DNA from: a virus | Strand: one strand, 5' to 3' | Virus record (IMG/VR): IMGVR_UViG_3300024346_000014 | Location: 1-64,000 of that record | Length of the DNA: 64,000 bases | Shown here: positions 1-64,000 of the stretch, in pieces | How positions within the stretch are numbered: position 1 is the stretch's first letter | Layout: the number at the start of each line of letters is the position of its first letter | Program-made: the position numbers and the translations under genes | Notes under the pieces: generated by a model | Seen by the model: only the letters and a program-made list of their open reading frames with translations | The model's database searches: none | Told to the model about the DNA's origin: nothing

Positions 1-1177
1 GTATCTTTTTTATCTTGTCAACCTGCAAATTTAATTGATTTATTAAATTACTGTCAAATAAATTAGAGTTAACTTTTTTTCTTTTCTTTCTAAAAAAGTT
101 TAATAATATCTTATAAATTTCTTTATAAGTATCACTTTCCTTTATTAAATCTATGATGTATGGATCTTTTACCATATCCATGTTTAAATCAAATTCTTCA
201 GCGTCTAAAAAATCAGGCTTATTCAATTCTAAACCTTCATACTTATTTTTATATTCTTCTATAAAGTCTCTATATACCTTGTTTATGAATTTTACATATC
301 TTTCTTGAAAAGAATCTCCTGTTATTTTCCACTTACTAATTGTCTTTAAATCATATAATTCTATAAAATTCATGAGATCTATTACAATTAACCATATATA
401 ATCTTGAGATTTATTATCTTCACGCTTAACTTCTTCTTTTTCCATTTTATTCTGAAAAATAGGGTCTATTAATTTTGCTAAGAATGATTTAGAACTAGGA
501 TTTTCTCTATCGCCTTCGTAAAATCTAAATACTAATCCATTTATATCTCTTATTATACTATTTTCTAAAAAGCTTTCTCGAAAATCGCTATTCAAGATAG
601 ATATTATATGCTTTATAAAAGATTTTGTTTTAAATTTTTCTATTAAGTCTTCTTTAGGACAATATATAAAGTCCATTATCTCTACCTTTTGATCATCATT
701 TAAATTTCCTTCAAATACTATGGTTGGTCCATCTATTTCTAAAAAACTTGCCCATTCGTCAAGTATACCTTTGTCCTGTATAGTCTTTACTACTCTTCCT
801 TCTTCATCTAATTCATGAATAAAATTAAGTAAAAGTCCGTTTTTAGGAAGCCTTCCATAATCGTTTAAATTAACAGACGTGTTTGAGATGTATTCCATAC
901 CAAAATACATATTAGAAGGAATCCTATTTGTTTTATCTCCCAAGTTACTTATATGAGATATAGGATCGTTATAAAATCTAGATAAAACCCTATCGATATA
1001 TCCTATTTCATTTTTCTTATTAAAAAATTTAAGTTCATCAGTAGCTTGATCCTTTTTAAATCCTAAGAAGCTACCGTTTACTTTCTCATTGACTATAAGA
1101 TATTCATTAAATAGTTTATTTAAGAAGTCATTTCCCATTTTATCGTAAACTTCTTTTAGATGCCTTAGTCCTGCCAT
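1..1177 (-). CDS. Putative nucleotidyltransferase (DNA/RNA ligase-like fold), partial
   Basis: The reading frame opens at an ATG at 1177 and runs off the left edge without a stop, so only the N-terminal ~392 residues are seen. Residues 31-36 read EKVNGS, which fits motif I (K-x-[DN]-G) of covalent nucleotidyltransferases with Lys32 as the candidate nucleophile. A later segment near residues 212-221, NGLVFRFYEG, resembles motif IV (E-G-hydrophobic-V). These two motifs in this order suggest an RNA- or DNA-ligase-like protein, but no definite family was recognised and the C-terminus is missing. It lies upstream of two other leftward genes (to 2356). A structural protein that keeps only the fold is an alternative. 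Confidence 0.5.
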   Translation of the reverse strand, partial: MAGLRHLKEVYDKMGNDFLNKLFNEYLIVNEKVNGSFLGFKKDQATDELKFFNKKNEIGYIDRVLSRFYNDPISHISNLGDKTNRIPSNMYFGMEYISNTSVNLNDYGRLPKNGLLLNFIHELDEEGRVVKTIQDKGILDEWASFLEIDGPTIVFEGNLNDDQKVEIMDFIYCPKEDLIEKFKTKSFIKHIISILNSDFRESFLENSIIRDINGLVFRFYEGDRENPSSKSFLAKLIDPIFQNKMEKEEVKREDNKSQDYIWLIVIDLMNFIELYDLKTISKWKITGDSFQERYVKFINKVYRDFIEEYKNKYEGLELNKPDFLDAEEFDLNMDMVKDPYIIDLIKESDTYKEIYKILLNFFRKKRKKVNSNLFDSNLINQLNLQVDKIKKI

Positions 1178-1206
1178 AATATATTATTGGTTGTTTATAG
1201 ATTTAT

Positions 1207-1737
1207 TTAATCTTCTGATTCCTCCTCTTCGTCAGTATCGTCAGATGTTTTATTTGAAAGTTTCATTCCAAACTTTTTAGATGATTTACTGTCTAGTGAT
1301 ATGGAAAAACTTTTAAATTCATCAGCGTCTTCTGGATTGGTTTGAACATAATCTTTAACTTTTATCATGTCTATTTTTCCATATTTTTCTTTATCCTCAT
1401 GGAAAAGTCCATCTGCTTCTATCATCTTATCTTCTAATTCCTGAGAAGCATTAAAGTCTCCTTTAAAGGTAATCGACCAACAATAAAATTTTACATCCTC
1501 TTTTCTTTTAGAATAATAATGTGATATATCTTTTATTCGTTGAATAGCGTCAGATGCATCTTTATAAGAAGTAGACTGTCCTAGGTTATCTGATGGAACA
1601 CCAAACTGTATGTCGTTAGGCAATACTTCCATAACAGATTCTATCTTTTTTATAATGTTTTCAGAAGAAATTCCTTTTAAGGCCATTTCCTTTTTTTCAA
1701 ATATAAATTGGCTATACTTAGTTACTAAATTTTTCAT
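1207..1737 (-). CDS. Putative capsid-targeted protein, unknown function
   Basis: 176 aa, not recognised. The N-terminus MKNLVTKYSQFIFEKKE fits the capsid-targeting-like pattern shared by many genes in this window (Met-Lys, aromatic/Ile-rich helix, then F-I-F-E as a possible head-protease site). The C-terminus is very acidic (DTDEEEESED). It follows the thymidylate-kinase-like gene by 10 bp and precedes the ligase-like gene, all leftward. A head-core or internal protein is inferred from the N-terminus only. Confidence 0.6.
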   Translation of the reverse strand: MKNLVTKYSQFIFEKKEMALKGISSENIIKKIESVMEVLPNDIQFGVPSDNLGQSTSYKDASDAIQRIKDISHYYSKRKEDVKFYCWSITFKGDFNASQELEDKMIEADGLFHEDKEKYGKIDMIKVKDYVQTNPEDADEFKSFSISLDSKSSKKFGMKLSNKTSDDTDEEEESED

Positions 1738-1747
1738 CGAATAAATG

Positions 1748-2356
1748 CTATTTTAGTTTATTTATATTATTTTTATATATTATTTTGTCAAACATCTTCA
1801 TCATAACAGCCTCGCTTAAAAAGTCTTTATTGTTAATTACGTGAGTATATGAATTATTTTTAGTGTTGCATTCTATGTTTTTAATATTATCTTCAAATAC
1901 TTTATCAAATAGATAATTTTCTTTTGCACTATCTGTAAAGTTATCAAATAAATCGCTATGATCGCGTTCCTCCTTATTATTTGAAGTTACTCTAATTACA
2001 TGACAGTTTTCATATAATGTACTATCTAGTAAATTATGCAATTCTTTGTTTAATTTATTTACGTTTAACCTATTTCTTAAAATAGACCAAACGTATGCTG
2101 AAAAAATTCCTCTATCGAATACTATAACCTTATCTTTTAAAACTGTTTTATGTAACTCTAAAATAGTAAGAGTATTAGATATAGTAAAATAATGAAAAGC
2201 TTCTTTTGGCTCAATGTCTTCAAAATCTAAGTTTTTCATATGAGACACGTGTCCATATTTGTAAAATATTACGTCACCATCTCTTCTAATAGATTTTAGA
2301 TAGTTTACCATGTGAGTTTTACCAGAGCCCTGTGACCCTTCTATAATTATTATCAT
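1748..2356 (-). CDS. Deoxynucleoside/thymidylate kinase-like P-loop kinase
   Basis: 202 aa. Residues 1-15 form a beta strand and Walker A loop (EGSQGSGKTH). A DRG-F-S-A-Y segment near residue 80 matches the DR[YFG] signature of thymidylate and deoxynucleoside kinases, and a charged lid-like stretch (NNKEERDHSD) follows near residue 125. Such enzymes phosphorylate dNMP or deoxynucleosides for phage DNA synthesis, which agrees with thymidylate synthase elsewhere in the window. The exact substrate cannot be read from sequence. First gene of a leftward unit that starts in the divergent region 2357-2432. Confidence 0.7.
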   Translation of the reverse strand: MIIIIEGSQGSGKTHMVNYLKSIRRDGDVIFYKYGHVSHMKNLDFEDIEPKEAFHYFTISNTLTILELHKTVLKDKVIVFDRGIFSAYVWSILRNRLNVNKLNKELHNLLDSTLYENCHVIRVTSNNKEERDHSDLFDNFTDSAKENYLFDKVFEDNIKNIECNTKNNSYTHVINNKDFLSEAVMMKMFDKIIYKNNINKLK

Positions 2357-2432
2357 TATTGTTTTATTTTACAACTATACTATTACACTATATGTTTTAC
2401 AAATAAATAACAAAAAAGTTTTACACTTTATT

Positions 2433-2903
2433 ATGAACAAATACATAAAAGTTTTTGAATATTTTGAAAAAGCAGAGATAAAAGACCTAAAAGCTGGCTC
2501 TAGTGGAAATTGGAATTCCATAAGAGATCACATACAGTCTTTAAAAAGCTTTACTATAATAAACTTTAAAGATAGAGAAGGTTATTTAGAGTTTTTAACT
2601 GATTGTAAAGACGACGTTGTAAAACAGTCTTATTATACTGGCTTTGGAAATGGTGTAAAAAAATGTCCATCCGTGTTTATTAATCGTAAATTAAAAATAA
2701 ACGATGATGATTTTGAAAAATATAATTTAATAAATTATTTAGTTGGCAAAGACAATAAGCCTAATATATTAGTTAAATCTAAAAAAGAGTCTAATGTGAT
2801 AGGTAATGAAGTAGTATCTACTCTTTCTCAAAATGAAGTATATCCTGAAGATCATTTTAAAATAGATTCTGTATTTTACAAATTCATAAACTTTTTCTCC
2901 TAA
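2433..2903 (+). CDS. Putative capsid-targeted protein, unknown function
   Basis: 156 aa, unrecognised. It begins MNKYIKVFEYFEKAE, a member of the N-terminal MK-Y-I-K-x-F-x-x-F family seen across the window. This is one of only two clear members on the plus strand. The rest of the protein is mixed alpha/beta by eye with no catalytic motif. It starts 77 bp from the divergent kinase gene, with an A-rich leader (AAATAACAAAAAAG) ahead of the ATG and no Shine-Dalgarno sequence. Confidence 0.6.
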   Translation: MNKYIKVFEYFEKAEIKDLKAGSSGNWNSIRDHIQSLKSFTIINFKDREGYLEFLTDCKDDVVKQSYYTGFGNGVKKCPSVFINRKLKINDDDFEKYNLINYLVGKDNKPNILVKSKKESNVIGNEVVSTLSQNEVYPEDHFKIDSVFYKFINFFS

Positions 2904-2932
2904 CTAGGTATAACATACTAAACTAAAATAAA

Positions 2933-3238
2933 ATGAGTAATAAAGATAAAGATATACAACAGGGTTTTTCAGGTATGAATTTTGGTAAAAAATCAAAATT
3001 ATTTCATGAAATGCCAGATTATAAATCAAGGTCAACTAAGAAACAAGCTCTTAACGAACTTAGACAAACTAAAGATGATGCTTACACTAACTCAAATAAA
3101 ACTGCTTCTCAAGAAGAGTTAAGATTAGAAGCAAAATCATTTATAGATAAAGAACATTATCATTTAAATTCAGACTTAAATAGTTCTCAATTCGCAGATG
3201 TAATAACTGCTTTAGTAGACTATAAAAATAATCATTAA
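2933..3238 (+). CDS. Small hydrophilic protein, unknown
   Basis: 101 aa, lysine-, asparagine- and serine-rich, no membrane segment, not recognised. The early part FSGMNFGKKSKLF-HEMPDY is the only distinctive piece. It lies 3 bp upstream of the endolysin gene in a rightward run, so it is probably cotranscribed with the lysis gene. No role can be assigned. Confidence 0.6.
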   Translation: MSNKDKDIQQGFSGMNFGKKSKLFHEMPDYKSRSTKKQALNELRQTKDDAYTNSNKTASQEELRLEAKSFIDKEHYHLNSDLNSSQFADVITALVDYKNNH

Positions 3239-3241
3239 AAT

Positions 3242-4090
3242 ATGTTATTAAAAAAAGGAAGTATCGGCACTAGAGTAAGAGAATTACAAACTTTATTAAA
3301 AATTAAAGTAGATGGGCATTTTGGACCAGCTACAGAAACAGCCGTTGTGGCATTTCAAAATCAAAGAAATTTAGAACCAGACGGTATCGTTGGACCAAAC
3401 ACTTGGGAAAAATTAAAATCTAGTTTAATTATAAACGAAGTAGAATCAGAAGATAACAGAGGGTACGTTTGGATATTAGATAACGGTCACGGAGGAATCA
3501 TAGATGGAATATACCAAACAGCAGGTAAAAGGTCTCCTAAATGGGAAGATGGCACTCAATTATTCGAAGGTGAATTTAATAGAGCAGTTGTAAAAAGGAT
3601 CATTGAATTATGCAAAGTTGAGGGTATAGAATGCATTAACTTAGTTGATACTGAAAAGGACCTTTCATTAAGGTGGAGAACTGATGAAGCAAATGATATT
3701 TATAGAAAACGTCAACAACTGGATGGTAAGAAATGTATATACGTTTCGGTTCATGCAAATGGCTTTAATAAAGAAAGCGCTCACGGATGGTCTGTATATA
3801 CAACAGTTGGTGAAACTGTTTCAGATAAAATAGCTCAGATTCTATATGAAAAAGCAAGAGTTGAATTTCCAGATCACAAAATGAGAAGAGATACTAGAGA
3901 TGGAGATGCAGATAAAGAAGCTAACTTTTGGGTTTTACGTAAAGTTGTAATGCCATCTATTCTTTCAGAGAATTTCTTTATGACAAATAGAGAAGAATCT
4001 AAATTACAGCTAAGTGAAGAAGGAAGAGATAGAATAGCTAAGATTCATTTTGAAATGATAAAAGAAGTTGAACAAAGAAAACTAGTCTAA
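3242..4090 (+). CDS. Endolysin: peptidoglycan-binding domain plus N-acetylmuramoyl-L-alanine amidase
   Basis: 282 aa. Residues ~1-60 are a PG_binding_1 repeat (GSIGTRVRELQTLLKI, then DGHFGPATETAVVAFQ, then DGIVGPNTW). Residues ~75-275 are an Amidase_3-type zinc amidase with the expected ligands in order: His83 (DNGHGG), Glu111 (FEGEFN), His171 (SVHANG) and the catalytic Glu243 (SENFFMT). It would cut the amide bond between muramic acid and the stem peptide at lysis. There is no signal peptide, so it would need a holin or other release; none was recognised nearby. Both domains are complete. Confidence 0.9.
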   Translation: MLLKKGSIGTRVRELQTLLKIKVDGHFGPATETAVVAFQNQRNLEPDGIVGPNTWEKLKSSLIINEVESEDNRGYVWILDNGHGGIIDGIYQTAGKRSPKWEDGTQLFEGEFNRAVVKRIIELCKVEGIECINLVDTEKDLSLRWRTDEANDIYRKRQQLDGKKCIYVSVHANGFNKESAHGWSVYTTVGETVSDKIAQILYEKARVEFPDHKMRRDTRDGDADKEANFWVLRKVVMPSILSENFFMTNREESKLQLSEEGRDRIAKIHFEMIKEVEQRKLV

Positions 4091-4104
4091 TTAAAAAATA
4101 TACA

Positions 4105-4542
4105 ATGGAAAACACAGTTAAAAGTAATACAGATAACATATCTGAAAAATTTAAAAAAGAAAGAGACCATTACTCTTTAGAAATTCGTAGAAACGTTGAA
4201 AAATTAAATAATATACGAGACCTTAAAGAAGTTCAAATATTTTTTCTAAGCGTCAGACAGCGTCTTCTTGAAGACAATCATACGCTAATAGATACTTTAT
4301 CTAAGCTAAAGAAATCATATAGACAGAAGAAAGGTAAAGAGTGGGAAAATGTTTCTAATCAAAATATGAGATATCAATCTCATGAAAAAAAGGTTATTGT
4401 AGAAGGAAAAACAACCGAAATGCAAGAAACTGTTGAGGTTATAGAAAATCAAATATCCTTCATGGATGGATCTATAAAAACAGTAGACAATGTTTTATTT
4501 GGTTTAAAAACTCGTCTTGATCTAGAAAAACTATTAGGCTAA
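4105..4542 (+). CDS. Coiled-coil protein, unknown
   Basis: 145 aa, almost wholly charged helix with heptad-like spacing (EKFKKERDHYSLEIRRNVEKL; QETVEVIENQISFMDG). No family recognised. It sits between the endolysin and the UvsW-like helicase with gaps of 14 and 6 bp, so it is part of the same rightward unit. Confidence 0.6.
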   Translation: MENTVKSNTDNISEKFKKERDHYSLEIRRNVEKLNNIRDLKEVQIFFLSVRQRLLEDNHTLIDTLSKLKKSYRQKKGKEWENVSNQNMRYQSHEKKVIVEGKTTEMQETVEVIENQISFMDGSIKTVDNVLFGLKTRLDLEKLLG

Positions 4543-4548
4543 TATTAT

Positions 4549-6258
4549 ATGTTAAAGTTTAAAGTCTTCAAAACTAGAAATTGTATAAAGTTAGTAGAAT
4601 GGGATAGCGATTCTGAAAAAGGAAGGTTGCGAGATCATTTTACTAAAAAATCAAAAGATGGAGATTTTAACGTATTAGTAGATAGAGGTATATGGGACGG
4701 AATGGACAATTTTATGTCTAAGGAAAATGAAATACCGATAGGACTTTGGAAAGAAATATATTCTTTTTCTGAAAAAAATCAAATTAAATGCGAAATATCA
4801 GGTCTAAAGGAAACTTTAAATTTAGAATATCAAAAAGAAAACTACACTGAATTTGTAAAAAGGCTTTTCAATGGTGTAGTTGATGAACATAATAATACCA
4901 TATATCCTAGGGATTATCAATTTGAAGCAGCGTATAAGGCGCTTCAGTATAAGTACTGTACTCAGGAATTAGCGACATCCGCAGGTAAGACTCTAATTTT
5001 TTATATTTTTAATTCTTATTTAAAACATACTGGTATAATTAGTAGACATAATAAAGCGTTGATGATAGTTCCTAATATTTCGTTAGTTGGCCAAACTGAA
5101 GAAAAATTTAAAATGTACTCTAATGGATTAGTTAATTGGAATATTTTAATGATAGGAGGTAGGAATAAGTTCTCAGAAGAGGAATTCAGAGAAGCGGACT
5201 TAGTAATATCTACTTATCAAAGCCTTATCAGTTTTGAAGAAAAAAGCTTGGATTCTCAGTTAACTTCAGCAGTTAAGAAAAAGATGAAGTTAGAGAGACT
5301 TAAAAAACCTAAAGAAAAAGAACTTGAAAAAGCAATTAATAAAGTAAGCAATTTAAAAGAAAAAATAGATTATGCAAAGCTTTTTAGAATGTTTGAATCA
5401 TATAGTGTAGTTAATGTTGACGAAACTCATAAATCAAGAGGATCTTCTATTTCTAATATAATATCAGCTTGTAATAATTGGAGATATAAACTGGGACTTT
5501 CTGGAACGGCAAAGGTATCTGAAGAATATTCTGATTTCTATAAGATACAGGAAAAGGTTGGGCCTTTAGTCATGACTCTTTCAGCAAAGCATTTAATTGA
5601 TCATGGGTACTCTCCTAATGTATCTATTCGCATGGTTTACTTAACATATAATAAATCAAACACAGCTGCTCAGGAGTACATTAAAATGAGAAAGAGCCCA
5701 GATGAGATTAAAAGAATGTATCGAGATAATAAAGAGTATGGTAGAGAAATGTTAACTATTGAAAAAGGAATCATATTTGAAAGTCAAGAGAGATTAGACC
5801 TAATAAGCGGCATGATAAGAAAATTCGGTAAGAATACTTTAATTCTCTTCTCAGACATTAAAAATGAATATGGTAAGAATATATGCAAGAAACTTCAAGA
5901 GTGGAACAAGGACACCTATTACATCGACGGGGGTGTTGAGAGTGAACAGCGAGATGAATATAAAGATGCAATGGAAAAAAATGAAGGTGTTATTATAGTT
6001 GCTAGTTTTGGTACCTTTGCAACTGGTATTGACCTTAAGAATGTTCATCATATTGTTTTTTCAGAAACCACTAAAGCTGAAATTACAATTAGACAAGCGA
6101 TTGGTCGAGGAATGAGAAAGCTTGCAAACAAAAACAAGGTCACCATCTGGGACCTTGTAGATAAATTAGATGGTTATTCAGTACGTCACTCTGAAGTCAG
6201 AGAAAAAATATATACTGAACAATCATTTCCTATTAAGAAACATCAAGTTAGTCTTTAA
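4549..6258 (+). CDS. uvsW: UvsW-like superfamily 2 DNA helicase
   Basis: 569 aa. An N-terminal ~110-residue accessory domain precedes a full SF2 core: Q-motif-like RDYQFEAAY, Walker A T-S-A-G-K-T at 143-148, motif II D-E-T-H at 291-294, LSGTAK motif III and RQAIGRGMRK motif VI at ~515. Order and length match T4 UvsW, an ATP-dependent helicase that unwinds R-loops and branched intermediates and drives the switch to recombination-dependent replication. A lysine-rich coiled insertion (~240-275) sits between motifs Ib and II. The DETH box replaces the more usual DEAH. Confidence 0.88.
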   Translation: MLKFKVFKTRNCIKLVEWDSDSEKGRLRDHFTKKSKDGDFNVLVDRGIWDGMDNFMSKENEIPIGLWKEIYSFSEKNQIKCEISGLKETLNLEYQKENYTEFVKRLFNGVVDEHNNTIYPRDYQFEAAYKALQYKYCTQELATSAGKTLIFYIFNSYLKHTGIISRHNKALMIVPNISLVGQTEEKFKMYSNGLVNWNILMIGGRNKFSEEEFREADLVISTYQSLISFEEKSLDSQLTSAVKKKMKLERLKKPKEKELEKAINKVSNLKEKIDYAKLFRMFESYSVVNVDETHKSRGSSISNIISACNNWRYKLGLSGTAKVSEEYSDFYKIQEKVGPLVMTLSAKHLIDHGYSPNVSIRMVYLTYNKSNTAAQEYIKMRKSPDEIKRMYRDNKEYGREMLTIEKGIIFESQERLDLISGMIRKFGKNTLILFSDIKNEYGKNICKKLQEWNKDTYYIDGGVESEQRDEYKDAMEKNEGVIIVASFGTFATGIDLKNVHHIVFSETTKAEITIRQAIGRGMRKLANKNKVTIWDLVDKLDGYSVRHSEVREKIYTEQSFPIKKHQVSL

Positions 6259-6296
6259 CTAGCTACCATTGAATTAATTTTTAGTAGCCAGTTCCT

Positions 6297-6767
6297 CTAC
6301 CGCCATGATTGCATAGCAGTTTCCATTTTGCTATAGCTGAAAATAACAGTTATTTTCATAGGACTTGGTAGACCTTTTGGTTGGTATGCAAATTTGGCAA
6401 CACATAATGTTTCGTCTGGATCTCTAGAGACTTTGTTTGGTTCTTCTACCAGTTTACTGGTTAGTCTTAAAGGTTTTCCGTTATAACTAAGCGATATTTT
6501 TTCTGCATACTCAAATAACTGAGGGTTCTTTTGATATCTTAGAAATATGTTATTATTTTCAGGATTTAGCACAATAATATCTGGCGGACCTAAAGATTTA
6601 CCTTTACTGTCTTTAACTTCAAATTTCTTATAAGCAGCTGCTCTTTCAGCTGAAGAGACTTCTCCGACCATTTCCTGTGCAACCATGTCCTTAGTAAGAA
6701 GGTCTTCTGAGGCAACTGCTTCATTAATCTTCTGAAATTGAATAAAGTCTTTTATATAATTTTTCAT
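6297..6767 (-). CDS. Putative capsid-targeted internal protein, unknown function
   Basis: 156 aa. The N-terminus MKNYIKDFIQFQKINE-AVAS is the best match in the window to a T4 internal-protein leader: MK-x-Y, a helix with two Phe, then I-N-E followed by Ala, the residue order T4 gp21 protease cuts. The remainder is a beta-rich domain (FLRYQKNPQLFEYAEKISLSY) that I do not recognise. It lies 21 bp downstream of the PhoH-like gene and converges with uvsW. Confidence 0.65.
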   Translation of the reverse strand: MKNYIKDFIQFQKINEAVASEDLLTKDMVAQEMVGEVSSAERAAAYKKFEVKDSKGKSLGPPDIIVLNPENNNIFLRYQKNPQLFEYAEKISLSYNGKPLRLTSKLVEEPNKVSRDPDETLCVAKFAYQPKGLPSPMKITVIFSYSKMETAMQSWR

Positions 6768-6787
6768 ACTTTTATTTTTTTATGTTA

Positions 6788-7549
6788 TTATTTATTTGTT
6801 TCTATCTTGTCAAAAATTTGCTCAACAATTTTAATGATTGGGTTTCTAACTACATCGTCAGGATCTCTTAATTCAACACAACCGAATCCTTCTACATTTT
6901 TAAATTTTTCTAATACTATTTCTAAAGAACTATCACTTTTATTTTTAATGTCCTTTTGTCTAACGTCGCCCATTATTACCATTTTAGAGTTATCCCCTAT
7001 TCTCGTCATCAGTGTTCTTATGTTATCCATTGATATATTTTGGGCTTCATCTATTAATATAATAGAATTGTCAATGCTTCTACCTCTAGCAAATGCTATT
7101 GGTACTATTTCTATTACACCTAATTCTATTAATTTTTCCATTCTACTTCTACCTATTAGCTTTCTAATATTGTCAGTAAATGATTCCATAATAGGCGCCA
7201 TTTTTTCTTTTAAGTCACCTGGTAAATGACCTATTTCTTCGCCTTTTAAAGCAGTGATTGATTTAATTAAGACAATCCTTTTGTACTTAGGTCTTGATTT
7301 AATTAGTTTTAAAGCTTCAGAACATGATAAAAAAGTTTTTCCAGATCCAGGAAAACCGTTACATATAGTTATCATATTTTGTTTAATTGAATTAACTAAT
7401 AGTTTTTGATTTGTGGTTTTGCATTTAGTATTTATAGACATTGTTTGAAGAAACTTATCTTCTTCTACATTTCTGCTCCATACAAATTCTTCAACTTCTT
7501 GAATTTCGGCTTCAGATAGCCTTTTATTTCTTCTGCTTTTTTTACTCAT
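6788..7549 (-). CDS. phoH: PhoH-like ATPase
   Basis: 253 aa. Walker A GFPGSGKT at 65-72, Walker B LIDEAQN with Asp167-Glu168, and the family stretch ITALKGEEIGHLPGDLKEK at ~98-116 are typical of phage PhoH proteins (SF1-like RNA/DNA ATPases). Function in phages is not settled; links to phosphate stress and RNA metabolism are reported for the family. A basic N-terminus (KKSRRNKR) precedes the core. It follows the unknown gene 7556..8110 by 6 bp. Confidence 0.88.
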   Translation of the reverse strand: MSKKSRRNKRLSEAEIQEVEEFVWSRNVEEDKFLQTMSINTKCKTTNQKLLVNSIKQNMITICNGFPGSGKTFLSCSEALKLIKSRPKYKRIVLIKSITALKGEEIGHLPGDLKEKMAPIMESFTDNIRKLIGRSRMEKLIELGVIEIVPIAFARGRSIDNSIILIDEAQNISMDNIRTLMTRIGDNSKMVIMGDVRQKDIKNKSDSSLEIVLEKFKNVEGFGCVELRDPDDVVRNPIIKIVEQIFDKIETNK

Positions 7550-7555
7550 GTATAA

Positions 7556-8110
7556 TTAGTGTATTTTTGATGCTATGACAATTCCTAACATTATCTTAGC
7601 ATGGTGTAATTGAAAATCTAAATATGAATCTATTGTAATTAATTCATTTACGTTTAGTTTTTCATCTTTTAACTTCTTATCTAATTCATCTATTTTATTT
7701 ATAATATCTTCAGAAAGCTCAACTTCGTTCATTTCCTGAAGACCGTTTAACACTGTTTTAAAAGTATCAGCGTTTTCAGCGGGTGATTTTATCTTTTTTA
7801 GAAACGTTTTAGCTTTACGTATAGATGTGAATTTAACTGTCATTGAATTAGAATCTAGCCCCTTGTCTATGCTTTTTCTAATCCCGTCTAATACGGTTAT
7901 GTCTTTAGATATCACATCTAAAAATAGTATATCAGTATCGTAAAAAGATATAACTATATCTTTATCTCGATATACATATTTAAAATTAAATAATTCGTCT
8001 TCAAATGAATTTTTTTGTTCATTTTCCTCTTCCTCTTCCCCTTTTCCTCCAGATATAATATATTGGTCAAATGGAAAAGATTTTAAAAATGGAAATAATT
8101 CGTATAACAT
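7556..8110 (-). CDS. Unknown acidic protein
   Basis: 184 aa from the ATG at 8110. A longer frame back to 8230 would overlap the divergent polymerase gene and lacks a leader, so the internal start is preferred. There is a run of glutamates after GGKGEEEEENEQ at ~21-32 and a helical C-terminal half (IINKIDELDKKLKDEKL). No family recognised. It shares a 49-bp divergent promoter region with the polymerase fragment. Confidence 0.6.
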   Translation of the reverse strand: MLYELFPFLKSFPFDQYIISGGKGEEEEENEQKNSFEDELFNFKYVYRDKDIVISFYDTDILFLDVISKDITVLDGIRKSIDKGLDSNSMTVKFTSIRKAKTFLKKIKSPAENADTFKTVLNGLQEMNEVELSEDIINKIDELDKKLKDEKLNVNELITIDSYLDFQLHHAKIMLGIVIASKIH

Positions 8111-8159
8111 ATTTAAAACCTTCTTTAAATTATTTATAAAAGATATTAAATATTTTATA

Positions 8160-9611
8160 ATGAATAAAGAATCTTTATACAAAAAATTAGACTTAGAACA
8201 ACTCGCAATTAAACTACTTATTAATTCCATATATGGTGCATTTGGAAATAAGTGGTTTTATTTCTTTAATGTAGATTTAGCGCAAAGTATAACATTGCAA
8301 GGACAAGACCTTATTAAATTTACAATTAAAGCCGTTAACTTTTATTTTAAAGAAAGGTGGCATTTAGATAACGAGCTTCATAAAAAACTAGGTATAGACA
8401 AATATGATATTAAACCTATAAATTCAGAAGCAGCTATTTATACAGATACCGATTCTATATATGTAGAGTTTGGTTCAGCTATTAATTCTATACAAGGGCT
8501 ACCTAAATTAACAGAAGAACAATATTTAAAGTTATGTATTAAAATTGATGAATACAGGTTAGCTGAATATTTTAATACAGCTTTTGACAAATACGGAAAA
8601 CATTTTAATACAGTCAATCAACAAAATTTTGAACTTGAAAACTTATCTGCTAAGGCCATGTGGCTGAAAAAGAAAAACTACGCCCTTAGAGTTTCATATG
8701 AACCCAATTCTGATCAAACTCTTTTAAAGGAAAAAGGTAAAGAGTATGATGTATTTAAGGGATTAGAAATGATAAAGGGTTCTTATCCAATATGGGCTAG
8801 AAATCATTTATCTAAGTTAACAAAAATAATCTTAGAAAAAGGATCGTCTATAAATCCAGAGGAGGATCTTATTCCTCTATTTGAATCTATAAAAAAAGAA
8901 ATGAAATTAAAAACAACTGATGAATTGGCTCAAACATTTAGTTGTAGGGTATATAACAAATATGTAAAAAATGAAACTAAGCTAACTTTACTTAAAGGAA
9001 TCCCTATATATGCAAGAGCAGCTGCTTACTATAATCACCTTTTAGTAATCAACGAATTAACGGGTAAATATCAAAAGGTTAAAGAAGGTGAAAAAATAAA
9101 GTATTATTATCCTAAAGAAAACAATAAGGAATGGGATGTGTTTGCATATTCACCTGGTAATTATCCAACAGAAGTTGCTCTTCCTTTAGATTATAGTAAA
9201 CAGTTTTTTTCACTGATAGTTGAGCCTATTAATAGACAATTAGTTGCATTAGGTTTAACTGAATTCAATGTTCACTTAAAAAGAAATATAAACATGGTTA
9301 AAACTGGTTCTAAAAAGCCATTGAGTGACGAAGACAAATATCCTCTTTATATAATAAATGAAAAAACATTAGAATACGAAGAGATACCTGAAAGATTTTG
9401 GAAAATAATAGGTAATCCTAATGCTGAAATACAAAGTAATGATTTCACAGAATACCTAAGTATAATATCTAAATATGGATTAAATACAAAAGTTGTTCCT
9501 AATTCCAAACTGCATCCTTTTAGAAAAAGAACAGCTAAGAGATTAAACATAGAATTAAAAGAATACTCTTCCAATGAAGATGAACAGCAGCAAGTAGAAC
9601 TTAATTTTTAA
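8160..9611 (+). CDS. 43: DNA polymerase family B, C-terminal part (T4 gp43-like), split gene
   Basis: 483 aa. It starts just before polymerase motif B (KLLINSIYGAFGN at 18-30), then motif C YTDTDS at 94-99, a KKKNYAL segment (KxY motif) and a thumb domain. The exonuclease domain and motif A (DxxSLYP) are absent, and the 49 bp upstream is a divergent intergenic region, so this is not a frameshift of an adjacent upstream half. It has its own ATG with an AT-rich leader and an intact frame, which suggests a functional two-piece polymerase whose N-terminal piece lies outside the window. T4 gp43 is ~900 aa, so about half is missing. The primase follows 3 bp downstream. Confidence 0.85.
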   Translation: MNKESLYKKLDLEQLAIKLLINSIYGAFGNKWFYFFNVDLAQSITLQGQDLIKFTIKAVNFYFKERWHLDNELHKKLGIDKYDIKPINSEAAIYTDTDSIYVEFGSAINSIQGLPKLTEEQYLKLCIKIDEYRLAEYFNTAFDKYGKHFNTVNQQNFELENLSAKAMWLKKKNYALRVSYEPNSDQTLLKEKGKEYDVFKGLEMIKGSYPIWARNHLSKLTKIILEKGSSINPEEDLIPLFESIKKEMKLKTTDELAQTFSCRVYNKYVKNETKLTLLKGIPIYARAAAYYNHLLVINELTGKYQKVKEGEKIKYYYPKENNKEWDVFAYSPGNYPTEVALPLDYSKQFFSLIVEPINRQLVALGLTEFNVHLKRNINMVKTGSKKPLSDEDKYPLYIINEKTLEYEEIPERFWKIIGNPNAEIQSNDFTEYLSIISKYGLNTKVVPNSKLHPFRKRTAKRLNIELKEYSSNEDEQQQVELNF

Positions 9612-9614
9612 AAC

Positions 9615-10757
9615 ATGAATATAGATTTAGATACTAATACTACTCTTCCGGAGTTCTTAAAAGAAGTTATGCTAAATAGATTTCCTGATGATCCCATTAA
9701 GCATAAAATAGACGAAGCTAATCCTAAAAAAATAAACTTAGCATGTCCAGTATGTGGAGATTCTGAAAAAAAGAAATCTAAACGTAGAGGTAATATCTAT
9801 TTGGAAAGCAATACTTATAAATGTTATAACGATGGATGCATGATATTTATGGATCTCGATAAATTTATATCTAGATATTGTCATGAATATAGTTTAATGC
9901 CACCTGACCTCTTTATTAAAGGCGGTCTTAAAACAAATGTTAAATCAAGGAAAAAATTATCTCTTCTTACTTTCTTAATAAATCAAGATTTAAAACATAA
10001 GTTGGTTGATTTAGAATACTTTGCAGATAGGTTTTCATTAAATAAAATAGATACTAACTCAGCTAATTCAAAATGTTCAAAATACATAATAAGCAGAGAA
10101 TTAGATAAGTGCGATTCCTTTTCAGAATGTTGCTATGAAGATTCTAAATCTGAAAAGATATTTATTTTTAATAAAGATAATGTTTCAAACAAAATATTAG
10201 GATATTCCGTCAGGTCCATAGACGATAATTATTGGGGCCCTAAATATAAAATGATGAACTATTCAGAAATAAATAGAGAAGTTTCTAAATTAGGAATGAC
10301 CGAAGAAGAGCTAAATGAAATAGATTCTCTCAATAACATATTTAATATATTGAATATAGATTTTAAGAAAAAAATAACAATATGCGAAGGTCAATTTGAT
10401 TCAATGTTTTTACATAATGGTATAGCATCAACCGGTGTAGGTAAAATAAAGGAGACTATAGCAATGCTCTCAGAGGACGCTAAAGTTAGGATATTATTCG
10501 ACAATGACAAAGCTGGAAAAACACAATCTATTAAACTTTTACAAGAAGGATATGAAGTCTTCATGTGGTCTAAGTTGATAAAAGATTTAAAGAATGACTT
10601 CCCAAAACATTTAATAGATATTAAAAAAATAACTGATGTGAATATGCTTTACATGTTTTTAATTAAATTAAACTCTTCATTTTTTAGTATAAAAGAGTTT
10701 AATAAAACACTAGACTCATATTTTACAAATTCACTGTTTGACATACTATATTTGTAA
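9615..10757 (+). CDS. 61: DNA primase (gp61/DnaG-like)
   Basis: 380 aa. An N-terminal zinc-binding domain shows Cys44-x2-Cys47 (CPVCGDS) and Cys70-x4-Cys75. A TOPRIM core follows with the acidic Glu in ICEGQFDS at ~258 and the D-x-D in LFDNDKAG at ~295-302. This is the architecture of T4 gp61-type primases that make RNA primers for lagging-strand synthesis. It sits 3 bp behind the polymerase fragment, so both pieces of the replisome are likely co-expressed. The C-terminal ~70 residues are unassigned. Confidence 0.83.
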   Translation: MNIDLDTNTTLPEFLKEVMLNRFPDDPIKHKIDEANPKKINLACPVCGDSEKKKSKRRGNIYLESNTYKCYNDGCMIFMDLDKFISRYCHEYSLMPPDLFIKGGLKTNVKSRKKLSLLTFLINQDLKHKLVDLEYFADRFSLNKIDTNSANSKCSKYIISRELDKCDSFSECCYEDSKSEKIFIFNKDNVSNKILGYSVRSIDDNYWGPKYKMMNYSEINREVSKLGMTEEELNEIDSLNNIFNILNIDFKKKITICEGQFDSMFLHNGIASTGVGKIKETIAMLSEDAKVRILFDNDKAGKTQSIKLLQEGYEVFMWSKLIKDLKNDFPKHLIDIKKITDVNMLYMFLIKLNSSFFSIKEFNKTLDSYFTNSLFDILYL

Positions 10758-10783
10758 ATAAAAAAATAAAAATAACTTTTTAA

Positions 10784-11215
10784 ATGAAAAAATTAGTAAA
10801 AACTTTAACAGAATTCAAAAATCACGGATTAAAAAATCCTAAAAAAGCTGATTTAAATGATGATAATAAACTATCTAGCTATGAAGTAACGAGAGGAAAA
10901 GCAATAGAGAACAATATGGGAGAAGGTCCAGATTCAAACAATATGGACGATATAGCATCCGAATTAAATCTAGCTGAAGAAATCTTAGACGAGTTGATAG
11001 AAGCAGTAGGTTCAGAAGAAGATGTTGAAAAAGCTGCAGAAGAAGCGTATAACGACTTAAAGGATGCATATGAGTCTGATGAAATAGAAATGATGGAAAA
11101 AGAGGGAGTTCCTGAAAATTTAGCAATGTCTGCACTTATTGTAAAATTAGTAGAACAAGGAAAATTAGATCCTAAGAAAGCCGATAAATTCATAGGCGAT
11201 AGCGTAGATGACTAA
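10784..11215 (+). CDS. Putative capsid-targeted or head-core acidic protein
   Basis: 143 aa. The N-terminus MKKLVKTLTEFKNHGLKN resembles the capsid-targeting-like leaders, though without a clean cleavage site. A single EF-hand-like loop (DLNDDNKLSSYE) lies at ~23-34. The rest is strongly acidic helix (AEEILDELIEAVGSEEDVEK). Its stop overlaps the start of the gp4-like gene, which places it in the head-assembly block. A scaffold or core role is inference. Confidence 0.6.
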   Translation: MKKLVKTLTEFKNHGLKNPKKADLNDDNKLSSYEVTRGKAIENNMGEGPDSNNMDDIASELNLAEEILDELIEAVGSEEDVEKAAEEAYNDLKDAYESDEIEMMEKEGVPENLAMSALIVKLVEQGKLDPKKADKFIGDSVDD

Positions 11216-11720
11216 TAAAAACAATAAACCTAAAAGTATAAAAGATACTTTAAAACCTAGAAGGGGGAAGATAAGACAGGGTTATTTTATTCCTAAGAAT
11301 CCTGACAAATACGATGGAGATCTTTCTCAGATAATATACAGATCTAGTTGGGAATATAAATTTTTGAAGTTCTGCGACGACAATGAAAAAATATTAAAAT
11401 ATTCATCGGAGCCTGTTGGTATTGCTTATTGGAATCCTGTTACTAAAAAAACATGTAAGTATTGGGTTGACGCCTATATAGTAACAAGAGACCCTAATGG
11501 AAATATAAAAAAGTGGATACTTGAAATAAAACCTCTCAAATACACTCAACCTCCTAAGCCTATAAAAAAAATGACTGAAAAACAAATGAAACATTATCTT
11601 AGTCATACAAAGGCGTATTTAATAAATAGAGCTAAATTTGAAGCAGCTAAAGATTATGCAGATTCAAAAGGTATAAAATTTGGAATAATAACTGAAAACT
11701 TTTTGTTTAAGAATTTGTAA
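11208..11720 (+). CDS. 4: Head completion protein (T4 gp4-like)
   Basis: 170 aa. The signature RQGYFIPKNPDKYDGD-x6-YRSSWEYKFLKFCD, followed by SSEPVGIAYWNP and the EIKP strand at ~104-107, matches T4 gp4 (gp50/65) and its relatives. This family has a TnsA/restriction-endonuclease-like fold and is needed to finish DNA-filled heads. The E-x-K of EIKP and the upstream Asp are retained, so nuclease-like residues are present. It starts 8 bp inside the end of the preceding gene. Confidence 0.8.
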   Translation: MTNKNNKPKSIKDTLKPRRGKIRQGYFIPKNPDKYDGDLSQIIYRSSWEYKFLKFCDDNEKILKYSSEPVGIAYWNPVTKKTCKYWVDAYIVTRDPNGNIKKWILEIKPLKYTQPPKPIKKMTEKQMKHYLSHTKAYLINRAKFEAAKDYADSKGIKFGIITENFLFKNL

Positions 11721-11729
11721 GATATTACT

Positions 11730-12407
11730 ATGAAGAAATTACTTAGAGATATTAGTATTAAAGCACCTGTAAATAATCCATTTAAAATAATAGAGGAGTA
11801 TGGAAAACCCATGCCTCCTAGTTTAATACCAGGTCATTTATACGCGCTCGGTATAGACACAGGTTCCCAAGTATCTCCCGATACTATTCCATACGATAAG
11901 CAGGATTATGTAGACAATAAAGACGATAAGTTCTTTGTTACGAAAAAACCATATTATGATTCAATGCCATTTGGAATAGCATTAAATATAAACAATGAAA
12001 ACTATCAATCTATTTTAAATTTAAAATTAATGTCACCTGTTTACCGAAGACTTATACTAGATTCATATTATGCTATTATGAACGTTAAAAATAATTTCAT
12101 AAGTCCATATGTAAGTGAAGATTTAAAAACCATAGATACTCCTATTGGTAAAAGAATAAGAGATCAATCTTATATGCAACCCTTTTTTGCTGTAAACGAA
12201 TCGTTTATATCTAAGATTGTTAATGCAAATGTTAATTTTGCAATAAAAAACTATGAGATAAATAGTATAAAGAAGGTTAGATTACTTGACTGGAATGCTT
12301 TACCCGATATATACAACATGGGAGTAGCCTCAGATGGAATAATATTTAACCAGAGAATAGGTGGAATAGAAGGAATATTCGAAAGATTCGAATCTAAGTT
12401 CTTTTAA
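11730..12407 (+). CDS. Putative virion (neck or baseplate) protein next to gp4
   Basis: 225 aa. The pattern PGHLYALGIDT ... PYYDSMPFGIALNI ... LNLKLMSPVYRRLILDSYYA recalls a conserved phage protein that often lies by head-completion genes in T4-like genomes, but I cannot name it. Position between gp4 and the portal supports a structural role; in T4 gene 53 (baseplate wedge) follows gene 4, though no clear gp53 similarity is visible. No membrane segment or catalytic motif is apparent. Confidence 0.5.
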   Translation: MKKLLRDISIKAPVNNPFKIIEEYGKPMPPSLIPGHLYALGIDTGSQVSPDTIPYDKQDYVDNKDDKFFVTKKPYYDSMPFGIALNINNENYQSILNLKLMSPVYRRLILDSYYAIMNVKNNFISPYVSEDLKTIDTPIGKRIRDQSYMQPFFAVNESFISKIVNANVNFAIKNYEINSIKKVRLLDWNALPDIYNMGVASDGIIFNQRIGGIEGIFERFESKFF

Positions 12408-12433
12408 ATCGTAAATAAAAACTATAATAAGCA

Positions 12434-14164
12434 ATGGCAGGATTTTTAGAAAATACAGTAAATAGATTAAGCAGCAGACTATCTGCATTAAGCAGATTCA
12501 ATGTTAGGCATGAAGATCTTTTACTAAAGAATTCACAGGCAATTGGATTCATAGAAAGTCAACTAATGGCTAGAAGTAATGAACAATATGGCCAGAACGA
12601 GATGATGAGAATGTCGATGGCTATATCTGACACTACTTCTCAATTAAGAACAAAAGCAGTTGCCTTTTTTCAATTAGACTATGCTATAAAAAGAGAAAGA
12701 CTTAGAGATATTGCATCCAATGGGGAAATAGAATTTGTATTAGAAACTATAACCGATGATGTTATAGTATATGATGATGAAAATATGTTTTGCCAACCGT
12801 CTGATCCTATTGGTAAAATGATGTACAAAGGAAACTCAAAGGAACAGCGATTAAAGTATCAAGATAATGTCATACGAAAATACAATGAAAACTTTCATAA
12901 AATATATAATTCATGGGGGTTTGGTGAAGGTATATCTGCCTGGCAATATGTATATCAATATTTAGTAGAAGGTCATTTAGCGTTTGAAATAATATATGAC
13001 AATCCTCAAAACCCTAGGGAAATAATAGGCTATAAAGAACTTGATCCTACTAGTATAGTTCCCCAGTTATCGAAAGATAACGCAGGTAAATTATTTTTAC
13101 AGTGGACCCAATATACTCCAAATAGTACTCATACTAGAACGCTTACAGATTCTCAAATAATATACTTGTCTTATTCGAATCATTTTAGAACAAAAAGAGT
13201 TAGCTTTGTAGAAAGACTAATACGTTCGTTTAATCTACTAAGAATTATTGAACAAAGCAAGGTTATATGGCACGTTATGAATGCTCCAATAAGACTAACC
13301 ACTACTGTTCCCGTTGGTTCTAAATCTATTCAAAAAGCACAAGAAGACGTAAGAGAGTTTTTAAATATTCTTAAGGAAGATATTAACTTTGACAATGATT
13401 CAGGTGAAATAAAAGTAAACGGACAACCTAATATCTTATTTTATAAAAATTATGTTTTACCAGTAAATGATAGAAACGAACAAGTAAAGATTGAGCCATT
13501 ACAGTATCCGGGACCTAATCTATCTGGATCTGAATTATTAAATCACTTCTTAAAGAAATTAAAGATGGATTCTAAAATTCCATATTCTCGTTGGGAAGGT
13601 CAATCTGGAATGGGAGCATTTACTCTCAATGCCGAAGGTATTACTAGAGAAGAAATAAGATATAACAAATTCGTAAATAGAATTAGAACAACTATACAGG
13701 AACTTATAACTAAACCTCTTTGGTTACAAATGGAATTAGATATACCTCAGATAAAAGGAGATCATAAATTTAAAAACGCAATAGGCGTTAAATTTAATAA
13801 TGATAATTTGTTTGAAGAAATGAAAGAACGAGAAGTTGCTAATAAGAGATTAGCTAGTTTCACTGCTATGAAAGGTGTAATGAACGATGATGGTACTCCA
13901 TATTTCTCTACTGAATATTTAATAAGAAAGGAACTTAAAATGTCAGATGATGAAATTTCAACAAACCAAAATTACATCATACAAGAGCAAGAAGCTCAGG
14001 AAGAAGCTAATTCCAAACCCCCTAAGCCTGATGGAAGTGCAGGAGGTGCTATGCCAGATGTAGGTGGTGGTGGAGCTGCGGCCGCTGGTAGCGGAGCTGC
14101 GGCTCCTGAAGGAGGAAGTGAAGTAGTGGATGGTGGAGAAACCAAAGGCGAAGGCCAATTATAA
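12434..14164 (+). CDS. 20: Portal vertex protein (T4 gp20-like)
   Basis: 576 aa. Conserved stretches of the gp20 family are visible: GFGEGISAWQYVYQYLVEG, IGYKELDPTSIVP, the wing/clip region around RSFNLLRIIEQSKVIWHVMNAPIR, and the SRWEGQSGMGAF segment before the crown. It forms the dodecameric DNA gate at one capsid vertex. The last ~55 residues are low-complexity Gly/Ala/Pro (GGGGAAAAGSGAAAPEGG), a tail not present in T4 gp20, and the DNA there is locally GC-rich. A 69-aa gene follows 2 bp on. Confidence 0.88.
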   Translation: MAGFLENTVNRLSSRLSALSRFNVRHEDLLLKNSQAIGFIESQLMARSNEQYGQNEMMRMSMAISDTTSQLRTKAVAFFQLDYAIKRERLRDIASNGEIEFVLETITDDVIVYDDENMFCQPSDPIGKMMYKGNSKEQRLKYQDNVIRKYNENFHKIYNSWGFGEGISAWQYVYQYLVEGHLAFEIIYDNPQNPREIIGYKELDPTSIVPQLSKDNAGKLFLQWTQYTPNSTHTRTLTDSQIIYLSYSNHFRTKRVSFVERLIRSFNLLRIIEQSKVIWHVMNAPIRLTTTVPVGSKSIQKAQEDVREFLNILKEDINFDNDSGEIKVNGQPNILFYKNYVLPVNDRNEQVKIEPLQYPGPNLSGSELLNHFLKKLKMDSKIPYSRWEGQSGMGAFTLNAEGITREEIRYNKFVNRIRTTIQELITKPLWLQMELDIPQIKGDHKFKNAIGVKFNNDNLFEEMKEREVANKRLASFTAMKGVMNDDGTPYFSTEYLIRKELKMSDDEISTNQNYIIQEQEAQEEANSKPPKPDGSAGGAMPDVGGGGAAAAGSGAAAPEGGSEVVDGGETKGEGQL

Positions 14165-14166
14165 AT

Positions 14167-14376
14167 ATGATAAAGAAAGGGATAATATCAGGCAAAGTTT
14201 TAAAAGGAAGTAATCCTGAGCAATTAAATGTTACACATGGACCTAATACTCATAAAGTACATAAGCATCCAGTAGACGATTTAATTGATAAGTCTATAGG
14301 GAAAACTGCTGAGTGGTTTGAACCTAACGGAAGTGTAATTATTCCAACTGAAAAGATAGAATATTTAAAATCTTAA
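14167..14376 (+). CDS. Small protein downstream of portal, unknown
   Basis: 69 aa, starting 2 bp after the portal stop, so probably translationally coupled. Contains VTHGPNTHKVHKHPVDDLID, His-rich and hydrophilic. Not recognised. It is the last gene of the rightward block and converges with the gp25-like gene across 7 bp. Confidence 0.55.
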   Translation: MIKKGIISGKVLKGSNPEQLNVTHGPNTHKVHKHPVDDLIDKSIGKTAEWFEPNGSVIIPTEKIEYLKS

Positions 14377-14383
14377 TACGTTT

Positions 14384-14758
14384 TTATCCGTAGAATATAC
14401 CAAATGGATTATCTCCATCGATATTTATTTTTAATACAAATACATCCCTGTCTTTTTCGTCTGTATATTTAGAAGGAGCCACGTCTATATTTTTAATTTT
14501 AGCAGATGCAACATATCTTTCTATCTGATTATTAGCCTCATTGGATAAATTAAAAGGGTCTGTTTCAAAATCAAAAAGATATTTATTTACATCTAACCCA
14601 AACTCAGGTTCTCCTAACACGCTTCCTCTTTCAGTTAAAACAGTCATTTTAATTTGAGATATTGCTTCTTCGGTATCATCCGATATTTGTAAAACTCCCT
14701 TTTTATAATTTGGATCAGTTTCAGTTCTCATATAAAAGTCTTTAAGTGTTGATGCCAT
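14384..14758 (-). CDS. 25: Baseplate wedge protein (gp25/GPW family)
   Basis: 124 aa. The segment DDTEEAISQIKMTVLTERGSV followed by LGEPEFGLDVNKYLFDF is the gp25/GPW consensus (D-x-x-x-A-x-x-x-I-x-x-L-x-T-x-x-G-E, then P-x-F-G). gp25 holds the baseplate inner ring and nucleates sheath assembly in contractile tails, so this phage should be a myovirus. Last gene of the leftward cluster 17545-14384. Confidence 0.8.
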   Translation of the reverse strand: MASTLKDFYMRTETDPNYKKGVLQISDDTEEAISQIKMTVLTERGSVLGEPEFGLDVNKYLFDFETDPFNLSNEANNQIERYVASAKIKNIDVAPSKYTDEKDRDVFVLKINIDGDNPFGIFYG

Positions 14759-14772
14759 TTTAATACATTATT

Positions 14773-15507
14773 TTATTGTCTATATAGATAAATCCAATCA
14801 GGAGTATTCTCCTTACTCATCATGTCTTCCACTGCCTTTATCTCAGCTTCAGCCGTAGATGTTATAGATTCATAACTAATAGCTACATTACCAGGTAGAG
14901 TATATTTAAAAGTCTGTAACATATGTGCTAGTCTAACTTTACATTTAGCTCTTACCCATCTTTGAAAGATTTCATCTTCATATAACTTATCTACTTCTAG
15001 TTTTTTATAAAACTGAACAATTGCATCTACCTTAGGAGTTCTTCCCACTATTGTAAGTAATTTAGTATTTTTGTTATAATCATACGCTAATGTGTCTAAT
15101 ACAAGTCCTCTGGTTAAATCTAAGAAGCTAAAGATTACTGTTCTATACATTATACTCTCTCCAATAAAAGGTGTTAGAAACACTTCTGAACCTATAAATT
15201 TTGACTCTGAAAAGTCTCTATCCATTGTTCCGAAAATAGAACCTCCAGTAGGTTCTTTACATTGTGTAACAAATTGTACACAATCTGGTAATTGTATCTG
15301 TCGTATTTTCTTAAATTGTTTAGAATCAAATAATTCTTTAGGAAGACTTAAATATCTGGGCTCAACGGCATGTCTCCAATTATCCCAAAAATACCTTGCA
15401 CCTATGTCAAGTTGCCTCTTAATCTCTTTCTCGGGTAAAGAATATGGTAACATTCCTGAAAATGTTATTTCTTCATTAATGTCTTTTATTAAATCTTCTT
15501 CAGTCAT
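14773..15507 (-). CDS. Putative neck/tail-connector structural protein
   Basis: 244 aa. The N-terminal half (KEIKRQLDIGARYFWDNW) and the mixed alpha/beta middle look like the family of virion connector proteins found near gp25 and neck genes in T4-like phages, but the match is by general pattern only. It lies 14 bp upstream of gp25 in the same leftward unit. gp13- or gp14-like neck roles are possible; I am not able to decide between them. Confidence 0.45.
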   Translation of the reverse strand: MTEEDLIKDINEEITFSGMLPYSLPEKEIKRQLDIGARYFWDNWRHAVEPRYLSLPKELFDSKQFKKIRQIQLPDCVQFVTQCKEPTGGSIFGTMDRDFSESKFIGSEVFLTPFIGESIMYRTVIFSFLDLTRGLVLDTLAYDYNKNTKLLTIVGRTPKVDAIVQFYKKLEVDKLYEDEIFQRWVRAKCKVRLAHMLQTFKYTLPGNVAISYESITSTAEAEIKAVEDMMSKENTPDWIYLYRQ

Positions 15508-15531
15508 CTGGTATTATTTATTTTAAAAAAT

Positions 15532-15984
15532 CTATTGGTTAGAACCGGGTCCGTTTCCTGAGGTTTTATCGCTAAATCTTATGTCTGAGGTATCTATCTC
15601 AACAGTACCGTCTTCTTTTTTAAGCTTAGCCAAAGCTCTATGATTTTTCTTATTAGACAACTCGTCCCTTTTTGATGCTCTGCTAGCCGCGTTAGATTGA
15701 ACCCCCTGTAAACATCTGTCCTTTATATTTCTTTTCCAATCGCTATGAAATATTAAATTAAGAGCTCTTGATATATCAACTTCTTCAATATCTCCTATGT
15801 TGTTATAAGGATCTCTTGCTAACTTTTCATTAGCTAATTCTTGAGCAATTGCCATTATACTAGTGTACATATTAGCTACTGCGCTGTTTACCATTCCAGT
15901 ATAGTTAGTATTATACACTACATTATCTTTTTCTTCATTTAGAAAAGATTCTATGTCGCTTATATGTTTGCTTTTATGCTTCAT
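15532..15984 (-). CDS. Putative capsid-targeted protein, unknown
   Basis: 150 aa. The leader MKHKSKHISDIESFLNE-EKD ends in L-N-E, a possible head-protease site. The middle is helical (AVANMYTSIMAIAQELANEKL) and the C-terminus is Lys-rich, then acidic. Its start overlaps the end of the next upstream gene (15974) by 11 bp. No known fold recognised. Confidence 0.58.
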   Translation of the reverse strand: MKHKSKHISDIESFLNEEKDNVVYNTNYTGMVNSAVANMYTSIMAIAQELANEKLARDPYNNIGDIEEVDISRALNLIFHSDWKRNIKDRCLQGVQSNAASRASKRDELSNKKNHRALAKLKKEDGTVEIDTSDIRFSDKTSGNGPGSNQ

Positions 15985-16198
15985 TGGCTTCTTCCTGATC
16001 TTCTATTTGTCTAAGTTGCTCTATTTCTATGTCTAATTTAGAAATGTCTGACTCAATTTGAGTTTTTTGAATGTCATCTGTAGTTTGCTTTAGTTTTTCT
16101 TGCAAAGCTTTTTTCTGATCTAATAACTGAATTTCTTTAGTATTAGTTTCAATAGATTCTGATACAAATCCTTTAAAATTTTTAATATAATTTTTCAT
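15974..16198 (-). CDS. Small capsid-targeted coiled-coil protein
   Basis: 74 aa. It begins MKNYIKNFKGFVSE-SIE, a near copy of the leader of 6297..6767, and continues as one long charged coiled coil (LLDQKKALQEKLKQTTDDIQ). After cleavage at V-S-E a ~60-residue helix would remain, reminiscent of small prohead-core proteins such as T4 gp67/gp68, though sequence similarity is not claimed. It lies 5 bp downstream of the 351-aa gene. Confidence 0.6.
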   Translation of the reverse strand: MKNYIKNFKGFVSESIETNTKEIQLLDQKKALQEKLKQTTDDIQKTQIESDISKLDIEIEQLRQIEDQEEANEA

Positions 16199-16203
16199 GT
16201 TCT

Positions 16204-17259
16204 CTATTTTAATTTTTCTGGAATATTTATCACCATTGATAATATCCTATTTACGTCTTCTATTTTATCTTTTCTTTTAAAATATGAAACGTCTTTATAT
16301 TTATTATTTATCTCACGAATTTTCTTAGATGTATCAGCTGTGTTGTTGTTTAATGAGTTTTTACAAAGCATAGTTAAATATAGCAAAATACCTAAATTTA
16401 ATTCATCGAATTGTTCATATATGTCTTCATGATCTTCATAATATCCATTTCCTTCAAAATAACCTTCATCTAAATTTTCATATTTTGATTCCAGTCTTCT
16501 TCCAATATAATTAACTTGTGCATCTAAAATGTCTAATATTCCATGTTTAGATAATCCAGTTTTTAGGATAGCTGCTGATATTGAAATTTTATTTTTAGTA
16601 TAGTTAACTACAATTTCATCTAAAGAAGGAAGATCGTTAGTAGAATTTATTCTAAAAATAGTATTAAATGTTTTAGAGTTTTCACTGTTTATAGGACCTA
16701 CTATTTCTGATGTATATTCACCGCTATCTCCTCCATCTGGAGGATTATAATAATCTCCGGGGTCTCCTTCAGTTGGAGTGTTTATCGTATCGTAAAAAAT
16801 CTCTACTCCTATTTCTAATATTTTATCATTTATAGTTCCATCTATATCGTCTTCTTCTAGATTAAGGTTACCTGAATCTATGTCGTTTAACATTGACATG
16901 CATATATTTTCATATTCAGTTTCACCTAAGCTTTTTTCTATTGATGTAAATTTCTCTACCATATAGTCTAAAGCTCTATCTGACTGAAGGTCTGATATTT
17001 CATTACGTTTATCATTATTGATATCTTCTTCACCAGTTGGGTCTTGTCCAAACCTTCCACCTCCTGCACCTCCAAAACCGCCTGATAAATAAGGAGAATT
17101 ATTCCAATGCATAGGCATTCTTCCTATTCCTCCTACATGAGTGTTTATAGATAGCGGAGTCGGTACACTAGGGTTTCTAACAAACATATGCTCAGGAGGA
17201 TATTCTATTGTGATAGCCCCAAAATGCTCTTTGATATATTCTTTGTAACTTTTTACCAT
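16204..17259 (-). CDS. Putative capsid-targeted protein, unknown
   Basis: 351 aa. Leader MVKSYKEYIKE-HFG (I-K-E). Then a Gly/Pro-rich stretch (SGGFGGAGGGRFGQDPTGEE at ~60-80), an acidic helical region, a second Pro/Gly/Asp linker (NPPDGGDSGEY) and a C-terminal helical domain. Not recognised. The low-complexity linkers fit a multi-domain virion protein. Leftward, with a 10-bp gap to the next upstream gene. Confidence 0.58.
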   Translation of the reverse strand: MVKSYKEYIKEHFGAITIEYPPEHMFVRNPSVPTPLSINTHVGGIGRMPMHWNNSPYLSGGFGGAGGGRFGQDPTGEEDINNDKRNEISDLQSDRALDYMVEKFTSIEKSLGETEYENICMSMLNDIDSGNLNLEEDDIDGTINDKILEIGVEIFYDTINTPTEGDPGDYYNPPDGGDSGEYTSEIVGPINSENSKTFNTIFRINSTNDLPSLDEIVVNYTKNKISISAAILKTGLSKHGILDILDAQVNYIGRRLESKYENLDEGYFEGNGYYEDHEDIYEQFDELNLGILLYLTMLCKNSLNNNTADTSKKIREINNKYKDVSYFKRKDKIEDVNRILSMVINIPEKLK

Positions 17260-17269
17260 ATTAAATGAT

Positions 17270-17545
17270 TTATAAATCCATCCAGGAATCTTTGTCCATC
17301 ATTGAATCAAACGCAGTAGGTTCTCTATCTGCTATTTCATCCCATGTCGGTATTTTATTCGATATTTCAACATCTACCGTTGGATTTTCCATAAGATGCA
17401 TCTTTAGAATGTTTTCAATTGTACTGTATTCTGCATCTAGTTGCATTTCCTCTAGTTTATCTAATAACTGATCTACGGTCATTGATAGTATTTCTTGTGG
17501 CCATTCTTCGTCGTGATGTTCAAATATTTTATTCCAACTTTTCAT
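17270..17545 (-). CDS. Small acidic capsid-targeted-like protein
   Basis: 91 aa. Starts MKSWNKIFE-HHDEEW, with F-E as a possible short cleavage site, then an acidic helical body (SMTVDQLLDKLEEMQLDAEY). It is the first gene of the leftward cluster that ends with gp25. Unknown function. Confidence 0.55.
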   Translation of the reverse strand: MKSWNKIFEHHDEEWPQEILSMTVDQLLDKLEEMQLDAEYSTIENILKMHLMENPTVDVEISNKIPTWDEIADREPTAFDSMMDKDSWMDL

Positions 17546-17579
17546 ATCAATAGGAGTTTATTTTATATATTTAGAATTA

Positions 17580-17591
17580 TTTAGTATAATA
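17580..17591 (+). promoter_or_regulatory. Promoter-like TTTAGTATAATA
   Basis: The 12-bp word lies 18 bp before the ATG at 17610 and faces away from the leftward cluster. Identical or one-mismatch copies stand at the same short distance from the genes at 18683, 31075, 33224 and 35017, so it is likely a -10-type element used by one of the sigma factors. Confidence 0.55.
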
Positions 17592-17609
17592 TTATAAAAT
17601 AAATCAAAT

Positions 17610-17825
17610 ATGTTCTTTAAAAAACGTAAAACAATTACTGAAACAGATGGATATAGAAGCGAAATACTTAAAGCTAAACTTAAGACTGATGTAATCAATA
17701 AACTTAATCAGATAAGAATGCACATAGATAAAGAAGATAATTGCTCATATGGAGCTTCTTACGAGCAAAACCTTAGAATAATACTAGAAGACCTAGATGA
17801 TATTTTATTAAATTGGAAAGATTAG
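17610..17825 (+). CDS. Small protein, unknown
   Basis: 71 aa, charged (FFKKRKTITETDGYRSEILK; EDNCSYGASYEQNLRIILED). First gene of the unit that also encodes the DNA glycosylase 4 bp downstream, so it may be coupled to it. No motif recognised. Confidence 0.55.
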   Translation: MFFKKRKTITETDGYRSEILKAKLKTDVINKLNQIRMHIDKEDNCSYGASYEQNLRIILEDLDDILLNWKD

Positions 17826-17829
17826 AATT

Positions 17830-18651
17830 ATGCCTGAATTAGCAGAACTTAGATTAACAGCGGATTATATAAATCAAACAGTTAAAGGAAAAACCTTTAA
17901 TAAAGTTAAGAATAATCCAGAACATAAATGGAAACCCTTATTTCAAAAACATCCATCATTTACTATTAAAGCCAAAAGTAGAGGTAAGGAGTTAATAGTA
18001 TATATGAACAATTATCCTATAAGAATGACAATGGGTATGTCAGGTTATTTTAGAATAACTAAGACAGGTGAAGAGCATAAACATTCGCATATTATTTTTG
18101 AATCAACTTGTGGAATGTCATTATCATTTATTGACATGAGAAGATTTGGTAAATGGTGGCCAGGACAGGAGTGGTCAAATGACAGAGGCCCTGACCCAAC
18201 TCTTGATTTTGAGGAATTTGTTAGTAATGTTAAATCTAATTTACATAAGAAAATATTTAATAAACCTATATGTGAAATACTTTTGAATCAAAAGTATTTT
18301 AATGGTATAGGTAACTATTTAAGAGCTGAAATAATTTATAGAATCGAGGAACTAAGTCCTTTTATGAAAGCAAGTGAAGCAATAGAAAAATATCCAGACA
18401 TATTAAAACTTTGTAAATATATGCCAGAATTAGCTTATATCATGGGCGGAGGAAGCATTAAAGATTGGAAAAATCCATTTTTAAAAGAGTCAGGTAATTT
18501 TATGAAATGCTATGGTAATAGTGACATGATTAGAGAAAAAGATGGAACCGGAAGAACGATATGGTATAGACCTGAACACCAATGGAAAAAAATAGATGAA
18601 GATCAGTGGGACCATTATTCAGGTTTACCTAATCCTAAATACTATAGTTAA
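17830..18651 (+). CDS. Fpg/Nei-family DNA glycosylase with zincless finger
   Basis: 273 aa. The start MPELAEL keeps the catalytic Pro2 and Glu3. A helix-two-turn-helix segment (LNQKYFNGIGNYLRAEI) lies at ~150-167. The C-terminal finger (~225-265) reads MKCYGNSDMIREKDGTGRTI and lacks the four cysteines of bacterial Fpg, as in NEIL1-type zincless fingers; the Arg of GTGRTIW is the likely lesion-contact residue. Such enzymes excise oxidised bases and cut the abasic site. A NEIL1/Mimivirus-Nei1-like layout in a phage is unusual. Confidence 0.8.
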   Translation: MPELAELRLTADYINQTVKGKTFNKVKNNPEHKWKPLFQKHPSFTIKAKSRGKELIVYMNNYPIRMTMGMSGYFRITKTGEEHKHSHIIFESTCGMSLSFIDMRRFGKWWPGQEWSNDRGPDPTLDFEEFVSNVKSNLHKKIFNKPICEILLNQKYFNGIGNYLRAEIIYRIEELSPFMKASEAIEKYPDILKLCKYMPELAYIMGGGSIKDWKNPFLKESGNFMKCYGNSDMIREKDGTGRTIWYRPEHQWKKIDEDQWDHYSGLPNPKYYS

Positions 18652-18656
18652 TATTA

Positions 18657-18668
18657 TTTAGTATAATA
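18657..18668 (+). promoter_or_regulatory. Promoter-like TTTAGTATAATA
   Basis: Exact copy of the word at 17580, placed 14 bp before the ligase ATG and just after the glycosylase stop. Confidence 0.55.
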
Positions 18669-18682
18669 TAAAAAAATAAAAA

Positions 18683-20002
18683 ATGTTTAATAGATTACAG
18701 CAATTCGTAGAGAGAAGTAACTCAACAAACTCAAACACTGATAAATTAAATGTCTTAAGAGACTATATATCAGACCAGGAGGTCCTTCAAGCCCTTAGGT
18801 ATGTATATTCCCCCTTTAAACAGTATTATGTTACTTCAAAAAATCTTAAAAAGAGAAGTGACCTGGTTAGTCCAGTCGGAAACCAATACGGTAGCATCTT
18901 TACCCTATTAGATACGTTAAATGATAGAATAATCACAGGACATGATGCCATTGCAGCCGTAAACAGATTTATTCTCGAAAACAGACAATACGAAGACCTT
19001 ATTTATAACATCTTCGACCGGAATCTTAAGACCCGTTCTACAACTTCAATGATTAACAAAGTTGTACCAGGTTTGGTTCCAACATTCGATGTAGCATTAG
19101 CCGCAACTTATGATGAGAAAACCAAAAAGAAAGTCAATCTTGATTCTGATGAATGGTACCTTTCTAGAAAATTGGACGGAGTCAGATGTTTAGCATTCTT
19201 CGACAATTTTGGAACTGTTACTTTCAAAAGTAGAAGTGGCAAACCATTTGATACACTTGGAAACGTGGCCAAAGAACTTGAAGGTCTTAAACTCTATAAC
19301 ATTGTAATGGATGGAGAGATTTGCATTGTTGATGAAAATGGCGATGAAGATTTTCAATCAATCATCAAAGAAATTAAAAGAAAAGACCACACCATCGAAA
19401 ACCCATTATTTCAAATTTTCGATATGATATCGTTAGAAGACTTTGAGAATAAGGCATCTAGGGAAAAATTAAGTGAGAGGCTTGATAACCTTCAAATGTC
19501 AATCGACCATGTTTATACCCCAATGGTCCCACCAACATACTTCAGAGTACTTGAACAGGACCTCTTAACCAGTTGGGATATGTTTGAGTCTAAGATGGAC
19601 CATGCAGTTCAAAGCGGTTGGGAAGGTCTAATGCTAAGAAAAGACGATAAGTACCAGGGAAAACGCAGTACTGATATCTTAAAAGTAAAGAAATTCTATG
19701 ATGAAGAGTATATTGTCGTAGACTTAGAGAACTCCCCAAACCGTGTAATTGTCAATGGGCTTGAAGTAGAAGAAATGATGCTAAAGAATGTTATCATAGA
19801 ACACAAAGGAAACAGAGTACAGGTTGGAAGTGGTTTTACAATTGATGAAAGAAGAAGTTATTTTAAAAATCCTAATAAAATATTAGGTAAGACCATAACC
19901 GTACAGTACTTTGAAACTACAAAAAATAATCAAGGTACAGAATCACTTAGGTTCCCAGTGATTAAAGCAGTTTATGAAAACGGAAGAGTTGATTATGTAT
20001 AA
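18683..20002 (+). CDS. 30: ATP-dependent DNA ligase (T4 gp30-like)
   Basis: 439 aa. The nucleotidyl-transfer motif I KLDGVR has its Lys at 163. Motif III (IVMDGEIC), motif IV (SGWEGLMLRKDD) and motif V (ILKVKKFYD) follow in order, then an OB-fold domain. An N-terminal ~150-residue alpha domain is like that of T4 ligase. It would seal Okazaki fragments and recombination nicks. Codon use is less AT-biased than in the flanking phage genes. The stop codon leads straight into the first junction repeat of the small-gene array. Confidence 0.9.
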   Translation: MFNRLQQFVERSNSTNSNTDKLNVLRDYISDQEVLQALRYVYSPFKQYYVTSKNLKKRSDLVSPVGNQYGSIFTLLDTLNDRIITGHDAIAAVNRFILENRQYEDLIYNIFDRNLKTRSTTSMINKVVPGLVPTFDVALAATYDEKTKKKVNLDSDEWYLSRKLDGVRCLAFFDNFGTVTFKSRSGKPFDTLGNVAKELEGLKLYNIVMDGEICIVDENGDEDFQSIIKEIKRKDHTIENPLFQIFDMISLEDFENKASREKLSERLDNLQMSIDHVYTPMVPPTYFRVLEQDLLTSWDMFESKMDHAVQSGWEGLMLRKDDKYQGKRSTDILKVKKFYDEEYIVVDLENSPNRVIVNGLEVEEMMLKNVIIEHKGNRVQVGSGFTIDERRSYFKNPNKILGKTITVQYFETTKNNQGTESLRFPVIKAVYENGRVDYV

Positions 20003-20019
20003 ACCAAAACAACGATGAG
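20003..20019 (+). repeat. Array junction 1
   Basis: ACCAAAACAACGATGAG, one mismatch from the consensus AACCAAAACAAAGATGAG. It touches the ligase stop and contains the ATG of the 42-aa gene, so the array begins exactly at the end of ligase. Confidence 0.7.
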
Positions 20020-20143
20020 TAATATAGATATTGTAATTATATACCTATTTGTGCCATTTTTAATGGGTGTAACAGCTGTTTTGGGTGGGGATGTCTTTAA
20101 AGATTGGATAAAACATAAAATTAAACAAAAAGATGATGAATAA
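20015..20143 (+). CDS. 42-aa single-pass membrane protein
   Basis: MSNIDIVIIYLFVPFLMGVT and then a short basic/acidic tail ending KQKDDE. One hydrophobic segment covers ~4-24. The start lies in the junction repeat and the stop overlaps the next gene's start by 11 bp. A tiny membrane effector or lysis accessory are both possible; no family recognised. Confidence 0.55.
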   Translation: MSNIDIVIIYLFVPFLMGVTAVLGGDVFKDWIKHKIKQKDDE

Positions 20144-20453
20144 AAAAGAATTTAAACCCCTAAAATGTTTTTTAAAATGGTCTTATGGTGAACCAAAACA
20201 CCCTAAAGAATCTATGACAGAGTTTACCTGGGGTTCAGGTATTAATATGACAATTGCGGGACCAGAATTAAAGTTTGATGAAAATACAACATTATCCGAA
20301 TGGAGACAGTCAGAAATAAAAAAGTGGGAGAATCTTATGGAAGATTTTAATAAAGATAAAAGAATACAACAGTTAGACTTTAGAATAAACCCAAATAGGA
20401 ATGATGTCGAAGAAGTTGAATCAGATATTAACTTCATTAAGTGGGTAGATTAA
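20133..20453 (+). CDS. Small array protein, unknown
   Basis: 106 aa; starts MMNKKEF at overlapping ATGATG (20133 or 20136). Contains KCFLKWSYGEPKHPKE and TLSEWRQSEIKKWENL. Globular by eye, no motif. Second member of the array; its stop abuts junction 2. Confidence 0.6.
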   Translation: MMNKKEFKPLKCFLKWSYGEPKHPKESMTEFTWGSGINMTIAGPELKFDENTTLSEWRQSEIKKWENLMEDFNKDKRIQQLDFRINPNRNDVEEVESDINFIKWVD

Positions 20454-20470
20454 ACCAAAACAAAGATGAG
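20453..20470 (+). repeat. Array junction 2
   Basis: Exact AACCAAAACAAAGATGAG between 20453 (end of the previous gene) and the ATG at 20466. Here the repeat is almost wholly intergenic. Confidence 0.75.
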
Positions 20471-20726
20471 TAAAAAAGACAATAATTTAGAAATGTTATT
20501 AGTTGGTTTATTCCCACAAAACAAAATTAAAGTTGATACTGAAATCCACAGTAAATTCGGTATGTGTATTGATGTGAATGTTGATGATAAGAAAATAAAA
20601 TTCAAAATACCAGAAATAGACCCAATAGAAAGGATGATGTTTTCAGTTGAAGATTGGGCTATGGAATACAGCCATTTAATCGTGCAGGAAATCAGAAATC
20701 AATTAAACCAAAACAAAGATGAGTAA
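20466..20726 (+). CDS. Small array protein, unknown
   Basis: 86 aa, starts MSKKDNN and ends NQLNQNKDE, where the last seven residues are encoded by the next junction repeat. Body is a small alpha/beta protein (GMCIDVNVDDKKIKFKIPEI). No family recognised. Confidence 0.6.
   Translation: MSKKDNNLEMLLVGLFPQNKIKVDTEIHSKFGMCIDVNVDDKKIKFKIPEIDPIERMMFSVEDWAMEYSHLIVQEIRNQLNQNKDE
20706..20723 (+). repeat. Array junction 3
   Basis: Exact consensus copy. It encodes the terminal NQNKDE of the upstream gene and the MSK of the downstream gene in two different frames. Confidence 0.75.
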
Positions 20727-20859
20727 AGAAGAAATTATAGATTCCTTATACGATATATTAGATGAAATAGATGAAACACCAAAGGATGAATTTGTTGATA
20801 TAGTGTATATTAAAGAAACGCTAGAAAATATAATAAAACAAAACAAAGAAGATGAGTAA
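20719..20859 (+). CDS. 46-aa acidic array protein
   Basis: MSKEEIIDSLYDILDEIDET through to KQNKEDE. Very acidic, helical. Start and stop are both inside junction repeats (3 and 4). Frame is intact and coding-like, but the gene is short, so confidence is moderate. Confidence 0.5.
   Translation: MSKEEIIDSLYDILDEIDETPKDEFVDIVYIKETLENIIKQNKEDE
20838..20857 (+). repeat. Array junction 4 (variant)
   Basis: AAAACAAAACAAAGAAGATG: a copy with CC changed and a GAA inserted before ATG, which keeps the ATGAGTAAA start. Confidence 0.6.
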
Positions 20860-20995
20860 AGATTATTTAGATAAGTCGGAAGAAAGACAAAAGCAGAACA
20901 TAGAAAAGATTAAACCAAAACAAATGCCACATCCTATTCCTAAATTGAAATGGTGGCAGATGTTAATAGGAGGATTCAAAGGTAGAAGATATTAA
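20852..20995 (+). CDS. 47-aa array protein
   Basis: MSKDYLDKSEERQKQNIEKI, then KPKQMPHPIPKLKWWQMLIG and a basic tail GRRY. The internal IKPKQ stretch is itself encoded by an AACCAAAACAAA-like sequence without a functional start, so this may be two former units joined. Unknown function. Confidence 0.45.
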   Translation: MSKDYLDKSEERQKQNIEKIKPKQMPHPIPKLKWWQMLIGGFKGRRY

Positions 20996-21015
20996 ACCAA
21001 AACAAATAAGATGAG
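20995..21015 (+). repeat. Array junction 5 (variant)
   Basis: AACCAAAACAAATAAGATGAG, with three extra bases between the A-rich part and the ATG at 21011. Confidence 0.6.
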
Positions 21016-21226
21016 AAATAATATAGAAGACTTATCATTAGAATTAATAAAAGACATTAAAAGTTTAGAGGGGTTTAAAAGTTCACTCATAGAGGAAGAA
21101 CTTATACATAACTTATCAGAAAAATTAGACAATTTAACTAGTGAAGACAAAGAGGAAAGAATTAAGGCATTACACAATATGTTTGCACTAGGTCAAATAT
21201 TTACAAACCAAAACAAAGATGAGTAA
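21011..21226 (+). CDS. Small array protein, unknown
   Basis: 71 aa, helical and acidic (NNIEDLSLELIKDIKSLEGF), ending TNQNKDE from the next junction. Starts MRN rather than MSK. Confidence 0.58.
   Translation: MRNNIEDLSLELIKDIKSLEGFKSSLIEEELIHNLSEKLDNLTSEDKEERIKALHNMFALGQIFTNQNKDE
21206..21223 (+). repeat. Array junction 6
   Basis: AACCAAAACAAAGATGAG, exact, bridging the 71-aa and 56-aa genes. Confidence 0.75.
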
Positions 21227-21389
21227 AGAAATTGAAAAAATAAGTAAGCAATTATTTGAACTTAAAGAATGGCTATCTGAACAACCAGGACATCCTAGTC
21301 ATCTTTCTAATTTACCTCAGTGGTTTTGGGAAGGTTGGGGTGAATGTATAGATGATTTAAAACGATTAAGTAAAACAAAACAAAGATGA
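21219..21389 (+). CDS. 56-aa array protein
   Basis: MSKEIEKISKQLFELKEWLS, then HPSHLSNLPQWFWEGWGECI, ending KTKQR from the junction in another frame. Tryptophan-rich middle. Stop overlaps the next ATG (ATGA). No family recognised. Confidence 0.5.
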   Translation: MSKEIEKISKQLFELKEWLSEQPGHPSHLSNLPQWFWEGWGECIDDLKRLSKTKQR

Positions 21390-21390
21390 G
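21373..21390 (+). repeat. Array junction 7 (variant)
   Basis: AAAACAAAACAAAGATGAG-type copy with CC to AA change, directly preceding and including the ATG at 21386. Confidence 0.65.
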
Positions 21391-21814
21391 TAAAATTAAA
21401 GAAGAGTTAAAACCCGTGAGATTAACAAAAACTGAAACCTGTTTAACTTATGTTTTAAGACGAATGGGATTAGAGCCTGATTTTTGTACTTATGAAACAT
21501 TTCATGAACACTTTAATCAATTTACATTTTCTAGGTATCAAAAAAAAATAAAAGTTGGTGATATTCTTCTATGGGATAAAACTAGTACATGGGAATGGTT
21601 ACCTTGGACTATAAATGACAACGGTATTATTGAATGGAAAAATATACCAGTAGGATTTCATTTTGCAATATATGAAGGTGATGGTATGTTTAGTGATTGT
21701 ACAAGACTAGTAACGCCACCACATCCCACACTTAGATTAAGAACAATGACAGACTTGCAAAAGAACCCAGATTTTGTATTAAGATTAGAACTAAACCAAA
21801 ACAAAGATGAGTAA
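21386..21814 (+). CDS. Possible NlpC/P60-like cysteine hydrolase in small-gene array
   Basis: 142 aa, the largest array member. An N-terminal helix carries a Cys (KTETCLTYVLRRMG), followed by KIKVGDILLWDK and then VGFHFAIYEGDGMF. A Cys-helix, a V-G-D-hydrophobic strand and a His at the start of a strand is the order of the papain-like NlpC/P60 and CHAP folds, with Cys19 and His94 as candidate catalytic residues. A clear third catalytic residue was not identified, so this is tentative. Ends LNQNKDE. Confidence 0.5.
   Translation: MSKIKEELKPVRLTKTETCLTYVLRRMGLEPDFCTYETFHEHFNQFTFSRYQKKIKVGDILLWDKTSTWEWLPWTINDNGIIEWKNIPVGFHFAIYEGDGMFSDCTRLVTPPHPTLRLRTMTDLQKNPDFVLRLELNQNKDE
21793..21810 (+). repeat. 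Array junction 8
   Basis: AACCAAAACAAAGATGAG, exact; the upstream NlpC-like gene ends in it and the 65-aa gene starts in it. Confidence 0.75.
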
Positions 21815-22004
21815 AGAAGAAGATAAGGAATTAGTCAGCAGGTTACTAAAAGCAGCTAACGAAATTCATAAGAAAGGATTAGCTAAAGCAAATTATATAC
21901 ATCTACCAGCAAAATTCATACAACAACGAGCAGACGAAGAAGGAGTTACATTTGATGAAATGGTAAAGATAATTGAAGAAGAGATTAAACCAAAACAAAG
22001 ATGA
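21807..22004 (+). CDS. Small array protein, unknown
   Basis: 65 aa. MSKEEDKELVSRLLKAANEI and FIQQRADEEGVTFDEMVKII, a helical protein with a ribbon-helix-helix- or HTH-like feel but no clear motif. Ends KPKQR. Confidence 0.57.
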   Translation: MSKEEDKELVSRLLKAANEIHKKGLAKANYIHLPAKFIQQRADEEGVTFDEMVKIIEEEIKPKQR

Positions 22005-22005
22005 G
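21987..22005 (+). repeat. Array junction 9
   Basis: AACCAAAACAAAGATGAGT; stop TGA and start ATG overlap as ATGA within it. Confidence 0.75.
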
Positions 22006-22213
22006 TAGAGAATATATTAAAGAACAATACCAACATCTACAATTATTAAGTAGCAACATAACACCAACAAGACCAGGTGTGGGATCCTATGTAACTGTAG
22101 ATGGATTAGAAATATCTGAAGACTATTTTCCAGAAGAATTTGAACAAATAGAAAATGCCTGGGATAGTGTTGCTAAAAAAATAAAAGAACTAAACCAAAA
22201 CAAAGATGAGTAG
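22001..22213 (+). CDS. Small array protein, unknown
   Basis: 70 aa. Starts MSREYIKEQYQHLQLLSSNI, ends KKIKELNQNKDE. Acidic, soluble; not recognised. Confidence 0.57.
   Translation: MSREYIKEQYQHLQLLSSNITPTRPGVGSYVTVDGLEISEDYFPEEFEQIENAWDSVAKKIKELNQNKDE
22193..22210 (+). repeat. Array junction 10
   Basis: AACCAAAACAAAGATGAG, exact, followed by TAG in frame +1 that ends the 70-aa gene. Confidence 0.75.
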
Positions 22214-22433
22214 AGGAGAATTTGCAGTATCACCCCAAGTTGCTAAAGTACTTAGTGATATACAACAAAGAGAAGAAGATTTTATTAAAGGTAAATCTAT
22301 AAAAGTAGAAGAATGGGACCTCGAAGACATTCAAAAAGAATATGAACTTATTCTTAAAAAAGAGAGTAAACTCTCGTCTAACAATAGAAAAAAGATTTTA
22401 GAAATATTAAACCAAAACAAAGAAGATGAGTGA
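22206..22433 (+). CDS. Small array protein, unknown
   Basis: 75 aa. MSRGEFAVSPQVAKVLSDIQ, mostly helix, ends LNQNKEDE. A short KKESKLSSNNRKKIL segment is basic. Unknown. Confidence 0.57.
   Translation: MSRGEFAVSPQVAKVLSDIQQREEDFIKGKSIKVEEWDLEDIQKEYELILKKESKLSSNNRKKILEILNQNKEDE
22410..22430 (+). repeat. Array junction 11 (variant)
   Basis: AACCAAAACAAAGAAGATGAG, with GAA inserted before the ATG as in junctions 4 and 13. Confidence 0.7.
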
Positions 22434-22692
22434 AGAAGAAATAAAAACACTTAGACCATCATTCAAATTTGGAGGAATGATTATGACTGATTGGTTTGAA
22501 GTTTCAGAAGGTAAAGGATATTGTATAATAAGAAGTGGATTAAAACACGCTGATGGTATTACAAAATCACCTTATCATTATGAATATTTCAAAGGTGGTA
22601 ACAATGCAACAAATGAAGTTTTAAACCATTTTAATAATTGGTGGAAACTATTAAACCAAAACAAAGATGAGCAAAGGAGAATGGATATTTGA
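22426..22692 (+). CDS. Small array protein, unknown
   Basis: 88 aa. Middle reads GMIMTDWFEVSEGKGYCIIR and HFNNWWKLLNQNKDE. Unlike its neighbours it reads through the junction and ends QRRMDI, so it overlaps the next gene by 26 bp. Unknown function. Confidence 0.57.
   Translation: MSEEEIKTLRPSFKFGGMIMTDWFEVSEGKGYCIIRSGLKHADGITKSPYHYEYFKGGNNATNEVLNHFNNWWKLLNQNKDEQRRMDI
22653..22671 (+). repeat. Array junction 12
   Basis: AACCAAAACAAAGATGAGC; the G-to-C change after ATGAG removes the stop seen in other copies, which explains the read-through of the upstream gene. Confidence 0.7.
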
Positions 22693-22861
22693 ATACAAAA
22701 ATCATACCTATCATCTACAAGACAGAGATGATAGTTTTAAGAAAGGAGATTTGTTTTTTGAAAGATCAGGTAGATTAGGTCCTATTGAATGGGACGGTAA
22801 GGGACAACTTAACTATCATTGTAAAAAAATAGTAAGTATTAAACCAAAACAAAGAAGATGA
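22667..22861 (+). CDS. Small array protein, unknown
   Basis: 64 aa. MSKGEWIFEYKNHTYHLQDR, beta-rich, ends SIKPKQRR from the junction. Unknown. Confidence 0.55.
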   Translation: MSKGEWIFEYKNHTYHLQDRDDSFKKGDLFFERSGRLGPIEWDGKGQLNYHCKKIVSIKPKQRR

Positions 22862-22862
22862 G
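22841..22862 (+). repeat. Array junction 13 (variant)
   Basis: AACCAAAACAAAGAAGATGAG copy joining the 64-aa and 74-aa genes, ATGA overlap. Confidence 0.7.
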
Positions 22863-23082
22863 TAAAGATGAAATAATAGATGGATATACCTTTAAGTATA
22901 ATTCAGAAAATAAATTCTACGAATGTAGAGGAGATGTTTGTTATGATGATGAACATGATGAAGTACCTGAAAAGGGACTTTGGGATGCAGCACATAAGCT
23001 TGAACATAAATTAAAGAATCAAGGTATTGATTGTGATGTAGAGCATTCTGAAAAAGGTTGGGTAGAAGTATGTATAAACTAA
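22858..23082 (+). CDS. Small array protein, unknown
   Basis: 74 aa. MSKDEIIDGYTFKYNSENKF, then ECRGDVCYDDEHDEVPEKGL; cysteines at ~21, 25 and near the C-terminus do not form a clear zinc site. Acidic. Unknown. Confidence 0.57.
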   Translation: MSKDEIIDGYTFKYNSENKFYECRGDVCYDDEHDEVPEKGLWDAAHKLEHKLKNQGIDCDVEHSEKGWVEVCIN

Positions 23083-23101
23083 ACCAAAACAAAAAAGATG
23101 A
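23081..23101 (+). repeat. Array junction 14 (variant)
   Basis: AACCAAAACAAAAAAGATGAG ahead of the last array gene. Confidence 0.65.
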
Positions 23102-23310
23102 GTAAAACTAATTACCAACCCTTAATATGTTCAGATAAAGAACTAAAGGAGATAGCAGAACATTGGTGTGTTTTAGTTGGTGAAAAACCAACAGCATCAA
23201 TATTAAATGCGTTTATAATGGGAGCAAAAATAGCCGTATCTAATAACGGATGGATAGTAAATAAAGACAGTAATGAAGATGATTTTGACTACGAATCGGG
23301 GATGTGCTAA
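23098..23310 (+). CDS. Last gene of small-gene array, unknown
   Basis: 70 aa. MSKTNYQPLICSDKELKEIA, then SILNAFIMGAKIAVSNNGWI; resembles the helix-turn region of small phage host-takeover proteins only in general character. It ends SGMC with no junction repeat after it, which marks the end of the array; a leftward cluster converges at 23351. Confidence 0.57.
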   Translation: MSKTNYQPLICSDKELKEIAEHWCVLVGEKPTASILNAFIMGAKIAVSNNGWIVNKDSNEDDFDYESGMC

Positions 23311-23350
23311 GGCATGTAAACAGTAACAGCTTTAAATGTGAATAAACAAA

Positions 23351-23635
23351 TTATCTTTTAGAATCCATTAATCTAAGATAGGCTTCTCTCACTTCTTTCT
23401 TTGCATGAATTAATCTTCTTTTGATATATACATTTTCAAAATTATCGTCTTCTGATATTGCATTTAAGGCTGCTCCTGAAAGAGCGTTTATATGTTCAAG
23501 TAATTCTTTTATAGTTTGCATTTCTTCCATAGGAATTGGGTCTTTTCCAAATTCATAACGGTTTCCGTTACCACCAAGTTCAGAAGATCTGATGAATTCA
23601 ATGTACCCCATTCCTTCTTTTACTTGCTTTTTCAT
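23351..23635 (-). CDS. Small protein, unknown
   Basis: 94 aa from the ATG at 23635, 1 bp after the stop of the upstream gene; a longer frame to 23689 would overlap that gene and is not preferred. Contains KEGMGYIEFIRSSELGGNGN and a helical C-terminal half (RRLIHAKKEVREAYLRLM). Unknown function. Confidence 0.58.
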   Translation of the reverse strand: MKKQVKEGMGYIEFIRSSELGGNGNRYEFGKDPIPMEEMQTIKELLEHINALSGAALNAISEDDNFENVYIKRRLIHAKKEVREAYLRLMDSKR

Positions 23636-23636
23636 A

Positions 23637-24020
23637 TTAATATTCTCCAGATTCTTCTCTTTCTTCCTCTTTAGATTTTTTAGAATCACTTTTAGTTTTC
23701 TTTAAAGGCTTAACCTTTTTATCTGACTTAACTTTCTTATCTGATGATTTTTCATCATCTATATCGTCTAACTTAACAGGTCCATTTGGTATAGTAGGGC
23801 TATTTTCATAATCTGTTTTTATAAACTTAGTAGCCGGTTTACTAGAAATAGAATCCATATCTCCTTTACTATCTGGTATGCTAGGGGAATCTGTCAATTC
23901 ATTAGATGCGTTTTGCATCTTTTCAACACTCTGTTCATCATTACCTGGAGCAGAGAAATGATCTCCTTTAGAATAGGCTTTTGTAAATTCTGAAAAATTT
24001 AGTATTCTTTTGTTATCCAT
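23637..24020 (-). CDS. Putative capsid-targeted disordered protein
   Basis: 127 aa. Leader MDNKRILNFSEFTKAYSKGD is a weaker version of the capsid-targeting-like pattern. The rest is Ser/Asp/Pro-rich, then a lysine-rich tail (KVKSDKKVKPLKKTKSDSKK), so most of the chain is probably disordered and DNA- or RNA-binding by charge. Unknown. Confidence 0.55.
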   Translation of the reverse strand: MDNKRILNFSEFTKAYSKGDHFSAPGNDEQSVEKMQNASNELTDSPSIPDSKGDMDSISSKPATKFIKTDYENSPTIPNGPVKLDDIDDEKSSDKKVKSDKKVKPLKKTKSDSKKSKEEEREESGEY

Positions 24021-24022
24021 TG

Positions 24023-24325
24023 TTACTTAGATTTTTTAATATGATAACTTACCGAACTAGCGGCAACGTTATATTTTTTACCTATTGCTTTATAAGTCAT
24101 TCCATTCTTTCTATCTTTAATAAACTGCTTTTTCATGTCAGATGTTATTAAAGTCTTCTTTGATTTTGAAGGCTTTATCTTACTAGCTGACGTTAAAGGT
24201 TTAACTGCAGTTTTTGCAACTTTAGTTGTAGGCTTCTTAGTTTTAGGCTCATCGGTTTTACACCAATCTAAACATACTTTACCAAAGGTTATTTTGTTAA
24301 TTAATATACAAATCCACTTTTTCAT
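24023..24325 (-). CDS. Small protein with C-terminal helix-turn-helix
   Basis: 100 aa. The C-terminal ~45 residues (MKKQFIKDRKNGMTYKAIGK, then KYNVAASSVSYHIKKSK) form a homeodomain-like HTH. The N-terminus has a hydrophobic patch with three Cys (WICILINKITFGKVCLDWC), followed by a Lys/Thr-rich linker. A DNA-binding regulator or nucleoid-type protein is likely; the target is unknown. Leftward between two capsid-targeted-like genes. Confidence 0.6.
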   Translation of the reverse strand: MKKWICILINKITFGKVCLDWCKTDEPKTKKPTTKVAKTAVKPLTSASKIKPSKSKKTLITSDMKKQFIKDRKNGMTYKAIGKKYNVAASSVSYHIKKSK

Positions 24326-24329
24326 CTAT

Positions 24330-24659
24330 CTATAATGTTTTTAAAAAATTATTAAATGTTTTAATTGTACTCTCATTAGTAAAACCTACGTTTTCTTGAG
24401 TCATTGCTGCATCAAGGGCGGCTTGTTCTTCTGGAGCAACATTTCCTAATTCACCTTCTTCTTCCGAAGACATTTCATCTGAAGACATTTCATCTGAAGG
24501 CATTTCATCTGAAGGCATCATATTAGATTTAGTTAAAGTTATCATCACTTTAGATCCTTCATCTGTAGTTGCTTCTAATGTAATTCCATCCATTTCTGGA
24601 TCTTCCATTAATTCCTTAATGTGTTCATCTGTTAAATTTAATTTATATTTACTTGCCAT
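24330..24659 (-). CDS. Acidic protein with PSDEM/SSDEM repeats and a leader-like C-terminus
   Basis: 109 aa. Four tandem pentamers (PSDEM, PSDEM, SSDEM, SSEEE) sit at ~49-69. The C-terminus NESTIKTFNNFLKTL looks like the targeting segments found at the N-termini of other genes, and nearly the same NESTI word precedes the internal targeting-like segment of the 635-aa protein just upstream. Function unknown. Confidence 0.55.
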   Translation of the reverse strand: MASKYKLNLTDEHIKELMEDPEMDGITLEATTDEGSKVMITLTKSNMMPSDEMPSDEMSSDEMSSEEEGELGNVAPEEQAALDAAMTQENVGFTNESTIKTFNNFLKTL

Positions 24660-24674
24660 TTTTATTAAAATTTT

Positions 24675-26582
24675 TTAAAAATCAGTATCTACTGAATATT
24701 TTTTACCTCCACTTAAGGTATCTATGTACCATGTCGCAGTATCATTCATTGTGCTTCCTTCCGCTTTTACTATAATACTATCAAATGCTGCTGATAATTT
24801 AGCTTTATTAGGGTCTTTTTCCTTTAAAGTGTTCATTAGCGGATTGATTTGACCATTCCACCATGTTGTAAAATATGAAATTGCACCTGCTTCGTTATCA
24901 TTAAAAGTACCTTTATACTTATTAAAATATCCATTACTTGGATTCCATAAAGCTTGTATTTTTCTAGATATTTTTTCAGCTATTTGATCATCGGCTGCTG
25001 TTCTTAAGAACATGTCTTTTAAATTAGATGTTTCAGCAGCAGTGGTAATTACTATACCCGCTTTATTTTCAAAGTTCATATCTTTATTAGGTTTTCCAAA
25101 TTCTTTTACGTAACTTGGTGATTCAATATAGATAGCTCCTATATTACCGGATGAATCTTTCCAAATGTTTTGTACTAGATATCCAAAATCCGCAGCATCC
25201 CATCCGTTTGTAAATGTAACTACATCTCCGGCTTTTACAGTACCTATCGTTGGCCTAGGGTTAGCGAAATGTACAGCTATTTTATTTCCTGTTTTATATT
25301 GTATGTATCCCATTGGAAGTCCTTCTACATCTCCTGCTCCTGATTCTATACCTAGTATTTTTTCAAATTCAGCTCTCCATCCATTAGGTTTACCTGTTGA
25401 TGCCCAAACCTTTTTTAACATATTAGCTGAACCTTCACCGGAATCGTAATCCATTTTTGCTTGAGCATATGATCTTGCTACAAAACTATTATTAGTACCT
25501 GTTGCATCTAAATCAAATGTACTTGTTTTACCATATGAGTCTTTTAATTTGTCTTGGCTATTAGCCCATGTTCTATATGCAACAGCTTGAGCATTAGTTA
25601 ATCCGCTTTTTCCAACAGCTTCAGCTTCGCTATCAGTGCTTGAACTCTTAGATTTAGTTTTAGTTTTAGTTGACGTAGGTTCTTCTTTTTTAACTTGGTC
25701 ATTATTAATTACTTTCATAGCAGCTGTCATATCAAAGTCTTCAAATAATTTAATATAATCTGAAAATTTAAATATAGTAGATTCATTAGAAGCAACTTCT
25801 TCTGTTTCTTCGGGTTCTTCAATTGAGCTCCATTCATTAGCTTGTTCTACTATTTTATCAACTAATCCTTGTGAAATATAATTAGCGTCTTTCATTCCAA
25901 AACCTGCTCTAAGTGCTTTTACCCATAATAAATCTTTATCTTCTAATTTTGTTGTATCTAGCCAATCCATTCCAAATATATTTCCTAAAGTTAATCCTTT
26001 TTTACGAAATACTACTCTTATTATTTCTTTTAACTCGGGTAAAGCATTGCTTTCTTGTCCTACTTCTATTCTGGTTTCACCTTCATCGTTTTTAGGAAGT
26101 TCAATAGGTTTATACGTTCCAGCTTTAGGTACTGGTTTCTTTCCATTGTCTTTAAGTTCATCTGGTGCTTCTTCTTCTTCTTCATCTTCTGTTGCAAATC
26201 CTATAGTAAACGTTACTTTATCTTTATTTTTACCATCTTTGTATTTCTCTATTTCAATTGAATCTTCGTCGTATTTTCCTTCATTAGATCCTGACATTAA
26301 TTCGTGAGATAGAAAATCCATTATATCATTTACTATAACTCCATTATCATCCCATATTGGACTGTCTTTGCTTTTTCCTTTAAGAACAAATGTATCAGTT
26401 TCGCTATTGCCAGATTTTCTTTTTTTAGTAAGAACATACTGAGCGCCTGAATCAGAAACCCAGTTGTCTCGTCTATATTTTCTTTTGTTTGACTTATTAC
26501 GCTTCTTCTTTGAAGCCTCTGGTTTATTAAGCTTCTTTTGTTCGTTTAAAACTTGCCAATCATTAAAATGTTTTACTATCAT
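24675..26582 (-). CDS. Large putative capsid-targeted protein with two leader-like segments
   Basis: 635 aa. The leader MIVKHFNDWQVLNE-QKK (L-N-E) is followed by a Lys/Arg-rich stretch (KKKRNKSNKRKYRRD), a domain of ~200 residues, and at ~262-280 a second leader-like segment (NESTIFKFSDYIKLFEDFDM). A Lys/Ser/Thr-rich linker and a C-terminal ~300-residue domain (GLPMGYIQYKTGNKIAVHFA; VKAGDVVTFTNGWDAADFGY) follow. The layout suggests two former internal proteins fused. No enzyme motif recognised. Confidence 0.6.
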   Translation of the reverse strand: MIVKHFNDWQVLNEQKKLNKPEASKKKRNKSNKRKYRRDNWVSDSGAQYVLTKKRKSGNSETDTFVLKGKSKDSPIWDDNGVIVNDIMDFLSHELMSGSNEGKYDEDSIEIEKYKDGKNKDKVTFTIGFATEDEEEEEAPDELKDNGKKPVPKAGTYKPIELPKNDEGETRIEVGQESNALPELKEIIRVVFRKKGLTLGNIFGMDWLDTTKLEDKDLLWVKALRAGFGMKDANYISQGLVDKIVEQANEWSSIEEPEETEEVASNESTIFKFSDYIKLFEDFDMTAAMKVINNDQVKKEEPTSTKTKTKSKSSSTDSEAEAVGKSGLTNAQAVAYRTWANSQDKLKDSYGKTSTFDLDATGTNNSFVARSYAQAKMDYDSGEGSANMLKKVWASTGKPNGWRAEFEKILGIESGAGDVEGLPMGYIQYKTGNKIAVHFANPRPTIGTVKAGDVVTFTNGWDAADFGYLVQNIWKDSSGNIGAIYIESPSYVKEFGKPNKDMNFENKAGIVITTAAETSNLKDMFLRTAADDQIAEKISRKIQALWNPSNGYFNKYKGTFNDNEAGAISYFTTWWNGQINPLMNTLKEKDPNKAKLSAAFDSIIVKAEGSTMNDTATWYIDTLSGGKKYSVDTDF

Positions 26583-26625
26583 GGTGCATTGTATTTTGTT
26601 TTACTTATTTATTTATCTATTTGAA

Positions 26626-29600
26626 TTATCCCAATTCTTCAGTATGACCGGGTCTAGTTGCTCCTGTTGAAGATGATTCTTTTCTTTTTCCTTTAAAGGA
26701 ATCAGATTTGCTCCAATTAAATTTAGTTAATAATTCTGGAAATTTTGTAAATATTGAATCATACATTGAATATAGTTTCTTAGCGTCTGAACCATTTAAC
26801 TTCTTAGAATAATCCTTTATTTTATAATAAATCATTACTCTAGTTAGCATTAGATTAATAATATCCATATGCTCAGGGTTCATGTTCTTAATATATTGAA
26901 ATACGTTTTCTAATTGATTTATATAATCAGCGGAACCTGATCTAAGTGACAAATCAGGCACTACCTCTGCTCTGGTTAATAATATAGAAACCATTTTATT
27001 AATTAGCGCGTTTGCTTTTTTAGTATCTATGCTTCTAATTTTAACCAGCTTATCAAAAGGATTAGGCGCTAGTTCCCATGTAGTTGCTAGTTGATCTATA
27101 TTCTTATCTTTTTCTATAATATCACTAAAAAGTTTTAGTTTATTTCCGTTATCATCTTTTTTAGTAGTATTTTGATCTAACAAAGAATTTGCGCTTTGTA
27201 ATATCTTAGATAAATCTATTCCATATATAATATCTTTAAAGTCCTGTATGTTTTTATTACTTGATAATATGTCTTTGGGGTTGTCTTTCTTTATATTCTT
27301 TATAGCTTGACTTAGAGATTCTCTGTATCTAGATATTATGTTCATGTATTGATCTATCTTTATTTTTTTAGATCTTAATTCTTTTAATAAAGAAGTTCTA
27401 GTACTAACTTTAGTATCAGGAGGAAGTTCGTTAATTTTATTTCTTAGTTCTACATATTCTTTTTTAATTTTATTAAAGTCGTAAGGTTCACTAACTAAAC
27501 GTATGTCTTCTTCGCTAATAAAGTTTCTTCGTAAATCATCAAGGGTTTTAGAATCTTTTATTGTATCGATTATTCCACCCTGTCCGCCTTCTCCGACCAA
27601 TCTTCTCTTTATAAAATCTTGATACATCTTTAATAGTTTACTATTATCTTTTATTTCATCTAAATGCATCTTAGATAAACTAGAACCAACAGTTGTTCTA
27701 ATGTATAGCTCCTTTAAAGCTGTTGGCAAAATTTTCCATATTCGAATATCAATACCTTTTGTATTTCTATTATTTAAAAATTCTGTTATTTTTTGTTGAG
27801 TAAACCAGTTTAATTGTAACCATTCTTCTTTTTCATCATAGTTCATAGCTTCAAATCTATTCGCTGAAATATTAATATTATTGACATCAGAACTACCTGC
27901 TTGATTATCTCGTGTTCTTTCGCTTTTAGATACATCCATTGGTAAGAGTATATTTCTTTCTAACTTACCTAATTCCTCGTCAGAAGGTACATAATAGAAT
28001 GGAAGATCTATTATGTCTTGAGTTACTTGAGGTGACGATGTATCTATAGAGCCTCCTCCTCCGGTTGATCTCTGCTGTCTTCTTATACTTTCATTTTCAG
28101 TTGAAGGCCATATTTTTTCAGCGCATTGTTTTAAAGTTAAATGCTCGCCGTCGCCTTTAGCTTTGTCTCCCCATTGTCCATTATTAGATGCGCCTACTAA
28201 CCAATATGTATTTTCATTAGGTTTCCAATCCTTAACAAAAAGAACCGCAATATGATAATTATCATAGAATACTCTTGCATTTTCATTTGCTACTAATTCT
28301 GTAGTCTCAGGGCTTAATCTAGGTGTAGCACTTGATCCTCTCCATGTTCTATACAACCTTCCTAAACCTTGTCCATCTTCTGTGTTTAAGTATTCTGATA
28401 TCTTTTCAGCTTCAAAAACAGCTCGTTTTTTGTTTTCTATGAAGTAAATGGTTTGTCTTTCGTTTGCGTTTCTTCTATATGTACTATACCAACTATCGCC
28501 GCTTGCTATACACCATGAATAGGATCCAGTATTTGCACCATTTTCTCTTAACAATTTTTCAAATGATTTTCTAGTGTCTACACAGAATTTAAAGCTTAAA
28601 ATTCTATGTATTCTATAGTGTTCATTATCTTCAACTATTTCTCCTCCGACAGGTTTAAGAGTACCATTGTTCCCCAGGCCTTCTAATTTAGATATTCCTT
28701 TATCAAATGTTAACGCACCTATTGTAGCTTGATCCATTTTACCAGAAGGTTTTTGTAAACCTCCGCTTAAAATAGCTTTTATAGTCGTTAATTCTTTTTT
28801 AATATTTGATATTTTTTCGTACTCTATTATTATATCGTCATTGATTGCTTGTCGTATAGATGGATCTTCTTCAAGAGTAGATTGTTGAACTTTATTTTTT
28901 AATTGCTCTTCTTTTTGTCTAATGATATCTTCAGTTGTAGTTATAAAACTTGCACTTTTAGATAACTGTATTTTTTCTTTAGCTGAAAGATTAGTTAATC
29001 CTACACTTTTATATTTGTCGTATATTTCTTGCCAATTGTAATCATTTGATATACTGTCTTTGAAACCTCGTTGAAACTCTCTTATCTTTGACTCCAGCTC
29101 GCTATTATAAAATCCTGTTTTTTCTAAACCTAGTTTATCTTGTATAGTAGATATCGCTGGGTTTATGTCACCTTGTTTAAGTGAAGATACAACCGGTATT
29201 TTTGCAATTCTAGAAACATAATCTACTAATGCTCTTAAACTTGAAAAATCATATTGTTCAATATTTCTTCTATTGTTTATATCATTGTCTACTCTAACTC
29301 CAGGTATATCAGATGTTAATATATCTTTTAACTCTCCTTTTGGGTTATTAGTAATTCTATCGAATTTTGAAATATAATCAACTACTATATCTCTTTCAGT
29401 TGTTTGAGACCATTTATCTAAAATATCCTTTTTACTTTCTAATAATTGATATATGTTCCATCCAAATATATGTTTATTAACTTCACTTAATGAAGGGTCT
29501 TGGTTTAGTGATATTCCTGCACCATTAAGCAAGTCTCTAAGAGCATCGTCACTTGGAGCATATGGTTCGTTATCTGGATCGTTGGATGGTCCAGCTGGAC

Positions 29601-30777
29601 CATCATCATTTCTTCTAAAGCCTGTTCCTTCAAGTCCGTCTATATAAAATTCTTCAAATAGTTCATATGGCTTGTTTGAATCGTCGCTAAAAATAGCTTT
29701 ACTTACTCTTAAAAAAAGATCATCGTCTAATTTGTAAAACCTAGAAAGTACATTTAACATCATCGCTGGATTTCTTTCACGTATTTCACGTTGTTCTAAT
29801 AAATTATCTTCTACTTTTATAAAAAACTCTTTAAACTTACTAACCATACCCGGTCCATATTGTAAACCTTCTCTTTCTGAATATTGAGTTCCAGATAAAG
29901 ACATCATCGTATCCTCATCTTCTGCGTTTAGTTCAGGATCTCTATGCATTGAAATTAATTCAAGTATACCTTTTATTATTTCATGAACTAATATTAAAAT
30001 AGTATATCCACTTGCTTCAATAGTGTATTTGTTAGTATCTTCGTTCCATACAAGCTCAGCTCTACCTAATGCAGGTGATTGTGTCATTACTTGATGCATA
30101 AGTTCTTTTGGAACCTTTGAGTATAAACCAAATGTTTTATCCATTAGTTTATAATAATCCCCAAAGCTAACTCCTTCTATTTCAGTATCTCCTGTAATAA
30201 AATCATCTTTTATAGATGATGCAAACCCCTGTGTTAAAGCATTTTGTATAGCCCTTACGTCTATCTCTTTTTTTAATTTGGGATTTTCGCTTTCTATTTC
30301 TTTTTTAACCTCTTTAAATCTTTCGGGTTCAACTCCTATTATATTAGACTTAGCATCCATTAAATCAGAGTCATTTAAAATTTTTAATTTAAAATCTAAT
30401 TTGTTAATGTCGAATCCCTTTCCATCAAATATTTCAGAAACTATTTCCATAGCTTTTTCAACTTTATCCTCATTTGACATTTCAGATTCAACGTTTCGTA
30501 TAGAAGATAATAATTCTAATATATCTTTACTATCTTGCATGGCTCCTTGGACGTCTTCTGGTTTAAACTGACCCTTTAAACTTCTCATAAAATCATCAGA
30601 TAATCCTAGATTGTCTTCTAGTGATTCATTAGAATCTAAACTAATTAGCTTATTAAACCTTTGAGATATTTTCCTCAGCAGCATCTCCGCGGTCATGGGA
30701 GTAGACAAAGCTTTTTTGATAAGAGGCTTCTCTACAATTTCCTGAACATATTCGTTAAGTTTAAGTAAATACTTCAT
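26626..30777 (-). CDS. Giant (1383 aa) putative capsid-targeted protein with peptidoglycan-binding-like segment
   Basis: Leader MKYLLKLNEYVQEIVE-KP. Near 535-575 is a PG_binding_1-like repeat (INPAISTIQDKLGLEKTGFY, then ESKIREFQRGF). A compact domain at ~740-900 contains SYSWCIASGDSWYST and YWLVGASNNGQWGDKAKGDG, which resembles a domain I have seen in other large phage proteins but cannot name. The C-terminal third is helical and ends SSSTGATRPGHTEELG. A packaged or ejected protein that touches the cell wall is a reasonable inference; there is no transmembrane segment. It is by far the largest gene here and lies leftward between two other leader-bearing genes. Confidence 0.62.
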   Translation of the reverse strand: MKYLLKLNEYVQEIVEKPLIKKALSTPMTAEMLLRKISQRFNKLISLDSNESLEDNLGLSDDFMRSLKGQFKPEDVQGAMQDSKDILELLSSIRNVESEMSNEDKVEKAMEIVSEIFDGKGFDINKLDFKLKILNDSDLMDAKSNIIGVEPERFKEVKKEIESENPKLKKEIDVRAIQNALTQGFASSIKDDFITGDTEIEGVSFGDYYKLMDKTFGLYSKVPKELMHQVMTQSPALGRAELVWNEDTNKYTIEASGYTILILVHEIIKGILELISMHRDPELNAEDEDTMMSLSGTQYSEREGLQYGPGMVSKFKEFFIKVEDNLLEQREIRERNPAMMLNVLSRFYKLDDDLFLRVSKAIFSDDSNKPYELFEEFYIDGLEGTGFRRNDDGPAGPSNDPDNEPYAPSDDALRDLLNGAGISLNQDPSLSEVNKHIFGWNIYQLLESKKDILDKWSQTTERDIVVDYISKFDRITNNPKGELKDILTSDIPGVRVDNDINNRRNIEQYDFSSLRALVDYVSRIAKIPVVSSLKQGDINPAISTIQDKLGLEKTGFYNSELESKIREFQRGFKDSISNDYNWQEIYDKYKSVGLTNLSAKEKIQLSKSASFITTTEDIIRQKEEQLKNKVQQSTLEEDPSIRQAINDDIIIEYEKISNIKKELTTIKAILSGGLQKPSGKMDQATIGALTFDKGISKLEGLGNNGTLKPVGGEIVEDNEHYRIHRILSFKFCVDTRKSFEKLLRENGANTGSYSWCIASGDSWYSTYRRNANERQTIYFIENKKRAVFEAEKISEYLNTEDGQGLGRLYRTWRGSSATPRLSPETTELVANENARVFYDNYHIAVLFVKDWKPNENTYWLVGASNNGQWGDKAKGDGEHLTLKQCAEKIWPSTENESIRRQQRSTGGGGSIDTSSPQVTQDIIDLPFYYVPSDEELGKLERNILLPMDVSKSERTRDNQAGSSDVNNINISANRFEAMNYDEKEEWLQLNWFTQQKITEFLNNRNTKGIDIRIWKILPTALKELYIRTTVGSSLSKMHLDEIKDNSKLLKMYQDFIKRRLVGEGGQGGIIDTIKDSKTLDDLRRNFISEEDIRLVSEPYDFNKIKKEYVELRNKINELPPDTKVSTRTSLLKELRSKKIKIDQYMNIISRYRESLSQAIKNIKKDNPKDILSSNKNIQDFKDIIYGIDLSKILQSANSLLDQNTTKKDDNGNKLKLFSDIIEKDKNIDQLATTWELAPNPFDKLVKIRSIDTKKANALINKMVSILLTRAEVVPDLSLRSGSADYINQLENVFQYIKNMNPEHMDIINLMLTRVMIYYKIKDYSKKLNGSDAKKLYSMYDSIFTKFPELLTKFNWSKSDSFKGKRKESSSTGATRPGHTEELG

Positions 30778-30790
30778 ATTGTTAAAAATA

Positions 30791-31024
30791 TTATTTGTAA
30801 AAACAATTGTACACAGCTTTCCATTGCGTATCTGTTAAGTAACCTTTTCTTTTATATTGATCTTTAACTGATTTTAAAAATGCAAAATTCCCATTATAAT
30901 GATGTAATCTTGATCTAATATCATTTAGGTTATCTAATACAAATTGACTAAGCTTTGGTTCTCTATGCTCGTCTAATCGTATACTGAAGTTTTCTATGCT
31001 GTTTATGTGTTTCATAACGTTCAA
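30791..31024 (-). CDS. Small capsid-targeted-like protein
   Basis: 77 aa, or 74 aa if it starts at the second Met (31015), which gives the cleaner leader MKHINSIENFSIRLDE-H (L-D-E). The remaining ~60 residues are basic and helical (NLNDIRSRLHHYNGNFAFLK). Unknown. Divergent from the sigma factor gene. Confidence 0.57.
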   Translation of the reverse strand: MNVMKHINSIENFSIRLDEHREPKLSQFVLDNLNDIRSRLHHYNGNFAFLKSVKDQYKRKGYLTDTQWKAVYNCFYK

Positions 31025-31042
31025 TATTATTTATATGAAAAA

Positions 31043-31054
31043 ATTAGTATAATA
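31043..31054 (+). promoter_or_regulatory. Promoter-like ATTAGTATAATA
   Basis: One-base variant of the TTTAGTATAATA word, 20 bp before the sigma factor ATG, in the 50-bp divergent region. Confidence 0.55.
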
Positions 31055-31074
31055 ATCTAAATTAATTATTTAAA

Positions 31075-31974
31075 ATGAGACAATTTAGAGTATCTAAAGA
31101 GATTTATACAGTAAGAAACAATACTATTAATTCATATTTAGAAGATGTTAGGGCTATTCCCGAAATATCAACAGAAGAGGAATACGAACTTGCATTAAAA
31201 GTAAAAGAAGGATGTAATCTTTCTAAAGAAAAACTGGTTAAATCTAATTTAAGGTTTGTGATAAGTGTAGCTAAAATGTATCAAAGGAGTAATTCTATTA
31301 TATCATTAGAGGATTTAATAAATGAAGGAAACCTAGGCATGATAGAGGCTGCTGAAAAATTTGATCCTTCGCTGGGATTTAAGTTTATTTCATTTGCGGT
31401 TTGGCATATCCGTAGAAGAATAAGAGAAAGTATATCTAAAAACTCAAGACAAATTAAATTACCAGAAAATCAAATACAATACGCAGCAAAAATAGGAAAG
31501 ATACAAATTTCATATATACAAGAGTTTGATAGATTTCCAACTCCTGAAGAAATACAAGATAAATTACTTGAATTAGATATTCCTGTTAAAATGACAATAG
31601 AATCTATTACTAAAATATTAAGTCAAGACACTATGACAGTTGGCTTAGAATCACCTTCTTCGGAAAGCAGCGATTATTCCCCAATTAACTACATAGAATC
31701 TAACGATAATATGGAAAGCATAAACAGTAGAGATTCAAGTATTGTTTTAAATGAATTGTTTAAACCTTTAAATAATATGGAAATACAGATAATATCAATG
31801 AGACTAGGACTCCCTCCGTATAACGAGATTTATTCAAATAAACAAATAGCTGATCGTTTTGGATTAGCAGCTCAGGATAGTATTAGAAAAAAAGTAACTA
31901 AGATTCTTAGAAAGATAAAAACCGTTAGTCCTAAATTAATTAATGAATTAAAAAACGAAAGACATGCCATATAA
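31075..31974 (+). CDS. Sigma-70 family RNA polymerase sigma factor, Bacteroidota RpoD-like
   Basis: 299 aa. The opening MRQFRVSKEIY followed by NSYLEDVRAIPEISTEEEYE closely parallels Bacteroidota RpoD (MRQLKITK...LDKYLQEIG...L-T-x-E-E-E). Region 2 is clear (NLRFVISVAKMYQ; LEDLINEGNLGMIEAAEKF; FISFAVWHIRRRI), then region 3, and region 4 has a helix-turn-helix (NKQIADRFGLAAQDSIRKKV). It would direct host RNA polymerase to phage promoters by mimicking the primary sigma factor. Its stop overlaps the start of the nuclease-like gene by 11 bp. Confidence 0.88.
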   Translation: MRQFRVSKEIYTVRNNTINSYLEDVRAIPEISTEEEYELALKVKEGCNLSKEKLVKSNLRFVISVAKMYQRSNSIISLEDLINEGNLGMIEAAEKFDPSLGFKFISFAVWHIRRRIRESISKNSRQIKLPENQIQYAAKIGKIQISYIQEFDRFPTPEEIQDKLLELDIPVKMTIESITKILSQDTMTVGLESPSSESSDYSPINYIESNDNMESINSRDSSIVLNELFKPLNNMEIQIISMRLGLPPYNEIYSNKQIADRFGLAAQDSIRKKVTKILRKIKTVSPKLINELKNERHAI

Positions 31975-32332
31975 TAAAATTAGAGGTACAGAAGAAAAAT
32001 ATTATGGTTCATCATTAAATAAATTCATAGCTGAACGTTGTAGAAAGGATATGACAGTTATGAATATAGACTTAATAACATATGATAGAGATAAAAAACA
32101 TATAAGAATAATAGAAAGTAAACATGAAAACGAAAGAACTGGATATGGTCAAAGTGTGTTATTAAAATTATTATGTACATTGTTTAAGCAAATATCTGGA
32201 TATAGAGTAACTGTCTTTATAATAAGAGGAAACCCTCCATACGAGCATGCTTATCTTGAAAATGTGATAACGAGAGAAAAAACAAAAGTAGACCAACAAT
32301 CTCTTATACGCTTTTTAAATTACCGTATTTAA
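31964..32332 (+). CDS. Putative PD-(D/E)xK nuclease-like protein
   Basis: 122 aa. The stretch MNIDLITYDRDKKHIRIIES followed by KHENE gives Asp-x(n)-E-x-K (IDLI...IESK) with flanking strands, the core of the restriction-endonuclease-like fold. Its short length fits a resolvase-type or Vsr-like enzyme, but the family is not recognised and the catalytic set is inferred. Translationally overlapped with the sigma gene. Confidence 0.5.
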   Translation: MPYNKIRGTEEKYYGSSLNKFIAERCRKDMTVMNIDLITYDRDKKHIRIIESKHENERTGYGQSVLLKLLCTLFKQISGYRVTVFIIRGNPPYEHAYLENVITREKTKVDQQSLIRFLNYRI

Positions 32333-32347
32333 ATAAATAATATAGTA

Positions 32348-32665
32348 ATGGAAGATGATAAAAAGTGTTGCAAATTATGCGGAAAACGCATGGGTCTTAC
32401 TGAAGACACAGATCATATATGGTGTGCAGAATGTACAAATGGAATTGGATTAATTAGCTTTTTAAAAGATAAAATGCTACCTATCGATGAAAAAACTATA
32501 TTAGATAACATAGATAGTTTTATAACAAGCGGTTCTATTGAAGATTTTTTATTCAATCCAACTAGCCTGGATAAATATATAGACTTAAACTACTCTTTAG
32601 AGCAATATGAAAAAATAAAAAGTAGATCTCAAACTATTCGTAAGAAGCTAAAAATAAAAAAATAA
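32348..32665 (+). CDS. Small zinc-ribbon protein
   Basis: 105 aa. Cys7-Cys10 (CKLCGKRMG) and CAEC ~20 residues later form a CxxC...CxxC zinc ribbon. The rest is a helical region. Probably binds nucleic acid or RNA polymerase; no specific homologue recognised. Follows the nuclease-like gene by 15 bp. Confidence 0.6.
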   Translation: MEDDKKCCKLCGKRMGLTEDTDHIWCAECTNGIGLISFLKDKMLPIDEKTILDNIDSFITSGSIEDFLFNPTSLDKYIDLNYSLEQYEKIKSRSQTIRKKLKIKK

Positions 32666-32674
32666 TTTTACATT

Positions 32675-33175
32675 TTGAAAAGAAACACTCAAAAAAGATT
32701 AATCGTAAACAAATATGTAAATCGTTACATAGCACCTGAACTAAGAGGCACTGTTGCCGCCGCTAATGGTAATATGTGGGTAAAAATAGATGATAATAAT
32801 TTTCCAGATGGAAGTTATTTTAGTAGAAAAATCTCTAAAAAACTAAAGATTGATACCGTACAATACCGTATACTTAAACGTATATGGGAATCCGGAAACA
32901 CAGGTTTGACTTTTACCGACATACAGATGTTTATATTAGGAGGAGAGGATCAACTTCAAAAAGGGCCTTCTAATCTTCCTCGTGTAGATGATCAACAATG
33001 GGATCACGATAATGGAGGGTTTACAGGTAGAGTACATAAAGTAAGAGCTAGTCGAGGTCACTATTCAACATGGTTAAGTTACACTATGCCAGCTTTTTGT
33101 ACAAAAGGAGATGACGGTAGATGGAGACTCACACAAAAAGACCTACTAGTTCACTTTAAGAACAGATTCGAATAA
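32675..33175 (+). CDS. Unknown protein with winged-helix-like middle (TTG start)
   Basis: 166 aa, beginning KRNTQKRLIVNKYVNRYIAP. No in-frame ATG lies near the 5' end, so a TTG start at 32675 is used. The middle VQYRILKRIWESGNTGLTFT has a winged-helix character and the C-terminus STWLSYTMPAFCTKGDDGRW looks globular. A role beside the zinc-ribbon and sigma genes (transcription takeover) is only a guess. Confidence 0.55.
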   Translation: MKRNTQKRLIVNKYVNRYIAPELRGTVAAANGNMWVKIDDNNFPDGSYFSRKISKKLKIDTVQYRILKRIWESGNTGLTFTDIQMFILGGEDQLQKGPSNLPRVDDQQWDHDNGGFTGRVHKVRASRGHYSTWLSYTMPAFCTKGDDGRWRLTQKDLLVHFKNRFE

Positions 33176-33190
33176 ACTTTTAATATTAAA

Positions 33191-33202
33191 ATTAGTATAA
33201 TA
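33191..33202 (+). promoter_or_regulatory. Promoter-like ATTAGTATAATA
   Basis: Same variant as at 31043; lies 21 bp before the ATG at 33224. Confidence 0.55.
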
Positions 33203-33223
33203 TTAAAGACTTAAACATAAACT

Positions 33224-33643
33224 ATGACTTCAAAAGCTACACAGACCGTAAATGTATTTAATTATTATGAAAATAAGTTTAATAGAAAATTTACTTTAAA
33301 AGTTCCTAATAATATGATTATTCATCATTATGCACTGATTGTAATCGCATCTATATTTGAAGTATACTATAATTCTCGTTTTATAATTCCATTAGCAGTT
33401 ATGACTTTTACGCAATTTTTGACAATACGATCTTTATTTAAGTCTAGGGTAATATCAAGATGTATTATCTTAGAAATGGATAATCAAGGCAACATATCCA
33501 ATGAAGAAAAAGAAGATATATTTAAAATATGTTGTGATGAAACAAATGATATAGGATTTCTATATACTAGAGGTGCTCTTATTGCTAAGTCTTTAGTTTT
33601 AATGTTCTTAATACATTACGCAACCATAGGTCTAAGTATATAA
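33224..33643 (+). CDS. Membrane protein, unknown
   Basis: 139 aa. Two hydrophobic segments in the middle (HHYALIVIASIFEVYY; FIIPLAVMTFTQFLTI) and one at the C-terminus (LVLMFLIHYATIGL), with a soluble acidic loop between. Three-pass topology is likely. A holin role cannot be argued because it is far from the endolysin. Ends convergently, overlapping the next leftward gene by 28 bp. Confidence 0.58.
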   Translation: MTSKATQTVNVFNYYENKFNRKFTLKVPNNMIIHHYALIVIASIFEVYYNSRFIIPLAVMTFTQFLTIRSLFKSRVISRCIILEMDNQGNISNEEKEDIFKICCDETNDIGFLYTRGALIAKSLVLMFLIHYATIGLSI

Positions 33644-34497
33644 TCAGATATTTTCATTTCACGTTGTCTGAGCCATTTAGCATAAGCATCGTACATTCTA
33701 CTTTTACTTAATCCTGGGTAATCTTTTGATAATAAACTGAATATAATTTTACTATACATGTTAGGAGATACTTGTTTAGCCTGAAAGGCTTTTACTAATT
33801 CATGTATAGCCACTCCTATTTTTTCATTCTCTTTCTTAATGTCTGATCTTCGTTGCGCTGACTTTTCTGAAGCAACTGATTTTCTAGAATCAGCGGCATC
33901 TCTATTTTTAGTGTAACTTATATCCTGTATAGATGATGATGCTATATTTGCTATACTAACGTCATTCATTTCAGAAAGAGCTGAATACGCTGTTATTAAT
34001 TTTTGACTTAGAGACTGTGAAGAGGTTTCACCTACTCCATCTATTAAATTTTCAAACTTCTTTAATGTATAACTAAGTGTTCGGTCAGAATCCATTCCTA
34101 TTGCATCGGCGAGAGCAGGTACTGTTATATTAAAAGTTCCATCTGTTTCATCAGTGTATCCAAAAGCCTGTATTCCATCTATCATTTTTACGTAATCTGC
34201 TCCTACTTCTTCACACCTTCCTTTTGCTAATAAATATATAGCAGCCATTTGAGGTTTTGTCATTATTTGTAGTCCTCTTGAATAAGCTCGCATTTCACCT
34301 GAAGAATATTCTACGTCTGTGTCTTCCCACGATTCACCTTCTTCATTGCTAAAATCAATGTCTTCGTTTAACCTACATCCTGATATAAAATCTAAGGATA
34401 TTCCTCTGTTTAATAAATCATTCATTGTAGATTCATAGATAGCTTCGAGTATGCTATCATTTTCAAAATTTTCAAATATTTTAATGTATGTTTTCAT
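33616..34497 (-). CDS. Putative capsid-targeted protein, unknown
   Basis: 293 aa. Leader MKTYIKIFENFENDSILE-AIYE: it matches T4 internal proteins in the first four residues (MKTY) and has I-L-E followed by Ala as a cleavage-like site. An acidic stretch follows (LNEDIDFSNEEGESWEDTDV) and then a helical domain. Possible function unknown. It is preceded by 34510..34914, another leader-bearing gene. Confidence 0.62.
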   Translation of the reverse strand: MKTYIKIFENFENDSILEAIYESTMNDLLNRGISLDFISGCRLNEDIDFSNEEGESWEDTDVEYSSGEMRAYSRGLQIMTKPQMAAIYLLAKGRCEEVGADYVKMIDGIQAFGYTDETDGTFNITVPALADAIGMDSDRTLSYTLKKFENLIDGVGETSSQSLSQKLITAYSALSEMNDVSIANIASSSIQDISYTKNRDAADSRKSVASEKSAQRRSDIKKENEKIGVAIHELVKAFQAKQVSPNMYSKIIFSLLSKDYPGLSKSRMYDAYAKWLRQREMKISDYILRPMVA

Positions 34498-34509
34498 GGC
34501 TTTATTTTT

Positions 34510-34914
34510 TTAAAAATCTATTTCCCAGTCGTCTTCGCTTGATTCGAAATCTTCTAATTCAGATTCACTGTCGTCTGTTGGGATATCCTTATCAAATTCG
34601 CTATCTATTGCTCCTGTATCTGATACATAGTTTATTTCTTGCATATCTAGTTTTTCATGATATTTGTCGTACCATTTTTCTAAAACATTATAAAAGGATT
34701 TTATAAAAGCAGGATCTCCCATTTTTTCTTTCAGGTCTCCCATGTTTTCTTTTATAAAATATTTTATTTCTTCAGTTGCTTCAATGGCATCCATATCAGA
34801 AGAGACAACTTCTCTTACTTTTTTATCTAAAAGAGCTATAGTATTATCTGTAGTTAAAGAATTATCGTTTTCTAAAACTAAAAATGATTTATATGACACT
34901 ATATGTTTTCCCAT
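34510..34914 (-). CDS. Acidic capsid-targeted-like protein
   Basis: 134 aa. Leader MGKHIVSYKSFLVLE-ND. Helical middle, and a very acidic C-terminus (DSESELEDFESSEDDWEIDF). Such acid-rich tails are common in scaffold/core proteins. Unknown. Confidence 0.57.
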   Translation of the reverse strand: MGKHIVSYKSFLVLENDNSLTTDNTIALLDKKVREVVSSDMDAIEATEEIKYFIKENMGDLKEKMGDPAFIKSFYNVLEKWYDKYHEKLDMQEINYVSDTGAIDSEFDKDIPTDDSESELEDFESSEDDWEIDF

Positions 34915-34986
34915 AATAAACTTAAATCTTTTTATTATTTATAAGAGAACTTAGTTTAATAAAATGGTTTAATACTTTAAATAAAT

Positions 34987-34998
34987 TTTAGTATAATA
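34987..34998 (+). promoter_or_regulatory. Promoter-like TTTAGTATAATA
   Basis: Exact word 18 bp before the exonuclease ATG at 35017, heading the exonuclease-thymidylate synthase unit. Confidence 0.55.
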
Positions 34999-35016
34999 AT
35001 TAAAAATTACAGATAT

Positions 35017-35736
35017 ATGTTTACAAAAAACGAAATTACAAAAATGATTTTCTTTGATGTTGAAACGGCTACTACGTTTAAAGACCATAGTGAATTATCA
35101 GAAAGAATGAAAAAGCTATGGTCAAAGAGATGCGAATGGCTTAGAAAAAATTACGAAGACAACGAAGGTAAAACCGATAGCGAACTTTATAGTTACAAAG
35201 GCGCTCTTCATCCTGAATTTAATAAAGTACTTTGCGTATCCTTTGGTAGAGTTGAAATAGATTCAACGGGGGAAGTAACTAGTAATGTTCATACATGCAG
35301 TGGCCATGATGAAAAGGAAGTATTACAAAATACATTAAAGGTATTTGAAAAATTTTACACGAGTGGATTTAAATTTGTTGGACATAACATAAAAGGTTTT
35401 GATATTCCTGTTATTTTAAAAAGAGCTATTATAAATGGGATAAGTATACCTAGTTTCTTGCATTTGCATAATCTTAAACCTTGGGAAATGCCTTTTGTAG
35501 ATACATCTGACGTTTGGAATTTCGGAGCATGGGGAGGAACAAAAGTTTCATTAGACCTAATGTCAGCTAGCTTAAACGTGCCTACTCCTAAAGATGCAAT
35601 GGATGGTAGCATGGTATCAGGAGCATACTGGTTCGAAGACAAGCTGGATGATATCGTAACATATTGTGAAAAAGATGTAGTTGCAACTGCAAACGTTGTT
35701 CTAAGATTAGGGAATCATAACATAATTGAAATATAA
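35017..35736 (+). CDS. DnaQ-like 3'-5' exonuclease (family B polymerase exo-like), stand-alone
   Basis: 239 aa. ExoI motif FFDVETA near residue 15 (Asp, Glu), ExoII-like HNIKGFDIP at ~127-135, and ExoIII YCEKDVVAT (Y-x(3)-D) near 220. This is the DEDDy arrangement of family B polymerase proofreading domains, here as a separate gene. It could supply proofreading to the split polymerase or act alone in repair or host DNA breakdown. It heads a three-gene unit with overlapping genes. Confidence 0.75.
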   Translation: MFTKNEITKMIFFDVETATTFKDHSELSERMKKLWSKRCEWLRKNYEDNEGKTDSELYSYKGALHPEFNKVLCVSFGRVEIDSTGEVTSNVHTCSGHDEKEVLQNTLKVFEKFYTSGFKFVGHNIKGFDIPVILKRAIINGISIPSFLHLHNLKPWEMPFVDTSDVWNFGAWGGTKVSLDLMSASLNVPTPKDAMDGSMVSGAYWFEDKLDDIVTYCEKDVVATANVVLRLGNHNIIEI

Positions 35737-35926
35737 AATGACAAAAGAAAACCTAATTGCAATCATAGAAAATAGGAATAGCTGGACTTTGGCTAAGCAT
35801 AGAAGTGCTTTAATGCTCTTAGATAACTTTAAAGATAATAAGGTTATTGAATACCTATGGTATAAATTTAAATCCACAGGGGATTATTATTATGCATCTA
35901 TAGTCAAATCTTATAAAGTAAAATGA
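35726..35926 (+). CDS. Small protein, unknown
   Basis: 66 aa, MKYKMTKENLIAIIENRNSW; overlaps the exonuclease end by 11 bp and the thymidylate synthase start by 4 bp (ATGA). A second Met at residue 5 (MTKEN) follows the exonuclease stop and is the likelier start. Unknown. Confidence 0.55.
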   Translation: MKYKMTKENLIAIIENRNSWTLAKHRSALMLLDNFKDNKVIEYLWYKFKSTGDYYYASIVKSYKVK

Positions 35927-37029
35927 ATATAGAACATCAATATCTAATTCTACTTAAGGATATCCTAGACAGTGGATTAGAAAAAGAAGACCGTACTGGT
36001 ACAGGTACTATCTCCATGTTTGGTAGACAAATCAGACACAAAATGAATCAAGGATTTCCTCTACTAACAACCAAGAAAATGTATTGGAAAGGAATTGTAA
36101 TAGAATTGTTATGGTTCTTACGTGGTGATACAAACATTAAATATTTAGTCGATAATGGTTGTAATATCTGGAATGGAGACTGTTATAAGAAATATTGTAA
36201 AATAGCAGGGGCTATGGAGGAACCTGATTATGATATTCATGTTGATGATCCAGGTCAAAATTGTACCAGACTCATGACTCAACAAGAGTTTATTGAACAA
36301 ATCAAAACCAATGATGAGTTTGCTCGAAAATGGGGTGATTTAGGTCCAGTGTATGGTAAACAATGGGTTGAGTGGGAATGTCCACCTATGACACCCGATG
36401 AAGTTGATTATCCAAGAACAGTCAATCAAATTCAAAACCTAATAGAACAACTCAAAACAAATCCAGACTCAAGACGACTAATGGTTAACGCTTGGAATGT
36501 TGGCGAATTGGACCAAATGACACTTCCACCTTGTCACTACGGATTCCAATGTTATACTACAGAGATGAGTTTTAAAGAACGAATTGAATATTGGACATCC
36601 TCTATAGGTAAGAGTCCATCTTATGGGAAGCAGTTTAATGATAGCGATTTAGATGAACGCAATGTTCCTAAACGAAAGTTATCTCTAATGTGGAGTCAAC
36701 GTTCAGTAGATACTTTCTTAGGTTTACCATTCAACATAGCATCCTATGGTTTACTACTTGAAATCATCGCTAAAGAAGTTAATATGGTTCCTGATGAATT
36801 GATTGGTAATTTAGGTGATGTTCATTTGTATAAGAATCACATTGAACAGGCGAAGGAACAACTAACTAGAGAACCTAAAAGACTACCGAAGGTATTAATT
36901 AATAATGGTGAAGTTGATAACAACGGTGTACCATTCACTAAAAGCGTGTTGGATGGGTATGATATAACCGATTTTGAATTAGTTGATTATCAATCACATC
37001 CATCTATTAAAGCATCACTTAGCAATTAG
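35923..37029 (+). CDS. thyA: Thymidylate synthase
   Basis: 368 aa. Active-site Cys204 in PPCHYGF, the N-terminal RTGTGTISMFGRQ, the LWFLRGDTNI motif, SQRSVDTFLGLPFNIASYGL and NLGDVHLYKNH are all standard. It makes dTMP from dUMP with methylene-tetrahydrofolate. About 100 residues longer than E. coli ThyA because of two insertions, one before GDLGPVYGKQW and one after the catalytic region (FKERIEYWTSSIGKSPSYGK). Base composition is somewhat less AT-rich than neighbours. Confidence 0.95.
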   Translation: MNIEHQYLILLKDILDSGLEKEDRTGTGTISMFGRQIRHKMNQGFPLLTTKKMYWKGIVIELLWFLRGDTNIKYLVDNGCNIWNGDCYKKYCKIAGAMEEPDYDIHVDDPGQNCTRLMTQQEFIEQIKTNDEFARKWGDLGPVYGKQWVEWECPPMTPDEVDYPRTVNQIQNLIEQLKTNPDSRRLMVNAWNVGELDQMTLPPCHYGFQCYTTEMSFKERIEYWTSSIGKSPSYGKQFNDSDLDERNVPKRKLSLMWSQRSVDTFLGLPFNIASYGLLLEIIAKEVNMVPDELIGNLGDVHLYKNHIEQAKEQLTREPKRLPKVLINNGEVDNNGVPFTKSVLDGYDITDFELVDYQSHPSIKASLSN

Positions 37030-37826
37030 GTGTTTTTAACAGAATTAGGAATAGAAGTTGCAGCTGTATTCTTTTTGTTATAGAATTCTGTTTTTCCAGC
37101 ATATCTCCAATAAAAACAATTATTAAACCCTTTAGGTTTTCTTTCAGCAATACCTGCTGCTCCTTTAGATGAAGGAGTAGCGGCTAAAAATTCTGTTCTA
37201 CTTCCTACATGTTTACTAGCTGCACTACGGAGTGAACTTGATTTTTGAGCAGATATAGCGTCATTAATTTGAACAGTAGATTCTTCTAAACTTCTTCCTT
37301 TAGATTTACGATATACTTCAATAGCCTCGTCTTTATTATTAATACTATTCCATTTTGCGCCTTTAGCTTTACCATCTTTTACAGGTTGATATTGTCCAGG
37401 TGAAAGTATTACTTTTTGCAATGTTTTTCCATAAGGTTTTCCAGGAGTGTTATATCTGTTGTATATAGCTTGAGCTACATCTGCCATTGCTTGTTTTGAA
37501 CCGCTATAATTTTTAGTGGTATAGTTTTCACAAGCCATTATAACAATTAAAGTCCAATAGTCGGTATTGCCTTGAAGTTTATCTGTTTTTGCTTTAGACA
37601 AGTTTTTTTTATATTGAGCATTTAGATTTTGTATAGAACTAGCGTTTTCTACAGTATGCCAATATTTTTCCCCTGACTTTAGTTGATACTGCCAATTAGG
37701 TGTTTTATCTTTATTTAAGCCCGATCTTCGATATACATATTTTGGTTTAGAAGATATGTAATATTTAGTATACTCGTCTTTATTTTCAAATAAGCGGTTC
37801 CAATTATTATAATTTTTTATGTACAT
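37026..37826 (-). CDS. Capsid-targeted SleB-like cell-wall hydrolase (putative)
   Basis: 266 aa. Leader MYIKNYNNWNRLFE-NKDE (L-F-E). Residues ~95-160 read VIMACENYTTKNY, then MADVAQAIYNRYNTPGKPYG and KVILSPGQYQPV, the order of the SleB/Hydrolase_2 fold (catalytic Glu near ACEN, the A-x-x-x-x-N-R helix, then P-G-Q-[FY]). It may open peptidoglycan during DNA entry. The Lys/Ser-rich C-terminus is unassigned. Overlaps the end of thyA by 4 bp. Confidence 0.6.
   Translation of the reverse strand: MYIKNYNNWNRLFENKDEYTKYYISSKPKYVYRRSGLNKDKTPNWQYQLKSGEKYWHTVENASSIQNLNAQYKKNLSKAKTDKLQGNTDYWTLIVIMACENYTTKNYSGSKQAMADVAQAIYNRYNTPGKPYGKTLQKVILSPGQYQPVKDGKAKGAKWNSINNKDEAIEVYRKSKGRSLEESTVQINDAISAQKSSSLRSAASKHVGSRTEFLAATPSSKGAAGIAERKPKGFNNCFYWRYAGKTEFYNKKNTAATSIPNSVKNT
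37224..37233 (+). repeat. ACTACGGAGT copy within hydrolase gene
   Basis: Leftmost copy of the dispersed 10-bp word. On the coding strand it reads LRS inside the SleB-like gene. Isolated from the other copies by 6 kb, so chance is not excluded. Confidence 0.45.
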
Positions 37827-37903
37827 TTTTAATGATATATTTCTATATTTATTTATACTGGCTTTTTTTCTTAAATAAATAATATTAGCAAAATAATATT
37901 GAT

Positions 37904-38398
37904 ATGGCAGAAATAGCTAGACTTTATCCAAAAATAGATTTTTCAAAAATCAAGTTTTCTAGAATTCCTAAAAATGGTTTTTTAATAGGTTTTAATTCTA
38001 ATAATAACAATAGACTATCTAAAATAGACAGGTCTGGTACTATTACCGTGATAGAATCATTCGAAAGTAAGTCTGATTCTTCTGGTTCTAATTTTAAATT
38101 TTTTGCACAGACGGACGTTCCAAGCGTAGAAAATGATACTGAGTTGCATCATGGTAACATATGGTACGATACAGTTAACGCTATGCCTTATATTTACACT
38201 AAAATAGATGTAGATCATTTCGTATGGCTATCGCTTCAGTCTAATGAAACTGAATCTTCTTTTGAAAGCTTATCTAAAAGTCAAATACTTAGCATAGATC
38301 ATCCGATAGATGGTGAACTTATATATAATAATACAGATCAGGAGTATGTATTCTACAATGGAAGATCTTGGAAAAAAATAATTACTGAAGACTTATAA
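37904..38398 (+). CDS. Putative tail-fibre or baseplate-appendage protein
   Basis: 164 aa, beginning MAEIARLYPKIDFSKIKFSR. The second half contains HGNIWYDTVNAMPYIYTKI and GELIYNNTDQEYVFYNGRSW, phrases typical of phage structural proteins that mount fibres. Two bases separate it from the next fibre-like gene. No enzymatic motif. Confidence 0.55.
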   Translation: MAEIARLYPKIDFSKIKFSRIPKNGFLIGFNSNNNNRLSKIDRSGTITVIESFESKSDSSGSNFKFFAQTDVPSVENDTELHHGNIWYDTVNAMPYIYTKIDVDHFVWLSLQSNETESSFESLSKSQILSIDHPIDGELIYNNTDQEYVFYNGRSWKKIITEDL

Positions 38399-38399
38399 T

Positions 38400-39026
38400 A
38401 TGGATTTAACTTTATTTCCAAAAAATCCAAGTGTTGGCGAAATAGTAAGAGTAGACGGCAACTCATCAAGGTCTTATAGATGGGATGGCATCACGTGGAC
38501 AGCTTTAAAAAAACCATACGTAGATAGGAAACCCGATGATTATAACCCTAATCAAGGTAGAATGGGTCTTCATAAAAAAATGTCAAAGGACATATTAAAT
38601 GAGAAGCCGGTTATAGATTATTCAACTTCTGCTAATATGGCTAAACTTCAAAATTCTATAGTACGAGGAACTGAATCTATATACATGAACGGTCAACTAT
38701 TATCTGCAGATGACTATAGCATAATTGAAAAAACTATTTATTTTAATTTTGAGATATCTGAAGATTCTTCTTTAATATGTGATTATTCTACATTAACACA
38801 TGTTGAAGTATTTAATGAAATACCGGTGGGTGAAATGGACGGTGTGAATCTAACATTTACATTATTTTCAACACCTGTGCAAAACACTGAGTCGATCTAT
38901 TTTAATGGTGTAAGATTATATGAAGGAAATGATAAAGATTACATAATAATTAATAATATTTTGCAATTATTTTTAGCCCCAACTGAAAAAAGTAGCATAA
39001 AAATAGACTATCATGCTGCAATTTAA
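38400..39026 (+). CDS. Putative fibre/adhesin-mount protein with repeated beta modules
   Basis: 208 aa. Two copies of a module: ESIYMNGQLLSADDYSIIEK and ESIYFNGVRLYEGNDKDYII, each followed by an I-x-x-D-Y strand. This repeat is common in fibre and baseplate proteins of large phages, and the C-terminus of the 653-aa fibre gene has a related unit (VKMNGVEVYEGEDYTT). Confidence 0.58.
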   Translation: MDLTLFPKNPSVGEIVRVDGNSSRSYRWDGITWTALKKPYVDRKPDDYNPNQGRMGLHKKMSKDILNEKPVIDYSTSANMAKLQNSIVRGTESIYMNGQLLSADDYSIIEKTIYFNFEISEDSSLICDYSTLTHVEVFNEIPVGEMDGVNLTFTLFSTPVQNTESIYFNGVRLYEGNDKDYIIINNILQLFLAPTEKSSIKIDYHAAI

Positions 39027-39076
39027 AAAAACATTAAAATAATACATTTTTTTAATAAAACAGCCCCTAGAGCGCA

Positions 39077-39084
39077 TATAAATA
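39077..39084 (+). promoter_or_regulatory. TATAAATA, possible T4-type late promoter
   Basis: The exact T4 late-promoter octamer, 35 bp before the ATG at 39120 and downstream of a small GC-rich patch (CCCCTAGAGCGC). A single such case in an AT-rich genome may be chance. Confidence 0.3.
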
Positions 39085-39119
39085 AACTAGAATAAAGCAA
39101 AAACAATTATAATTATACA

Positions 39120-39371
39120 ATGGAGAACACTGAAAACAATAAAGATTTAGATTTATACACGACAACCGATTTATATTTGTCAGCGTATCTTATAGTAAAA
39201 GGTCACAAGTTTTCAACAGAAAAAAAGGGTAGAAAATCCTTCTTTTCATTCAACAAGACCCCTAATTTAGATGAGCATGTAAATGAGTATTTGATGGGTG
39301 GAGGTTCAACAGAACCACTGCAGTACGCTAATTCCATCAAGAACTTAAAAAACTTGCTATTTAATAGATAA
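39120..39371 (+). CDS. Small protein, DUF5659-like
   Basis: 83 aa. The N-terminal TTTDLYLSAYLIVKGHKF matches the short phage/bacterial domain in which [DT]-x-x-L-A-A-[YF]-L is followed by a beta hairpin. Function unknown. Lies between fibre genes. Confidence 0.5.
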   Translation: MENTENNKDLDLYTTTDLYLSAYLIVKGHKFSTEKKGRKSFFSFNKTPNLDEHVNEYLMGGGSTEPLQYANSIKNLKNLLFNR

Positions 39372-39485
39372 TAACATTTAGGGATTATTTTCTAATATTT
39401 TTTATTTACATATTTTTCAAATTAATTTTTGAAGATAGATTGCACGCATTTTAGGTTTACGTACGCTAAAAAAAACCATAATAAA

Positions 39486-41447
39486 ATGGCAGAAATAAAT
39501 AAAGTAGCTAATTTAATTAGCATAATTAAACAAACCGATCAGCAGTTTTTAGACCCAAAAGGTATAATGTTGAAGGATATTTTAGATGCATCAGGTGCAA
39601 GTGCACAGGATCTTTTTGATATCTTAAACGGAGATAAATCTGTAGAAGGTTCGGTATCTAAAGCAGTATCGGATGCAGTGATATCAATAGTAGACGGTGC
39701 TCCTGGACAATTAGATACTCTTAAAGAGATATCTGACGCACTTGCAGGAGATGAAGCTAGTACAGCAACACTTCTTCAAGCTATTGCAGATAACGCAACA
39801 GCATCTAACAGTAGACATGATAGCTATGTAGCTTCACACAACGAAGATACTGAAGCAAAAGAAGCATCAGTAGAAGCAGCTAGAATAGCAGAAAAAGCAG
39901 CAGTAGAAGCAGCTAGAGTAGCAGAAAAAGCAGCAGTAGAAGCAACTAGAGTAGCAACGGCAGCGTCAATTCTTGAAGAAGAAACTCAGTATAGAGCTAA
40001 TCTTGATCAACAAACAGATGCATTAGCTGACGCAATTCTTGAAGAAGAAACTCAGTACAGAGCTGACTTAGTAACTGATACTGAAGCAAAAGCAGCAGCA
40101 GTAGAAGCAGCTAGAATAGCTGAAAAAGCAGCAGTAGAAGCAGCTAGAGTAGCAACATCAGCGTCAATTCTTGAAGAAGAAACTCAGTATAGAGCTAATC
40201 TTGAAGCGGATAGAGATGAAAAAGAAGCAAATGTTGAAGCAGCTAGAGTAGCAGCAGCAGCAGCGATTCTTAAAGAAGAAGGTGAGTATAGAGCAATTAT
40301 TACTTCAGAACAAGCTTTACAAGATAGCAATCATTCTGCTTTAAAGACAAGTCACGAATCATTGGATACTTTTGTAAGAACCAATTTAGATCTAGATTTA
40401 GATGGAGATGGTGCTTATGATAAATTATCTGAGTTCTTAACATTTGTTAATAACGCCCAGCAAGCTGATGCAGATTCAATTGCTAAAGCTGTTAAAGACG
40501 CAAGTGACGCAAACGTATCACTTAAATCTGAAGTAGATAGTGATATCAGTGATCTTGATGCTAAAGTTGATGAACACCAAATTATTCAAAATGATGAATT
40601 CACTAGAGTTGATGGTAAAATAGACACTGGCTTAACAGCAGCAGATGATAAACTAGAATCAGCTAAAACAGAACTCTCGGCAGTTATTAAAACAACACAA
40701 GATGATTTGTCTGAATTTGTTGGAGAAACCGAAGATCAATTTAAGACGGTTAAATCAGAAACTGCTTTATACAGAGATAAGAATGATCTTGAATGGTCTA
40801 ACTTAAACGATGTACGTGAAGAAGAAGCTACTGAGTACCAAGATTATAAAGACAAAGACAGCGAATGGAAGAAGATGATGCAAAGCACTTTCGAGGACGA
40901 ACAAGCTGTGACTTCAAAAGAAAGATCAATGATGATGGAATCTATTGATCAATTGGTTGATGATAAAAATGAGGATAGTGTCAACAGTATTGCTGAGATA
41001 TTTAATCATATTACAGAAGTGGCTGATTTCAACGTCATGAACATTCGTACTAAAACTGATATTGATTTTACGGCAGACCAAGAACAAGATGGAATGATTA
41101 TTCCAGCCGAATCAATTCATCAATACACTTTAAGTGTTAAAATGAATGGCGTAGAAGTATACGAAGGAGAAGACTACACAACTACATACTTAAATGAAAG
41201 AGTAGTAGGTATATCAATGGAAAGGTCATTAAATGGCATTTACAAAGATGGTGGTAGATTATCTATTTCAGGAAGAGTAGGAGAATTAAAACAATATGAA
41301 TTTAATTTAACTAGCCCTTTTGCTGGACAAGGTAAATTCGTAAGACCTATAGAAGGTGAAAATGATTATGCTTCTGCAATCGGAGACTTCCGTAGTAAGG
41401 AGGTTGCAACATTGGATCCACTAGTAGATCCAAATTCAGAAGGTTAA
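39486..41447 (+). CDS. Alanine-rich coiled-coil tail fibre/whisker protein
   Basis: 653 aa from the ATG at 39486 (MAEINKVANLISI); a TTG-initiated extension to 39429 is not preferred. N-terminal ~110 residues include SVSKAVSDAVISIVDGAPGQ, a common fibre-base motif. Residues ~120-270 are Ala/Glu-rich repeats with four ILEEETQYRA-like units, a long trimeric coiled coil. A D-x-D-x-D-G loop (DLDLDGDGAYD) near 305 may bind calcium. A further coiled coil and a C-terminal beta module (VKMNGVEVYEGEDYTT) follow. A strong terminator lies just after. Confidence 0.68.
   Translation: MAEINKVANLISIIKQTDQQFLDPKGIMLKDILDASGASAQDLFDILNGDKSVEGSVSKAVSDAVISIVDGAPGQLDTLKEISDALAGDEASTATLLQAIADNATASNSRHDSYVASHNEDTEAKEASVEAARIAEKAAVEAARVAEKAAVEATRVATAASILEEETQYRANLDQQTDALADAILEEETQYRADLVTDTEAKAAAVEAARIAEKAAVEAARVATSASILEEETQYRANLEADRDEKEANVEAARVAAAAAILKEEGEYRAIITSEQALQDSNHSALKTSHESLDTFVRTNLDLDLDGDGAYDKLSEFLTFVNNAQQADADSIAKAVKDASDANVSLKSEVDSDISDLDAKVDEHQIIQNDEFTRVDGKIDTGLTAADDKLESAKTELSAVIKTTQDDLSEFVGETEDQFKTVKSETALYRDKNDLEWSNLNDVREEEATEYQDYKDKDSEWKKMMQSTFEDEQAVTSKERSMMMESIDQLVDDKNEDSVNSIAEIFNHITEVADFNVMNIRTKTDIDFTADQEQDGMIIPAESIHQYTLSVKMNGVEVYEGEDYTTTYLNERVVGISMERSLNGIYKDGGRLSISGRVGELKQYEFNLTSPFAGQGKFVRPIEGENDYASAIGDFRSKEVATLDPLVDPNSEG
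39847..40291 (+). repeat. Intragenic coiled-coil repeats
   Basis: DNA-level repetition in the fibre gene: CTTGAAGAAGAAACTCAGTA occurs three times and a related diverged unit once, with GCAGCTAGAATAGCAGAAAA-type units between them. The repeats can shorten or lengthen the fibre by recombination. Confidence 0.75.
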
Positions 41448-41478
41448 TAAGATACTTTAAATAGTATTATTTTCTATA

Positions 41479-41508
41479 GAGGCGTGTAGCAATACACGCC
41501 TCTTTTTT
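41479..41508 (+). terminator. Intrinsic terminator after fibre gene
   Basis: Ten-base-pair stem GAGGCGTGTA/TACACGCCTC with a GCAA tetraloop, then TTTTTT. Rightward orientation, 31 bp after the fibre stop. The strongest terminator in the window. Confidence 0.9.
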
Positions 41509-41540
41509 ATACATAACAATTTTTAGATTTGCTAAACATT

Positions 41541-42128
41541 TTACCTATTACGTTTTAGGTTTTTTAATTTATTAGTAATAATAAACATATTAACGATGTC
41601 TTGTTTTTCTTTACTGGTCTCTGACTCATTAAATTTAAATATGTAAGTACCTGTTACATTGCTTATTTGTTTTTCAAGATCTGCAATATTTATGTCTACT
41701 ATTTTCATATTGGCTTTTGATATTTCATATTCTATTTTAAGTTCATCACATATTACAAATAATTCTAAAGCATTTAAAGTTTCATAAGCCAAGCTGGCTC
41801 TTTTAAATATATCTTCATACTTGTTGGTTTTATCCTTATCTGGATGCGTTAGTTTGCATATATTCCAGTATATTTTCTTGAGACTTTTGTTTTCAGGATC
41901 ACTGTGATTATTTTCTAAAATGCTTTCTTTATCTTCAACGTTTGGATTCTCATTAGAATCAGGTTTATCTGTTCCTAATAATTCCTGTACGTCATCTACG
42001 TTTTTAGCTACTTCATCTAAAAATTCCTGCCTGGATTCTTCTACTATTACCTTTCTCCATTCTAAATCTGATTTTAAAAATCTAAATTTCTGAATTAAAC
42101 TTTTATTTTTTCCGCTTAATGATTTCAT
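41541..42128 (-). CDS. J-domain (DnaJ-like) protein
   Basis: 195 aa. Residues ~83-118 read LKKIYWNICKLTHPDKD, then YEDIFKRASLAYETLNAL, with the HPD tripeptide at 95-97 that stimulates Hsp70 ATPase. The N-terminal helix is charged and the linker is Asn/Asp/Glu-rich. Lacks the zinc and client-binding domains of DnaJ. Possibly steers host DnaK during virion assembly. Start is 2 bp before the upstream gene's stop. Confidence 0.7.
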   Translation of the reverse strand: MKSLSGKNKSLIQKFRFLKSDLEWRKVIVEESRQEFLDEVAKNVDDVQELLGTDKPDSNENPNVEDKESILENNHSDPENKSLKKIYWNICKLTHPDKDKTNKYEDIFKRASLAYETLNALELFVICDELKIEYEISKANMKIVDINIADLEKQISNVTGTYIFKFNESETSKEKQDIVNMFIITNKLKNLKRNR

Positions 42129-42129
42129 T

Positions 42130-42399
42130 CTATAAGTTTATTACGTTTAAAGCCTCTTCTATTTTTTTTAAAACCATATTTCTTTCTTCTGAAGTATTCC
42201 ATGCAAAAACAGTTGGCATTATAGAATTTGCATCAAATAAAACTATTTCATATGACACTGGCGTATCATCTGCTTTTTCTTTAAGAGACTCGTCGTATTC
42301 TGTTTCACTAGGTTTATCAGATCTTATTTCTAACCTATATACGTGTTGAATATTTATTAAATCGTAACCTTCATTGTGTCTAATTTTTAGCCATCTCAT
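42130..42399 (-). CDS. Small protein, unknown
   Basis: 89 aa. RWLKIRHNEGYDLINIQHVY and VSYEIVLFDANSIMPTVFAW suggest a PH- or Tudor-like beta barrel followed by a helix, of the kind seen in small bacterial proteins, but no family is certain. Upstream of the J-domain gene with a 1-bp gap. Confidence 0.55.
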   Translation of the reverse strand: MRWLKIRHNEGYDLINIQHVYRLEIRSDKPSETEYDESLKEKADDTPVSYEIVLFDANSIMPTVFAWNTSEERNMVLKKIEEALNVINL

Positions 42400-42569
42400 A
42401 TCTAATGTTTACTAATTTTTAAAATCTAAATAACATACCTTTACTTTGCAGTATTTAGATACCCCAGTTTCACCATTAATGTGATCTAAGGGCTTTTTTA
42501 TTTTTACAGATAAGATACAGTATTACGCATAACAATTACATTAGATTTAATTAAATCTCGTGAATTATA

Positions 42570-43142
42570 TTATTTTTTTATTACGTATCTTATTCTGGTT
42601 GTTCCATAAGTAGTAACCCAATCGGGTCCATTTAAACTAACTTGCCCATCAATCTCGTTACTTATAGATTTTCTATAAATAAATACACATCCAGTTTGCA
42701 ATTTATCATATATACCAAGGGTAATTTCATTTGGCATTACGGTGTTATCGCAATAAACCACAGTAGCTTCTCTTATGTCTAGCTTTAAAAAATCGCCTTT
42801 TAGAAAAACTATATTATTTAATTCTTTACAGAATCTAGCTTTGGTATCAAGCGCACCCTGTAGCCGCTTTTCAGAAAGCTCTATCCCTACTGATTTAGCA
42901 CCAGTCTTTAAACCTATATGACAAACCATTTTACCTACTCCGCAACCTAGGTCGTAAAACACAGCTTTTTCATTAAACTTGTCTGGAAATAATTCTAAAA
43001 TAGAATCAGTGGCCTCTTGTGTTATTTCTCCATAAGTGGCGTGAGAACCTGTTTCTTTGAATTTTTTCTTGTCATTCTCAGATAGTAAATATTGAGATTT
43101 ATATGCACTTTGCTTGTATATAGCATCTAGTATTGCTTTCAT
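42570..43142 (-). CDS. DOT1-like SAM-dependent methyltransferase
   Basis: 190 aa. HATYGEITQEATDSILELFP then FYDLGCGVGKMVCHIGL (62-78) and KSVGIELSEKRLQGA. The Y-G-E-[IL] element upstream, the F-x-D-L-G-[SC]-G-V-G-K motif I and the G-I-E motif II follow the DOT1 histone-lysine methyltransferase layout. A second motif VVYCDNTVMPNEI stands where DOT1 has FVNN. Substrate in a phage is unknown: protein lysine methylation is one option, small-molecule or nucleic acid methylation others. Last low-GC gene before the island. Confidence 0.65.
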   Translation of the reverse strand: MKAILDAIYKQSAYKSQYLLSENDKKKFKETGSHATYGEITQEATDSILELFPDKFNEKAVFYDLGCGVGKMVCHIGLKTGAKSVGIELSEKRLQGALDTKARFCKELNNIVFLKGDFLKLDIREATVVYCDNTVMPNEITLGIYDKLQTGCVFIYRKSISNEIDGQVSLNGPDWVTTYGTTRIRYVIKK

Positions 43143-43160
43143 TATTTATTTATTTGTTTT

Positions 43161-43170
43161 ACTACGGAGT
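43161..43170 (+). repeat. ACTACGGAGT copy at left edge of GC-rich island
   Basis: Lies 30 bp downstream (in the sense of transcription) of the lipoprotein stop and 18 bp from the methyltransferase start. Base composition changes here. Confidence 0.6.
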
Positions 43171-43199
43171 AAACCTGTTGTTGATAGCGGGCTAAACTT

Positions 43200-43508
43200 T
43201 TATTGCCCATTCAATTCCTTTGCGAGGAGCGTATATTGGCCTTGTCCTGCCTCGTTAACGGTGACTTCCAGGGTTGCGCCTTGAAAAACTAGAGTCAGAG
43301 GTTTTCCATAACCACATTGATATTTCCAGCTTGTTTTAAAAGGTGTTGCTTTGTATTCTATCATCTCTGCATGTTGATTAAAACCTGGTGCCTGTCTCAT
43401 CACGGTTAGGTTGGTTAAAGCATCAGCCTTTTGCCATCCACATGCGCTGATTGCAGTTATTAATAATATTCCAGAAATAGCGATTAACGTTTTGATTTTT
43501 CCACTCAT
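43200..43508 (-). CDS. Putative lipoprotein
   Basis: 102 aa. Signal peptide MSGKIKTLIAISGILLITAI with a lipobox-like ISAC (Cys at ~23), then a small beta-rich domain (GKPLTLVFQGATLEVTV). Would be membrane-anchored in the periplasm, for example as a superinfection-exclusion or host-derived factor. Composition is GC-richer than the phage core, and a repeat copy follows its stop. Confidence 0.6.
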   Translation of the reverse strand: MSGKIKTLIAISGILLITAISACGWQKADALTNLTVMRQAPGFNQHAEMIEYKATPFKTSWKYQCGYGKPLTLVFQGATLEVTVNEAGQGQYTLLAKELNGQ

Positions 43509-43542
43509 TATAGTCTTGTTTTTAATCTTTATTTATCTAAAC

Positions 43543-43552
43543 CACTACGGGG
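43543..43552 (+). repeat. ACTACGGGGC, degenerate copy supplying a stop
   Basis: Read leftward it encodes the final Ala-Pro-stop (GCCCCGTAG) of the 72-aa gene. Confidence 0.5.
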
Positions 43553-43763
43553 CAAGCAACCAGAATTCCACTTGTTGAAAAAATCTATGGGTTTTAGGGT
43601 CTAGTGCATCTGATCCATAATGCTGTATTTTAGGATTAGTTACAGCAATCATTCTCACAACTAGGTCCTGGGATCTACACAGCTCAACGAGCCTAGACAT
43701 TGGGGTCTCCAGGGACTTTGCCTCCCGTATCTCTTCATCTCTTTGATTCCACTTTGAACTCAT
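43545..43763 (-). CDS. Small island protein, unknown
   Basis: 72 aa. SSKWNQRDEEIREAKSLETP and LVVRMIAVTNPKIQHYGSDA; the C-terminal half resembles a single HEAT-like or leucine-repeat helix pair. Starts one base after the stop of the ADP-ribosyltransferase-like gene. Unknown. Confidence 0.5.
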   Translation of the reverse strand: MSSKWNQRDEEIREAKSLETPMSRLVELCRSQDLVVRMIAVTNPKIQHYGSDALDPKTHRFFQQVEFWLLAP

Positions 43764-44690
43764 CTAGTAACCCGGATATTTTTTAAGTAGCCCTTTAGCA
43801 AATTCCCACATTGCATGCTGCTTGTCACCGTGACCCTGCGTTGTCCAGAACTGCCGTCTGCCTCGGGCAAAAGTTGCGTCATCAGCCCGCTCCATACTAG
43901 CAATAGCGTGTCGGTTTAATATAGCAACTTCATCCCGCTTGTCTAAACTGTTGCCACCAAGTTTTCCATTGTATATTCCAACCACTCCGCCCTGGGTATA
44001 CTCCACTGTTTCTTCCCCTGTTATGTCTAGGTCTAGATGAGGTAGATACCTGTCGCCGGGTCTCAGCTTTACCCTGTAAAGTGATGGCCAAAAACCTCGT
44101 TTAACCCCGGCTAGCACGCTATAAAAAGGCCAGTATCTCTTGTCACCAACCCGGAGTTGATATATGTCACGCCCAGTGAATCCCCACTCCTTAGCAAAAC
44201 TCTCTACTAGGCTATAGGGTTTACCGTAACGGTTTGCTTCAACCAGTGCTGCCTCCTCCTCTAGGGAATCTCTCCGCATCCGGTCTACAATGGCTTCACC
44301 CTCCCCTAAGAGTCGTTGAGCAGATTCACCTCCACTGATCCATGTAAAACTATATTGATAGGCATTAGAGATATCGTTTGTAATATAGAATCCATATCTA
44401 GCACCAATTCCAGAATTACCAATCGCCTCCTCACCGCTAAATAGTTTAACGTTACCCCGGGTTAAATCTGGCATATGACTACCATGGTAATAGTATCCAT
44501 CCGGGCTGGCCTGCATTATCTCCGCCCCAGTAAGAGTACCTCCACGGCTACCTCTCTCTGGTTCCTCCTCTGTTGCGCTCTGTATTAACCTTTGTCTAAG
44601 ACTCTGTTTAGGTTTAGGAACAAGTAGCGTATCTACTTTCATTGTAGGCCATGATTCGTTTAGTTTAAGATATGTCTTTAGGTATTTCAT
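43764..44690 (-). CDS. Putative ADP-ribosyltransferase with capsid-targeting leader
   Basis: 308 aa. Leader MKYLKTYLKLNE-SWP (L-N-E followed by Ser), one of the best targeting-like leaders. The body has YYYHGSHMP near 68, GARYGFYITNDISNAYQYSF near 98-117, LYRVKLRPGDRYLPHLDLD near 205-223 and RDEVAILNRHAI near 253. These resemble the conserved strands of the ADP-ribosyltransferase fold (Y-H-G-[ST]; G-x-Y-x-[ST]...A-x-x-Y; D-E-[VI]-x-[VI]). T4 Alt is a packaged ADP-ribosyltransferase, so the analogy is attractive. Catalytic Glu assignment is uncertain. Confidence 0.5.
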   Translation of the reverse strand: MKYLKTYLKLNESWPTMKVDTLLVPKPKQSLRQRLIQSATEEEPERGSRGGTLTGAEIMQASPDGYYYHGSHMPDLTRGNVKLFSGEEAIGNSGIGARYGFYITNDISNAYQYSFTWISGGESAQRLLGEGEAIVDRMRRDSLEEEAALVEANRYGKPYSLVESFAKEWGFTGRDIYQLRVGDKRYWPFYSVLAGVKRGFWPSLYRVKLRPGDRYLPHLDLDITGEETVEYTQGGVVGIYNGKLGGNSLDKRDEVAILNRHAIASMERADDATFARGRRQFWTTQGHGDKQHAMWEFAKGLLKKYPGY

Positions 44691-44712
44691 TACTGGATTA
44701 TTTATCTAAACT

Positions 44713-44722
44713 GCTACGGAGT
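44713..44722 (+). repeat. GCTACGGAGT copy
   Basis: One-mismatch copy 23 bp upstream of the ADP-ribosyltransferase-like start codon, followed by AAAAC. Confidence 0.55.
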
Positions 44723-44854
44723 AAAACAAGAGTCCGGGGCCGTGAAGACCCTGCCCTCGCCCGTTTATTATAATAATAATACTTCTATACCTAGAGAGAA
44801 ATAAAAAAAAGATCAGGATAAACCTGCTTTAATAACCTCTATAAGAAAACTTCC

Positions 44855-44864
44855 ACTACGGAGT
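44855..44864 (+). repeat. ACTACGGAGT copy
   Basis: Exact copy in the context CCACTACGGAGTAATCTC. Confidence 0.65.
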
Positions 44865-44941
44865 AATCTCTAGAACCAGAAACGGGTAGATCTAGACAGG
44901 AACCCGACCCAACCCTATAAGATAACCTCTACCCGCTGGCC

Positions 44942-44951
44942 ACTACGGAGT
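44942..44951 (+). repeat. ACTACGGAGT copy
   Basis: Exact copy in the context CCACTACGGAGTAAAACCC, 87 bp from the previous one. Confidence 0.65.
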
Positions 44952-45045
44952 AAAACCCTACCCTATACCTGCCCAATCGCGACCCCCTTGGTGTTACCCA
45001 AAATGAGGTTTCTGTGTAAGGTCAAGCCTTGGGGACTCCCAATCC

Positions 45046-45055
45046 ACTACGGAGT
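45046..45055 (+). repeat. ACTACGGAGT copy
   Basis: Exact copy in the context CCACTACGGAGTAACCC, 115 bp before the recombinase ATG. Confidence 0.65.
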
Positions 45056-45169
45056 AACCCAGGAGGGGTGTTTCCCGGGTAGGATCGGTTGCGGATACAG
45101 ATTACACTAGTACCCATAGGTTACCTAAGCACCGGTTATGGATATATAAACTTAAATAACACAATAGAT

Positions 45170-45775
45170 ATGACTAAGAGACAGGCTTTAGAAGTAATTG
45201 GGTGTCACTCAACCACTTTAAAGAGGTATATACAGAAGGGATATATCCGTGTAACCAAGTTACCTAACGGGAGATATAACTATTACGAGGATGATGTGTA
45301 TACTATGGTGGGTAAGAGGTTAAAGCGCGAGCATTGGACTGTTTTATATAGCCGGGTGGATTCAAGCAGTCAGGTTAATAAGAAGAAGATGGAGGAGCAA
45401 AAGAGGTTGGCTTACGAGTGGAGTACCAAGAGGGGGCTTACCTTTGACAAGGTTTATGAGGATTGGAGGCCCGCTTCAGATTACAATAGACCTCAGCTTC
45501 TACAGTTGATAGAGGATATATTAAAAAAGCGGGTCGATAATGTAGTAATTGAGACGAGGTGCCGCTTGAGCCGGTTTGCCTTTGGTATCTTTGATATGTT
45601 ATTTAAATATCACGGAGTGGCCCTAATAGTGATGAACCAGTGGATTACAGATCCCCATTACCAGGATGAGCAATCTGCTGACTTGGCCCGGGTCATGAAA
45701 CAATCCGGGTTGGAGAGACTCGAAGGTAATATGTCACAGGTGCCTGAACAGCCTGTTCGTAGACGCAAGGTGTAA
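45170..45775 (+). CDS. IS607-type serine recombinase with altered active site
   Basis: 201 aa from the ATG at 45170; a TTG-initiated extension to 45089 adds 27 residues and is less likely. An N-terminal MerR-type HTH (MTKRQALEVIGCHSTTLKRY, wing NGRYNYYEDDV) precedes a resolvase domain, the IS607 TnpA layout. The usual Y-x-R-V-S-[ST]-x-x-Q is YSRVDSSSQ here, with Asp in place of the nucleophilic Ser and a Ser next to it. The usual D-R-L-[AS]-R is CRLSR. It may be inactive, use the neighbouring Ser, or act as a DNA-binding protein. No TnpB partner is present. Confidence 0.7.
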   Translation: MTKRQALEVIGCHSTTLKRYIQKGYIRVTKLPNGRYNYYEDDVYTMVGKRLKREHWTVLYSRVDSSSQVNKKKMEEQKRLAYEWSTKRGLTFDKVYEDWRPASDYNRPQLLQLIEDILKKRVDNVVIETRCRLSRFAFGIFDMLFKYHGVALIVMNQWITDPHYQDEQSADLARVMKQSGLERLEGNMSQVPEQPVRRRKV

Positions 45776-45854
45776 TTACCTCTGTGTTTGCGATTTACCT
45801 CCGTGTTACTAGTCAACGAGATTCACACACGTGCCCGTAACTATTATCACCCCC

Positions 45855-45878
45855 AAAAACACCACTGGCCTGTGGTGT
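45855..45878 (-). terminator. Leftward terminator-like hairpin
   Basis: Stem ACACCAC/GTGGTGT with a TGGCCT loop; leftward it is followed by TTTTTG. It lies 43 bp past the stop of the 386-aa gene and could also face the end of the recombinase gene. Confidence 0.5.
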
Positions 45879-45920
45879 CTCGGGTTATTTGACTTTACCC
45901 TATAAAATCAAACTCAACGT

Positions 45921-47081
45921 TTATAATGTTTGCAAGTTAGCATACTGAAGATCTAGTCCAGTAGTAATTGCTTTATTAAGTAATCTACCACCTTGTGATT
46001 TAAGTGACTCTGGATTAACTATATCAAACTCAGACTTATTACTACCCAAGAAAGTAAGATTGTTAATCACATCCCAGACTGACATGCCTGTTTTAATATT
46101 ACTCTTTTGGCGATCATTCATTTTATATGGATCAAGACCTGTTTTAGCCAATCGCTGTGCACTAGAAGAGAACGCAGGGAAATAACTAGTAACCAGTTTT
46201 CTATAATCCTTAGCCGACTCAGCATCTGGAAACTGCTGCATAATTAAAGCTATACCTGATTCCAATTCTTTAAAGCTTGCACGGGTAGATTGACTTGAAG
46301 CTATTGCTTCTCTAAAACCCCGTGGAACAAAACCAGTTGCCTCAATGCGCTTTATCTGGTTTAAGAATTGATCAATGTTTCCTGGCTTTAAACTCTTTAG
46401 ATTAAACTTTTCACCTACATCGGCAAGGTTACCTGCAACTGCACCGTTACCTAAACCTATTCTCATACCATTAGCACATATCAACCTCTGGTTATAGAGT
46501 TCTAATCCAGTAGTAGTGGGCGTAGTTTTAATAGTAAAACCAAAGTTAAACTCCTCGTCTGCACCCAAGCCTTCCATCTTAATAGGTGATGAATTAATAA
46601 AATTAAAAGTAGTTAAGCCTCCATGACTACCGGCTGATTGTAGACCCATGTTAGGGTTATCGTTGAGTATCTTTTCAGATATATCGCAAATAGTCTCCAT
46701 TGATAACCTGCCACTACTGCTGCCTTTAATTATGTTATTAACTTCTCTCTTCTCTGGATCAGCTATCAATTGATATTGCTGTTGAGCATTATTTGACCTA
46801 ATAGATTTATACTGCTTGATTGCCTTGATGAGTGTAGCATAGATTTGCTCATCATCGTTCTTCATAAAACTAGTAGCTAGTCCACTATTTACATTTACTG
46901 TTTTGGCCAACTTTGCCCAAAAGCCTTTACTCACTGGGACCAACTGTCCCTGTACCTTAATGAAACCGTCTTTGATTCCATTTGTTGTAACATCTATTTG
47001 TTGTAGCGTTACTGTTTTAGTCATGGCATCCCTTGAGATAAGATCCCGTTTTAAAATATCAAATTCTTTTTGTTGTATCAT
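45921..47081 (-). CDS. Unknown protein, weakly DUF932-like
   Basis: 386 aa. LYNQRLICANGMRIGLGNGA near 200-219 resembles the R-x-[VI]-C-x-N-G-M signature of DUF932 phage/plasmid proteins. MVHSRE-type HTH or nuclease motifs are absent. Long helical N- and C-terminal regions flank a beta core (EFNFGFTIKTTPTTTGLELY). Lies 28 bp downstream of the RecA-fold ATPase; a TTAGTATAATA word is upstream of its start (47092-47102). Confidence 0.5.
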   Translation of the reverse strand: MIQQKEFDILKRDLISRDAMTKTVTLQQIDVTTNGIKDGFIKVQGQLVPVSKGFWAKLAKTVNVNSGLATSFMKNDDEQIYATLIKAIKQYKSIRSNNAQQQYQLIADPEKREVNNIIKGSSSGRLSMETICDISEKILNDNPNMGLQSAGSHGGLTTFNFINSSPIKMEGLGADEEFNFGFTIKTTPTTTGLELYNQRLICANGMRIGLGNGAVAGNLADVGEKFNLKSLKPGNIDQFLNQIKRIEATGFVPRGFREAIASSQSTRASFKELESGIALIMQQFPDAESAKDYRKLVTSYFPAFSSSAQRLAKTGLDPYKMNDRQKSNIKTGMSVWDVINNLTFLGSNKSEFDIVNPESLKSQGGRLLNKAITTGLDLQYANLQTL

Positions 47082-47091
47082 TGCTTTTTTT

Positions 47092-47104
47092 TATGTTATT
47101 AATA
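47092..47104 (-). promoter_or_regulatory. Promoter-like TTAGTATAATA, leftward
   Basis: Reads GATTAGTATAATATT on the minus strand, 11 bp from the ATG at 47081, partly inside the C-terminal codons of the upstream ATPase. Short spacing to the ATG may argue for a leaderless-like start. Confidence 0.4.
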
Positions 47105-47109
47105 TTATA

Positions 47110-48243
47110 CTAATCCTGGTTGATAAGATTAACTATTTCAAAATCTGTCTCCTGCCCCTCTTCTTGTTCCACTACGGAGTTATCCTCAATGGTTTCATTT
47201 CCCATGCCTAAGAATACTCTATTAAAAGTTTCCTCTGCCTCACGCTTACGTTCCAACTCAGTAGACTCCATTTGTTTCACAGTTTGCGTAGATTCAAAGC
47301 GTTCCTTATCATACTTAATCTTGCCATCTTCAAGAGTATAGTAAAGTGGTTTATTAATATTACTTCCACCTCTACGGTTCTTTGAGAACTCTAAGTAACG
47401 TGCACCTTCTGTGTCAAATCTAAACTCTAACATTGCAGTGGTAGCATGCTTGAGATATGTACTACCTACATAGGTTCCTCCTTTGGTAAGGTGTTGAATT
47501 GCCAAGACTGCTATACCCATTTTATCTGCTGCGCTAATCATAATGTTAGTTAACCAGGTTTCAGCGTATGTAGCTTTCCACCCAAGTATATCTTTAAACT
47601 TTACCACCATGTCTTGAAAACTATCAAGTAGTACAACATCATAGTCTCCACTAAATGCAACTTTCTCTAACACCTGGTCCATGTTGCCTGTATGGATATA
47701 ATCCATCATTAACAGGGTTGGAATATCCCCAATGATAGGTGTCTTTTCTTTATAGAAATATATGTCATTACGGGTCATCTCTGAGCTTACATAGAGTATA
47801 TTAGCATCAGGGTTATTCTGCTTAAGATTAGCTATAACATCTAACATCACTGTACTTTTACCTACTCCGGATTCTCCAACAACCACGGTAACCGTTCCAG
47901 TATATTGGCCTCCGCCTTCTTCATGATCTGATAAAAGCTCGTCAATATAAGTATTAGACTTAAGTAATCTAAAATTAGGAAATTCCAAATCATTAATTGC
48001 CACTACGGAGTCAGCCGCATCTATTACATTTGTCTCTACTTGTTCAGGTGTTTCTTGAGATTCACTCTTTATATCTTTCATAATACCATTAAGCATTCCA
48101 TATGAAATGGTGTGTTCAGTTACATCACGCTTTAGTTTGTCATATAGGTCTACCATGCTGGTTCCCTCTGGGTAACGTGTGAAGTTGTCATTAAACCACT
48201 GACGAATGGATTGCTCTTTTTTTCCTCCTTTAATCTCTATCAT
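47110..48243 (-). CDS. RecA/RadA-fold ATPase
   Basis: 377 aa. An N-terminal ~90 residues with a helical/winged character (SIRQWFNDNFTRYPEGTSMV) precede Walker A VVGESGVGKST (121-131), Walker B DVVLLDS near 208 and a DnaB/RadA-like IAVLAIQHLTKGGTYVGS loop. This is the AAA_25-type RecA core found in phage helicase loaders, RepA-like hexameric helicases and RadA. A replication or recombination ATPase is likely; a hexameric replicative helicase is possible. Two copies of the 10-bp repeat are in the coding sequence, each reading [DN]SVV. Confidence 0.7.
   Translation of the reverse strand: MIEIKGGKKEQSIRQWFNDNFTRYPEGTSMVDLYDKLKRDVTEHTISYGMLNGIMKDIKSESQETPEQVETNVIDAADSVVAINDLEFPNFRLLKSNTYIDELLSDHEEGGGQYTGTVTVVVGESGVGKSTVMLDVIANLKQNNPDANILYVSSEMTRNDIYFYKEKTPIIGDIPTLLMMDYIHTGNMDQVLEKVAFSGDYDVVLLDSFQDMVVKFKDILGWKATYAETWLTNIMISAADKMGIAVLAIQHLTKGGTYVGSTYLKHATTAMLEFRFDTEGARYLEFSKNRRGGSNINKPLYYTLEDGKIKYDKERFESTQTVKQMESTELERKREAEETFNRVFLGMGNETIEDNSVVEQEEGQETDFEIVNLINQD
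47171..47180 (+). repeat. ACTACGGAGT copy in ATPase gene (3' part)
   Basis: Reads N-S-V-V near the C-terminus of the RecA-fold ATPase, within an acidic linker. Confidence 0.6.
48002..48011 (+). repeat. ACTACGGAGT copy in ATPase gene (5' part)
   Basis: Reads D-S-V-V at ~78-81 of the ATPase, in the linker before the RecA core. Confidence 0.6.
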
Positions 48244-48289
48244 TTTTGTTTTTATTTTATAGGGTTACGGTTAATATACTAAATTATTT
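48244..48289 (-). promoter_or_regulatory. Leftward promoter region of ATPase gene
   Basis: Minus strand reads AATTTAGTATATTAACCGTA and then an A-rich leader CAAAAATG. Same TTTAGTATATTA box as in the early cassettes but without the palindrome. Confidence 0.5.
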
Positions 48290-48781
48290 TTAAATGTTAT
48301 CAGAAAGTTCCTTGAATATTTCCTGCTCTTTACTGCTTAGTTTTTCAAAGCCTCCACCTCTCTCGTTCATTAAGTCAAGTAGATTATCTAAAGTAAAAGA
48401 ATCTGTAAATTGAGTTTTACCTTCGTCGCTTGATTCTATGTTTAAATGTTTTTTGAAAGCTTTACCCCATTCTAAAAATTGAGACATATCATTGTTATAT
48501 GCAAAACTAGTAGGATCTATTTTAAAGACCATTACTGGAAATACATTTCCATCTTTGCCTTCGCTATTTTCAATTAAGCCTATGCTAATTTCTTGAAACC
48601 TATTAGATATTTCTCGAGAGCTTAATCTAGATTTAAGTATAGTTATGATACCTGACATTCCCGGTTGATCTGGAAACACTGGTCCACCTATAGGCTCGCC
48701 TTCTGATATATCATTAACTAACTTAAACTCCTCTTCAGTAGGTATTGGGATTCCTAATCTAATTATAATATAATCTTCCAT
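48290..48781 (-). CDS. Unknown acidic protein
   Basis: 163 aa. EDYIIIRLGIPIPTEEEFKL, then a GGPVFPDQPGMSG loop and SSREISNRFQEISIGLIENS; alpha/beta, no motif recognised. It is the last gene served by a palindrome-bearing early cassette at the left end of the early region. Confidence 0.57.
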   Translation of the reverse strand: MEDYIIIRLGIPIPTEEEFKLVNDISEGEPIGGPVFPDQPGMSGIITILKSRLSSREISNRFQEISIGLIENSEGKDGNVFPVMVFKIDPTSFAYNNDMSQFLEWGKAFKKHLNIESSDEGKTQFTDSFTLDNLLDLMNERGGGFEKLSSKEQEIFKELSDNI

Positions 48782-48785
48782 AGTA

Positions 48786-48850
48786 AATTATTTTTATTTG
48801 TTATAATGCTAATATACTAACTATTTACATAAAATAAAACTTTTGTGTAA
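48786..48850 (-). promoter_or_regulatory. Early promoter cassette with palindrome
   Basis: Minus-strand order: palindrome (TTACACAAAA arm at 48850, TTATGTAA-like arm ending 48825), box TTAGTATATTAGC (48820-48808), then TTATAACAAATAAAAATAAT before the start at 48781. The left arm has one mismatch. Confidence 0.6.
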
Positions 48851-48913
48851 TAAAGTTGACCTTTGTAAAATTTGCCAGTACTAACAACACAAAGGTAACA
48901 CTAGATTGTATGC

Positions 48914-48943
48914 AAAAAAAGAGCCGGCTAATTACACCGGCTC
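48914..48943 (-). terminator. Terminator of tRNA unit
   Basis: Stem GAGCCGG/CCGGCTC with a 9-base loop, followed leftward by TTTTTTT. It ends leftward transcription from the three tRNA genes before the next early promoter cassette. Confidence 0.85.
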
Positions 48944-49037
48944 TCATCATAACAATCGGGACTTGCTTTCACAAGCCCCTAAACAAAAATAATTATGGTG
49001 TATCCTGGAAGATACATCATGATGTCAGATGACATCG

Positions 49038-49111
49038 TGGGCCCACCAGGGCTCGAACCTGGGACTTTCTGATTATGAGTCAGATACTCTAACCAACTGA
49101 GTTATAAGCCC
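49038..49111 (-). tRNA. tRNA-Met (CAU)
   Basis: 74 nt cloverleaf on the minus strand. Acceptor GGGCTTA pairs with TGGGCCC (two G-U), D arm GCTCAG-type region AACTCAGTTGGTTAGAG, anticodon stem TCTGA/TCAGA with loop CTCATAA (anticodon CAT), T arm CCAGGTTCGAGCCCTGG. CCA is not encoded. Could be elongator Met or an Ile2 species read after lysidine modification; the two are not separable here. Confidence 0.9.
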
Positions 49112-49149
49112 ATACCAAAGGAGGCATTTCTCCCGGTCTGGTTTAATGG

Positions 49150-49223
49150 TACACCCATCAGGATTCGAACCTGAGACCTACTGCTTAGAAGGCAGTTGCT
49201 CTATCCAGCTGAGCTATGGGTGC
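49150..49223 (-). tRNA. tRNA-Arg (UCU)
   Basis: 74 nt. Acceptor GCACCCA/TGGGTGT, anticodon stem ACTGC/GCAGT with loop CTTCTAA (anticodon TCT), T loop TTCGAAT. UCU reads AGA/AGG, codons frequent in this AT-rich genome. CCA not encoded. Confidence 0.92.
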
Positions 49224-49240
49224 ACATCGTAAAAGCTTAG

Positions 49241-49325
49241 TACTCGAGGCCGGGATCGAACCGGCACGGCCATAATGGCCACAGGATTTTAAGTCCGGCG
49301 CGTCTACCTATTCCGCCACTCGAGC
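49241..49325 (-). tRNA. tRNA-Leu (UAA)
   Basis: 85 nt class II tRNA with a long variable arm (GTGGCCATTATGGCC hairpin). Acceptor GCTCGAG/CTCGAGT, anticodon loop CTTAAAA (TAA), T arm GCCGGTTCGATCCCGGC. Reads TTA/TTG; TTA is the main Leu codon here. Confidence 0.93.
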
Positions 49326-49341
49326 TTAGGCTTTTAAATAT

Positions 49342-49719
49342 TTAATACCAAACTGCTCCATGTCTTAATACCGCTTCAGGTAATTCATATATAGGCGATT
49401 TAGTATCTTTATCTTGGAAGTATCCTGCTTTATATGGATTATAAGTACAAACCTTTTTAAAACGTGGAGTTACTCCTTTTTTATACTCTTCTGCACGTGG
49501 AGCAAATATAAAAGCATGTACGTTTTTACGTTTCTCTTTTATAACCCTTTGCCTCCCTGTTTCGTTGACTAACATCTTAGCATCCTTTACGTGCAATGCA
49601 AATGAATGTTTAAATACTCTCCAACCCGCTTTATCCTGGTCCCATGCTTGGACACTATAGCATTTCTTATGAAGATTAAAGTATATTTTAAATCCTTTAT
49701 CTAGATTCCAATTTCTCAT
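49342..49719 (-). CDS. Conserved phage protein (NVHAF family), unknown function
   Basis: 125 aa, basic. FNLHKKCYSVQAWDQDKAGW, then ETGRQRVIKEKRKNVHAFIF; the G-R-x-R-V-x-x-x-x-[RK]-K-N-V-H-A-F block is a conserved unknown family in many phages. Two bases downstream of the next gene; just upstream of the tRNA unit. Confidence 0.65.
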   Translation of the reverse strand: MRNWNLDKGFKIYFNLHKKCYSVQAWDQDKAGWRVFKHSFALHVKDAKMLVNETGRQRVIKEKRKNVHAFIFAPRAEEYKKGVTPRFKKVCTYNPYKAGYFQDKDTKSPIYELPEAVLRHGAVWY

Positions 49720-49721
49720 AA

Positions 49722-49931
49722 TTAAGATTTTACGATTTCCAATACTTCTTCCCTTGCTGTTTCGCCCTTTAAGCTTATGATTTCTTCAAAGCACTGTTTT
49801 GCTACTTTAAAATCTGTTGACATTGAACCTGATATCAAGTCTCCATCTACCCTTGTAAAGTAATATGTTTCTAAGTCGTTAGTGGTAATCTTAGTCTCTT
49901 TACAGAATGCATATTCTTTTTCCTTACTCAT
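49722..49931 (-). CDS. Small early protein, unknown
   Basis: 69 aa. SKEKEYAFCKETKITTNDLE and FTRVDGDLISGSMSTDFKVA; small alpha/beta. First gene after its own promoter box. Confidence 0.57.
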   Translation of the reverse strand: MSKEKEYAFCKETKITTNDLETYYFTRVDGDLISGSMSTDFKVAKQCFEEIISLKGETAREEVLEIVKS

Positions 49932-49969
49932 AATTAATTTGTTTTTTGTTATATAGCTAATATACTAAA
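49932..49969 (-). promoter_or_regulatory. Early promoter, no palindrome
   Basis: TTTAGTATATTAGCTATATAAC followed by AAAAAACAAATTAATTATG on the minus strand. The palindrome seen in most other cassettes is missing here. Confidence 0.6.
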
Positions 49970-49999
49970 AAATAATCAATTTTTAAACAAAATTTTAAA

Positions 50000-50629
50000 T
50001 TAAATATTGCATTGAGCTCTAACGGGTACTCTCTTTGAGATAGTATTATACCATTGTGTCCAACCTATGGTATCCACATCGGTACGCTTTCTTTTTCCAT
50101 GCTTCATAAATTTACTCAGGCTAATTTTTGAGGATTCTTTTAATAATCCATTTACTTTATCACCATCCATTTGCCATACGCCTATTATTCCTCCGTTCGA
50201 CCATTTATCTGTTGCATCGCATACTACTAAATAAAGTGGCATGTCTTCTTCATGGTATGCTCCATTTTGATATGTAGCTTTTATATAATTAAGGATAGGT
50301 GTTCTATAACCCACTGTTAAACTTCCTGCTGTGTTCATGAATATACCTTTGGTCTTGATATAACAGGTTTTTAATTCTACCTTTGTGAACTTTCCACGTT
50401 TCATCATTATGGAATCTTTTGCTGTGAGATCTGACAAAACAAGAGTGCCGCAAACTATTGCGGCATAAATATCATGGTATAATTTACCATATTCTATCGT
50501 ACTTAGTTCTTTGGGTTTTTTATCGAACAAATAATATTTACTAGGTGTAAATGTGTTTGACTTTATTTGCTTATTAAATAATTTAGTATTATGAGCAATT
50601 CTTCTGTCAAACTCAAGCTGTGTAATCAT
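50000..50629 (-). CDS. Possible PD-(D/E)xK nuclease-like protein
   Basis: 209 aa. FTKVELKTCYIKTKGIFMNT contains E-x-K on a predicted strand, with DSIMMKRGK upstream and EDMPLYLVVCDATDKW downstream, an order seen in restriction-type folds. The catalytic Asp is not pinned down, so the call is weak. Other than this the protein is unrecognised. Four bases separate it from the next gene upstream. Confidence 0.45.
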   Translation of the reverse strand: MITQLEFDRRIAHNTKLFNKQIKSNTFTPSKYYLFDKKPKELSTIEYGKLYHDIYAAIVCGTLVLSDLTAKDSIMMKRGKFTKVELKTCYIKTKGIFMNTAGSLTVGYRTPILNYIKATYQNGAYHEEDMPLYLVVCDATDKWSNGGIIGVWQMDGDKVNGLLKESSKISLSKFMKHGKRKRTDVDTIGWTQWYNTISKRVPVRAQCNI

Positions 50630-50632
50630 GTA

Positions 50633-50944
50633 TTATTTAACCACAGAATCCTTATCAAGTTTTAAATATTCTTCAATACAATTACCCATCTGTTCAATTG
50701 AGGACTCTATGTTTCGTAACTCTTCTATAAGCCATTCTAGATTCCACATTTCTTGAGCCACTTTATAAGTCTTTTCTGATTTTTCAAGAAGCTTAAGGGC
50801 TTCACTATATTCTTTCCAACCATTATCTCTTAGTGGAATGTCATAGTATTCATGAAGCCTTGCTTGAAATCTCCTTAATTCTAATATCTTATCCTTAACT
50901 GATTTAGGAGTACTGGCTTTAGCAATTGTTTCAAATGTATGCAT
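50633..50944 (-). CDS. Helical protein, unknown
   Basis: 103 aa. Almost all helix (KILELRRFQARLHEYYDIPL; WLIEELRNIESSIEQMGNCI). Two bases after the membrane protein gene; part of a leftward unit from 52525 or 51434 to 50000. Confidence 0.55.
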   Translation of the reverse strand: MHTFETIAKASTPKSVKDKILELRRFQARLHEYYDIPLRDNGWKEYSEALKLLEKSEKTYKVAQEMWNLEWLIEELRNIESSIEQMGNCIEEYLKLDKDSVVK

Positions 50945-50946
50945 CT

Positions 50947-51180
50947 TTATTTAGTTTTAGTTGTGTCTGAAAATCCTTCTTTAAGGTCTTGCCATTGCTG
51001 ACTTTCTTTTACTTTACCAGGTAACTTACTAGTTTCCTTGAAAGTTTTACCAATACCTTTTCCTATATGCTTATAATGATTTGTTTCTTGCAACTCCCCT
51101 TTTTGATATATCCCGAGGTATCCAAAGCATATAACAGCTACGCATGCTACTATGAAAATTTTAAATATTCCCTTTATCAT
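50947..51180 (-). CDS. Small membrane-anchored protein
   Basis: 77 aa. N-terminal segment KIFIVACVAVICFGYLGIY is a transmembrane helix or signal anchor. The rest is Lys/Glu-rich (GKTFKETSKLPGKVKESQQW). Overlaps the lipoprotein stop by 4 bp. Confidence 0.58.
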   Translation of the reverse strand: MIKGIFKIFIVACVAVICFGYLGIYQKGELQETNHYKHIGKGIGKTFKETSKLPGKVKESQQWQDLKEGFSDTTKTK

Positions 51181-51434
51181 TTTACTAGAGTTTCATCGAT
51201 TTTAAAATTATTTAAATCTAAACCGGGTCTTGGTGATATGACTACCATTACAGATGAATCATTGTTGAATCCTATTCTTCCATCATCATATGCTTCTTGA
51301 TGCCAGTGTGTCCATTTAGGAGGAACCCCTTCTGGTATATCACTTGGCCTTTTTAAATCATTGCTAGTGCTATTGCTACATGCAACAATTGTAGTTAATA
51401 ATAATATCGATAATATGTTTTTTAAATACTTCAT
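51177..51434 (-). CDS. Small lipoprotein
   Basis: 85 aa. MKYLKNILSILLLTTIVAC: a classic signal peptide with lipobox T-I-V-A-C (Cys19), then SNSTSND and a small beta domain (GFNNDSSVMVVISPRPGLDL). The Ser/Asn after the Cys fits outer-membrane or surface export in Bacteroidota lipoproteins, which is an inference. Confidence 0.68.
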   Translation of the reverse strand: MKYLKNILSILLLTTIVACSNSTSNDLKRPSDIPEGVPPKWTHWHQEAYDDGRIGFNNDSSVMVVISPRPGLDLNNFKIDETLVK

Positions 51435-51437
51435 AAC

Positions 51438-51468
51438 TGGTGTTTTATTAATACTAATATACTAAATT
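51438..51468 (-). promoter_or_regulatory. Early promoter of lipoprotein unit
   Basis: Minus strand AAATTTAGTATATTAGTATT then AATAAAACACCAGTTATG. Box present, palindrome absent, leader not of the CAAAAACAAA type. Confidence 0.5.
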
Positions 51469-51490
51469 TAATTGGCAAGTAAAAACTTAT

Positions 51491-51769
51491 CTAAAACCGT
51501 TTAACCTTTGTGATGATTATTCTGGATTCTTCCGGATTATTCTTTTCTCCTATGAAAACTATACCCTCGTCTCTAACGGTGTCAGCTGTTTTTCTGTAAG
51601 TATGGGTGGACTCCTTTATTCCGGCCATCCATAGCCCTATGTTATATGCTTTTTTTACTGTTCCACATACCGCAGTCGTATCCCAAAAAGTGTTTACTAC
51701 GGAGTGATCTTCCCCTGGCACTATGTCTTTACTTATTGTTACTAAGTATAATATCTTCTTTGATTCCAT
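51491..51769 (-). CDS. Small early protein, unknown
   Basis: 92 aa. LYLVTISKDIVPGEDHSVVN and AYNIGLWMAGIKESTHTYRK. The HSVV part is encoded by the dispersed 10-bp word. Start overlaps the upstream gene end by 41 bp, which is long for this genome. Unknown. Confidence 0.5.
   Translation of the reverse strand: MESKKILYLVTISKDIVPGEDHSVVNTFWDTTAVCGTVKKAYNIGLWMAGIKESTHTYRKTADTVRDEGIVFIGEKNNPEESRIIITKVKRF
51696..51705 (+). repeat. ACTACGGAGT copy in a small early gene
   Basis: Reads H-S-V-V at ~22-25 of the 92-aa protein, the same frame as the two copies in the ATPase gene. Confidence 0.6.
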
Positions 51770-52007
51770 CTATTATAATTTTTATTTTACTACATTTTTC
51801 ATACTCCTCTAAGATTGTAAAATGATCTTTCATTTTTTCTAATGCATCTATCTTTTCAGAAACACTATACTTTTCACTTAACATTTCATCAGGACATCTT
51901 ATTAATATTTTATATATTACTTTATAAAAAACATCTTTATTATGGTCCTTTAAAAAAGAAAGCAATTTTAAAGTATCAGTATTTTGTATTAATTTTTTCC
52001 AATCCAT
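51729..52007 (-). CDS. Small early protein with UVR-like helix pair
   Basis: 92 aa. C-terminal FTILEEYEKCSKIKIIIDGI is like the UvrB/UvrC interaction helix (E-x-Y-E-x-[AC]-x-x-[IL]-[RK]-[DN]-x-[IL]) and nearly repeats a segment of 59597..59917. Its start abuts the stop of the zinc-peptidase gene (shared base at 52007). Confidence 0.55.
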   Translation of the reverse strand: MDWKKLIQNTDTLKLLSFLKDHNKDVFYKVIYKILIRCPDEMLSEKYSVSEKIDALEKMKDHFTILEEYEKCSKIKIIIDGIKEDIILSNNK

Positions 52008-52525
52008 TAGCTAGCTTCTTTACATTTTTGTAAATACCTAGGTAATAATTGAGTCCAATTCTGGGCATAATATCCATTATCTTCTTTTATATAAGTTGAC
52101 ATTATATCACCTGTACCTTCATGGTCTAATTTAAATACATAGTGTCCAAGCTCATGATATATTAAAGCTTTAAGTTGATCTCTTTCCATAGGCCTGTTTA
52201 GAATCCATATTGTTCTAGTACTTAAATCGGATCTGCCCATTATATCTGTAGTGGATTCGCTGTTTAAGAAACCGTATGGTATACTATCTACTATCAATAT
52301 TCGGTCTACTGTTTTAATCTCTGTATCAGCATCTATTCCTGCATTATTAATATCCTGTTTCCATTCAGAAACAATTGACTCTACTTTACTAGAATTATAT
52401 ACTGGATCCTGTTCATTATTGATAACAGCCCATACAGAATATCCTATCAATATTCCTATAGTAATCAGTGTACCCAATGTTTTGAGTACGTTTGGTTTAT
52501 CTTGTATGTATATTCCTTTTGCCAT
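52007..52525 (-). CDS. Membrane-anchored zinc metallopeptidase (putative)
   Basis: 172 aa. A transmembrane segment at ~15-36 (TLGTLITIGILIGYSVWAVI), then a protease domain with HELGH at 124-128, a further His135 in FKLDH and a GDIMS Met-turn-like segment. This is a metzincin-like pattern HExxH...(D)H...M. It would act outside the inner membrane on periplasmic substrates. Role could be superinfection exclusion or envelope remodelling; unproven. Confidence 0.65.
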   Translation of the reverse strand: MAKGIYIQDKPNVLKTLGTLITIGILIGYSVWAVINNEQDPVYNSSKVESIVSEWKQDINNAGIDADTEIKTVDRILIVDSIPYGFLNSESTTDIMGRSDLSTRTIWILNRPMERDQLKALIYHELGHYVFKLDHEGTGDIMSTYIKEDNGYYAQNWTQLLPRYLQKCKEAS

Positions 52526-52543
52526 CTTTATTATTATACTAAT

Positions 52544-52732
52544 TTATTCCCAGTTAAAAAAGGTTTTTCCTAGTTCTTCTACAAAAAGAAGACCACTTTC
52601 AGCCATTTGTAGATATATTAAATTTACCTCGTCCTGACTCGTTGATCTATAATGTCTAATATCTCTTAAATAATCCTTTTTTCTTTGAGCAATAAAGTCT
52701 TCTATGTCCTGTAACTTTGCTTTATGTTGCAT
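52544..52732 (-). CDS. Small early protein with long structured leader
   Basis: 62 aa. MQHKAKLQDIEDFIAQRKKD, helical. Its 5' leader contains the 52748-52817 hairpin. Unknown. Confidence 0.55.
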   Translation of the reverse strand: MQHKAKLQDIEDFIAQRKKDYLRDIRHYRSTSQDEVNLIYLQMAESGLLFVEELGKTFFNWE

Positions 52733-52747
52733 ATTTAAATTTAAATG

Positions 52748-52817
52748 GATATACAGAGGATCTCTGTTTTAAGGTTTCAGATCACTAGCGCCTGTGTTGT
52801 CCCCTCCTCTGTATATC
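52748..52817 (-). promoter_or_regulatory. Structured 5' leader element
   Basis: A 13-bp perfect inverted repeat, GATATACAGAGGA and TCCTCTGTATATC, closes a 44-nt loop (GC-richer than surroundings) between the promoter-like word at 52854-52866 and the start codon at 52732. Regulatory RNA, or an operator, is suggested. Confidence 0.5.
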
Positions 52818-52853
52818 GCCTGCTTTGTTATTTTAAAACCTTTCTATATTATA

Positions 52854-52894
52854 TATTATACTAAAATATTACACAAAAGTATAATTATATGTTA
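52854..52894 (-). promoter_or_regulatory. Promoter with half palindrome
   Basis: Minus strand TTTTAGTATAATATATAATA, preceded by a degenerate palindrome (TTACACAAAA arm at 52869-52878 on the plus strand). It drives the leader and the 62-aa gene. Confidence 0.45.
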
Positions 52895-53257
52895 TGATAT
52901 TACGTTTTCAACTAGGTCATCTATAGAACCATATGCACTCTTGACATGCCAGTTGTTGTTTTTAGTAAATAGGTATCCATACTCTTCAATGTCACTGCTA
53001 TAGTAATCATCTACTGATGCATGAACATTTGGTTCCTCTAATTCCTCTCCTCTTGATTCACCGTATTTTTCATAATAGGATTCATCTACTGTAGATCTGC
53101 TACCTTCGTCTATAAAGTCTTCCACTTCTCTCGTTGAATTAAAACTTCGATTTAATAAGTCTTGTCCTACTCCATCTGGATATCCATCCCAATGACAGTA
53201 TACTGATTTAACTGTTCCGTTGTCTAATTCCACTGCAATTCTTGATCTTGTTGCCAT
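52892..53257 (-). CDS. Conserved phage protein (SRIAVE...HWDGYP family)
   Basis: 121 aa. ATRSRIAVELDNGTVKSVYC-HWDGYPDGVGQDLL is a widespread family of unknown function in phages and some bacteria, often with [ST]-R-x-x-[IV] then C-H-W-D-G-Y. Acidic C-terminus (DVDDYYSSDIEEYGYLF-like). First gene after a palindrome-bearing cassette. Confidence 0.7.
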   Translation of the reverse strand: MATRSRIAVELDNGTVKSVYCHWDGYPDGVGQDLLNRSFNSTREVEDFIDEGSRSTVDESYYEKYGESRGEELEEPNVHASVDDYYSSDIEEYGYLFTKNNNWHVKSAYGSIDDLVENVIS

Positions 53258-53335
53258 AATTATTTTGTTTTTGTTATTAATTGTTATATAGCTAATATAC
53301 TAAATTACTTACACAAAATAAAACTTTTATGCAAT
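53258..53335 (-). promoter_or_regulatory. Early promoter cassette with degenerate palindrome
   Basis: Palindrome arms TTACACAAA (53309) and a weaker ATGCAA, box TTTAGTATATTAGC (53306-53291), then TATATAACAATTAATAACAA and CAAAATAATTATG. Confidence 0.6.
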
Positions 53336-53671
53336 TAGTTTGCCTTGCTCTTGAACCTGTTGGTTAAAATAGATTTCCATAGATTCCTCTTCTTTTAACT
53401 TAGTTGCAACCCATATTATTTGAGCTTTAGCTCTCTGACGTTTTTTACGTGTTTCAGCTGCGCTGCCTCCTTTAATACAGTTTGATACTGAGTTAAGAGT
53501 ATTTAAGTATGACCTAAGATACCTTACATTACCTATAGTTATTCTTCTTAAATCTATAAGATCTGCTAGTTTTTCCCTATTAACTTGTTGAGCCAATATC
53601 TCCTTCGCCAAGACATCAAGCCTTTCCTGTTCCTGTTTAGATTCTATTATATTGTTTATCCACTTTAACAT
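53327..53671 (-). CDS. Helical basic protein, unknown
   Basis: 114 aa. LKWINNIIESKQEQERLDVL and AETRKKRQRAKAQIIWVATK. Three-helix character with a basic middle. Ends inside the next promoter cassette, next to the degenerate palindrome. Unknown. Confidence 0.55.
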   Translation of the reverse strand: MLKWINNIIESKQEQERLDVLAKEILAQQVNREKLADLIDLRRITIGNVRYLRSYLNTLNSVSNCIKGGSAAETRKKRQRAKAQIIWVATKLKEEESMEIYFNQQVQEQGKLIA

Positions 53672-53693
53672 ATCTATATTATACTAAAAATTT
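53672..53693 (-). promoter_or_regulatory. Promoter-like TTTAGTATAATA, leftward
   Basis: Minus strand AATTTTTAGTATAATATAG followed by ATATG at 53671. The upstream edge touches the 10-bp repeat at 53694. Confidence 0.5.
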
Positions 53694-53703
53694 ACTACGG
53701 AGT
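53694..53703 (+). repeat. ACTACGGAGT copy supplying a stop codon
   Basis: Leftward it encodes the final Thr-Pro-stop of the 153-aa gene. Confidence 0.65.
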
Positions 53704-54156
53704 AGTTTCCTGTAGAGCCTCTTCCCTCTCTTTTATTATCTGATATACTACTTCATCTACTACTTTATCATATATGGCCATTTGGTCTTTGGTAAAGTCA
53801 GGGTACTTAGCGCCATGGTCGCATTTAATAAACTGTTCTAGTTTTTCAAAAGAATCCCTATCATCCATATATAGGTCTAATTCATCGAGCATTTCTTCAT
53901 AGAATGGATTTATACTCTGTTCTCCCCATGATTCTTGAAATACATTACCGTTTCCGTTATTGCAGAAATCATAGTATAACCTGCATATTGCCCTTAGCAT
54001 TTTACCATGGTCTGTTTCTGCTTCGCCTGATGCAGGTACTAGTTCCTTTTCTAATTTATCAAATTCTTTTTGATATGCACCATCCTCTTTCCAATAACTT
54101 TTACCTTTGCGTGTGTTCTTTTTCTTCATTCCTTTTTTTTTAAACTCTATTTGCAA
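53695..54156 (-). CDS. Unknown acidic early protein
   Basis: 153 aa. A basic start (IEFKKKGMKKKNTRKGKSYW) and then acidic helices (YEEMLDELDLYMDDRDSFEK; MAIYDKVVDEVVYQIIKERE). Ends ETTP with the stop inside the 10-bp word. Start overlaps the end of the 61-aa gene by 17 bp. Confidence 0.58.
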   Translation of the reverse strand: MQIEFKKKGMKKKNTRKGKSYWKEDGAYQKEFDKLEKELVPASGEAETDHGKMLRAICRLYYDFCNNGNGNVFQESWGEQSINPFYEEMLDELDLYMDDRDSFEKLEQFIKCDHGAKYPDFTKDQMAIYDKVVDEVVYQIIKEREEALQETTP

Positions 54157-54325
54157 TATAACCTACTGGATCCTTGATTCCTTTGGATTCCAAGTATTCT
54201 TTTAAACCTTCTTCTTCGTATACTATTGAGTCAGCTATGTCATATGCTTCGTCATCTGGTATACCGCTGCTGAATCCTAGATCCTTTAGCAATTTCTGTA
54301 ACCTTTCTTCTGTGTACTTTGCCAT
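54140..54325 (-). CDS. Small early protein, unknown
   Basis: 61 aa, acidic: AKYTEERLQKLLKDLGFSSG and AYDIADSIVYEEEGLKEYLE. Two bases after the zinc-ribbon gene's stop. Unknown. Confidence 0.57.
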   Translation of the reverse strand: MAKYTEERLQKLLKDLGFSSGIPDDEAYDIADSIVYEEEGLKEYLESKGIKDPVGYIANRV

Positions 54326-54327
54326 GT

Positions 54328-54504
54328 CTATCCTTTTAATATATTAGTTAATCTTGCTGGTATTACTTTGGTGTAATTACAAGTGTCACAGCACCTTCCG
54401 TCTTCAACCAGGGGATCTGCATTATGACCCTGGTCCCAGAATACTTTACCCGTTGATGAGTCTACTTGTTTCTCGATTTCTTCTTTACAAATTGAACATT
54501 CCAT
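54328..54504 (-). CDS. 58-aa zinc-ribbon protein
   Basis: MECSICKEEIEKQVDSSTGK then GHNADPLVEDGRCCDTCNYT. Cys3-x2-Cys6 and Cys38/39-x-x-Cys42 give a compact zinc ribbon; the N-A-x-P-[LV]-x-[DE]-G-R-C-C-x-x-C block is common in phages. ATG sits directly behind the early cassette. Function unknown. Confidence 0.65.
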   Translation of the reverse strand: MECSICKEEIEKQVDSSTGKVFWDQGHNADPLVEDGRCCDTCNYTKVIPARLTNILKG

Positions 54505-54571
54505 AATTATTTTGTTTTTGTTATAATACTAATATACTAAATTAATTACACAGAATATAATTTTTATGTAA
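54505..54571 (-). promoter_or_regulatory. Early promoter cassette with palindrome
   Basis: Palindrome 54546-54571 (left arm TTACACA, right arm ATGTAA), box AATTTAGTATATTAGTATTA, then TAACAAAAACAAAATAATT and ATG. Confidence 0.62.
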
Positions 54572-54582
54572 ATAGTTTACCT

Positions 54583-54969
54583 TTATCCTATGCTACTTCT
54601 TTTAGGTGAATATTCCCATGGACCATTTACAATAGTGTTAACGTACCTCGTTGTTGGTACCGCTTCCACAAATCGCCAATGCATTTCTCCATGCTCGTCT
54701 TCTATTCTTACCCAACCTATGTCGGTATCTTCACCAATGTAAATGCTATTTGCAAAGTCTTTGGCATCTTGTTTATTCTTAAAGAACTTTATCATCTTTG
54801 AAGAAACTGATTCTTCGCTCTTTTCAAAAGGGATGAGGTCGTCATTATCCATTTGTACTACTCCATTTCCAATTGAAACAAAATATCCATAGTCTATGCC
54901 GCTACCTACATGTTGCCTTGCTAACTCTTCTACTTCTGGGTCGTGTTTAAATTCTGTGTAATTTTTCAT
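54583..54969 (-). CDS. Early protein, unknown
   Basis: 128 aa. MKNYTEFKHDPEVEELARQH at the start is superficially leader-like but lacks the F-x-E context. Middle: IKFFKNKQDAKDFANSIYIG; end: HWRFVEAVPTTRYVNTIVNG. Unknown. Confidence 0.57.
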   Translation of the reverse strand: MKNYTEFKHDPEVEELARQHVGSGIDYGYFVSIGNGVVQMDNDDLIPFEKSEESVSSKMIKFFKNKQDAKDFANSIYIGEDTDIGWVRIEDEHGEMHWRFVEAVPTTRYVNTIVNGPWEYSPKRSSIG

Positions 54970-54971
54970 AT

Positions 54972-55112
54972 CTATTTTTTAAATCTGCTATTTGTTTTTT
55001 CATACTTATCTAAGAACGTTGCAAAGTTCATCTGCTCATTTGGATTCTCGCGGTTCCACTTGGCTTGAGCCTTCTTTATCCTATTGTATTGGGATACTGT
55101 TTCGTTCTTCAT
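54972..55112 (-). CDS. 46-aa early protein
   Basis: MKNETVSQYNRIKKAQAKWN then PNEQMNFATFLDKYEKTNSR; basic helical peptide. Tight spacing (2 bp each side) to the 65-aa and 128-aa genes supports it as real. Confidence 0.55.
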   Translation of the reverse strand: MKNETVSQYNRIKKAQAKWNRENPNEQMNFATFLDKYEKTNSRFKK

Positions 55113-55114
55113 AA

Positions 55115-55312
55115 TTAATTTAATGTTTCAGTTCTAACTTCTGCATATATTTCTCCCCCATCTGCTTCACTATCTCCTTCATGATATTCCATATCATTTT
55201 CTTCTGCTACTTCCTTTAACGCTAAAATAGCCTCATCTCTTTCTTTGTAAACCAGTGTTGATATATAATCAGGCGTGGTTTCTAATAATACATATACTTC
55301 TTTGTTATTCAT
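55115..55312 (-). CDS. Small acidic early protein
   Basis: 65 aa. NNKEVYVLLETTPDYISTLV and EYHEGDSEADGGEIYAEVRT. Small beta-alpha fold, unknown. First gene of its unit. Confidence 0.57.
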   Translation of the reverse strand: MNNKEVYVLLETTPDYISTLVYKERDEAILALKEVAEENDMEYHEGDSEADGGEIYAEVRTETLN

Positions 55313-55379
55313 AATTAATTTGTTTTTGTTATATAGCTAATATACTAAATATATACACAAAATAAAACTATTGTGCTAA
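55313..55379 (-). promoter_or_regulatory. Early promoter cassette with palindrome
   Basis: Palindrome 55352-55379 (TTAGCACAATAG...TATTTTGTGTATA on the minus strand), box TTTAGTATATTAGCTATA, leader AACAAAAACAAATTAATTATG. Confidence 0.62.
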
Positions 55380-55431
55380 CTAGTTTACCTTTATGTTTGT
55401 GAATAATAGTAGTTGACAAACCTCTGTTCAT

Positions 55432-55513
55432 AAAAAAATACCCAGCTATATGCTAACCGGGTATCAATAAACAAAAAAATACCCAGCTATATGCTAACCG
55501 GGTATCAATAAAC
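55432..55513 (-). terminator. Tandemly duplicated leftward terminator
   Basis: Two perfect 41-bp copies (55432-55472 and 55473-55513). Each has a stem ATACCC/GGGTAT and, leftward, TTTTTTT. Ends the unit that closes with the 133-aa gene. Confidence 0.8.
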
Positions 55514-55559
55514 AAAATCTACAATAGTAGCTCTTGAATAGTTATTATACTAAATGTTT

Positions 55560-55569
55560 ACTACGGAGT
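55560..55569 (+). repeat. ACTACGGAGT copy after a stop
   Basis: Located 21 bp past the stop of the 133-aa gene, before the tandem terminator. Confidence 0.6.
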
Positions 55570-55589
55570 AGCCTTTATCTAAATATTTT

Positions 55590-55991
55590 CTACCACCAAC
55601 TATCATAGAATACAGTATACCCTTCTTTAATAGCTCCGCTTGCCTGTTTGCAAAATTCCAGGTCATGTCTCTCCTGTTCCTCGTCTCTAATAGATTCTCC
55701 AAAAAAGAACCCACTGGTTTGAGGAAGATTATTATCTAGTATATCTTGTGCTAGATTATCAATGTCTTCTTGGGTTAATGCAACAGGTGCACAATTAAAA
55801 TCAGGATTCTGCCCACCTTTCTTTTCATATAACCTTTGCATCCAACCTTGTAAGTTAGGGTGCTTACGCCAATAGTTGATTTCATCATAGGCGTTTTTGT
55901 TTGATTCAACTGCCTTGTTTAACTCTTCTCCAAAGTCTACTGCTTTGCTAAGTTTTACCTTTGTCATGTATGCATACTGGTCTAGTCCCAT
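55590..55991 (-). CDS. Conserved phage protein (MGLDQYAY family), unknown function
   Basis: 133 aa. The start MGLDQYAY, EINYWRKHPNLQGWMQRLY, FNCAPVALTQEDIDNLAQDI and LPQTSGFFFGES are hallmarks of a widely shared phage family that is often mislabelled phosphoglycerate kinase. No kinase motif is present. Cys in NCAPV and the W-R-K-H-P block are conserved in the family. Confidence 0.72.
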   Translation of the reverse strand: MGLDQYAYMTKVKLSKAVDFGEELNKAVESNKNAYDEINYWRKHPNLQGWMQRLYEKKGGQNPDFNCAPVALTQEDIDNLAQDILDNNLPQTSGFFFGESIRDEEQERHDLEFCKQASGAIKEGYTVFYDSWW

Positions 55992-56008
55992 TGTTATTGT
56001 TTTTAAGT

Positions 56009-56263
56009 TTAATATTGTTCTCCATAAAGACCATTCTTATGGTCCTTTTCTAATTGTACCTTTGCGTCTTCCAACTCCCGTTTCCAGTCGTAGTATTTAC
56101 TATCTAAATCCGGGTTTGAATAATGTCTAGCATCGATGGGTAACCATTCTAAGAAGTCTTCTACATCATCTTCTTCATATAATATTGGTCCAAATGCTTG
56201 CATTGTTGTGGTGCAGTATAATGCTTTCTCACCATCTTTGTTTTCTATGTATCCTACTGCCAT
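56009..56263 (-). CDS. Small early protein, unknown
   Basis: 84 aa. AVGYIENKDGEKALYCTTTM and DVEDFLEWLPIDARHYSNPD. Shares its first base with the stop of the 70-aa gene. Unknown. Confidence 0.57.
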   Translation of the reverse strand: MAVGYIENKDGEKALYCTTTMQAFGPILYEEDDVEDFLEWLPIDARHYSNPDLDSKYYDWKRELEDAKVQLEKDHKNGLYGEQY

Positions 56264-56475
56264 TACTTCTTGATTATATGGTATCTATTAGCTAATGTAT
56301 TCCATATCACCTGAATCGCTGTGGTGCCATATACGGCCATCTCTGGACTGGTGCTACTTTCAATTACTTGCTTAGCATAGTTAAATGCCTCCATTATATC
56401 TTCGCGGTCTGCGAACATTGCGGTTTCTTGCAATCCAATTGGGGTACCTGTTACTGTTTCTGTTTCTTCTGTCAT
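56263..56475 (-). CDS. Small early protein, unknown
   Basis: 70 aa, helical. TPIGLQETAMFADREDIMEA and VYGTTAIQVIWNTLANRYHI. First gene behind a cassette. Confidence 0.57.
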   Translation of the reverse strand: MTEETETVTGTPIGLQETAMFADREDIMEAFNYAKQVIESSTSPEMAVYGTTAIQVIWNTLANRYHIIKK

Positions 56476-56540
56476 AATTATTTGTTTTTGTTATATAGCT
56501 AATATACTAATAATCTACACAATAAAAAAATCCTGTGTAA
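56476..56540 (-). promoter_or_regulatory. Early promoter cassette with palindrome
   Basis: Minus strand TTACACAGGATTTTTTTATT ending GTGTAG, box TTAGTATATTAGCTATATAA, leader CAAAAACAAATAATTATG. Confidence 0.62.
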
Positions 56541-56546
56541 TAAAGT

Positions 56547-56771
56547 TTACCTTTGTCTCCTACTGATTTGACTTGCGTATGCCCAGTGTCCATTGTCTAA
56601 TGTAACTACTACATTTCTATCATATACTTGTGACCACTCTATTTCATTAACTGGGTCTCCATACTTTCCACCCTTTGTTAAATCAATACCTTCAACGATT
56701 GCTTGTTGAGGTGCATCGCTTCCCCAACTTCCTTTCCAAATTACCTTGTCTCCAATTTTTAATTTACTCAT
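56547..56771 (-). CDS. Small SH3-like early protein
   Basis: 74 aa. LKIGDKVIWKGSWGSDAPQQ, then NVVVTLDNGHWAYASQISRR: the G-D-x-V-x-W-[KR]-G-x-[WF]-G and L-D-N-G-H-W-A-Y blocks belong to a conserved small phage family with beta-barrel character. Unknown role. Confidence 0.65.
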   Translation of the reverse strand: MSKLKIGDKVIWKGSWGSDAPQQAIVEGIDLTKGGKYGDPVNEIEWSQVYDRNVVVTLDNGHWAYASQISRRQR

Positions 56772-56838
56772 AATTATTTTGTTTTTGTTATAGTATAAAT
56801 ATAATAATAATTCTTCACAAATAAAAACTTTTGTGCAA
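56772..56838 (-). promoter_or_regulatory. Early promoter cassette, TATATTTATA type
   Basis: Palindrome 56813-56838 (TTGCACAAAAG...TTTGTGAAG), then TTATATTTATACTATAAC replacing the TTAGTATATTAGC box, then AAAAACAAAATAATTATG. Confidence 0.62.
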
Positions 56839-56884
56839 TTAGTTTACCTCCATGTTCTGTGGATTCAGGATTCAAGTAAACCCT

Positions 56885-56909
56885 AAAAAACCCGGTATAA
56901 AACCGGGTT
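56885..56909 (-). terminator. Leftward terminator
   Basis: Stem AACCCGGT/ACCGGGTT, AATA-type loop, then TTTTTT leftward. Follows the stop of 56919..57335 by 10 bp. Confidence 0.85.
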
Positions 56910-56918
56910 GATATTATT

Positions 56919-57335
56919 TTAATAACATATGTATGGTTCATTATAAAAAATCCATCTATCCCAATTTTCTACTTTATATCCCTTTTCATAATTGAACGTT
57001 TTATATATAATTTTTCCTTCAGTTACATCTTCTATTAAATCGCTTATGAATTTATCGTTTTTATTTGGGTGTTTATTATATCTTTTAATCACCTCTTTGA
57101 TATCTTCCTCTTCCATCCATGCAAAGTCTCTACAAAGACAGGTTAAGAACTTTACATCATCTTCTGGATATGACTCTTCTGAAAGTTGCCAATCTTCTAA
57201 GCTATACATAGTTATTGATTTGGTCAACTTATTACGTAACTTTTTTAAATCATCTATTAGCTTTTCTATGGAATCAACTTTACTCCATTTGCTCTCAACT
57301 AAATTTAGTATTTCTTTTCTTACTTCATTTGCCAT
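56919..57335 (-). CDS. Early protein, unknown
   Basis: 138 aa. VDSIEKLIDDLKKLRNKLTK, LTCLCRDFAWMEEEDIKEVI and GYKVENWDRWIFYNEPYICY. Helical first half, aromatic C-terminus. Start is preceded by AAAGAAAGG, one of few Shine-Dalgarno-like leaders here. Confidence 0.58.
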   Translation of the reverse strand: MANEVRKEILNLVESKWSKVDSIEKLIDDLKKLRNKLTKSITMYSLEDWQLSEESYPEDDVKFLTCLCRDFAWMEEEDIKEVIKRYNKHPNKNDKFISDLIEDVTEGKIIYKTFNYEKGYKVENWDRWIFYNEPYICY

Positions 57336-57418
57336 CCTTTCTTTTTTTAATTATTATTATTAATTTGTTATACTATAAATATAACTATTACTTTACACAA
57401 ATAAAAACTTTTGTGTAA
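57336..57418 (-). promoter_or_regulatory. Early promoter cassette with perfect palindrome
   Basis: Reference copy: TTACACAAA, eight bases, TTTGTGTAA at 57393-57418 is a perfect 9-bp inverted repeat. Downstream TTATATTTATAGTATAAC, then a longer AT-rich leader. Confidence 0.7.
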
Positions 57419-57471
57419 GTATTATACCTTTGTCTATATTGTACTGGCTGTGATTTACCAAACCTGTATGC

Positions 57472-57498
57472 AAAAAAAACCCGCAATAAATGCGGGTT
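57472..57498 (-). terminator. Leftward terminator after sigma gene unit
   Basis: Stem AACCCGCA/TGCGGGTT with an ATAAA-type loop and leftward TTTTTTTT. Lies 75 bp past the sigma stop. Confidence 0.85.
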
Positions 57499-57555
57499 AA
57501 AAATACCTACGTCCTCGATTCACTACTTTCAAGTGGAGCCCGGTTCACGGCGGTC

Positions 57556-57565
57556 ACTACGGAGT
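57556..57565 (+). repeat. ACTACGGAGT copy after sigma stop
   Basis: Eight bases downstream of the stop of the second sigma factor gene. Confidence 0.6.
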
Positions 57566-57572
57566 AACCTTT

Positions 57573-58292
57573 TTATACAGCTACTCTTAATTCAGAGAGT
57601 GTCTTATTAACTATTCTACTTACTCCAACTTTAGACATACCAAACTCATCTGAAAGTAACTGGCCTGTTAATGGATAGTCTCTACCTATTCCAAAGTAAG
57701 CTTTAACGATTTCCCTGTCTTTATCTCTATTGATTTTATTCAAGTACTTATTTACTAGATCGTTTATAAACTCATCTTGGTATTTTGTTTCTATACTAGG
57801 TTGACATTGATTAAACATATCTCCATATGTAGCATTACCTTCATCGCTTATCTTCTGGTCTAAGCTAAGTGTGTTTAAGTTAGCTACTTCTTTACCCGCT
57901 TTTTTAGCTTTAAAGATATCAAACTCATGGTTCATTGGTAATCTTACGATTCTCCCAACGGTTGCCACTGAGTCATTGATATACTTTTTAATCCAGAGTT
58001 GAGCGTAACTTGAAAATTTGGATTTTCCAGGCGTAAACCTTTTTAAAGCTTCCATGGTTCCAATGTTTCCTTCCTGAACCAGATCCATTACCGGAACTCC
58101 TTGTCCCATGTATTTGTTAGCTGCTTTAACTACCATCTTACTGCAACTATTAACCACACGATTAATTGCTTTAGAGTTGCCCGATTGAGCTAATGGGATT
58201 AATTCTAATTCCTCCTCTTTAGTTAAAGATTTACTTGTTGATTCTACTTCTCTAAAATATAGAGCTAATTCTCTTGATGCTTCAAATTTCAT
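57573..58292 (-). CDS. Second sigma-70 family sigma factor
   Basis: 239 aa. LALYFREVESTSKSLTKEEE (region 1.2), CSKMVVKAANKYMGQGVPVM, DLVQEGNIGTMEALKRF and FSSYAQLWIKKYINDSVATV (region 2), a shortened region 3, and region 4 with the helix-turn-helix TGQLLSDEFGMSKVGVSRIV. It differs from the 31075 factor in length and in recognition helix, so it should read a different promoter set. Expressed from an early cassette, it may switch on middle or late genes. Confidence 0.85.
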   Translation of the reverse strand: MKFEASRELALYFREVESTSKSLTKEEELELIPLAQSGNSKAINRVVNSCSKMVVKAANKYMGQGVPVMDLVQEGNIGTMEALKRFTPGKSKFSSYAQLWIKKYINDSVATVGRIVRLPMNHEFDIFKAKKAGKEVANLNTLSLDQKISDEGNATYGDMFNQCQPSIETKYQDEFINDLVNKYLNKINRDKDREIVKAYFGIGRDYPLTGQLLSDEFGMSKVGVSRIVNKTLSELRVAV

Positions 58293-58371
58293 AATGATTA
58301 TTTTTGTTTTGTTATTAATTGTTATACTGTAAATATAATAAAAGTTTACACAAATAAAAATTCCTGTGTAA
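58293..58371 (-). promoter_or_regulatory. Early promoter cassette of sigma gene
   Basis: Palindrome 58346-58371 (TTTACACAGG...TTTGTGTAAA), box ATTATATTTACAGTATAAC, leader AATTAATAACAAAACAAAAA before ATG. Confidence 0.65.
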
Positions 58372-58394
58372 AAAGTTTACCTCTAAGTTAATTT

Positions 58395-58622
58395 TTAGTC
58401 TACTACGCCACTACGGAGTGATTCTAATCTAGTGATTCTTCTTCTAAGTTTCGCTCTTAGTTTTCTCTTCTCTAATTTTCTAAAATATGGACCGTGGTTA
58501 TAAGGCGTATACCCCTGTGGTCCAGCCCATGCTGATTCTATTCGAGTTCGGTCTGTTTCTAGGAAAAGGATACGGGACTCGATACCCCGTATCTCTTCTT
58601 TAACCTTTTCTACTTGTGTCAT
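58395..58622 (-). CDS. Small basic early protein
   Basis: 75 aa. Helical and basic (LEKRKLRAKLRRRITRLESL); C-terminal LESLRSGVVD includes LRS encoded by the repeat. One base after the 82-aa gene. Possibly nucleic-acid-binding by charge only. Confidence 0.55.
   Translation of the reverse strand: MTQVEKVKEEIRGIESRILFLETDRTRIESAWAGPQGYTPYNHGPYFRKLEKRKLRAKLRRRITRLESLRSGVVD
58410..58419 (+). repeat. ACTACGGAGT copy in coding sequence
   Basis: Reads L-R-S six codons before the stop of the 75-aa gene; an overlapping partial word (TACTACGCC) lies just beside it. Confidence 0.6.
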
Positions 58623-58623
58623 C

Positions 58624-58872
58624 TTAGCCTTCCCAAACTTCTGATGAATGTGAAACAGATCTCCATGATTGATTCTGAATACAAAAGAACGGTGTTACTC
58701 CAGTAGGCCTACGACCTGTTCCACTGGGACGTTTATCAAAAGGAATTTCCTCTAGATTAGTTGTTCCATATGCTTCGCGTAATTCGCCGCCTACTTTCTT
58801 GAAATAGAATTTAACAATCCCTGTTGTTAATAGTTCTCTTAAACCTGTGTGTGTTACTGATGATTTTGCCAT
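58624..58872 (-). CDS. DUF2693-like small protein
   Basis: 82 aa. GLRELLTTGIVKFYFKKVGG-ELREAYGTTNLEEIP, then GVTPFFCIQNQSWRSV. The V-x-F-x-F-x-K-x-x-G-x-x-R-x-A-x-G-T pattern is that of DUF2693, common in Bacteroidota and their phages, which supports the host inference. Function unknown. Confidence 0.65.
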   Translation of the reverse strand: MAKSSVTHTGLRELLTTGIVKFYFKKVGGELREAYGTTNLEEIPFDKRPSGTGRRPTGVTPFFCIQNQSWRSVSHSSEVWEG

Positions 58873-58938
58873 AATTATTTTGTTTTTGTTATAGTATAAA
58901 TATAATCATTTATTACATAAAATAAAAATCCTGTGTAA
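58873..58938 (-). promoter_or_regulatory. Early promoter cassette, TATATTTATA type
   Basis: Palindrome 58913-58938 (TTACACAGG...TTATGTAA), ATTATATTTATACTATAAC, AAAAACAAAATAATTATG. Confidence 0.62.
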
Positions 58939-58960
58939 AAAGTTTACCTCTGTGAATATA

Positions 58961-59128
58961 TTAAATTACTTTAATTAAATCTTTAAGTTTACTTCTTATT
59001 TCCTGATTCATTTTTATATTACCACTTTGTGTAAGCACTACCGATGGACCTTGTAATGATAATATATAATCAGCATAAGTAAAGCCTTCTTTTTTTAAGA
59101 TATCTTCTACTATTTTTATTGTATTCAT
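58961..59128 (-). CDS. 55-aa early protein
   Basis: MNTIKIVEDILKKEGFTYAD, YILSLQGPSVVLTQSGNIKM; short alpha/beta. ATG directly behind a cassette, stop just before the next palindrome, so boundaries are well supported. Unknown. Confidence 0.6.
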   Translation of the reverse strand: MNTIKIVEDILKKEGFTYADYILSLQGPSVVLTQSGNIKMNQEIRSKLKDLIKVI

Positions 59129-59196
59129 AAGTATTTTGTTTTTAAGTTATAAGTAAATATAAGAATAATTATACACAATAAAAAACTATTGTGTAA
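59129..59196 (-). promoter_or_regulatory. Early promoter cassette, TATATTTACTTATAAC type
   Basis: Palindrome 59171-59196 (TTACACAATAG...TTGTGTAT), then TCTTATATTTACTTATAAC and AAAACAAAATACTTATG. Confidence 0.62.
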
Positions 59197-59254
59197 GTAT
59201 TATACCTTCAAGAAAAAGGATACAGGATCATTGGTGTAAACCTGTTACTAAACC

Positions 59255-59288
59255 CTAAAAAAGGCGAACCTAATAGATTCACCTTTTA
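59255..59288 (-). terminator. Leftward terminator
   Basis: Stem AAAAGGTGAA/TTCGCCTTTT with one G-T pair, then TTTT leftward. 18 bp past the HTH gene's stop. Confidence 0.75.
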
Positions 59289-59305
59289 GTAGTTTAGTTT
59301 AGTTA

Positions 59306-59566
59306 TTAAGAATTAACTAGAGTTTCGTTTCTTTTTGCAGAGAAATCTTTAATTACTTGAAAGTTTTTCTTTCTTCCTCTTGTAAGGTCATATGCTGCGT
59401 TAAGAACTCTTCCGTTTTCAGTCTTGCCTTCGATAACATTCTTTACCGTTGTTGGACTAAATTCTGTTTTTCTTGCTACTTTTGACATATCACCATGTCT
59501 AAGTCTTTGATTAACCACTACTAATTTTTGAACAGTAGATAGTTTTTTGTAGGTTGTGTTACTCAT
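59306..59566 (-). CDS. Small helix-turn-helix DNA-binding protein
   Basis: 86 aa. LSTVQKLVVVNQRLRHGDMS, KVARKTEFSPTTVKNVIEGK: a HTH of the Xre/homeodomain type (A-x-x-T-x-x-[ST]-x-x-T-V-x-x-V), basic C-terminal tail (RGRKKNFQVIKDFSAKRNET). A candidate for the factor that binds the repeated palindromes; only proximity and fold support that. Confidence 0.6.
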   Translation of the reverse strand: MSNTTYKKLSTVQKLVVVNQRLRHGDMSKVARKTEFSPTTVKNVIEGKTENGRVLNAAYDLTRGRKKNFQVIKDFSAKRNETLVNS

Positions 59567-59596
59567 ATAAATATTATTTTTTTGTATAATCTTATA

Positions 59597-59917
59597 CTAG
59601 GATTGAGTTACGGGTTTTACTTTGATGTTAAATTTTTCAATTAACTGATTTCTTACAGATAATATAACTTGACATTTTTCGTATTCTTCCTTTTCTTTGT
59701 ATTCTTCCTCCATAACATGAAGGTCTTCTAAAACCGCTAAATGACAATGCTTTAACATTATCGGCGCTTCACTGTAATACTCTAAATCTTTGGTTAATTG
59801 ATGAGAGTATACATCAAGTAATGCATACTCCATTATTTCTTTATCTTCTTCTGCTATTACTAATTCCTCTTTCATACTATCGAGAAACCATTTATCTTCT
59901 TTATCTAAAAATGACAT
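59597..59917 (-). CDS. Helical early protein with UVR-like segment
   Basis: 106 aa. Contains KEEYEKCQVILSVRNQLIEK, close to a segment of 51729..52007. The remainder is acidic helix. TTTAGTATAAG-like box upstream is poor. Unknown. Confidence 0.56.
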   Translation of the reverse strand: MSFLDKEDKWFLDSMKEELVIAEEDKEIMEYALLDVYSHQLTKDLEYYSEAPIMLKHCHLAVLEDLHVMEEEYKEKEEYEKCQVILSVRNQLIEKFNIKVKPVTQS

Positions 59918-59935
59918 TAAAACATTGGGTAATTT

Positions 59936-60118
59936 TTATTGCTTAATGATTGACCATTCAGCATTATTTTTTAGAACAGCTTTAAACCTATTACCTTTAC
60001 CTTCTAAAGTATACATGATACCGGGTTCTGCATGTTTAATATTTAGTTCGCAATCTATTTTATATTTTTTAAAAATAGCCTTGCTTATATTAAAATAGTC
60101 TTGTTCTATATTTCTCAT
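59936..60118 (-). CDS. Small early protein, unknown
   Basis: 60 aa. MRNIEQDYFNISKAIFKKYK, GIMYTLEGKGNRFKAVLKNN. Overlaps the membrane protein stop by 4 bp. Unknown. Confidence 0.56.
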   Translation of the reverse strand: MRNIEQDYFNISKAIFKKYKIDCELNIKHAEPGIMYTLEGKGNRFKAVLKNNAEWSIIKQ

Positions 60119-60330
60119 TTACTATTGTTATTTTTAAAAGTGATACCATTATGTAAACAGTAAAGAACTACTACTCCATTTAAAGTTCCTATAAAAAACT
60201 TCCATATACCTGAATCTATTGCTGTTGCAAAACACCACATTAGGTATGATATCGCTAATATTCCTATAGTTAAAAACAATAGAAATGCATAATATATTAT
60301 ACTGCGTAATATGTTTTTGGTTTTTTCCAT
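60115..60330 (-). CDS. Small two-pass membrane protein
   Basis: 71 aa. Two hydrophobic segments (IIYYAFLLFLTIGILAISYL and FFIGTLNGVVVLYCL) with a short charged N-terminus. Behind an early cassette. Topology suggests an inner-membrane early effector. Confidence 0.6.
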   Translation of the reverse strand: MEKTKNILRSIIYYAFLLFLTIGILAISYLMWCFATAIDSGIWKFFIGTLNGVVVLYCLHNGITFKNNNSK

Positions 60331-60396
60331 AATTATTTGTTTTTGTTATAGTATAAATATAATAATAACTATACACAAAAGGAAATATTTGTGCAA
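60331..60396 (-). promoter_or_regulatory. Early promoter cassette, TATATTTATA type
   Basis: Palindrome 60371-60396 (TTGCACAAATAT...TTTTGTGTAT), ATTATATTTATACTATAAC, AAAAACAAATAATTATG. Confidence 0.62.
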
Positions 60397-60491
60397 CTAT
60401 TATACCTTCACAACTTTACTACAGATACTGCAACCTAAAGGTACGTTTACTACTGTACCTCCACATGTTAGCACCGATCTAACTTCATAAG

Positions 60492-60505
60492 GGTATTGCA
60501 CCTGC
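60492..60505 (+). repeat. GGTATTGCACCTGC, copy 1
   Basis: 14-bp word in the 160-bp non-coding stretch upstream (in leftward sense) of the cassette at 60331; the second copy is at 62617. Confidence 0.5.
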
Positions 60506-60520
60506 CAGACCGGTCCTCAT

Positions 60521-60543
60521 AAAAAAACCCGCCGAAGCGGGTT
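60521..60543 (-). terminator. Leftward terminator
   Basis: Stem AACCCGC/GCGGGTT with CGAA tetraloop and leftward TTTTTTT; ends the 79-aa gene unit. Confidence 0.88.
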
Positions 60544-60564
60544 CATAACAAAAAAACAACACTA

Positions 60565-60804
60565 CTATGTAGTAGCCCTATTGAAAATATTAATCAATTT
60601 ATCTTTATCTCCAGGTCTCCATACAGGTTCTCCTATCTCCATCTCGATTCCTTCTTCCTCCATCATAGCTTCCTTCATTCTGGATTGCCATTGTTTTACA
60701 TCGCCTCCTGGCATAAACTGGTCGCAGTAAGCATAGTCTGCTAGTAAACCAAACTCTTTATTAGTTAAGTTTAATGCTTGGGTTAATTCTTGTTTTGTCT
60801 TCAT
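60565..60804 (-). CDS. Small early protein, unknown
   Basis: 79 aa from ATG 60804 (MKTKQELTQALNLTNKEFGL), which directly follows the cassette leader; a frame extending to 60852 would run through the promoter and is rejected. Acidic C-terminal half. Unknown. Confidence 0.6.
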   Translation of the reverse strand: MKTKQELTQALNLTNKEFGLLADYAYCDQFMPGGDVKQWQSRMKEAMMEEEGIEMEIGEPVWRPGDKDKLINIFNRATT

Positions 60805-60872
60805 ATTTTTATTATTAATTGTTATACTATAAATATAATAATAATTCTTCACAAATAAAAACTTCTGTGCAA
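60805..60872 (-). promoter_or_regulatory. Early promoter cassette, TATATTTATA type
   Basis: Palindrome 60847-60872 (TTGCACAGAAG...TTTGTGAAG), ATTATATTTATAGTATAAC, then AATTAATAATAAAAATATG. Confidence 0.62.
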
Positions 60873-61124
60873 TTAGCTTACCTCTATGAATACGTGCTTT
60901 GGTGGATTCTTTACAAAGTTATAGTTTGTAAACCATGCTTGGTATTCTGCTTCAAACTGGGTCTTACATGGTTGACAAAGATGTCTAACTCCTAAGTTAC
61001 CTTGCTTGTATTCTATTATACCTCCAGGTTGAAAGTATTGGGATAAGCTAGCAATGTCTTTTCTTTCGTGAATACTTCCACATTTGTCACATTGGTATTC
61101 TGTTGTTTTTCCTGATAGTCTCAT
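60873..61124 (-). CDS. Zinc-finger protein
   Basis: 83 aa. Cys12-x2-Cys15 (YQCDKCGSIHERK) and a second pair Cys53-x2-Cys56 (HLCQPCKTQF). The C-terminus has aromatic residues (YQAWFTNYNFV). Nucleic-acid or protein-binding; family not recognised. Its ATG overlaps the end of the 43-aa gene. Confidence 0.6.
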   Translation of the reverse strand: MRLSGKTTEYQCDKCGSIHERKDIASLSQYFQPGGIIEYKQGNLGVRHLCQPCKTQFEAEYQAWFTNYNFVKNPPKHVFIEVS

Positions 61125-61218
61125 ATTGCTTAGATTTAATTAAGTTAATTTGTTCTCTAATATATTGTGCCCAATCATTAAAACTTTGAGCCGGTTCTTT
61201 TGGATATACTGTCTTCAT
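61087..61218 (-). CDS. 43-aa early peptide (probable)
   Basis: MKTVYPKEPAQSFNDWAQYI then REQINLIKSKQYETIRKNNR. Starts 5 bp after the stop of the 95-aa gene and ends 38 bp inside the zinc-finger gene. Supported by spacing only. Confidence 0.42.
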   Translation of the reverse strand: MKTVYPKEPAQSFNDWAQYIREQINLIKSKQYETIRKNNRIPM

Positions 61219-61221
61219 GTT

Positions 61222-61231
61222 ACTACGGAGT
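61222..61231 (+). repeat. ACTACGGAGT copy supplying a stop codon
   Basis: Provides the Thr-Pro-stop end of the 95-aa gene. Confidence 0.65.
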
Positions 61232-61510
61232 GATTATTAATGAAACTCTTTTTACTTCTTCTTCAGAGAAGGTTAATACTAAATCACCTCGATACTCATG
61301 TAACTTAGGTAACTTATGACTATACTTACCTTCAACACCAAACCTGTTTCTCAAGTAGAGAGATATGTCTAACATATCATCGCAGTTTAAACCATCCCTG
61401 AAAACCAAACGTTTCCAACCTGGGAGATGCCTCTCCTCCATTGAAGATACCTGAACGCCAGGACAATGTTGTTTAAAATCTTTTTTTAATGCTGTTAGTT
61501 CCTTGCTCAT
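61223..61510 (-). CDS. Small early protein, unknown
   Basis: 95 aa. SKELTALKKDFKQHCPGVQV, CDDMLDISLYLRNRFGVEGK and YRGDLVLTFSEEEVKRVSLI. Ends IITP in the repeat. A leftward TATAGTATAATA word sits ~20 bp before its start (61529-61544). Confidence 0.58.
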   Translation of the reverse strand: MSKELTALKKDFKQHCPGVQVSSMEERHLPGWKRLVFRDGLNCDDMLDISLYLRNRFGVEGKYSHKLPKLHEYRGDLVLTFSEEEVKRVSLIITP

Positions 61511-61528
61511 GTTATTATGTATATTATA

Positions 61529-61544
61529 CTATAAATATTAAAGA
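61529..61544 (-). promoter_or_regulatory. Promoter-like TATAGTATAATA, leftward
   Basis: Minus strand ATATTTATAGTATAATATAC, 19 bp before ATG 61510; lies within the end of the upstream 72-aa gene. Confidence 0.45.
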
Positions 61545-61756
61545 TTATTATCTAGATCCAAATCTAATGATTCTTCAACTAGCATTACGGTAATTTTACA
61601 AAATGCTTTATCATCGAGTTGAGCTTTTTCATACCTCCGTGCTAAGATGGTTAAGCCTAAGTAATCCATTACTTCATTGTTATGTTGCTCAACTATTTTA
61701 GCATACGTTTCGTCTGCATTACCTTCACTTGCGAATTTAAATATTTCTTGAATCAT
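61538..61756 (-). CDS. Small early protein, unknown
   Basis: 72 aa, helical acidic: QEIFKFASEGNADETYAKIV, ITVMLVEESLDLDLDNNL. First base shared with the stop of the membrane protein gene. Confidence 0.57.
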   Translation of the reverse strand: MIQEIFKFASEGNADETYAKIVEQHNNEVMDYLGLTILARRYEKAQLDDKAFCKITVMLVEESLDLDLDNNL

Positions 61757-61941
61757 TACTTAGAGATTTTAGTTACTGACTTATCTAATACCATCATTGT
61801 CGCCACCGTCACCGCAGACACTGCGAGAAGAAGAGTTAATCCACTTAATAGGAAACTTAATACTGCGAAAGAAAGTCTCGCTGCGATCACCATTACTATT
61901 ACTAGAAATAGAAACTTAAAGAAAAATTTAATTGTTGTCAT
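61756..61941 (-). CDS. Small hydrophobic membrane protein
   Basis: 61 aa, almost wholly hydrophobic: FFFKFLFLVIVMVIAARLSF and LSGLTLLLAVSAVTVATMMV. Two transmembrane helices, Lys at both ends. Directly behind an early cassette. Confidence 0.6.
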   Translation of the reverse strand: MTTIKFFFKFLFLVIVMVIAARLSFAVLSFLLSGLTLLLAVSAVTVATMMVLDKSVTKISK

Positions 61942-62010
61942 AATTGTTTTGTTTTAATTGTTATAAGTAAATATAACTATTACTTTACACAAATAAAAAC
62001 TTTTGTGTAA
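61942..62010 (-). promoter_or_regulatory. Early promoter cassette with perfect palindrome
   Basis: Palindrome 61985-62010, TTACACAAA, eight bases, TTTGTGTAA (perfect). Then TTATATTTACTTATAACAAT and AAAACAAAACAATTATG. Confidence 0.68.
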
Positions 62011-62056
62011 TTATTTTACCTCTATGTTATGTGGATTCAGGATCCATGTAGACCCT

Positions 62057-62081
62057 AAAAAACCCGGTAGGAAACCGGGTT
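62057..62081 (-). terminator. Leftward terminator
   Basis: Stem AACCCGGT/ACCGGGTT-type with an AGGAA loop and leftward TTTTTT; nearly the same element and flank as at 56885. Confidence 0.83.
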
Positions 62082-62106
62082 AATCTATCTTTTCTTTTTT
62101 TAATTA

Positions 62107-62439
62107 TTATTCCCCTATTACATAATTGTCCCAGGCTGTGTATAAATATAATTCATCGCGGTACATAGCACATCCGTCAACCATATAACTATCATACCCT
62201 ATTTCTTCACCTGTTATTTTTCCTATGTAACTATCTAATTGAGCATTAGGTCTTTCTTCTAGTATTTTATTCCACTCTTTTTTCCAACTGCTAGCCTTTT
62301 TGTGATTTTCTAGATTAAAGAACTCTAATGTTTCTTCGAGGAAATCAACCTTGTCTTTACTAAATGTTTTGATTTCAGTGTGACCGTCGTATTCGCGACA
62401 AAACAATTCTACCGTGGTTTCTACTACTTCGTCTTTCAT
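62107..62439 (-). CDS. Early protein, unknown
   Basis: 110 aa. VETTVELFCREYDGHTEIKT, SYIGKITGEEIGYDSYMVDG, MYRDELYLYTAWDNYVIGE. Start preceded by AAAAAGGAAAGG, as in 56919..57335, so these two share a Shine-Dalgarno-like leader. Unknown. Confidence 0.58.
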   Translation of the reverse strand: MKDEVVETTVELFCREYDGHTEIKTFSKDKVDFLEETLEFFNLENHKKASSWKKEWNKILEERPNAQLDSYIGKITGEEIGYDSYMVDGCAMYRDELYLYTAWDNYVIGE

Positions 62440-62521
62440 CCTTTCCTTTTTAATTATTATTATTAATTTGTTATACAGTAAATATAACTATAATATTACA
62501 TATAATAATTGTTTTGTGTAA
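62440..62521 (-). promoter_or_regulatory. Early promoter cassette with degenerate palindrome
   Basis: Palindrome 62496-62521 (TTACACAAAAC...TATGTAAT), TTATATTTACTGTATAACAA, AT-rich leader. Confidence 0.6.
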
Positions 62522-62616
62522 TAAAGTTAACCTTCTTAAATAGGGATCGGGCTACTAACGCAGAGGTAGTGTAGTAAAGATACCTTCGTATCTAGAGCAC
62601 GTAGTAAAGTCACAGA

Positions 62617-62630
62617 GGTATTGCACCTGC
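62617..62630 (+). repeat. GGTATTGCACCTGC, copy 2
   Basis: Adjacent to the stop of the 89-aa gene (62630); flanks differ from copy 1. Confidence 0.5.
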
Positions 62631-62899
62631 TAATTGGGAAAAATCTTTGGGTTAATATCAAAACCGTGTTTTTCTTGGATTTCTTCTAACATTTTAATTG
62701 CTTCCTCTATGTTACCATCTTTTATGGAAAGTATAGCAATCTCTATGTCTTCTATTAAATCTATATTCATAGCTTTGTTTTTATTATATATCCCTACAAC
62801 CCCCGAAAAGCCTACGGTTAAGTAGACTAAACAGGTAACATAAAAACAAGTCTTAAATACTTTACTACGGAGTGGCTGTTTGTTTCTCTGGAAACGCAA
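62630..62899 (-). CDS. Small membrane-anchored protein
   Basis: 89 aa. A basic start (RFQRNKQPLRSK), a hydrophobic segment KTCFYVTCLVYLTVGFSGVV, then a soluble acidic helical domain. Overlaps the peptidase end by 35 bp; a downstream Met (residue 44) would lose the membrane helix. Confidence 0.52.
   Translation of the reverse strand: MRFQRNKQPLRSKVFKTCFYVTCLVYLTVGFSGVVGIYNKNKAMNIDLIEDIEIAILSIKDGNIEEAIKMLEEIQEKHGFDINPKIFPN
62864..62873 (+). repeat. ACTACGGAGT copy used in two frames
   Basis: Gives the Thr-Pro-stop of the M20-like peptidase in one frame and L-R-S of the overlapping 89-aa protein in another. Confidence 0.65.
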
Positions 62900-63638
62900 C
62901 CTTTAATTTAATATCATTTACTAATTCTTTTGCAAGTTCTAAAGTATTATTAACCTCATCAATAACTACATACTCATCTTTGGTATGATAACTATGATAC
63001 CCTGCTGCAAGATTCAAGCAAGGAAATCCAAACTTAATCATTAATTGATACACATCTGTATAAGGGTGACGTTGCCATTTAGTAATTCCTCTTTCTTTTA
63101 AGATAGGTTCTACTGTTCTTCCAAACGGGCTATCAATTTCAAAGAGAGCCTTGTTCATTAGAGTCATACTCATAGTGTCACCTTCTGGACTATCAAATTG
63201 TATTGCGTAATCTACATTACTGAAAAATTCAGGATCTGCTTCTTTACTTCCAATCATTCCAAACTCTTCGCCTACAAAGAATGCTACCTTCACGTTATCT
63301 AGCTGGTCTAGCATTTCAAGACAAAGATAAACTCCACATTTATCATCGCCTCCAATTCCAAGTTTAGAATGATCAACGCAATCTCTACCTTGAAGATGTC
63401 CTGCTGGGTTTATGTAAACTTCTAATCTTTCGTTTACTTTATGTACAGTGTCAGTATGACTAATAAAGCAGGGATACTGTTCAGCATCACCCTTAGTGAC
63501 ATAGATGCTCCCTAATTTATCTACTGTATAATTTAGCTTGGCTTCTTTTAAATACTCCTCTAGGAAGTTTATCATTTTGTCTTCTTCACCAAAATATGTG
63601 GGAATAGATAATACTTTTGTTAGTAATTCTTGATTCAT
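62865..63638 (-). CDS. M20/M42-type zinc aminopeptidase-like protein
   Basis: 257 aa. SHTDTVH (60s), LGIGGDDKCGVYLCLEM near 115, FFVGEEFGMIGSKEAD near 140 and SYHTKDEYVVIDE near 222 are the metal-binding and catalytic motifs of M20/M42 co-catalytic zinc peptidases, in the usual order (H-x-D, D-D, E-E, D, H). Shorter than bacterial PepT (~410 aa) because the dimerisation domain is small or absent. A tripeptidase or amino-acid salvage role is the family expectation. Confidence 0.75.
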   Translation of the reverse strand: MNQELLTKVLSIPTYFGEEDKMINFLEEYLKEAKLNYTVDKLGSIYVTKGDAEQYPCFISHTDTVHKVNERLEVYINPAGHLQGRDCVDHSKLGIGGDDKCGVYLCLEMLDQLDNVKVAFFVGEEFGMIGSKEADPEFFSNVDYAIQFDSPEGDTMSMTLMNKALFEIDSPFGRTVEPILKERGITKWQRHPYTDVYQLMIKFGFPCLNLAAGYHSYHTKDEYVVIDEVNNTLELAKELVNDIKLKVAFPEKQTATP

Positions 63639-63690
63639 TGTTTTTGTTTTTAATGTTATACTATAAATATAATACTAAAACCTGCTCTAA
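63639..63690 (-). promoter_or_regulatory. Promoter region of peptidase gene
   Basis: Box TTATATTTATAGTATAACAT and leader AAAAACAAAAACAATG. A different inverted repeat (AACCTG/CAGGTT) stands where other cassettes have the palindrome. Confidence 0.5.
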
Positions 63691-63704
63691 AAAAATAAAA
63701 CAGG

Positions 63705-64000
63705 TTAAAGTTGACCTCTAAGATAAGATAATATTACCTCTTTTTCCTGGTTCCAAACCTTAGCGAAATCTGGATTTAAACCAATAGAATCCTGATTATC
63801 TTTTATATCAGCAAACTTAATCTGCTTTGCCTCTTTGCTGATACCGCCTAGTCTTCTGGCTTCAAGTAATTTTCTTGCTTTACGATTTAACAAAGGAAAA
63901 TCCTGTTTTACAAAAACATCTGTTAATTCTATAACCATCTTTAAGATATACTCTGCATCTTGACTAGTCCATATTTTATGTAAAGCAACTCTTAATTGCT
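63705..64000 (-). CDS. Unknown protein, partial (5' end outside window)
   Basis: An ATG exists at 63938, but the same frame is open to the edge (QLRVALHKIWTSQDAEYILK precedes it) and no promoter cassette or A-rich leader lies before 63938, so the true start is probably outside. Visible part is 98 residues, helical, basic (LLNRKARKLLEARRLGGISK), ending LSYLRGQL. Not recognised. Confidence 0.55.
   Translation of the reverse strand, partial: QLRVALHKIWTSQDAEYILKMVIELTDVFVKQDFPLLNRKARKLLEARRLGGISKEAKQIKFADIKDNQDSIGLNPDFAKVWNQEKEVILSYLRGQL

Follow-up and report, generated by a model that had tools for sequence, protein, structure and literature searches.

The window analyzed here, the whole 64-kb stretch of DNA that forms the first part of a 125,649 bp viral contig, carries on its plus strand a gene for what we refer to as the C-half of a T4-type family B DNA polymerase (Table 1). 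The predicted protein opens with MNKESLYKKLDLEQLAIKLLINSIYG, reaches motif B 17 residues further on, and comprises the second fingers helix, motif B, motif C, and the thumb. As the earlier note had described, the ORF lacks the rest of the enzyme: an exonuclease domain and motif A were searched for in it by profile and alignment, and neither is present. Accordingly truncated matches were obtained with all references. The C-half matches the T4-type DNA polymerase family PHROG_262 only at positions 503-839 of 856 (E 1e-54) and Pfam DNA_pol_B (PF00136, 453 positions) only from position 148 (148-238, E 2e-17), and RB69/T4 gp43 aligns with it from residue ~528-556 onward. Its best PHROG is PHROG_1918 (382 positions, matched from 33), which looks like a family of similarly short polymerases; the C-half would thus exist as a family. 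By its sequence, motif C is predicted to provide, with D96 and D98, one side of the catalytic metal site. The last ~110 residues (9270-9611, ending VELNF) form a C-terminal extension that is conserved in close relatives and largely missing in megaphages; a clamp-binding role for it is a guess.

Table 1. The C-half gene, its motifs, and its neighbors in the window.
Feature	Position	Strand	Basis
C-half (483 aa) of the split T4-type family B DNA polymerase	8160..9611	+	PHROG_262, PHROG_1918, PF00136, RB69 gp43 alignment
17-residue head ahead of motif B (second fingers helix, first residues of the chain)	8160..8210	+	start and head kept in 91-54% relatives
Motif B, KLLINSIYG	8211..8237	+	K18, N22, Y25, G26 invariant
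Motif C, YTDTDS	8439..8456	+	Y94, D96, T97, D98, S99 invariant
KKKNY (KxY-type) motif	8667..8681	+	K171, K172, Y174 invariant
Divergent gene 5' of the C-half	7556..8110	-	mechanical ORF extends to 8230; relatives suggest that the gene starts at 8110
49-bp intergenic stretch (probably promoter/leader)	8111..8159	.	part conserved in relatives
Primase-like gene (PHROG_47, Toprim_2) directly 3' of the C-half	9615..10757	+	arrangement kept in relatives

In IMG/VR, the same C-half occurs at seven loci (54-100% identity), where its start is unchanged and most of its neighbors are shared. Because independent contigs (54-91% identity) show this start as well, we rejected the readings of the ORF as a remnant, a contig-edge or mis-assembly product, or a chance frame. 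In one near-identical contig (L013, 8001-9451), a one-base length difference breaks the C-half frame, probably through a sequencing or assembly error. Upstream, a divergent gene and the 49-bp intergenic stretch leave no place for an N-terminal half directly 5' of the C-half. Within this stretch, probably a promoter or leader, an A+T-rich block, TTATTTATAAAAGATATTAAATA (and close variants), is kept in relatives of 71-91% identity. Elsewhere in the window, a 1383-aa ORF (26626-30777, minus strand) has no Pfam or PHROG match.

The missing part, which the earlier note had expected to be encoded elsewhere, was indeed found in the same virus. A search of the rest of the 125.6-kb contig for an N-half found none. 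The only other polymerase-like match of the contig, at 34984-35427 (gene 35017-35736, plus strand), was rejected as a candidate, being a stand-alone PF10108 exonuclease in which motif A is missing; its product is a 3'-5' exonuclease akin to the exonuclease domain of PolB, and similar matches occur in relatives. An N-half is present in the contigs of four of the seven C-half loci. One of these, 3300027751_001479, is 99.98% identical to the window across 15,346 bp and therefore represents the same virus; its N-half (471 aa) lies on the same strand as the C-half, 56 kb upstream. In this virus the N-half and the C-half sit on two contigs joined via their 15-kb overlap, while in relatives both halves lie on one contig, with a spacing of 54-58 kb in three further cases. 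Comparison of the far ends of the two overlapping contigs to close the genome found no overlap.

The N-half matches PHROG_262 at 97-484, PHROG_2062 (502 positions), the Pfam exonuclease domain, and DNA_pol_B at 17-140. It contains invariant Exo I-III motifs (D101-I-E103, N214...D219, and Y310-N311..D314) and motif A (DFASMYP, 402-408), of which D402, F403, S405, Y407, and P408 are invariant in both N-half alignments. The catalytic residues of both halves are invariant in alignments of 26-28 members. Thus Exo I-III, motif A, motif B, DTDS, and KxY, which characterize T4-type gp43, are all present across two chains, but the single continuous chain of gp43 is replaced by two genes 56 kb apart. 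With motif A on the N-half and motif C on the C-half, the catalytic Asp pair would come from two polypeptides, as the earlier note had predicted.

The position of the cut follows from the ends of the two ORFs. The N-half ends in RLYNKRVETKKKMKTL-stop, past the first fingers helix (last residues KKKMKTL-stop), and the C-half begins with MNKESLYKKLDL, at the second fingers helix; the cut is therefore at the fingertip turn. The earlier placement of the split within the palm needs correction in that the cut falls between the two palm segments, although motifs A and C are on different chains as stated. In RB69 numbering, the N-half ends at ~489 and the C-half starts at ~528, flanking the fingertip. 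The halves are complementary on PF00136 (17-140 and 148-238, a gap of only seven positions), on PHROG_262 (97-484 and 503-839), and on RB69 (80-489 and 528-792). The motif A-motif B distance, summed over both chains, is only ~87 residues, compared to 109-115 in intact cyanophage-type polymerases and 149 in T4, so the fingers are short here. In the megaphage subclade both junction ends are longer (~98 + 34). Between the two subclades, the lengths of the N tail and the C head covary, in effect a single phylogenetic contrast; this would suit a shared helical dock.

Among the loci fetched, there were 94 lone N-half frames, 103 lone C-half frames, and 8 intact polymerases, counts in which some contigs are represented more than once and which come, like the loci in the tree, from queries built from the halves. 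All sampled relatives in the lineage, including Lak and other 0.4-0.7-Mb phages, are split at the fingertip turn. In a tree of the joined halves (midpoint-rooted, with some long-branched rows), 25 of the 25 sampled members fall in one clade with support 100/100 that holds no intact member, and the intact loci placed in the tree are all outside it. Three other split polymerases were placed elsewhere, among intact ones: those of Aeromonas 44RR and Acinetobacter Apostate with T4, and that of Agrobacterium phage Atu_ph07 with SCTP-2 and PA5oct. The distance between the halves varies considerably within the lineage. It is 38-67 kb in ten viruses, including that of the window, and 95-281 kb in most larger phages, reaching 618 kb along the linear LR756501 record; it is 221 kb in Lak-A2, ~13 kb in Lak-B8, 10 kb in LR756500, and 1.2-3.5 kb in the cultured phages pT24, PTm1, PAU, and MA9V-2.

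The gene neighborhoods give some indication of how this arrangement arose. S-RIM32 and phiM12 have an intact polymerase gene followed by UvsX and then the gp41 helicase. In the window's virus, the N-half is followed by two small genes, UvsX, one further gene, and a DnaB-like helicase, and the C-half is flanked by the divergent gene and the primase-like gene. As the N-half lies beside UvsX and the helicase like the intact polymerase, it appears to be at the ancestral place, and the C-half to be the piece that moved. Relatives with the halves spaced by 1-4 kb, in some of which TnpB or endonuclease genes lie close by, look like an earlier stage, an order of events that we infer from the present arrangements.

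Other interruptions were observed in these relatives. Inteins or split inteins, with endonuclease genes, occur at motif C of the C-half in three retrieved loci (L018, 4887-7038; L257, 4196-7002; L245, reverse strand, 14318-17718); the phages with motif C inteins or split inteins are Lak-A2, PTm1, and LR756500, and in them the same gene has thus been broken twice, in different ways. In six megaphage loci (L067, L069, L076, L100, L102, and L104, near position 6000), the C-half frame opens at or near motif B (LKLVLNGSYG) past unrelated sequence, which suggests an intron inserted at motif B that matches none of the Rfam families. A UvsW-like helicase gene is interrupted in a further locus (L014, 2584-5410), with an intein-like C-terminal sequence, NYFANGINVANCH, between the pieces.

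AlphaFold models were made of the single halves, using alignments of 26-28 sequences. The N-half is confidently modeled in its N-terminal and exonuclease parts but not over residues 373-416 of the palm, which include motif A; the C-half model has uncertain stretches at 15-45, around motif B, and at 155-203. RB69 gp43 is the top structural match for both halves, although the superposition of the C-half is poor (TM 0.35). Weak confidence in the palm is as expected for an obligate pair, and shallow alignments could give the same result; with so little confidence in this region, the models do not amount to structural proof.

Based on these features, the virus very probably has a replicative T4-type family B polymerase that consists permanently of two chains and is assembled without splicing. 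Chain N (471 aa) would begin with the N-terminal domain and the proofreading exonuclease and continue through the first segment of the palm, where motif A lies, to the first helix of the fingers; chain C (483 aa) would start at the second fingers helix, which carries motif B, and add the second segment of the palm, which carries motif C, as well as the thumb. The two chains, translated separately from genes far apart, may dock non-covalently through the palm sheet that they share and through the two antiparallel helices of the fingers; the two catalytic aspartates would then be supplied by different proteins. Assembly of the active site from two chains is predicted from the sequence, and the docking, activity, and essentiality of the pair are likewise predictions. 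The split probably arose once, at the polymerase locus of an ancestor of these large phages, and the C-half would have moved later, in the window's virus to a place beside the primase-like gene.

Several alternatives to a permanently two-chain polymerase were considered. A split intein or a trans-spliced intron could unite the halves after their expression into an ordinary one-chain polymerase. The same gene is indeed broken by split inteins and homing endonucleases in PTm1, Lak-A2, and LR756500, though at motif C, and MIJ3 PolB carries a split intein (PMC6892783). However, a split intein would place an N-intein after the N-half and a C-intein before the C-half, whereas the ORFs end and start at fingers helices, with ends that are conserved in relatives and devoid of intein blocks. 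In the window's virus, both ends are free of inteins, known intron families, and homing endonucleases; Rfam introns are absent near both halves and near those megaphage C-halves in which the frame starts at motif B; and the DNA directly 3' of the N-half stop is little conserved between relatives. Joining at the fingertip is therefore very improbable. The earlier note had named a split intein and a complete polymerase gene elsewhere as findings that would overturn its proposal, and neither was encountered, the latter in a search of the two overlapping contigs and the long relatives; the genome may be incomplete, and a very divergent polymerase would escape such a search.

We give hardly any credence to the idea that the C-half is a decaying remnant in a genome replicated by another polymerase. 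Lacking motif A, the C-half could not work alone, as a remnant might not; but its motifs are all invariant and the N-half is retained alongside it. As to selection and ALTERNATIVES, dN/dS against a 90%-identical relative is 0.047 for the C-half, 0.055 for the N-half, and 0.047 for a PhoH control (approximate values, since dS is 1.2-1.3), and both halves are under strong purifying selection. Nor is there an obvious substitute: no intact PolB was found in the lineage, and no PolA or Pol III alpha in seven records, four of them phages of 541-735 kb, divergent forms of which could escape Pfam. In another improbable scenario, the N-half is a stand-alone exonuclease or RNA-binding regulator, the C-half an accessory protein, and a divergent polymerase such as a split minimal Pol III replicates the genome. 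A divergent split Pol III alpha is described for the group of Lak-B8 and PTm1 in PMC7824862, and Pfam searches could miss it; Pol III alpha PF07733 is absent from the records searched, and both halves match family B. Against separate functions, the two chains together retain motifs A, B, and C, a finding best accounted for if these motifs meet in one active site.

An extension of the two-chain polymerase is that the separation of its genes is put to use. The halves lie in different transcription units (the N-half with UvsX and the helicase, the C-half with the primase-like gene and the divergent promoter), so the supply of one half could set the timing or amount of polymerase, and the longer, matching helical tails (N) and heads (C) of the 0.4-0.7-Mb subclade could form a dedicated coiled-coil dock replacing the covalent fingertip. 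We consider this possible but rather unlikely.

A catalytic metal site made of two proteins has apparently been kept across a wide radiation of phages, from cultured phages of ~210-230 kb to Lak and 735-kb megaphages. If so, covalent continuity between the palm segments would be dispensable for genome replication. The cultured phages PAU, pT24, PTm1, and MA9V-1/2 offer systems for studying the assembly of a split replicase, and split genes would account for the partial or duplicate polymerases in automated annotations of these genomes.

Polymerases in pieces are known from other systems. In Nanoarchaeum equitans, the pieces are ligated by a split intein. A split PolB in Methanothermobacter thermautotrophicus was reportedly described by Kelman in 1999. 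The PolB of this archaeon consists of two polypeptides (PMC7776575), a two-polypeptide family B enzyme as here, but from a different, archaeal PolB branch. The polymerase genes of MIJ3 are also in pieces, but these are intein-ligated (PMC6892783), unlike the present cut, where no intein is found. Closer are gp43A and gp43B of the Straboviridae (Aeromonas 44RR and 25, Acinetobacter Lazarusvirus), where the cut likewise falls in the fingers, separating motif A from motif B, and yields two genes with no intein at that point; the two proteins of phage 25 co-purify and polymerize (PMC2988022). Those halves share one locus, 49 bp apart in 44RR and ~3 kb apart with MobE in Apostate, in contrast to 56 kb here. 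A common origin with the Straboviridae split is not seen in the tree, where the window's clade is separate (100/100); because 44RR and Apostate group with T4, their splits are independent of it. Atu_ph07 gp276 and gp277 are also cut between motifs A and B, but the genes are adjacent (18 bp apart), unlike those of the window's lineage, and as SCTP-2 and PA5oct, with which Atu_ph07 groups, are both continuous across the region, this is another independent split. The fingers thus appear to be a breakpoint that has been used repeatedly.

Within the split clade itself, PAU, pT24, PTm1, and MA9V-2 have the same fingers cut between motifs A and B and two annotated polymerase genes, with halves 1-4 kb apart vs. 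56 kb here, and PTm1 adds the motif C split intein. Two polymerase ORFs are listed for MA9V-1 (PMC10537231) and for Atu_ph07 (PMC6102473), and the available portions of both papers do not describe a split. In the available portions of Iyer et al. 2021 (PMC7824862), the family B polymerase of a jumbo-phage group including Lak-B8 and PTm1 is handled as an ordinary one, and a split minimal Pol III alpha encoded by two distant genes is reported; that enzyme, with a pol beta fold, belongs to another polymerase family but has the distant two-gene layout in common with the split described here. In the literature searched, mostly non-subscription papers other than the gp43 splitting studies, no account came to light of a split that is both lineage-wide and widely separated. 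Smaller splits of family B polymerases are already known, and as far as we could find, it is the fixed arrangement across a whole lineage that is apparently new.
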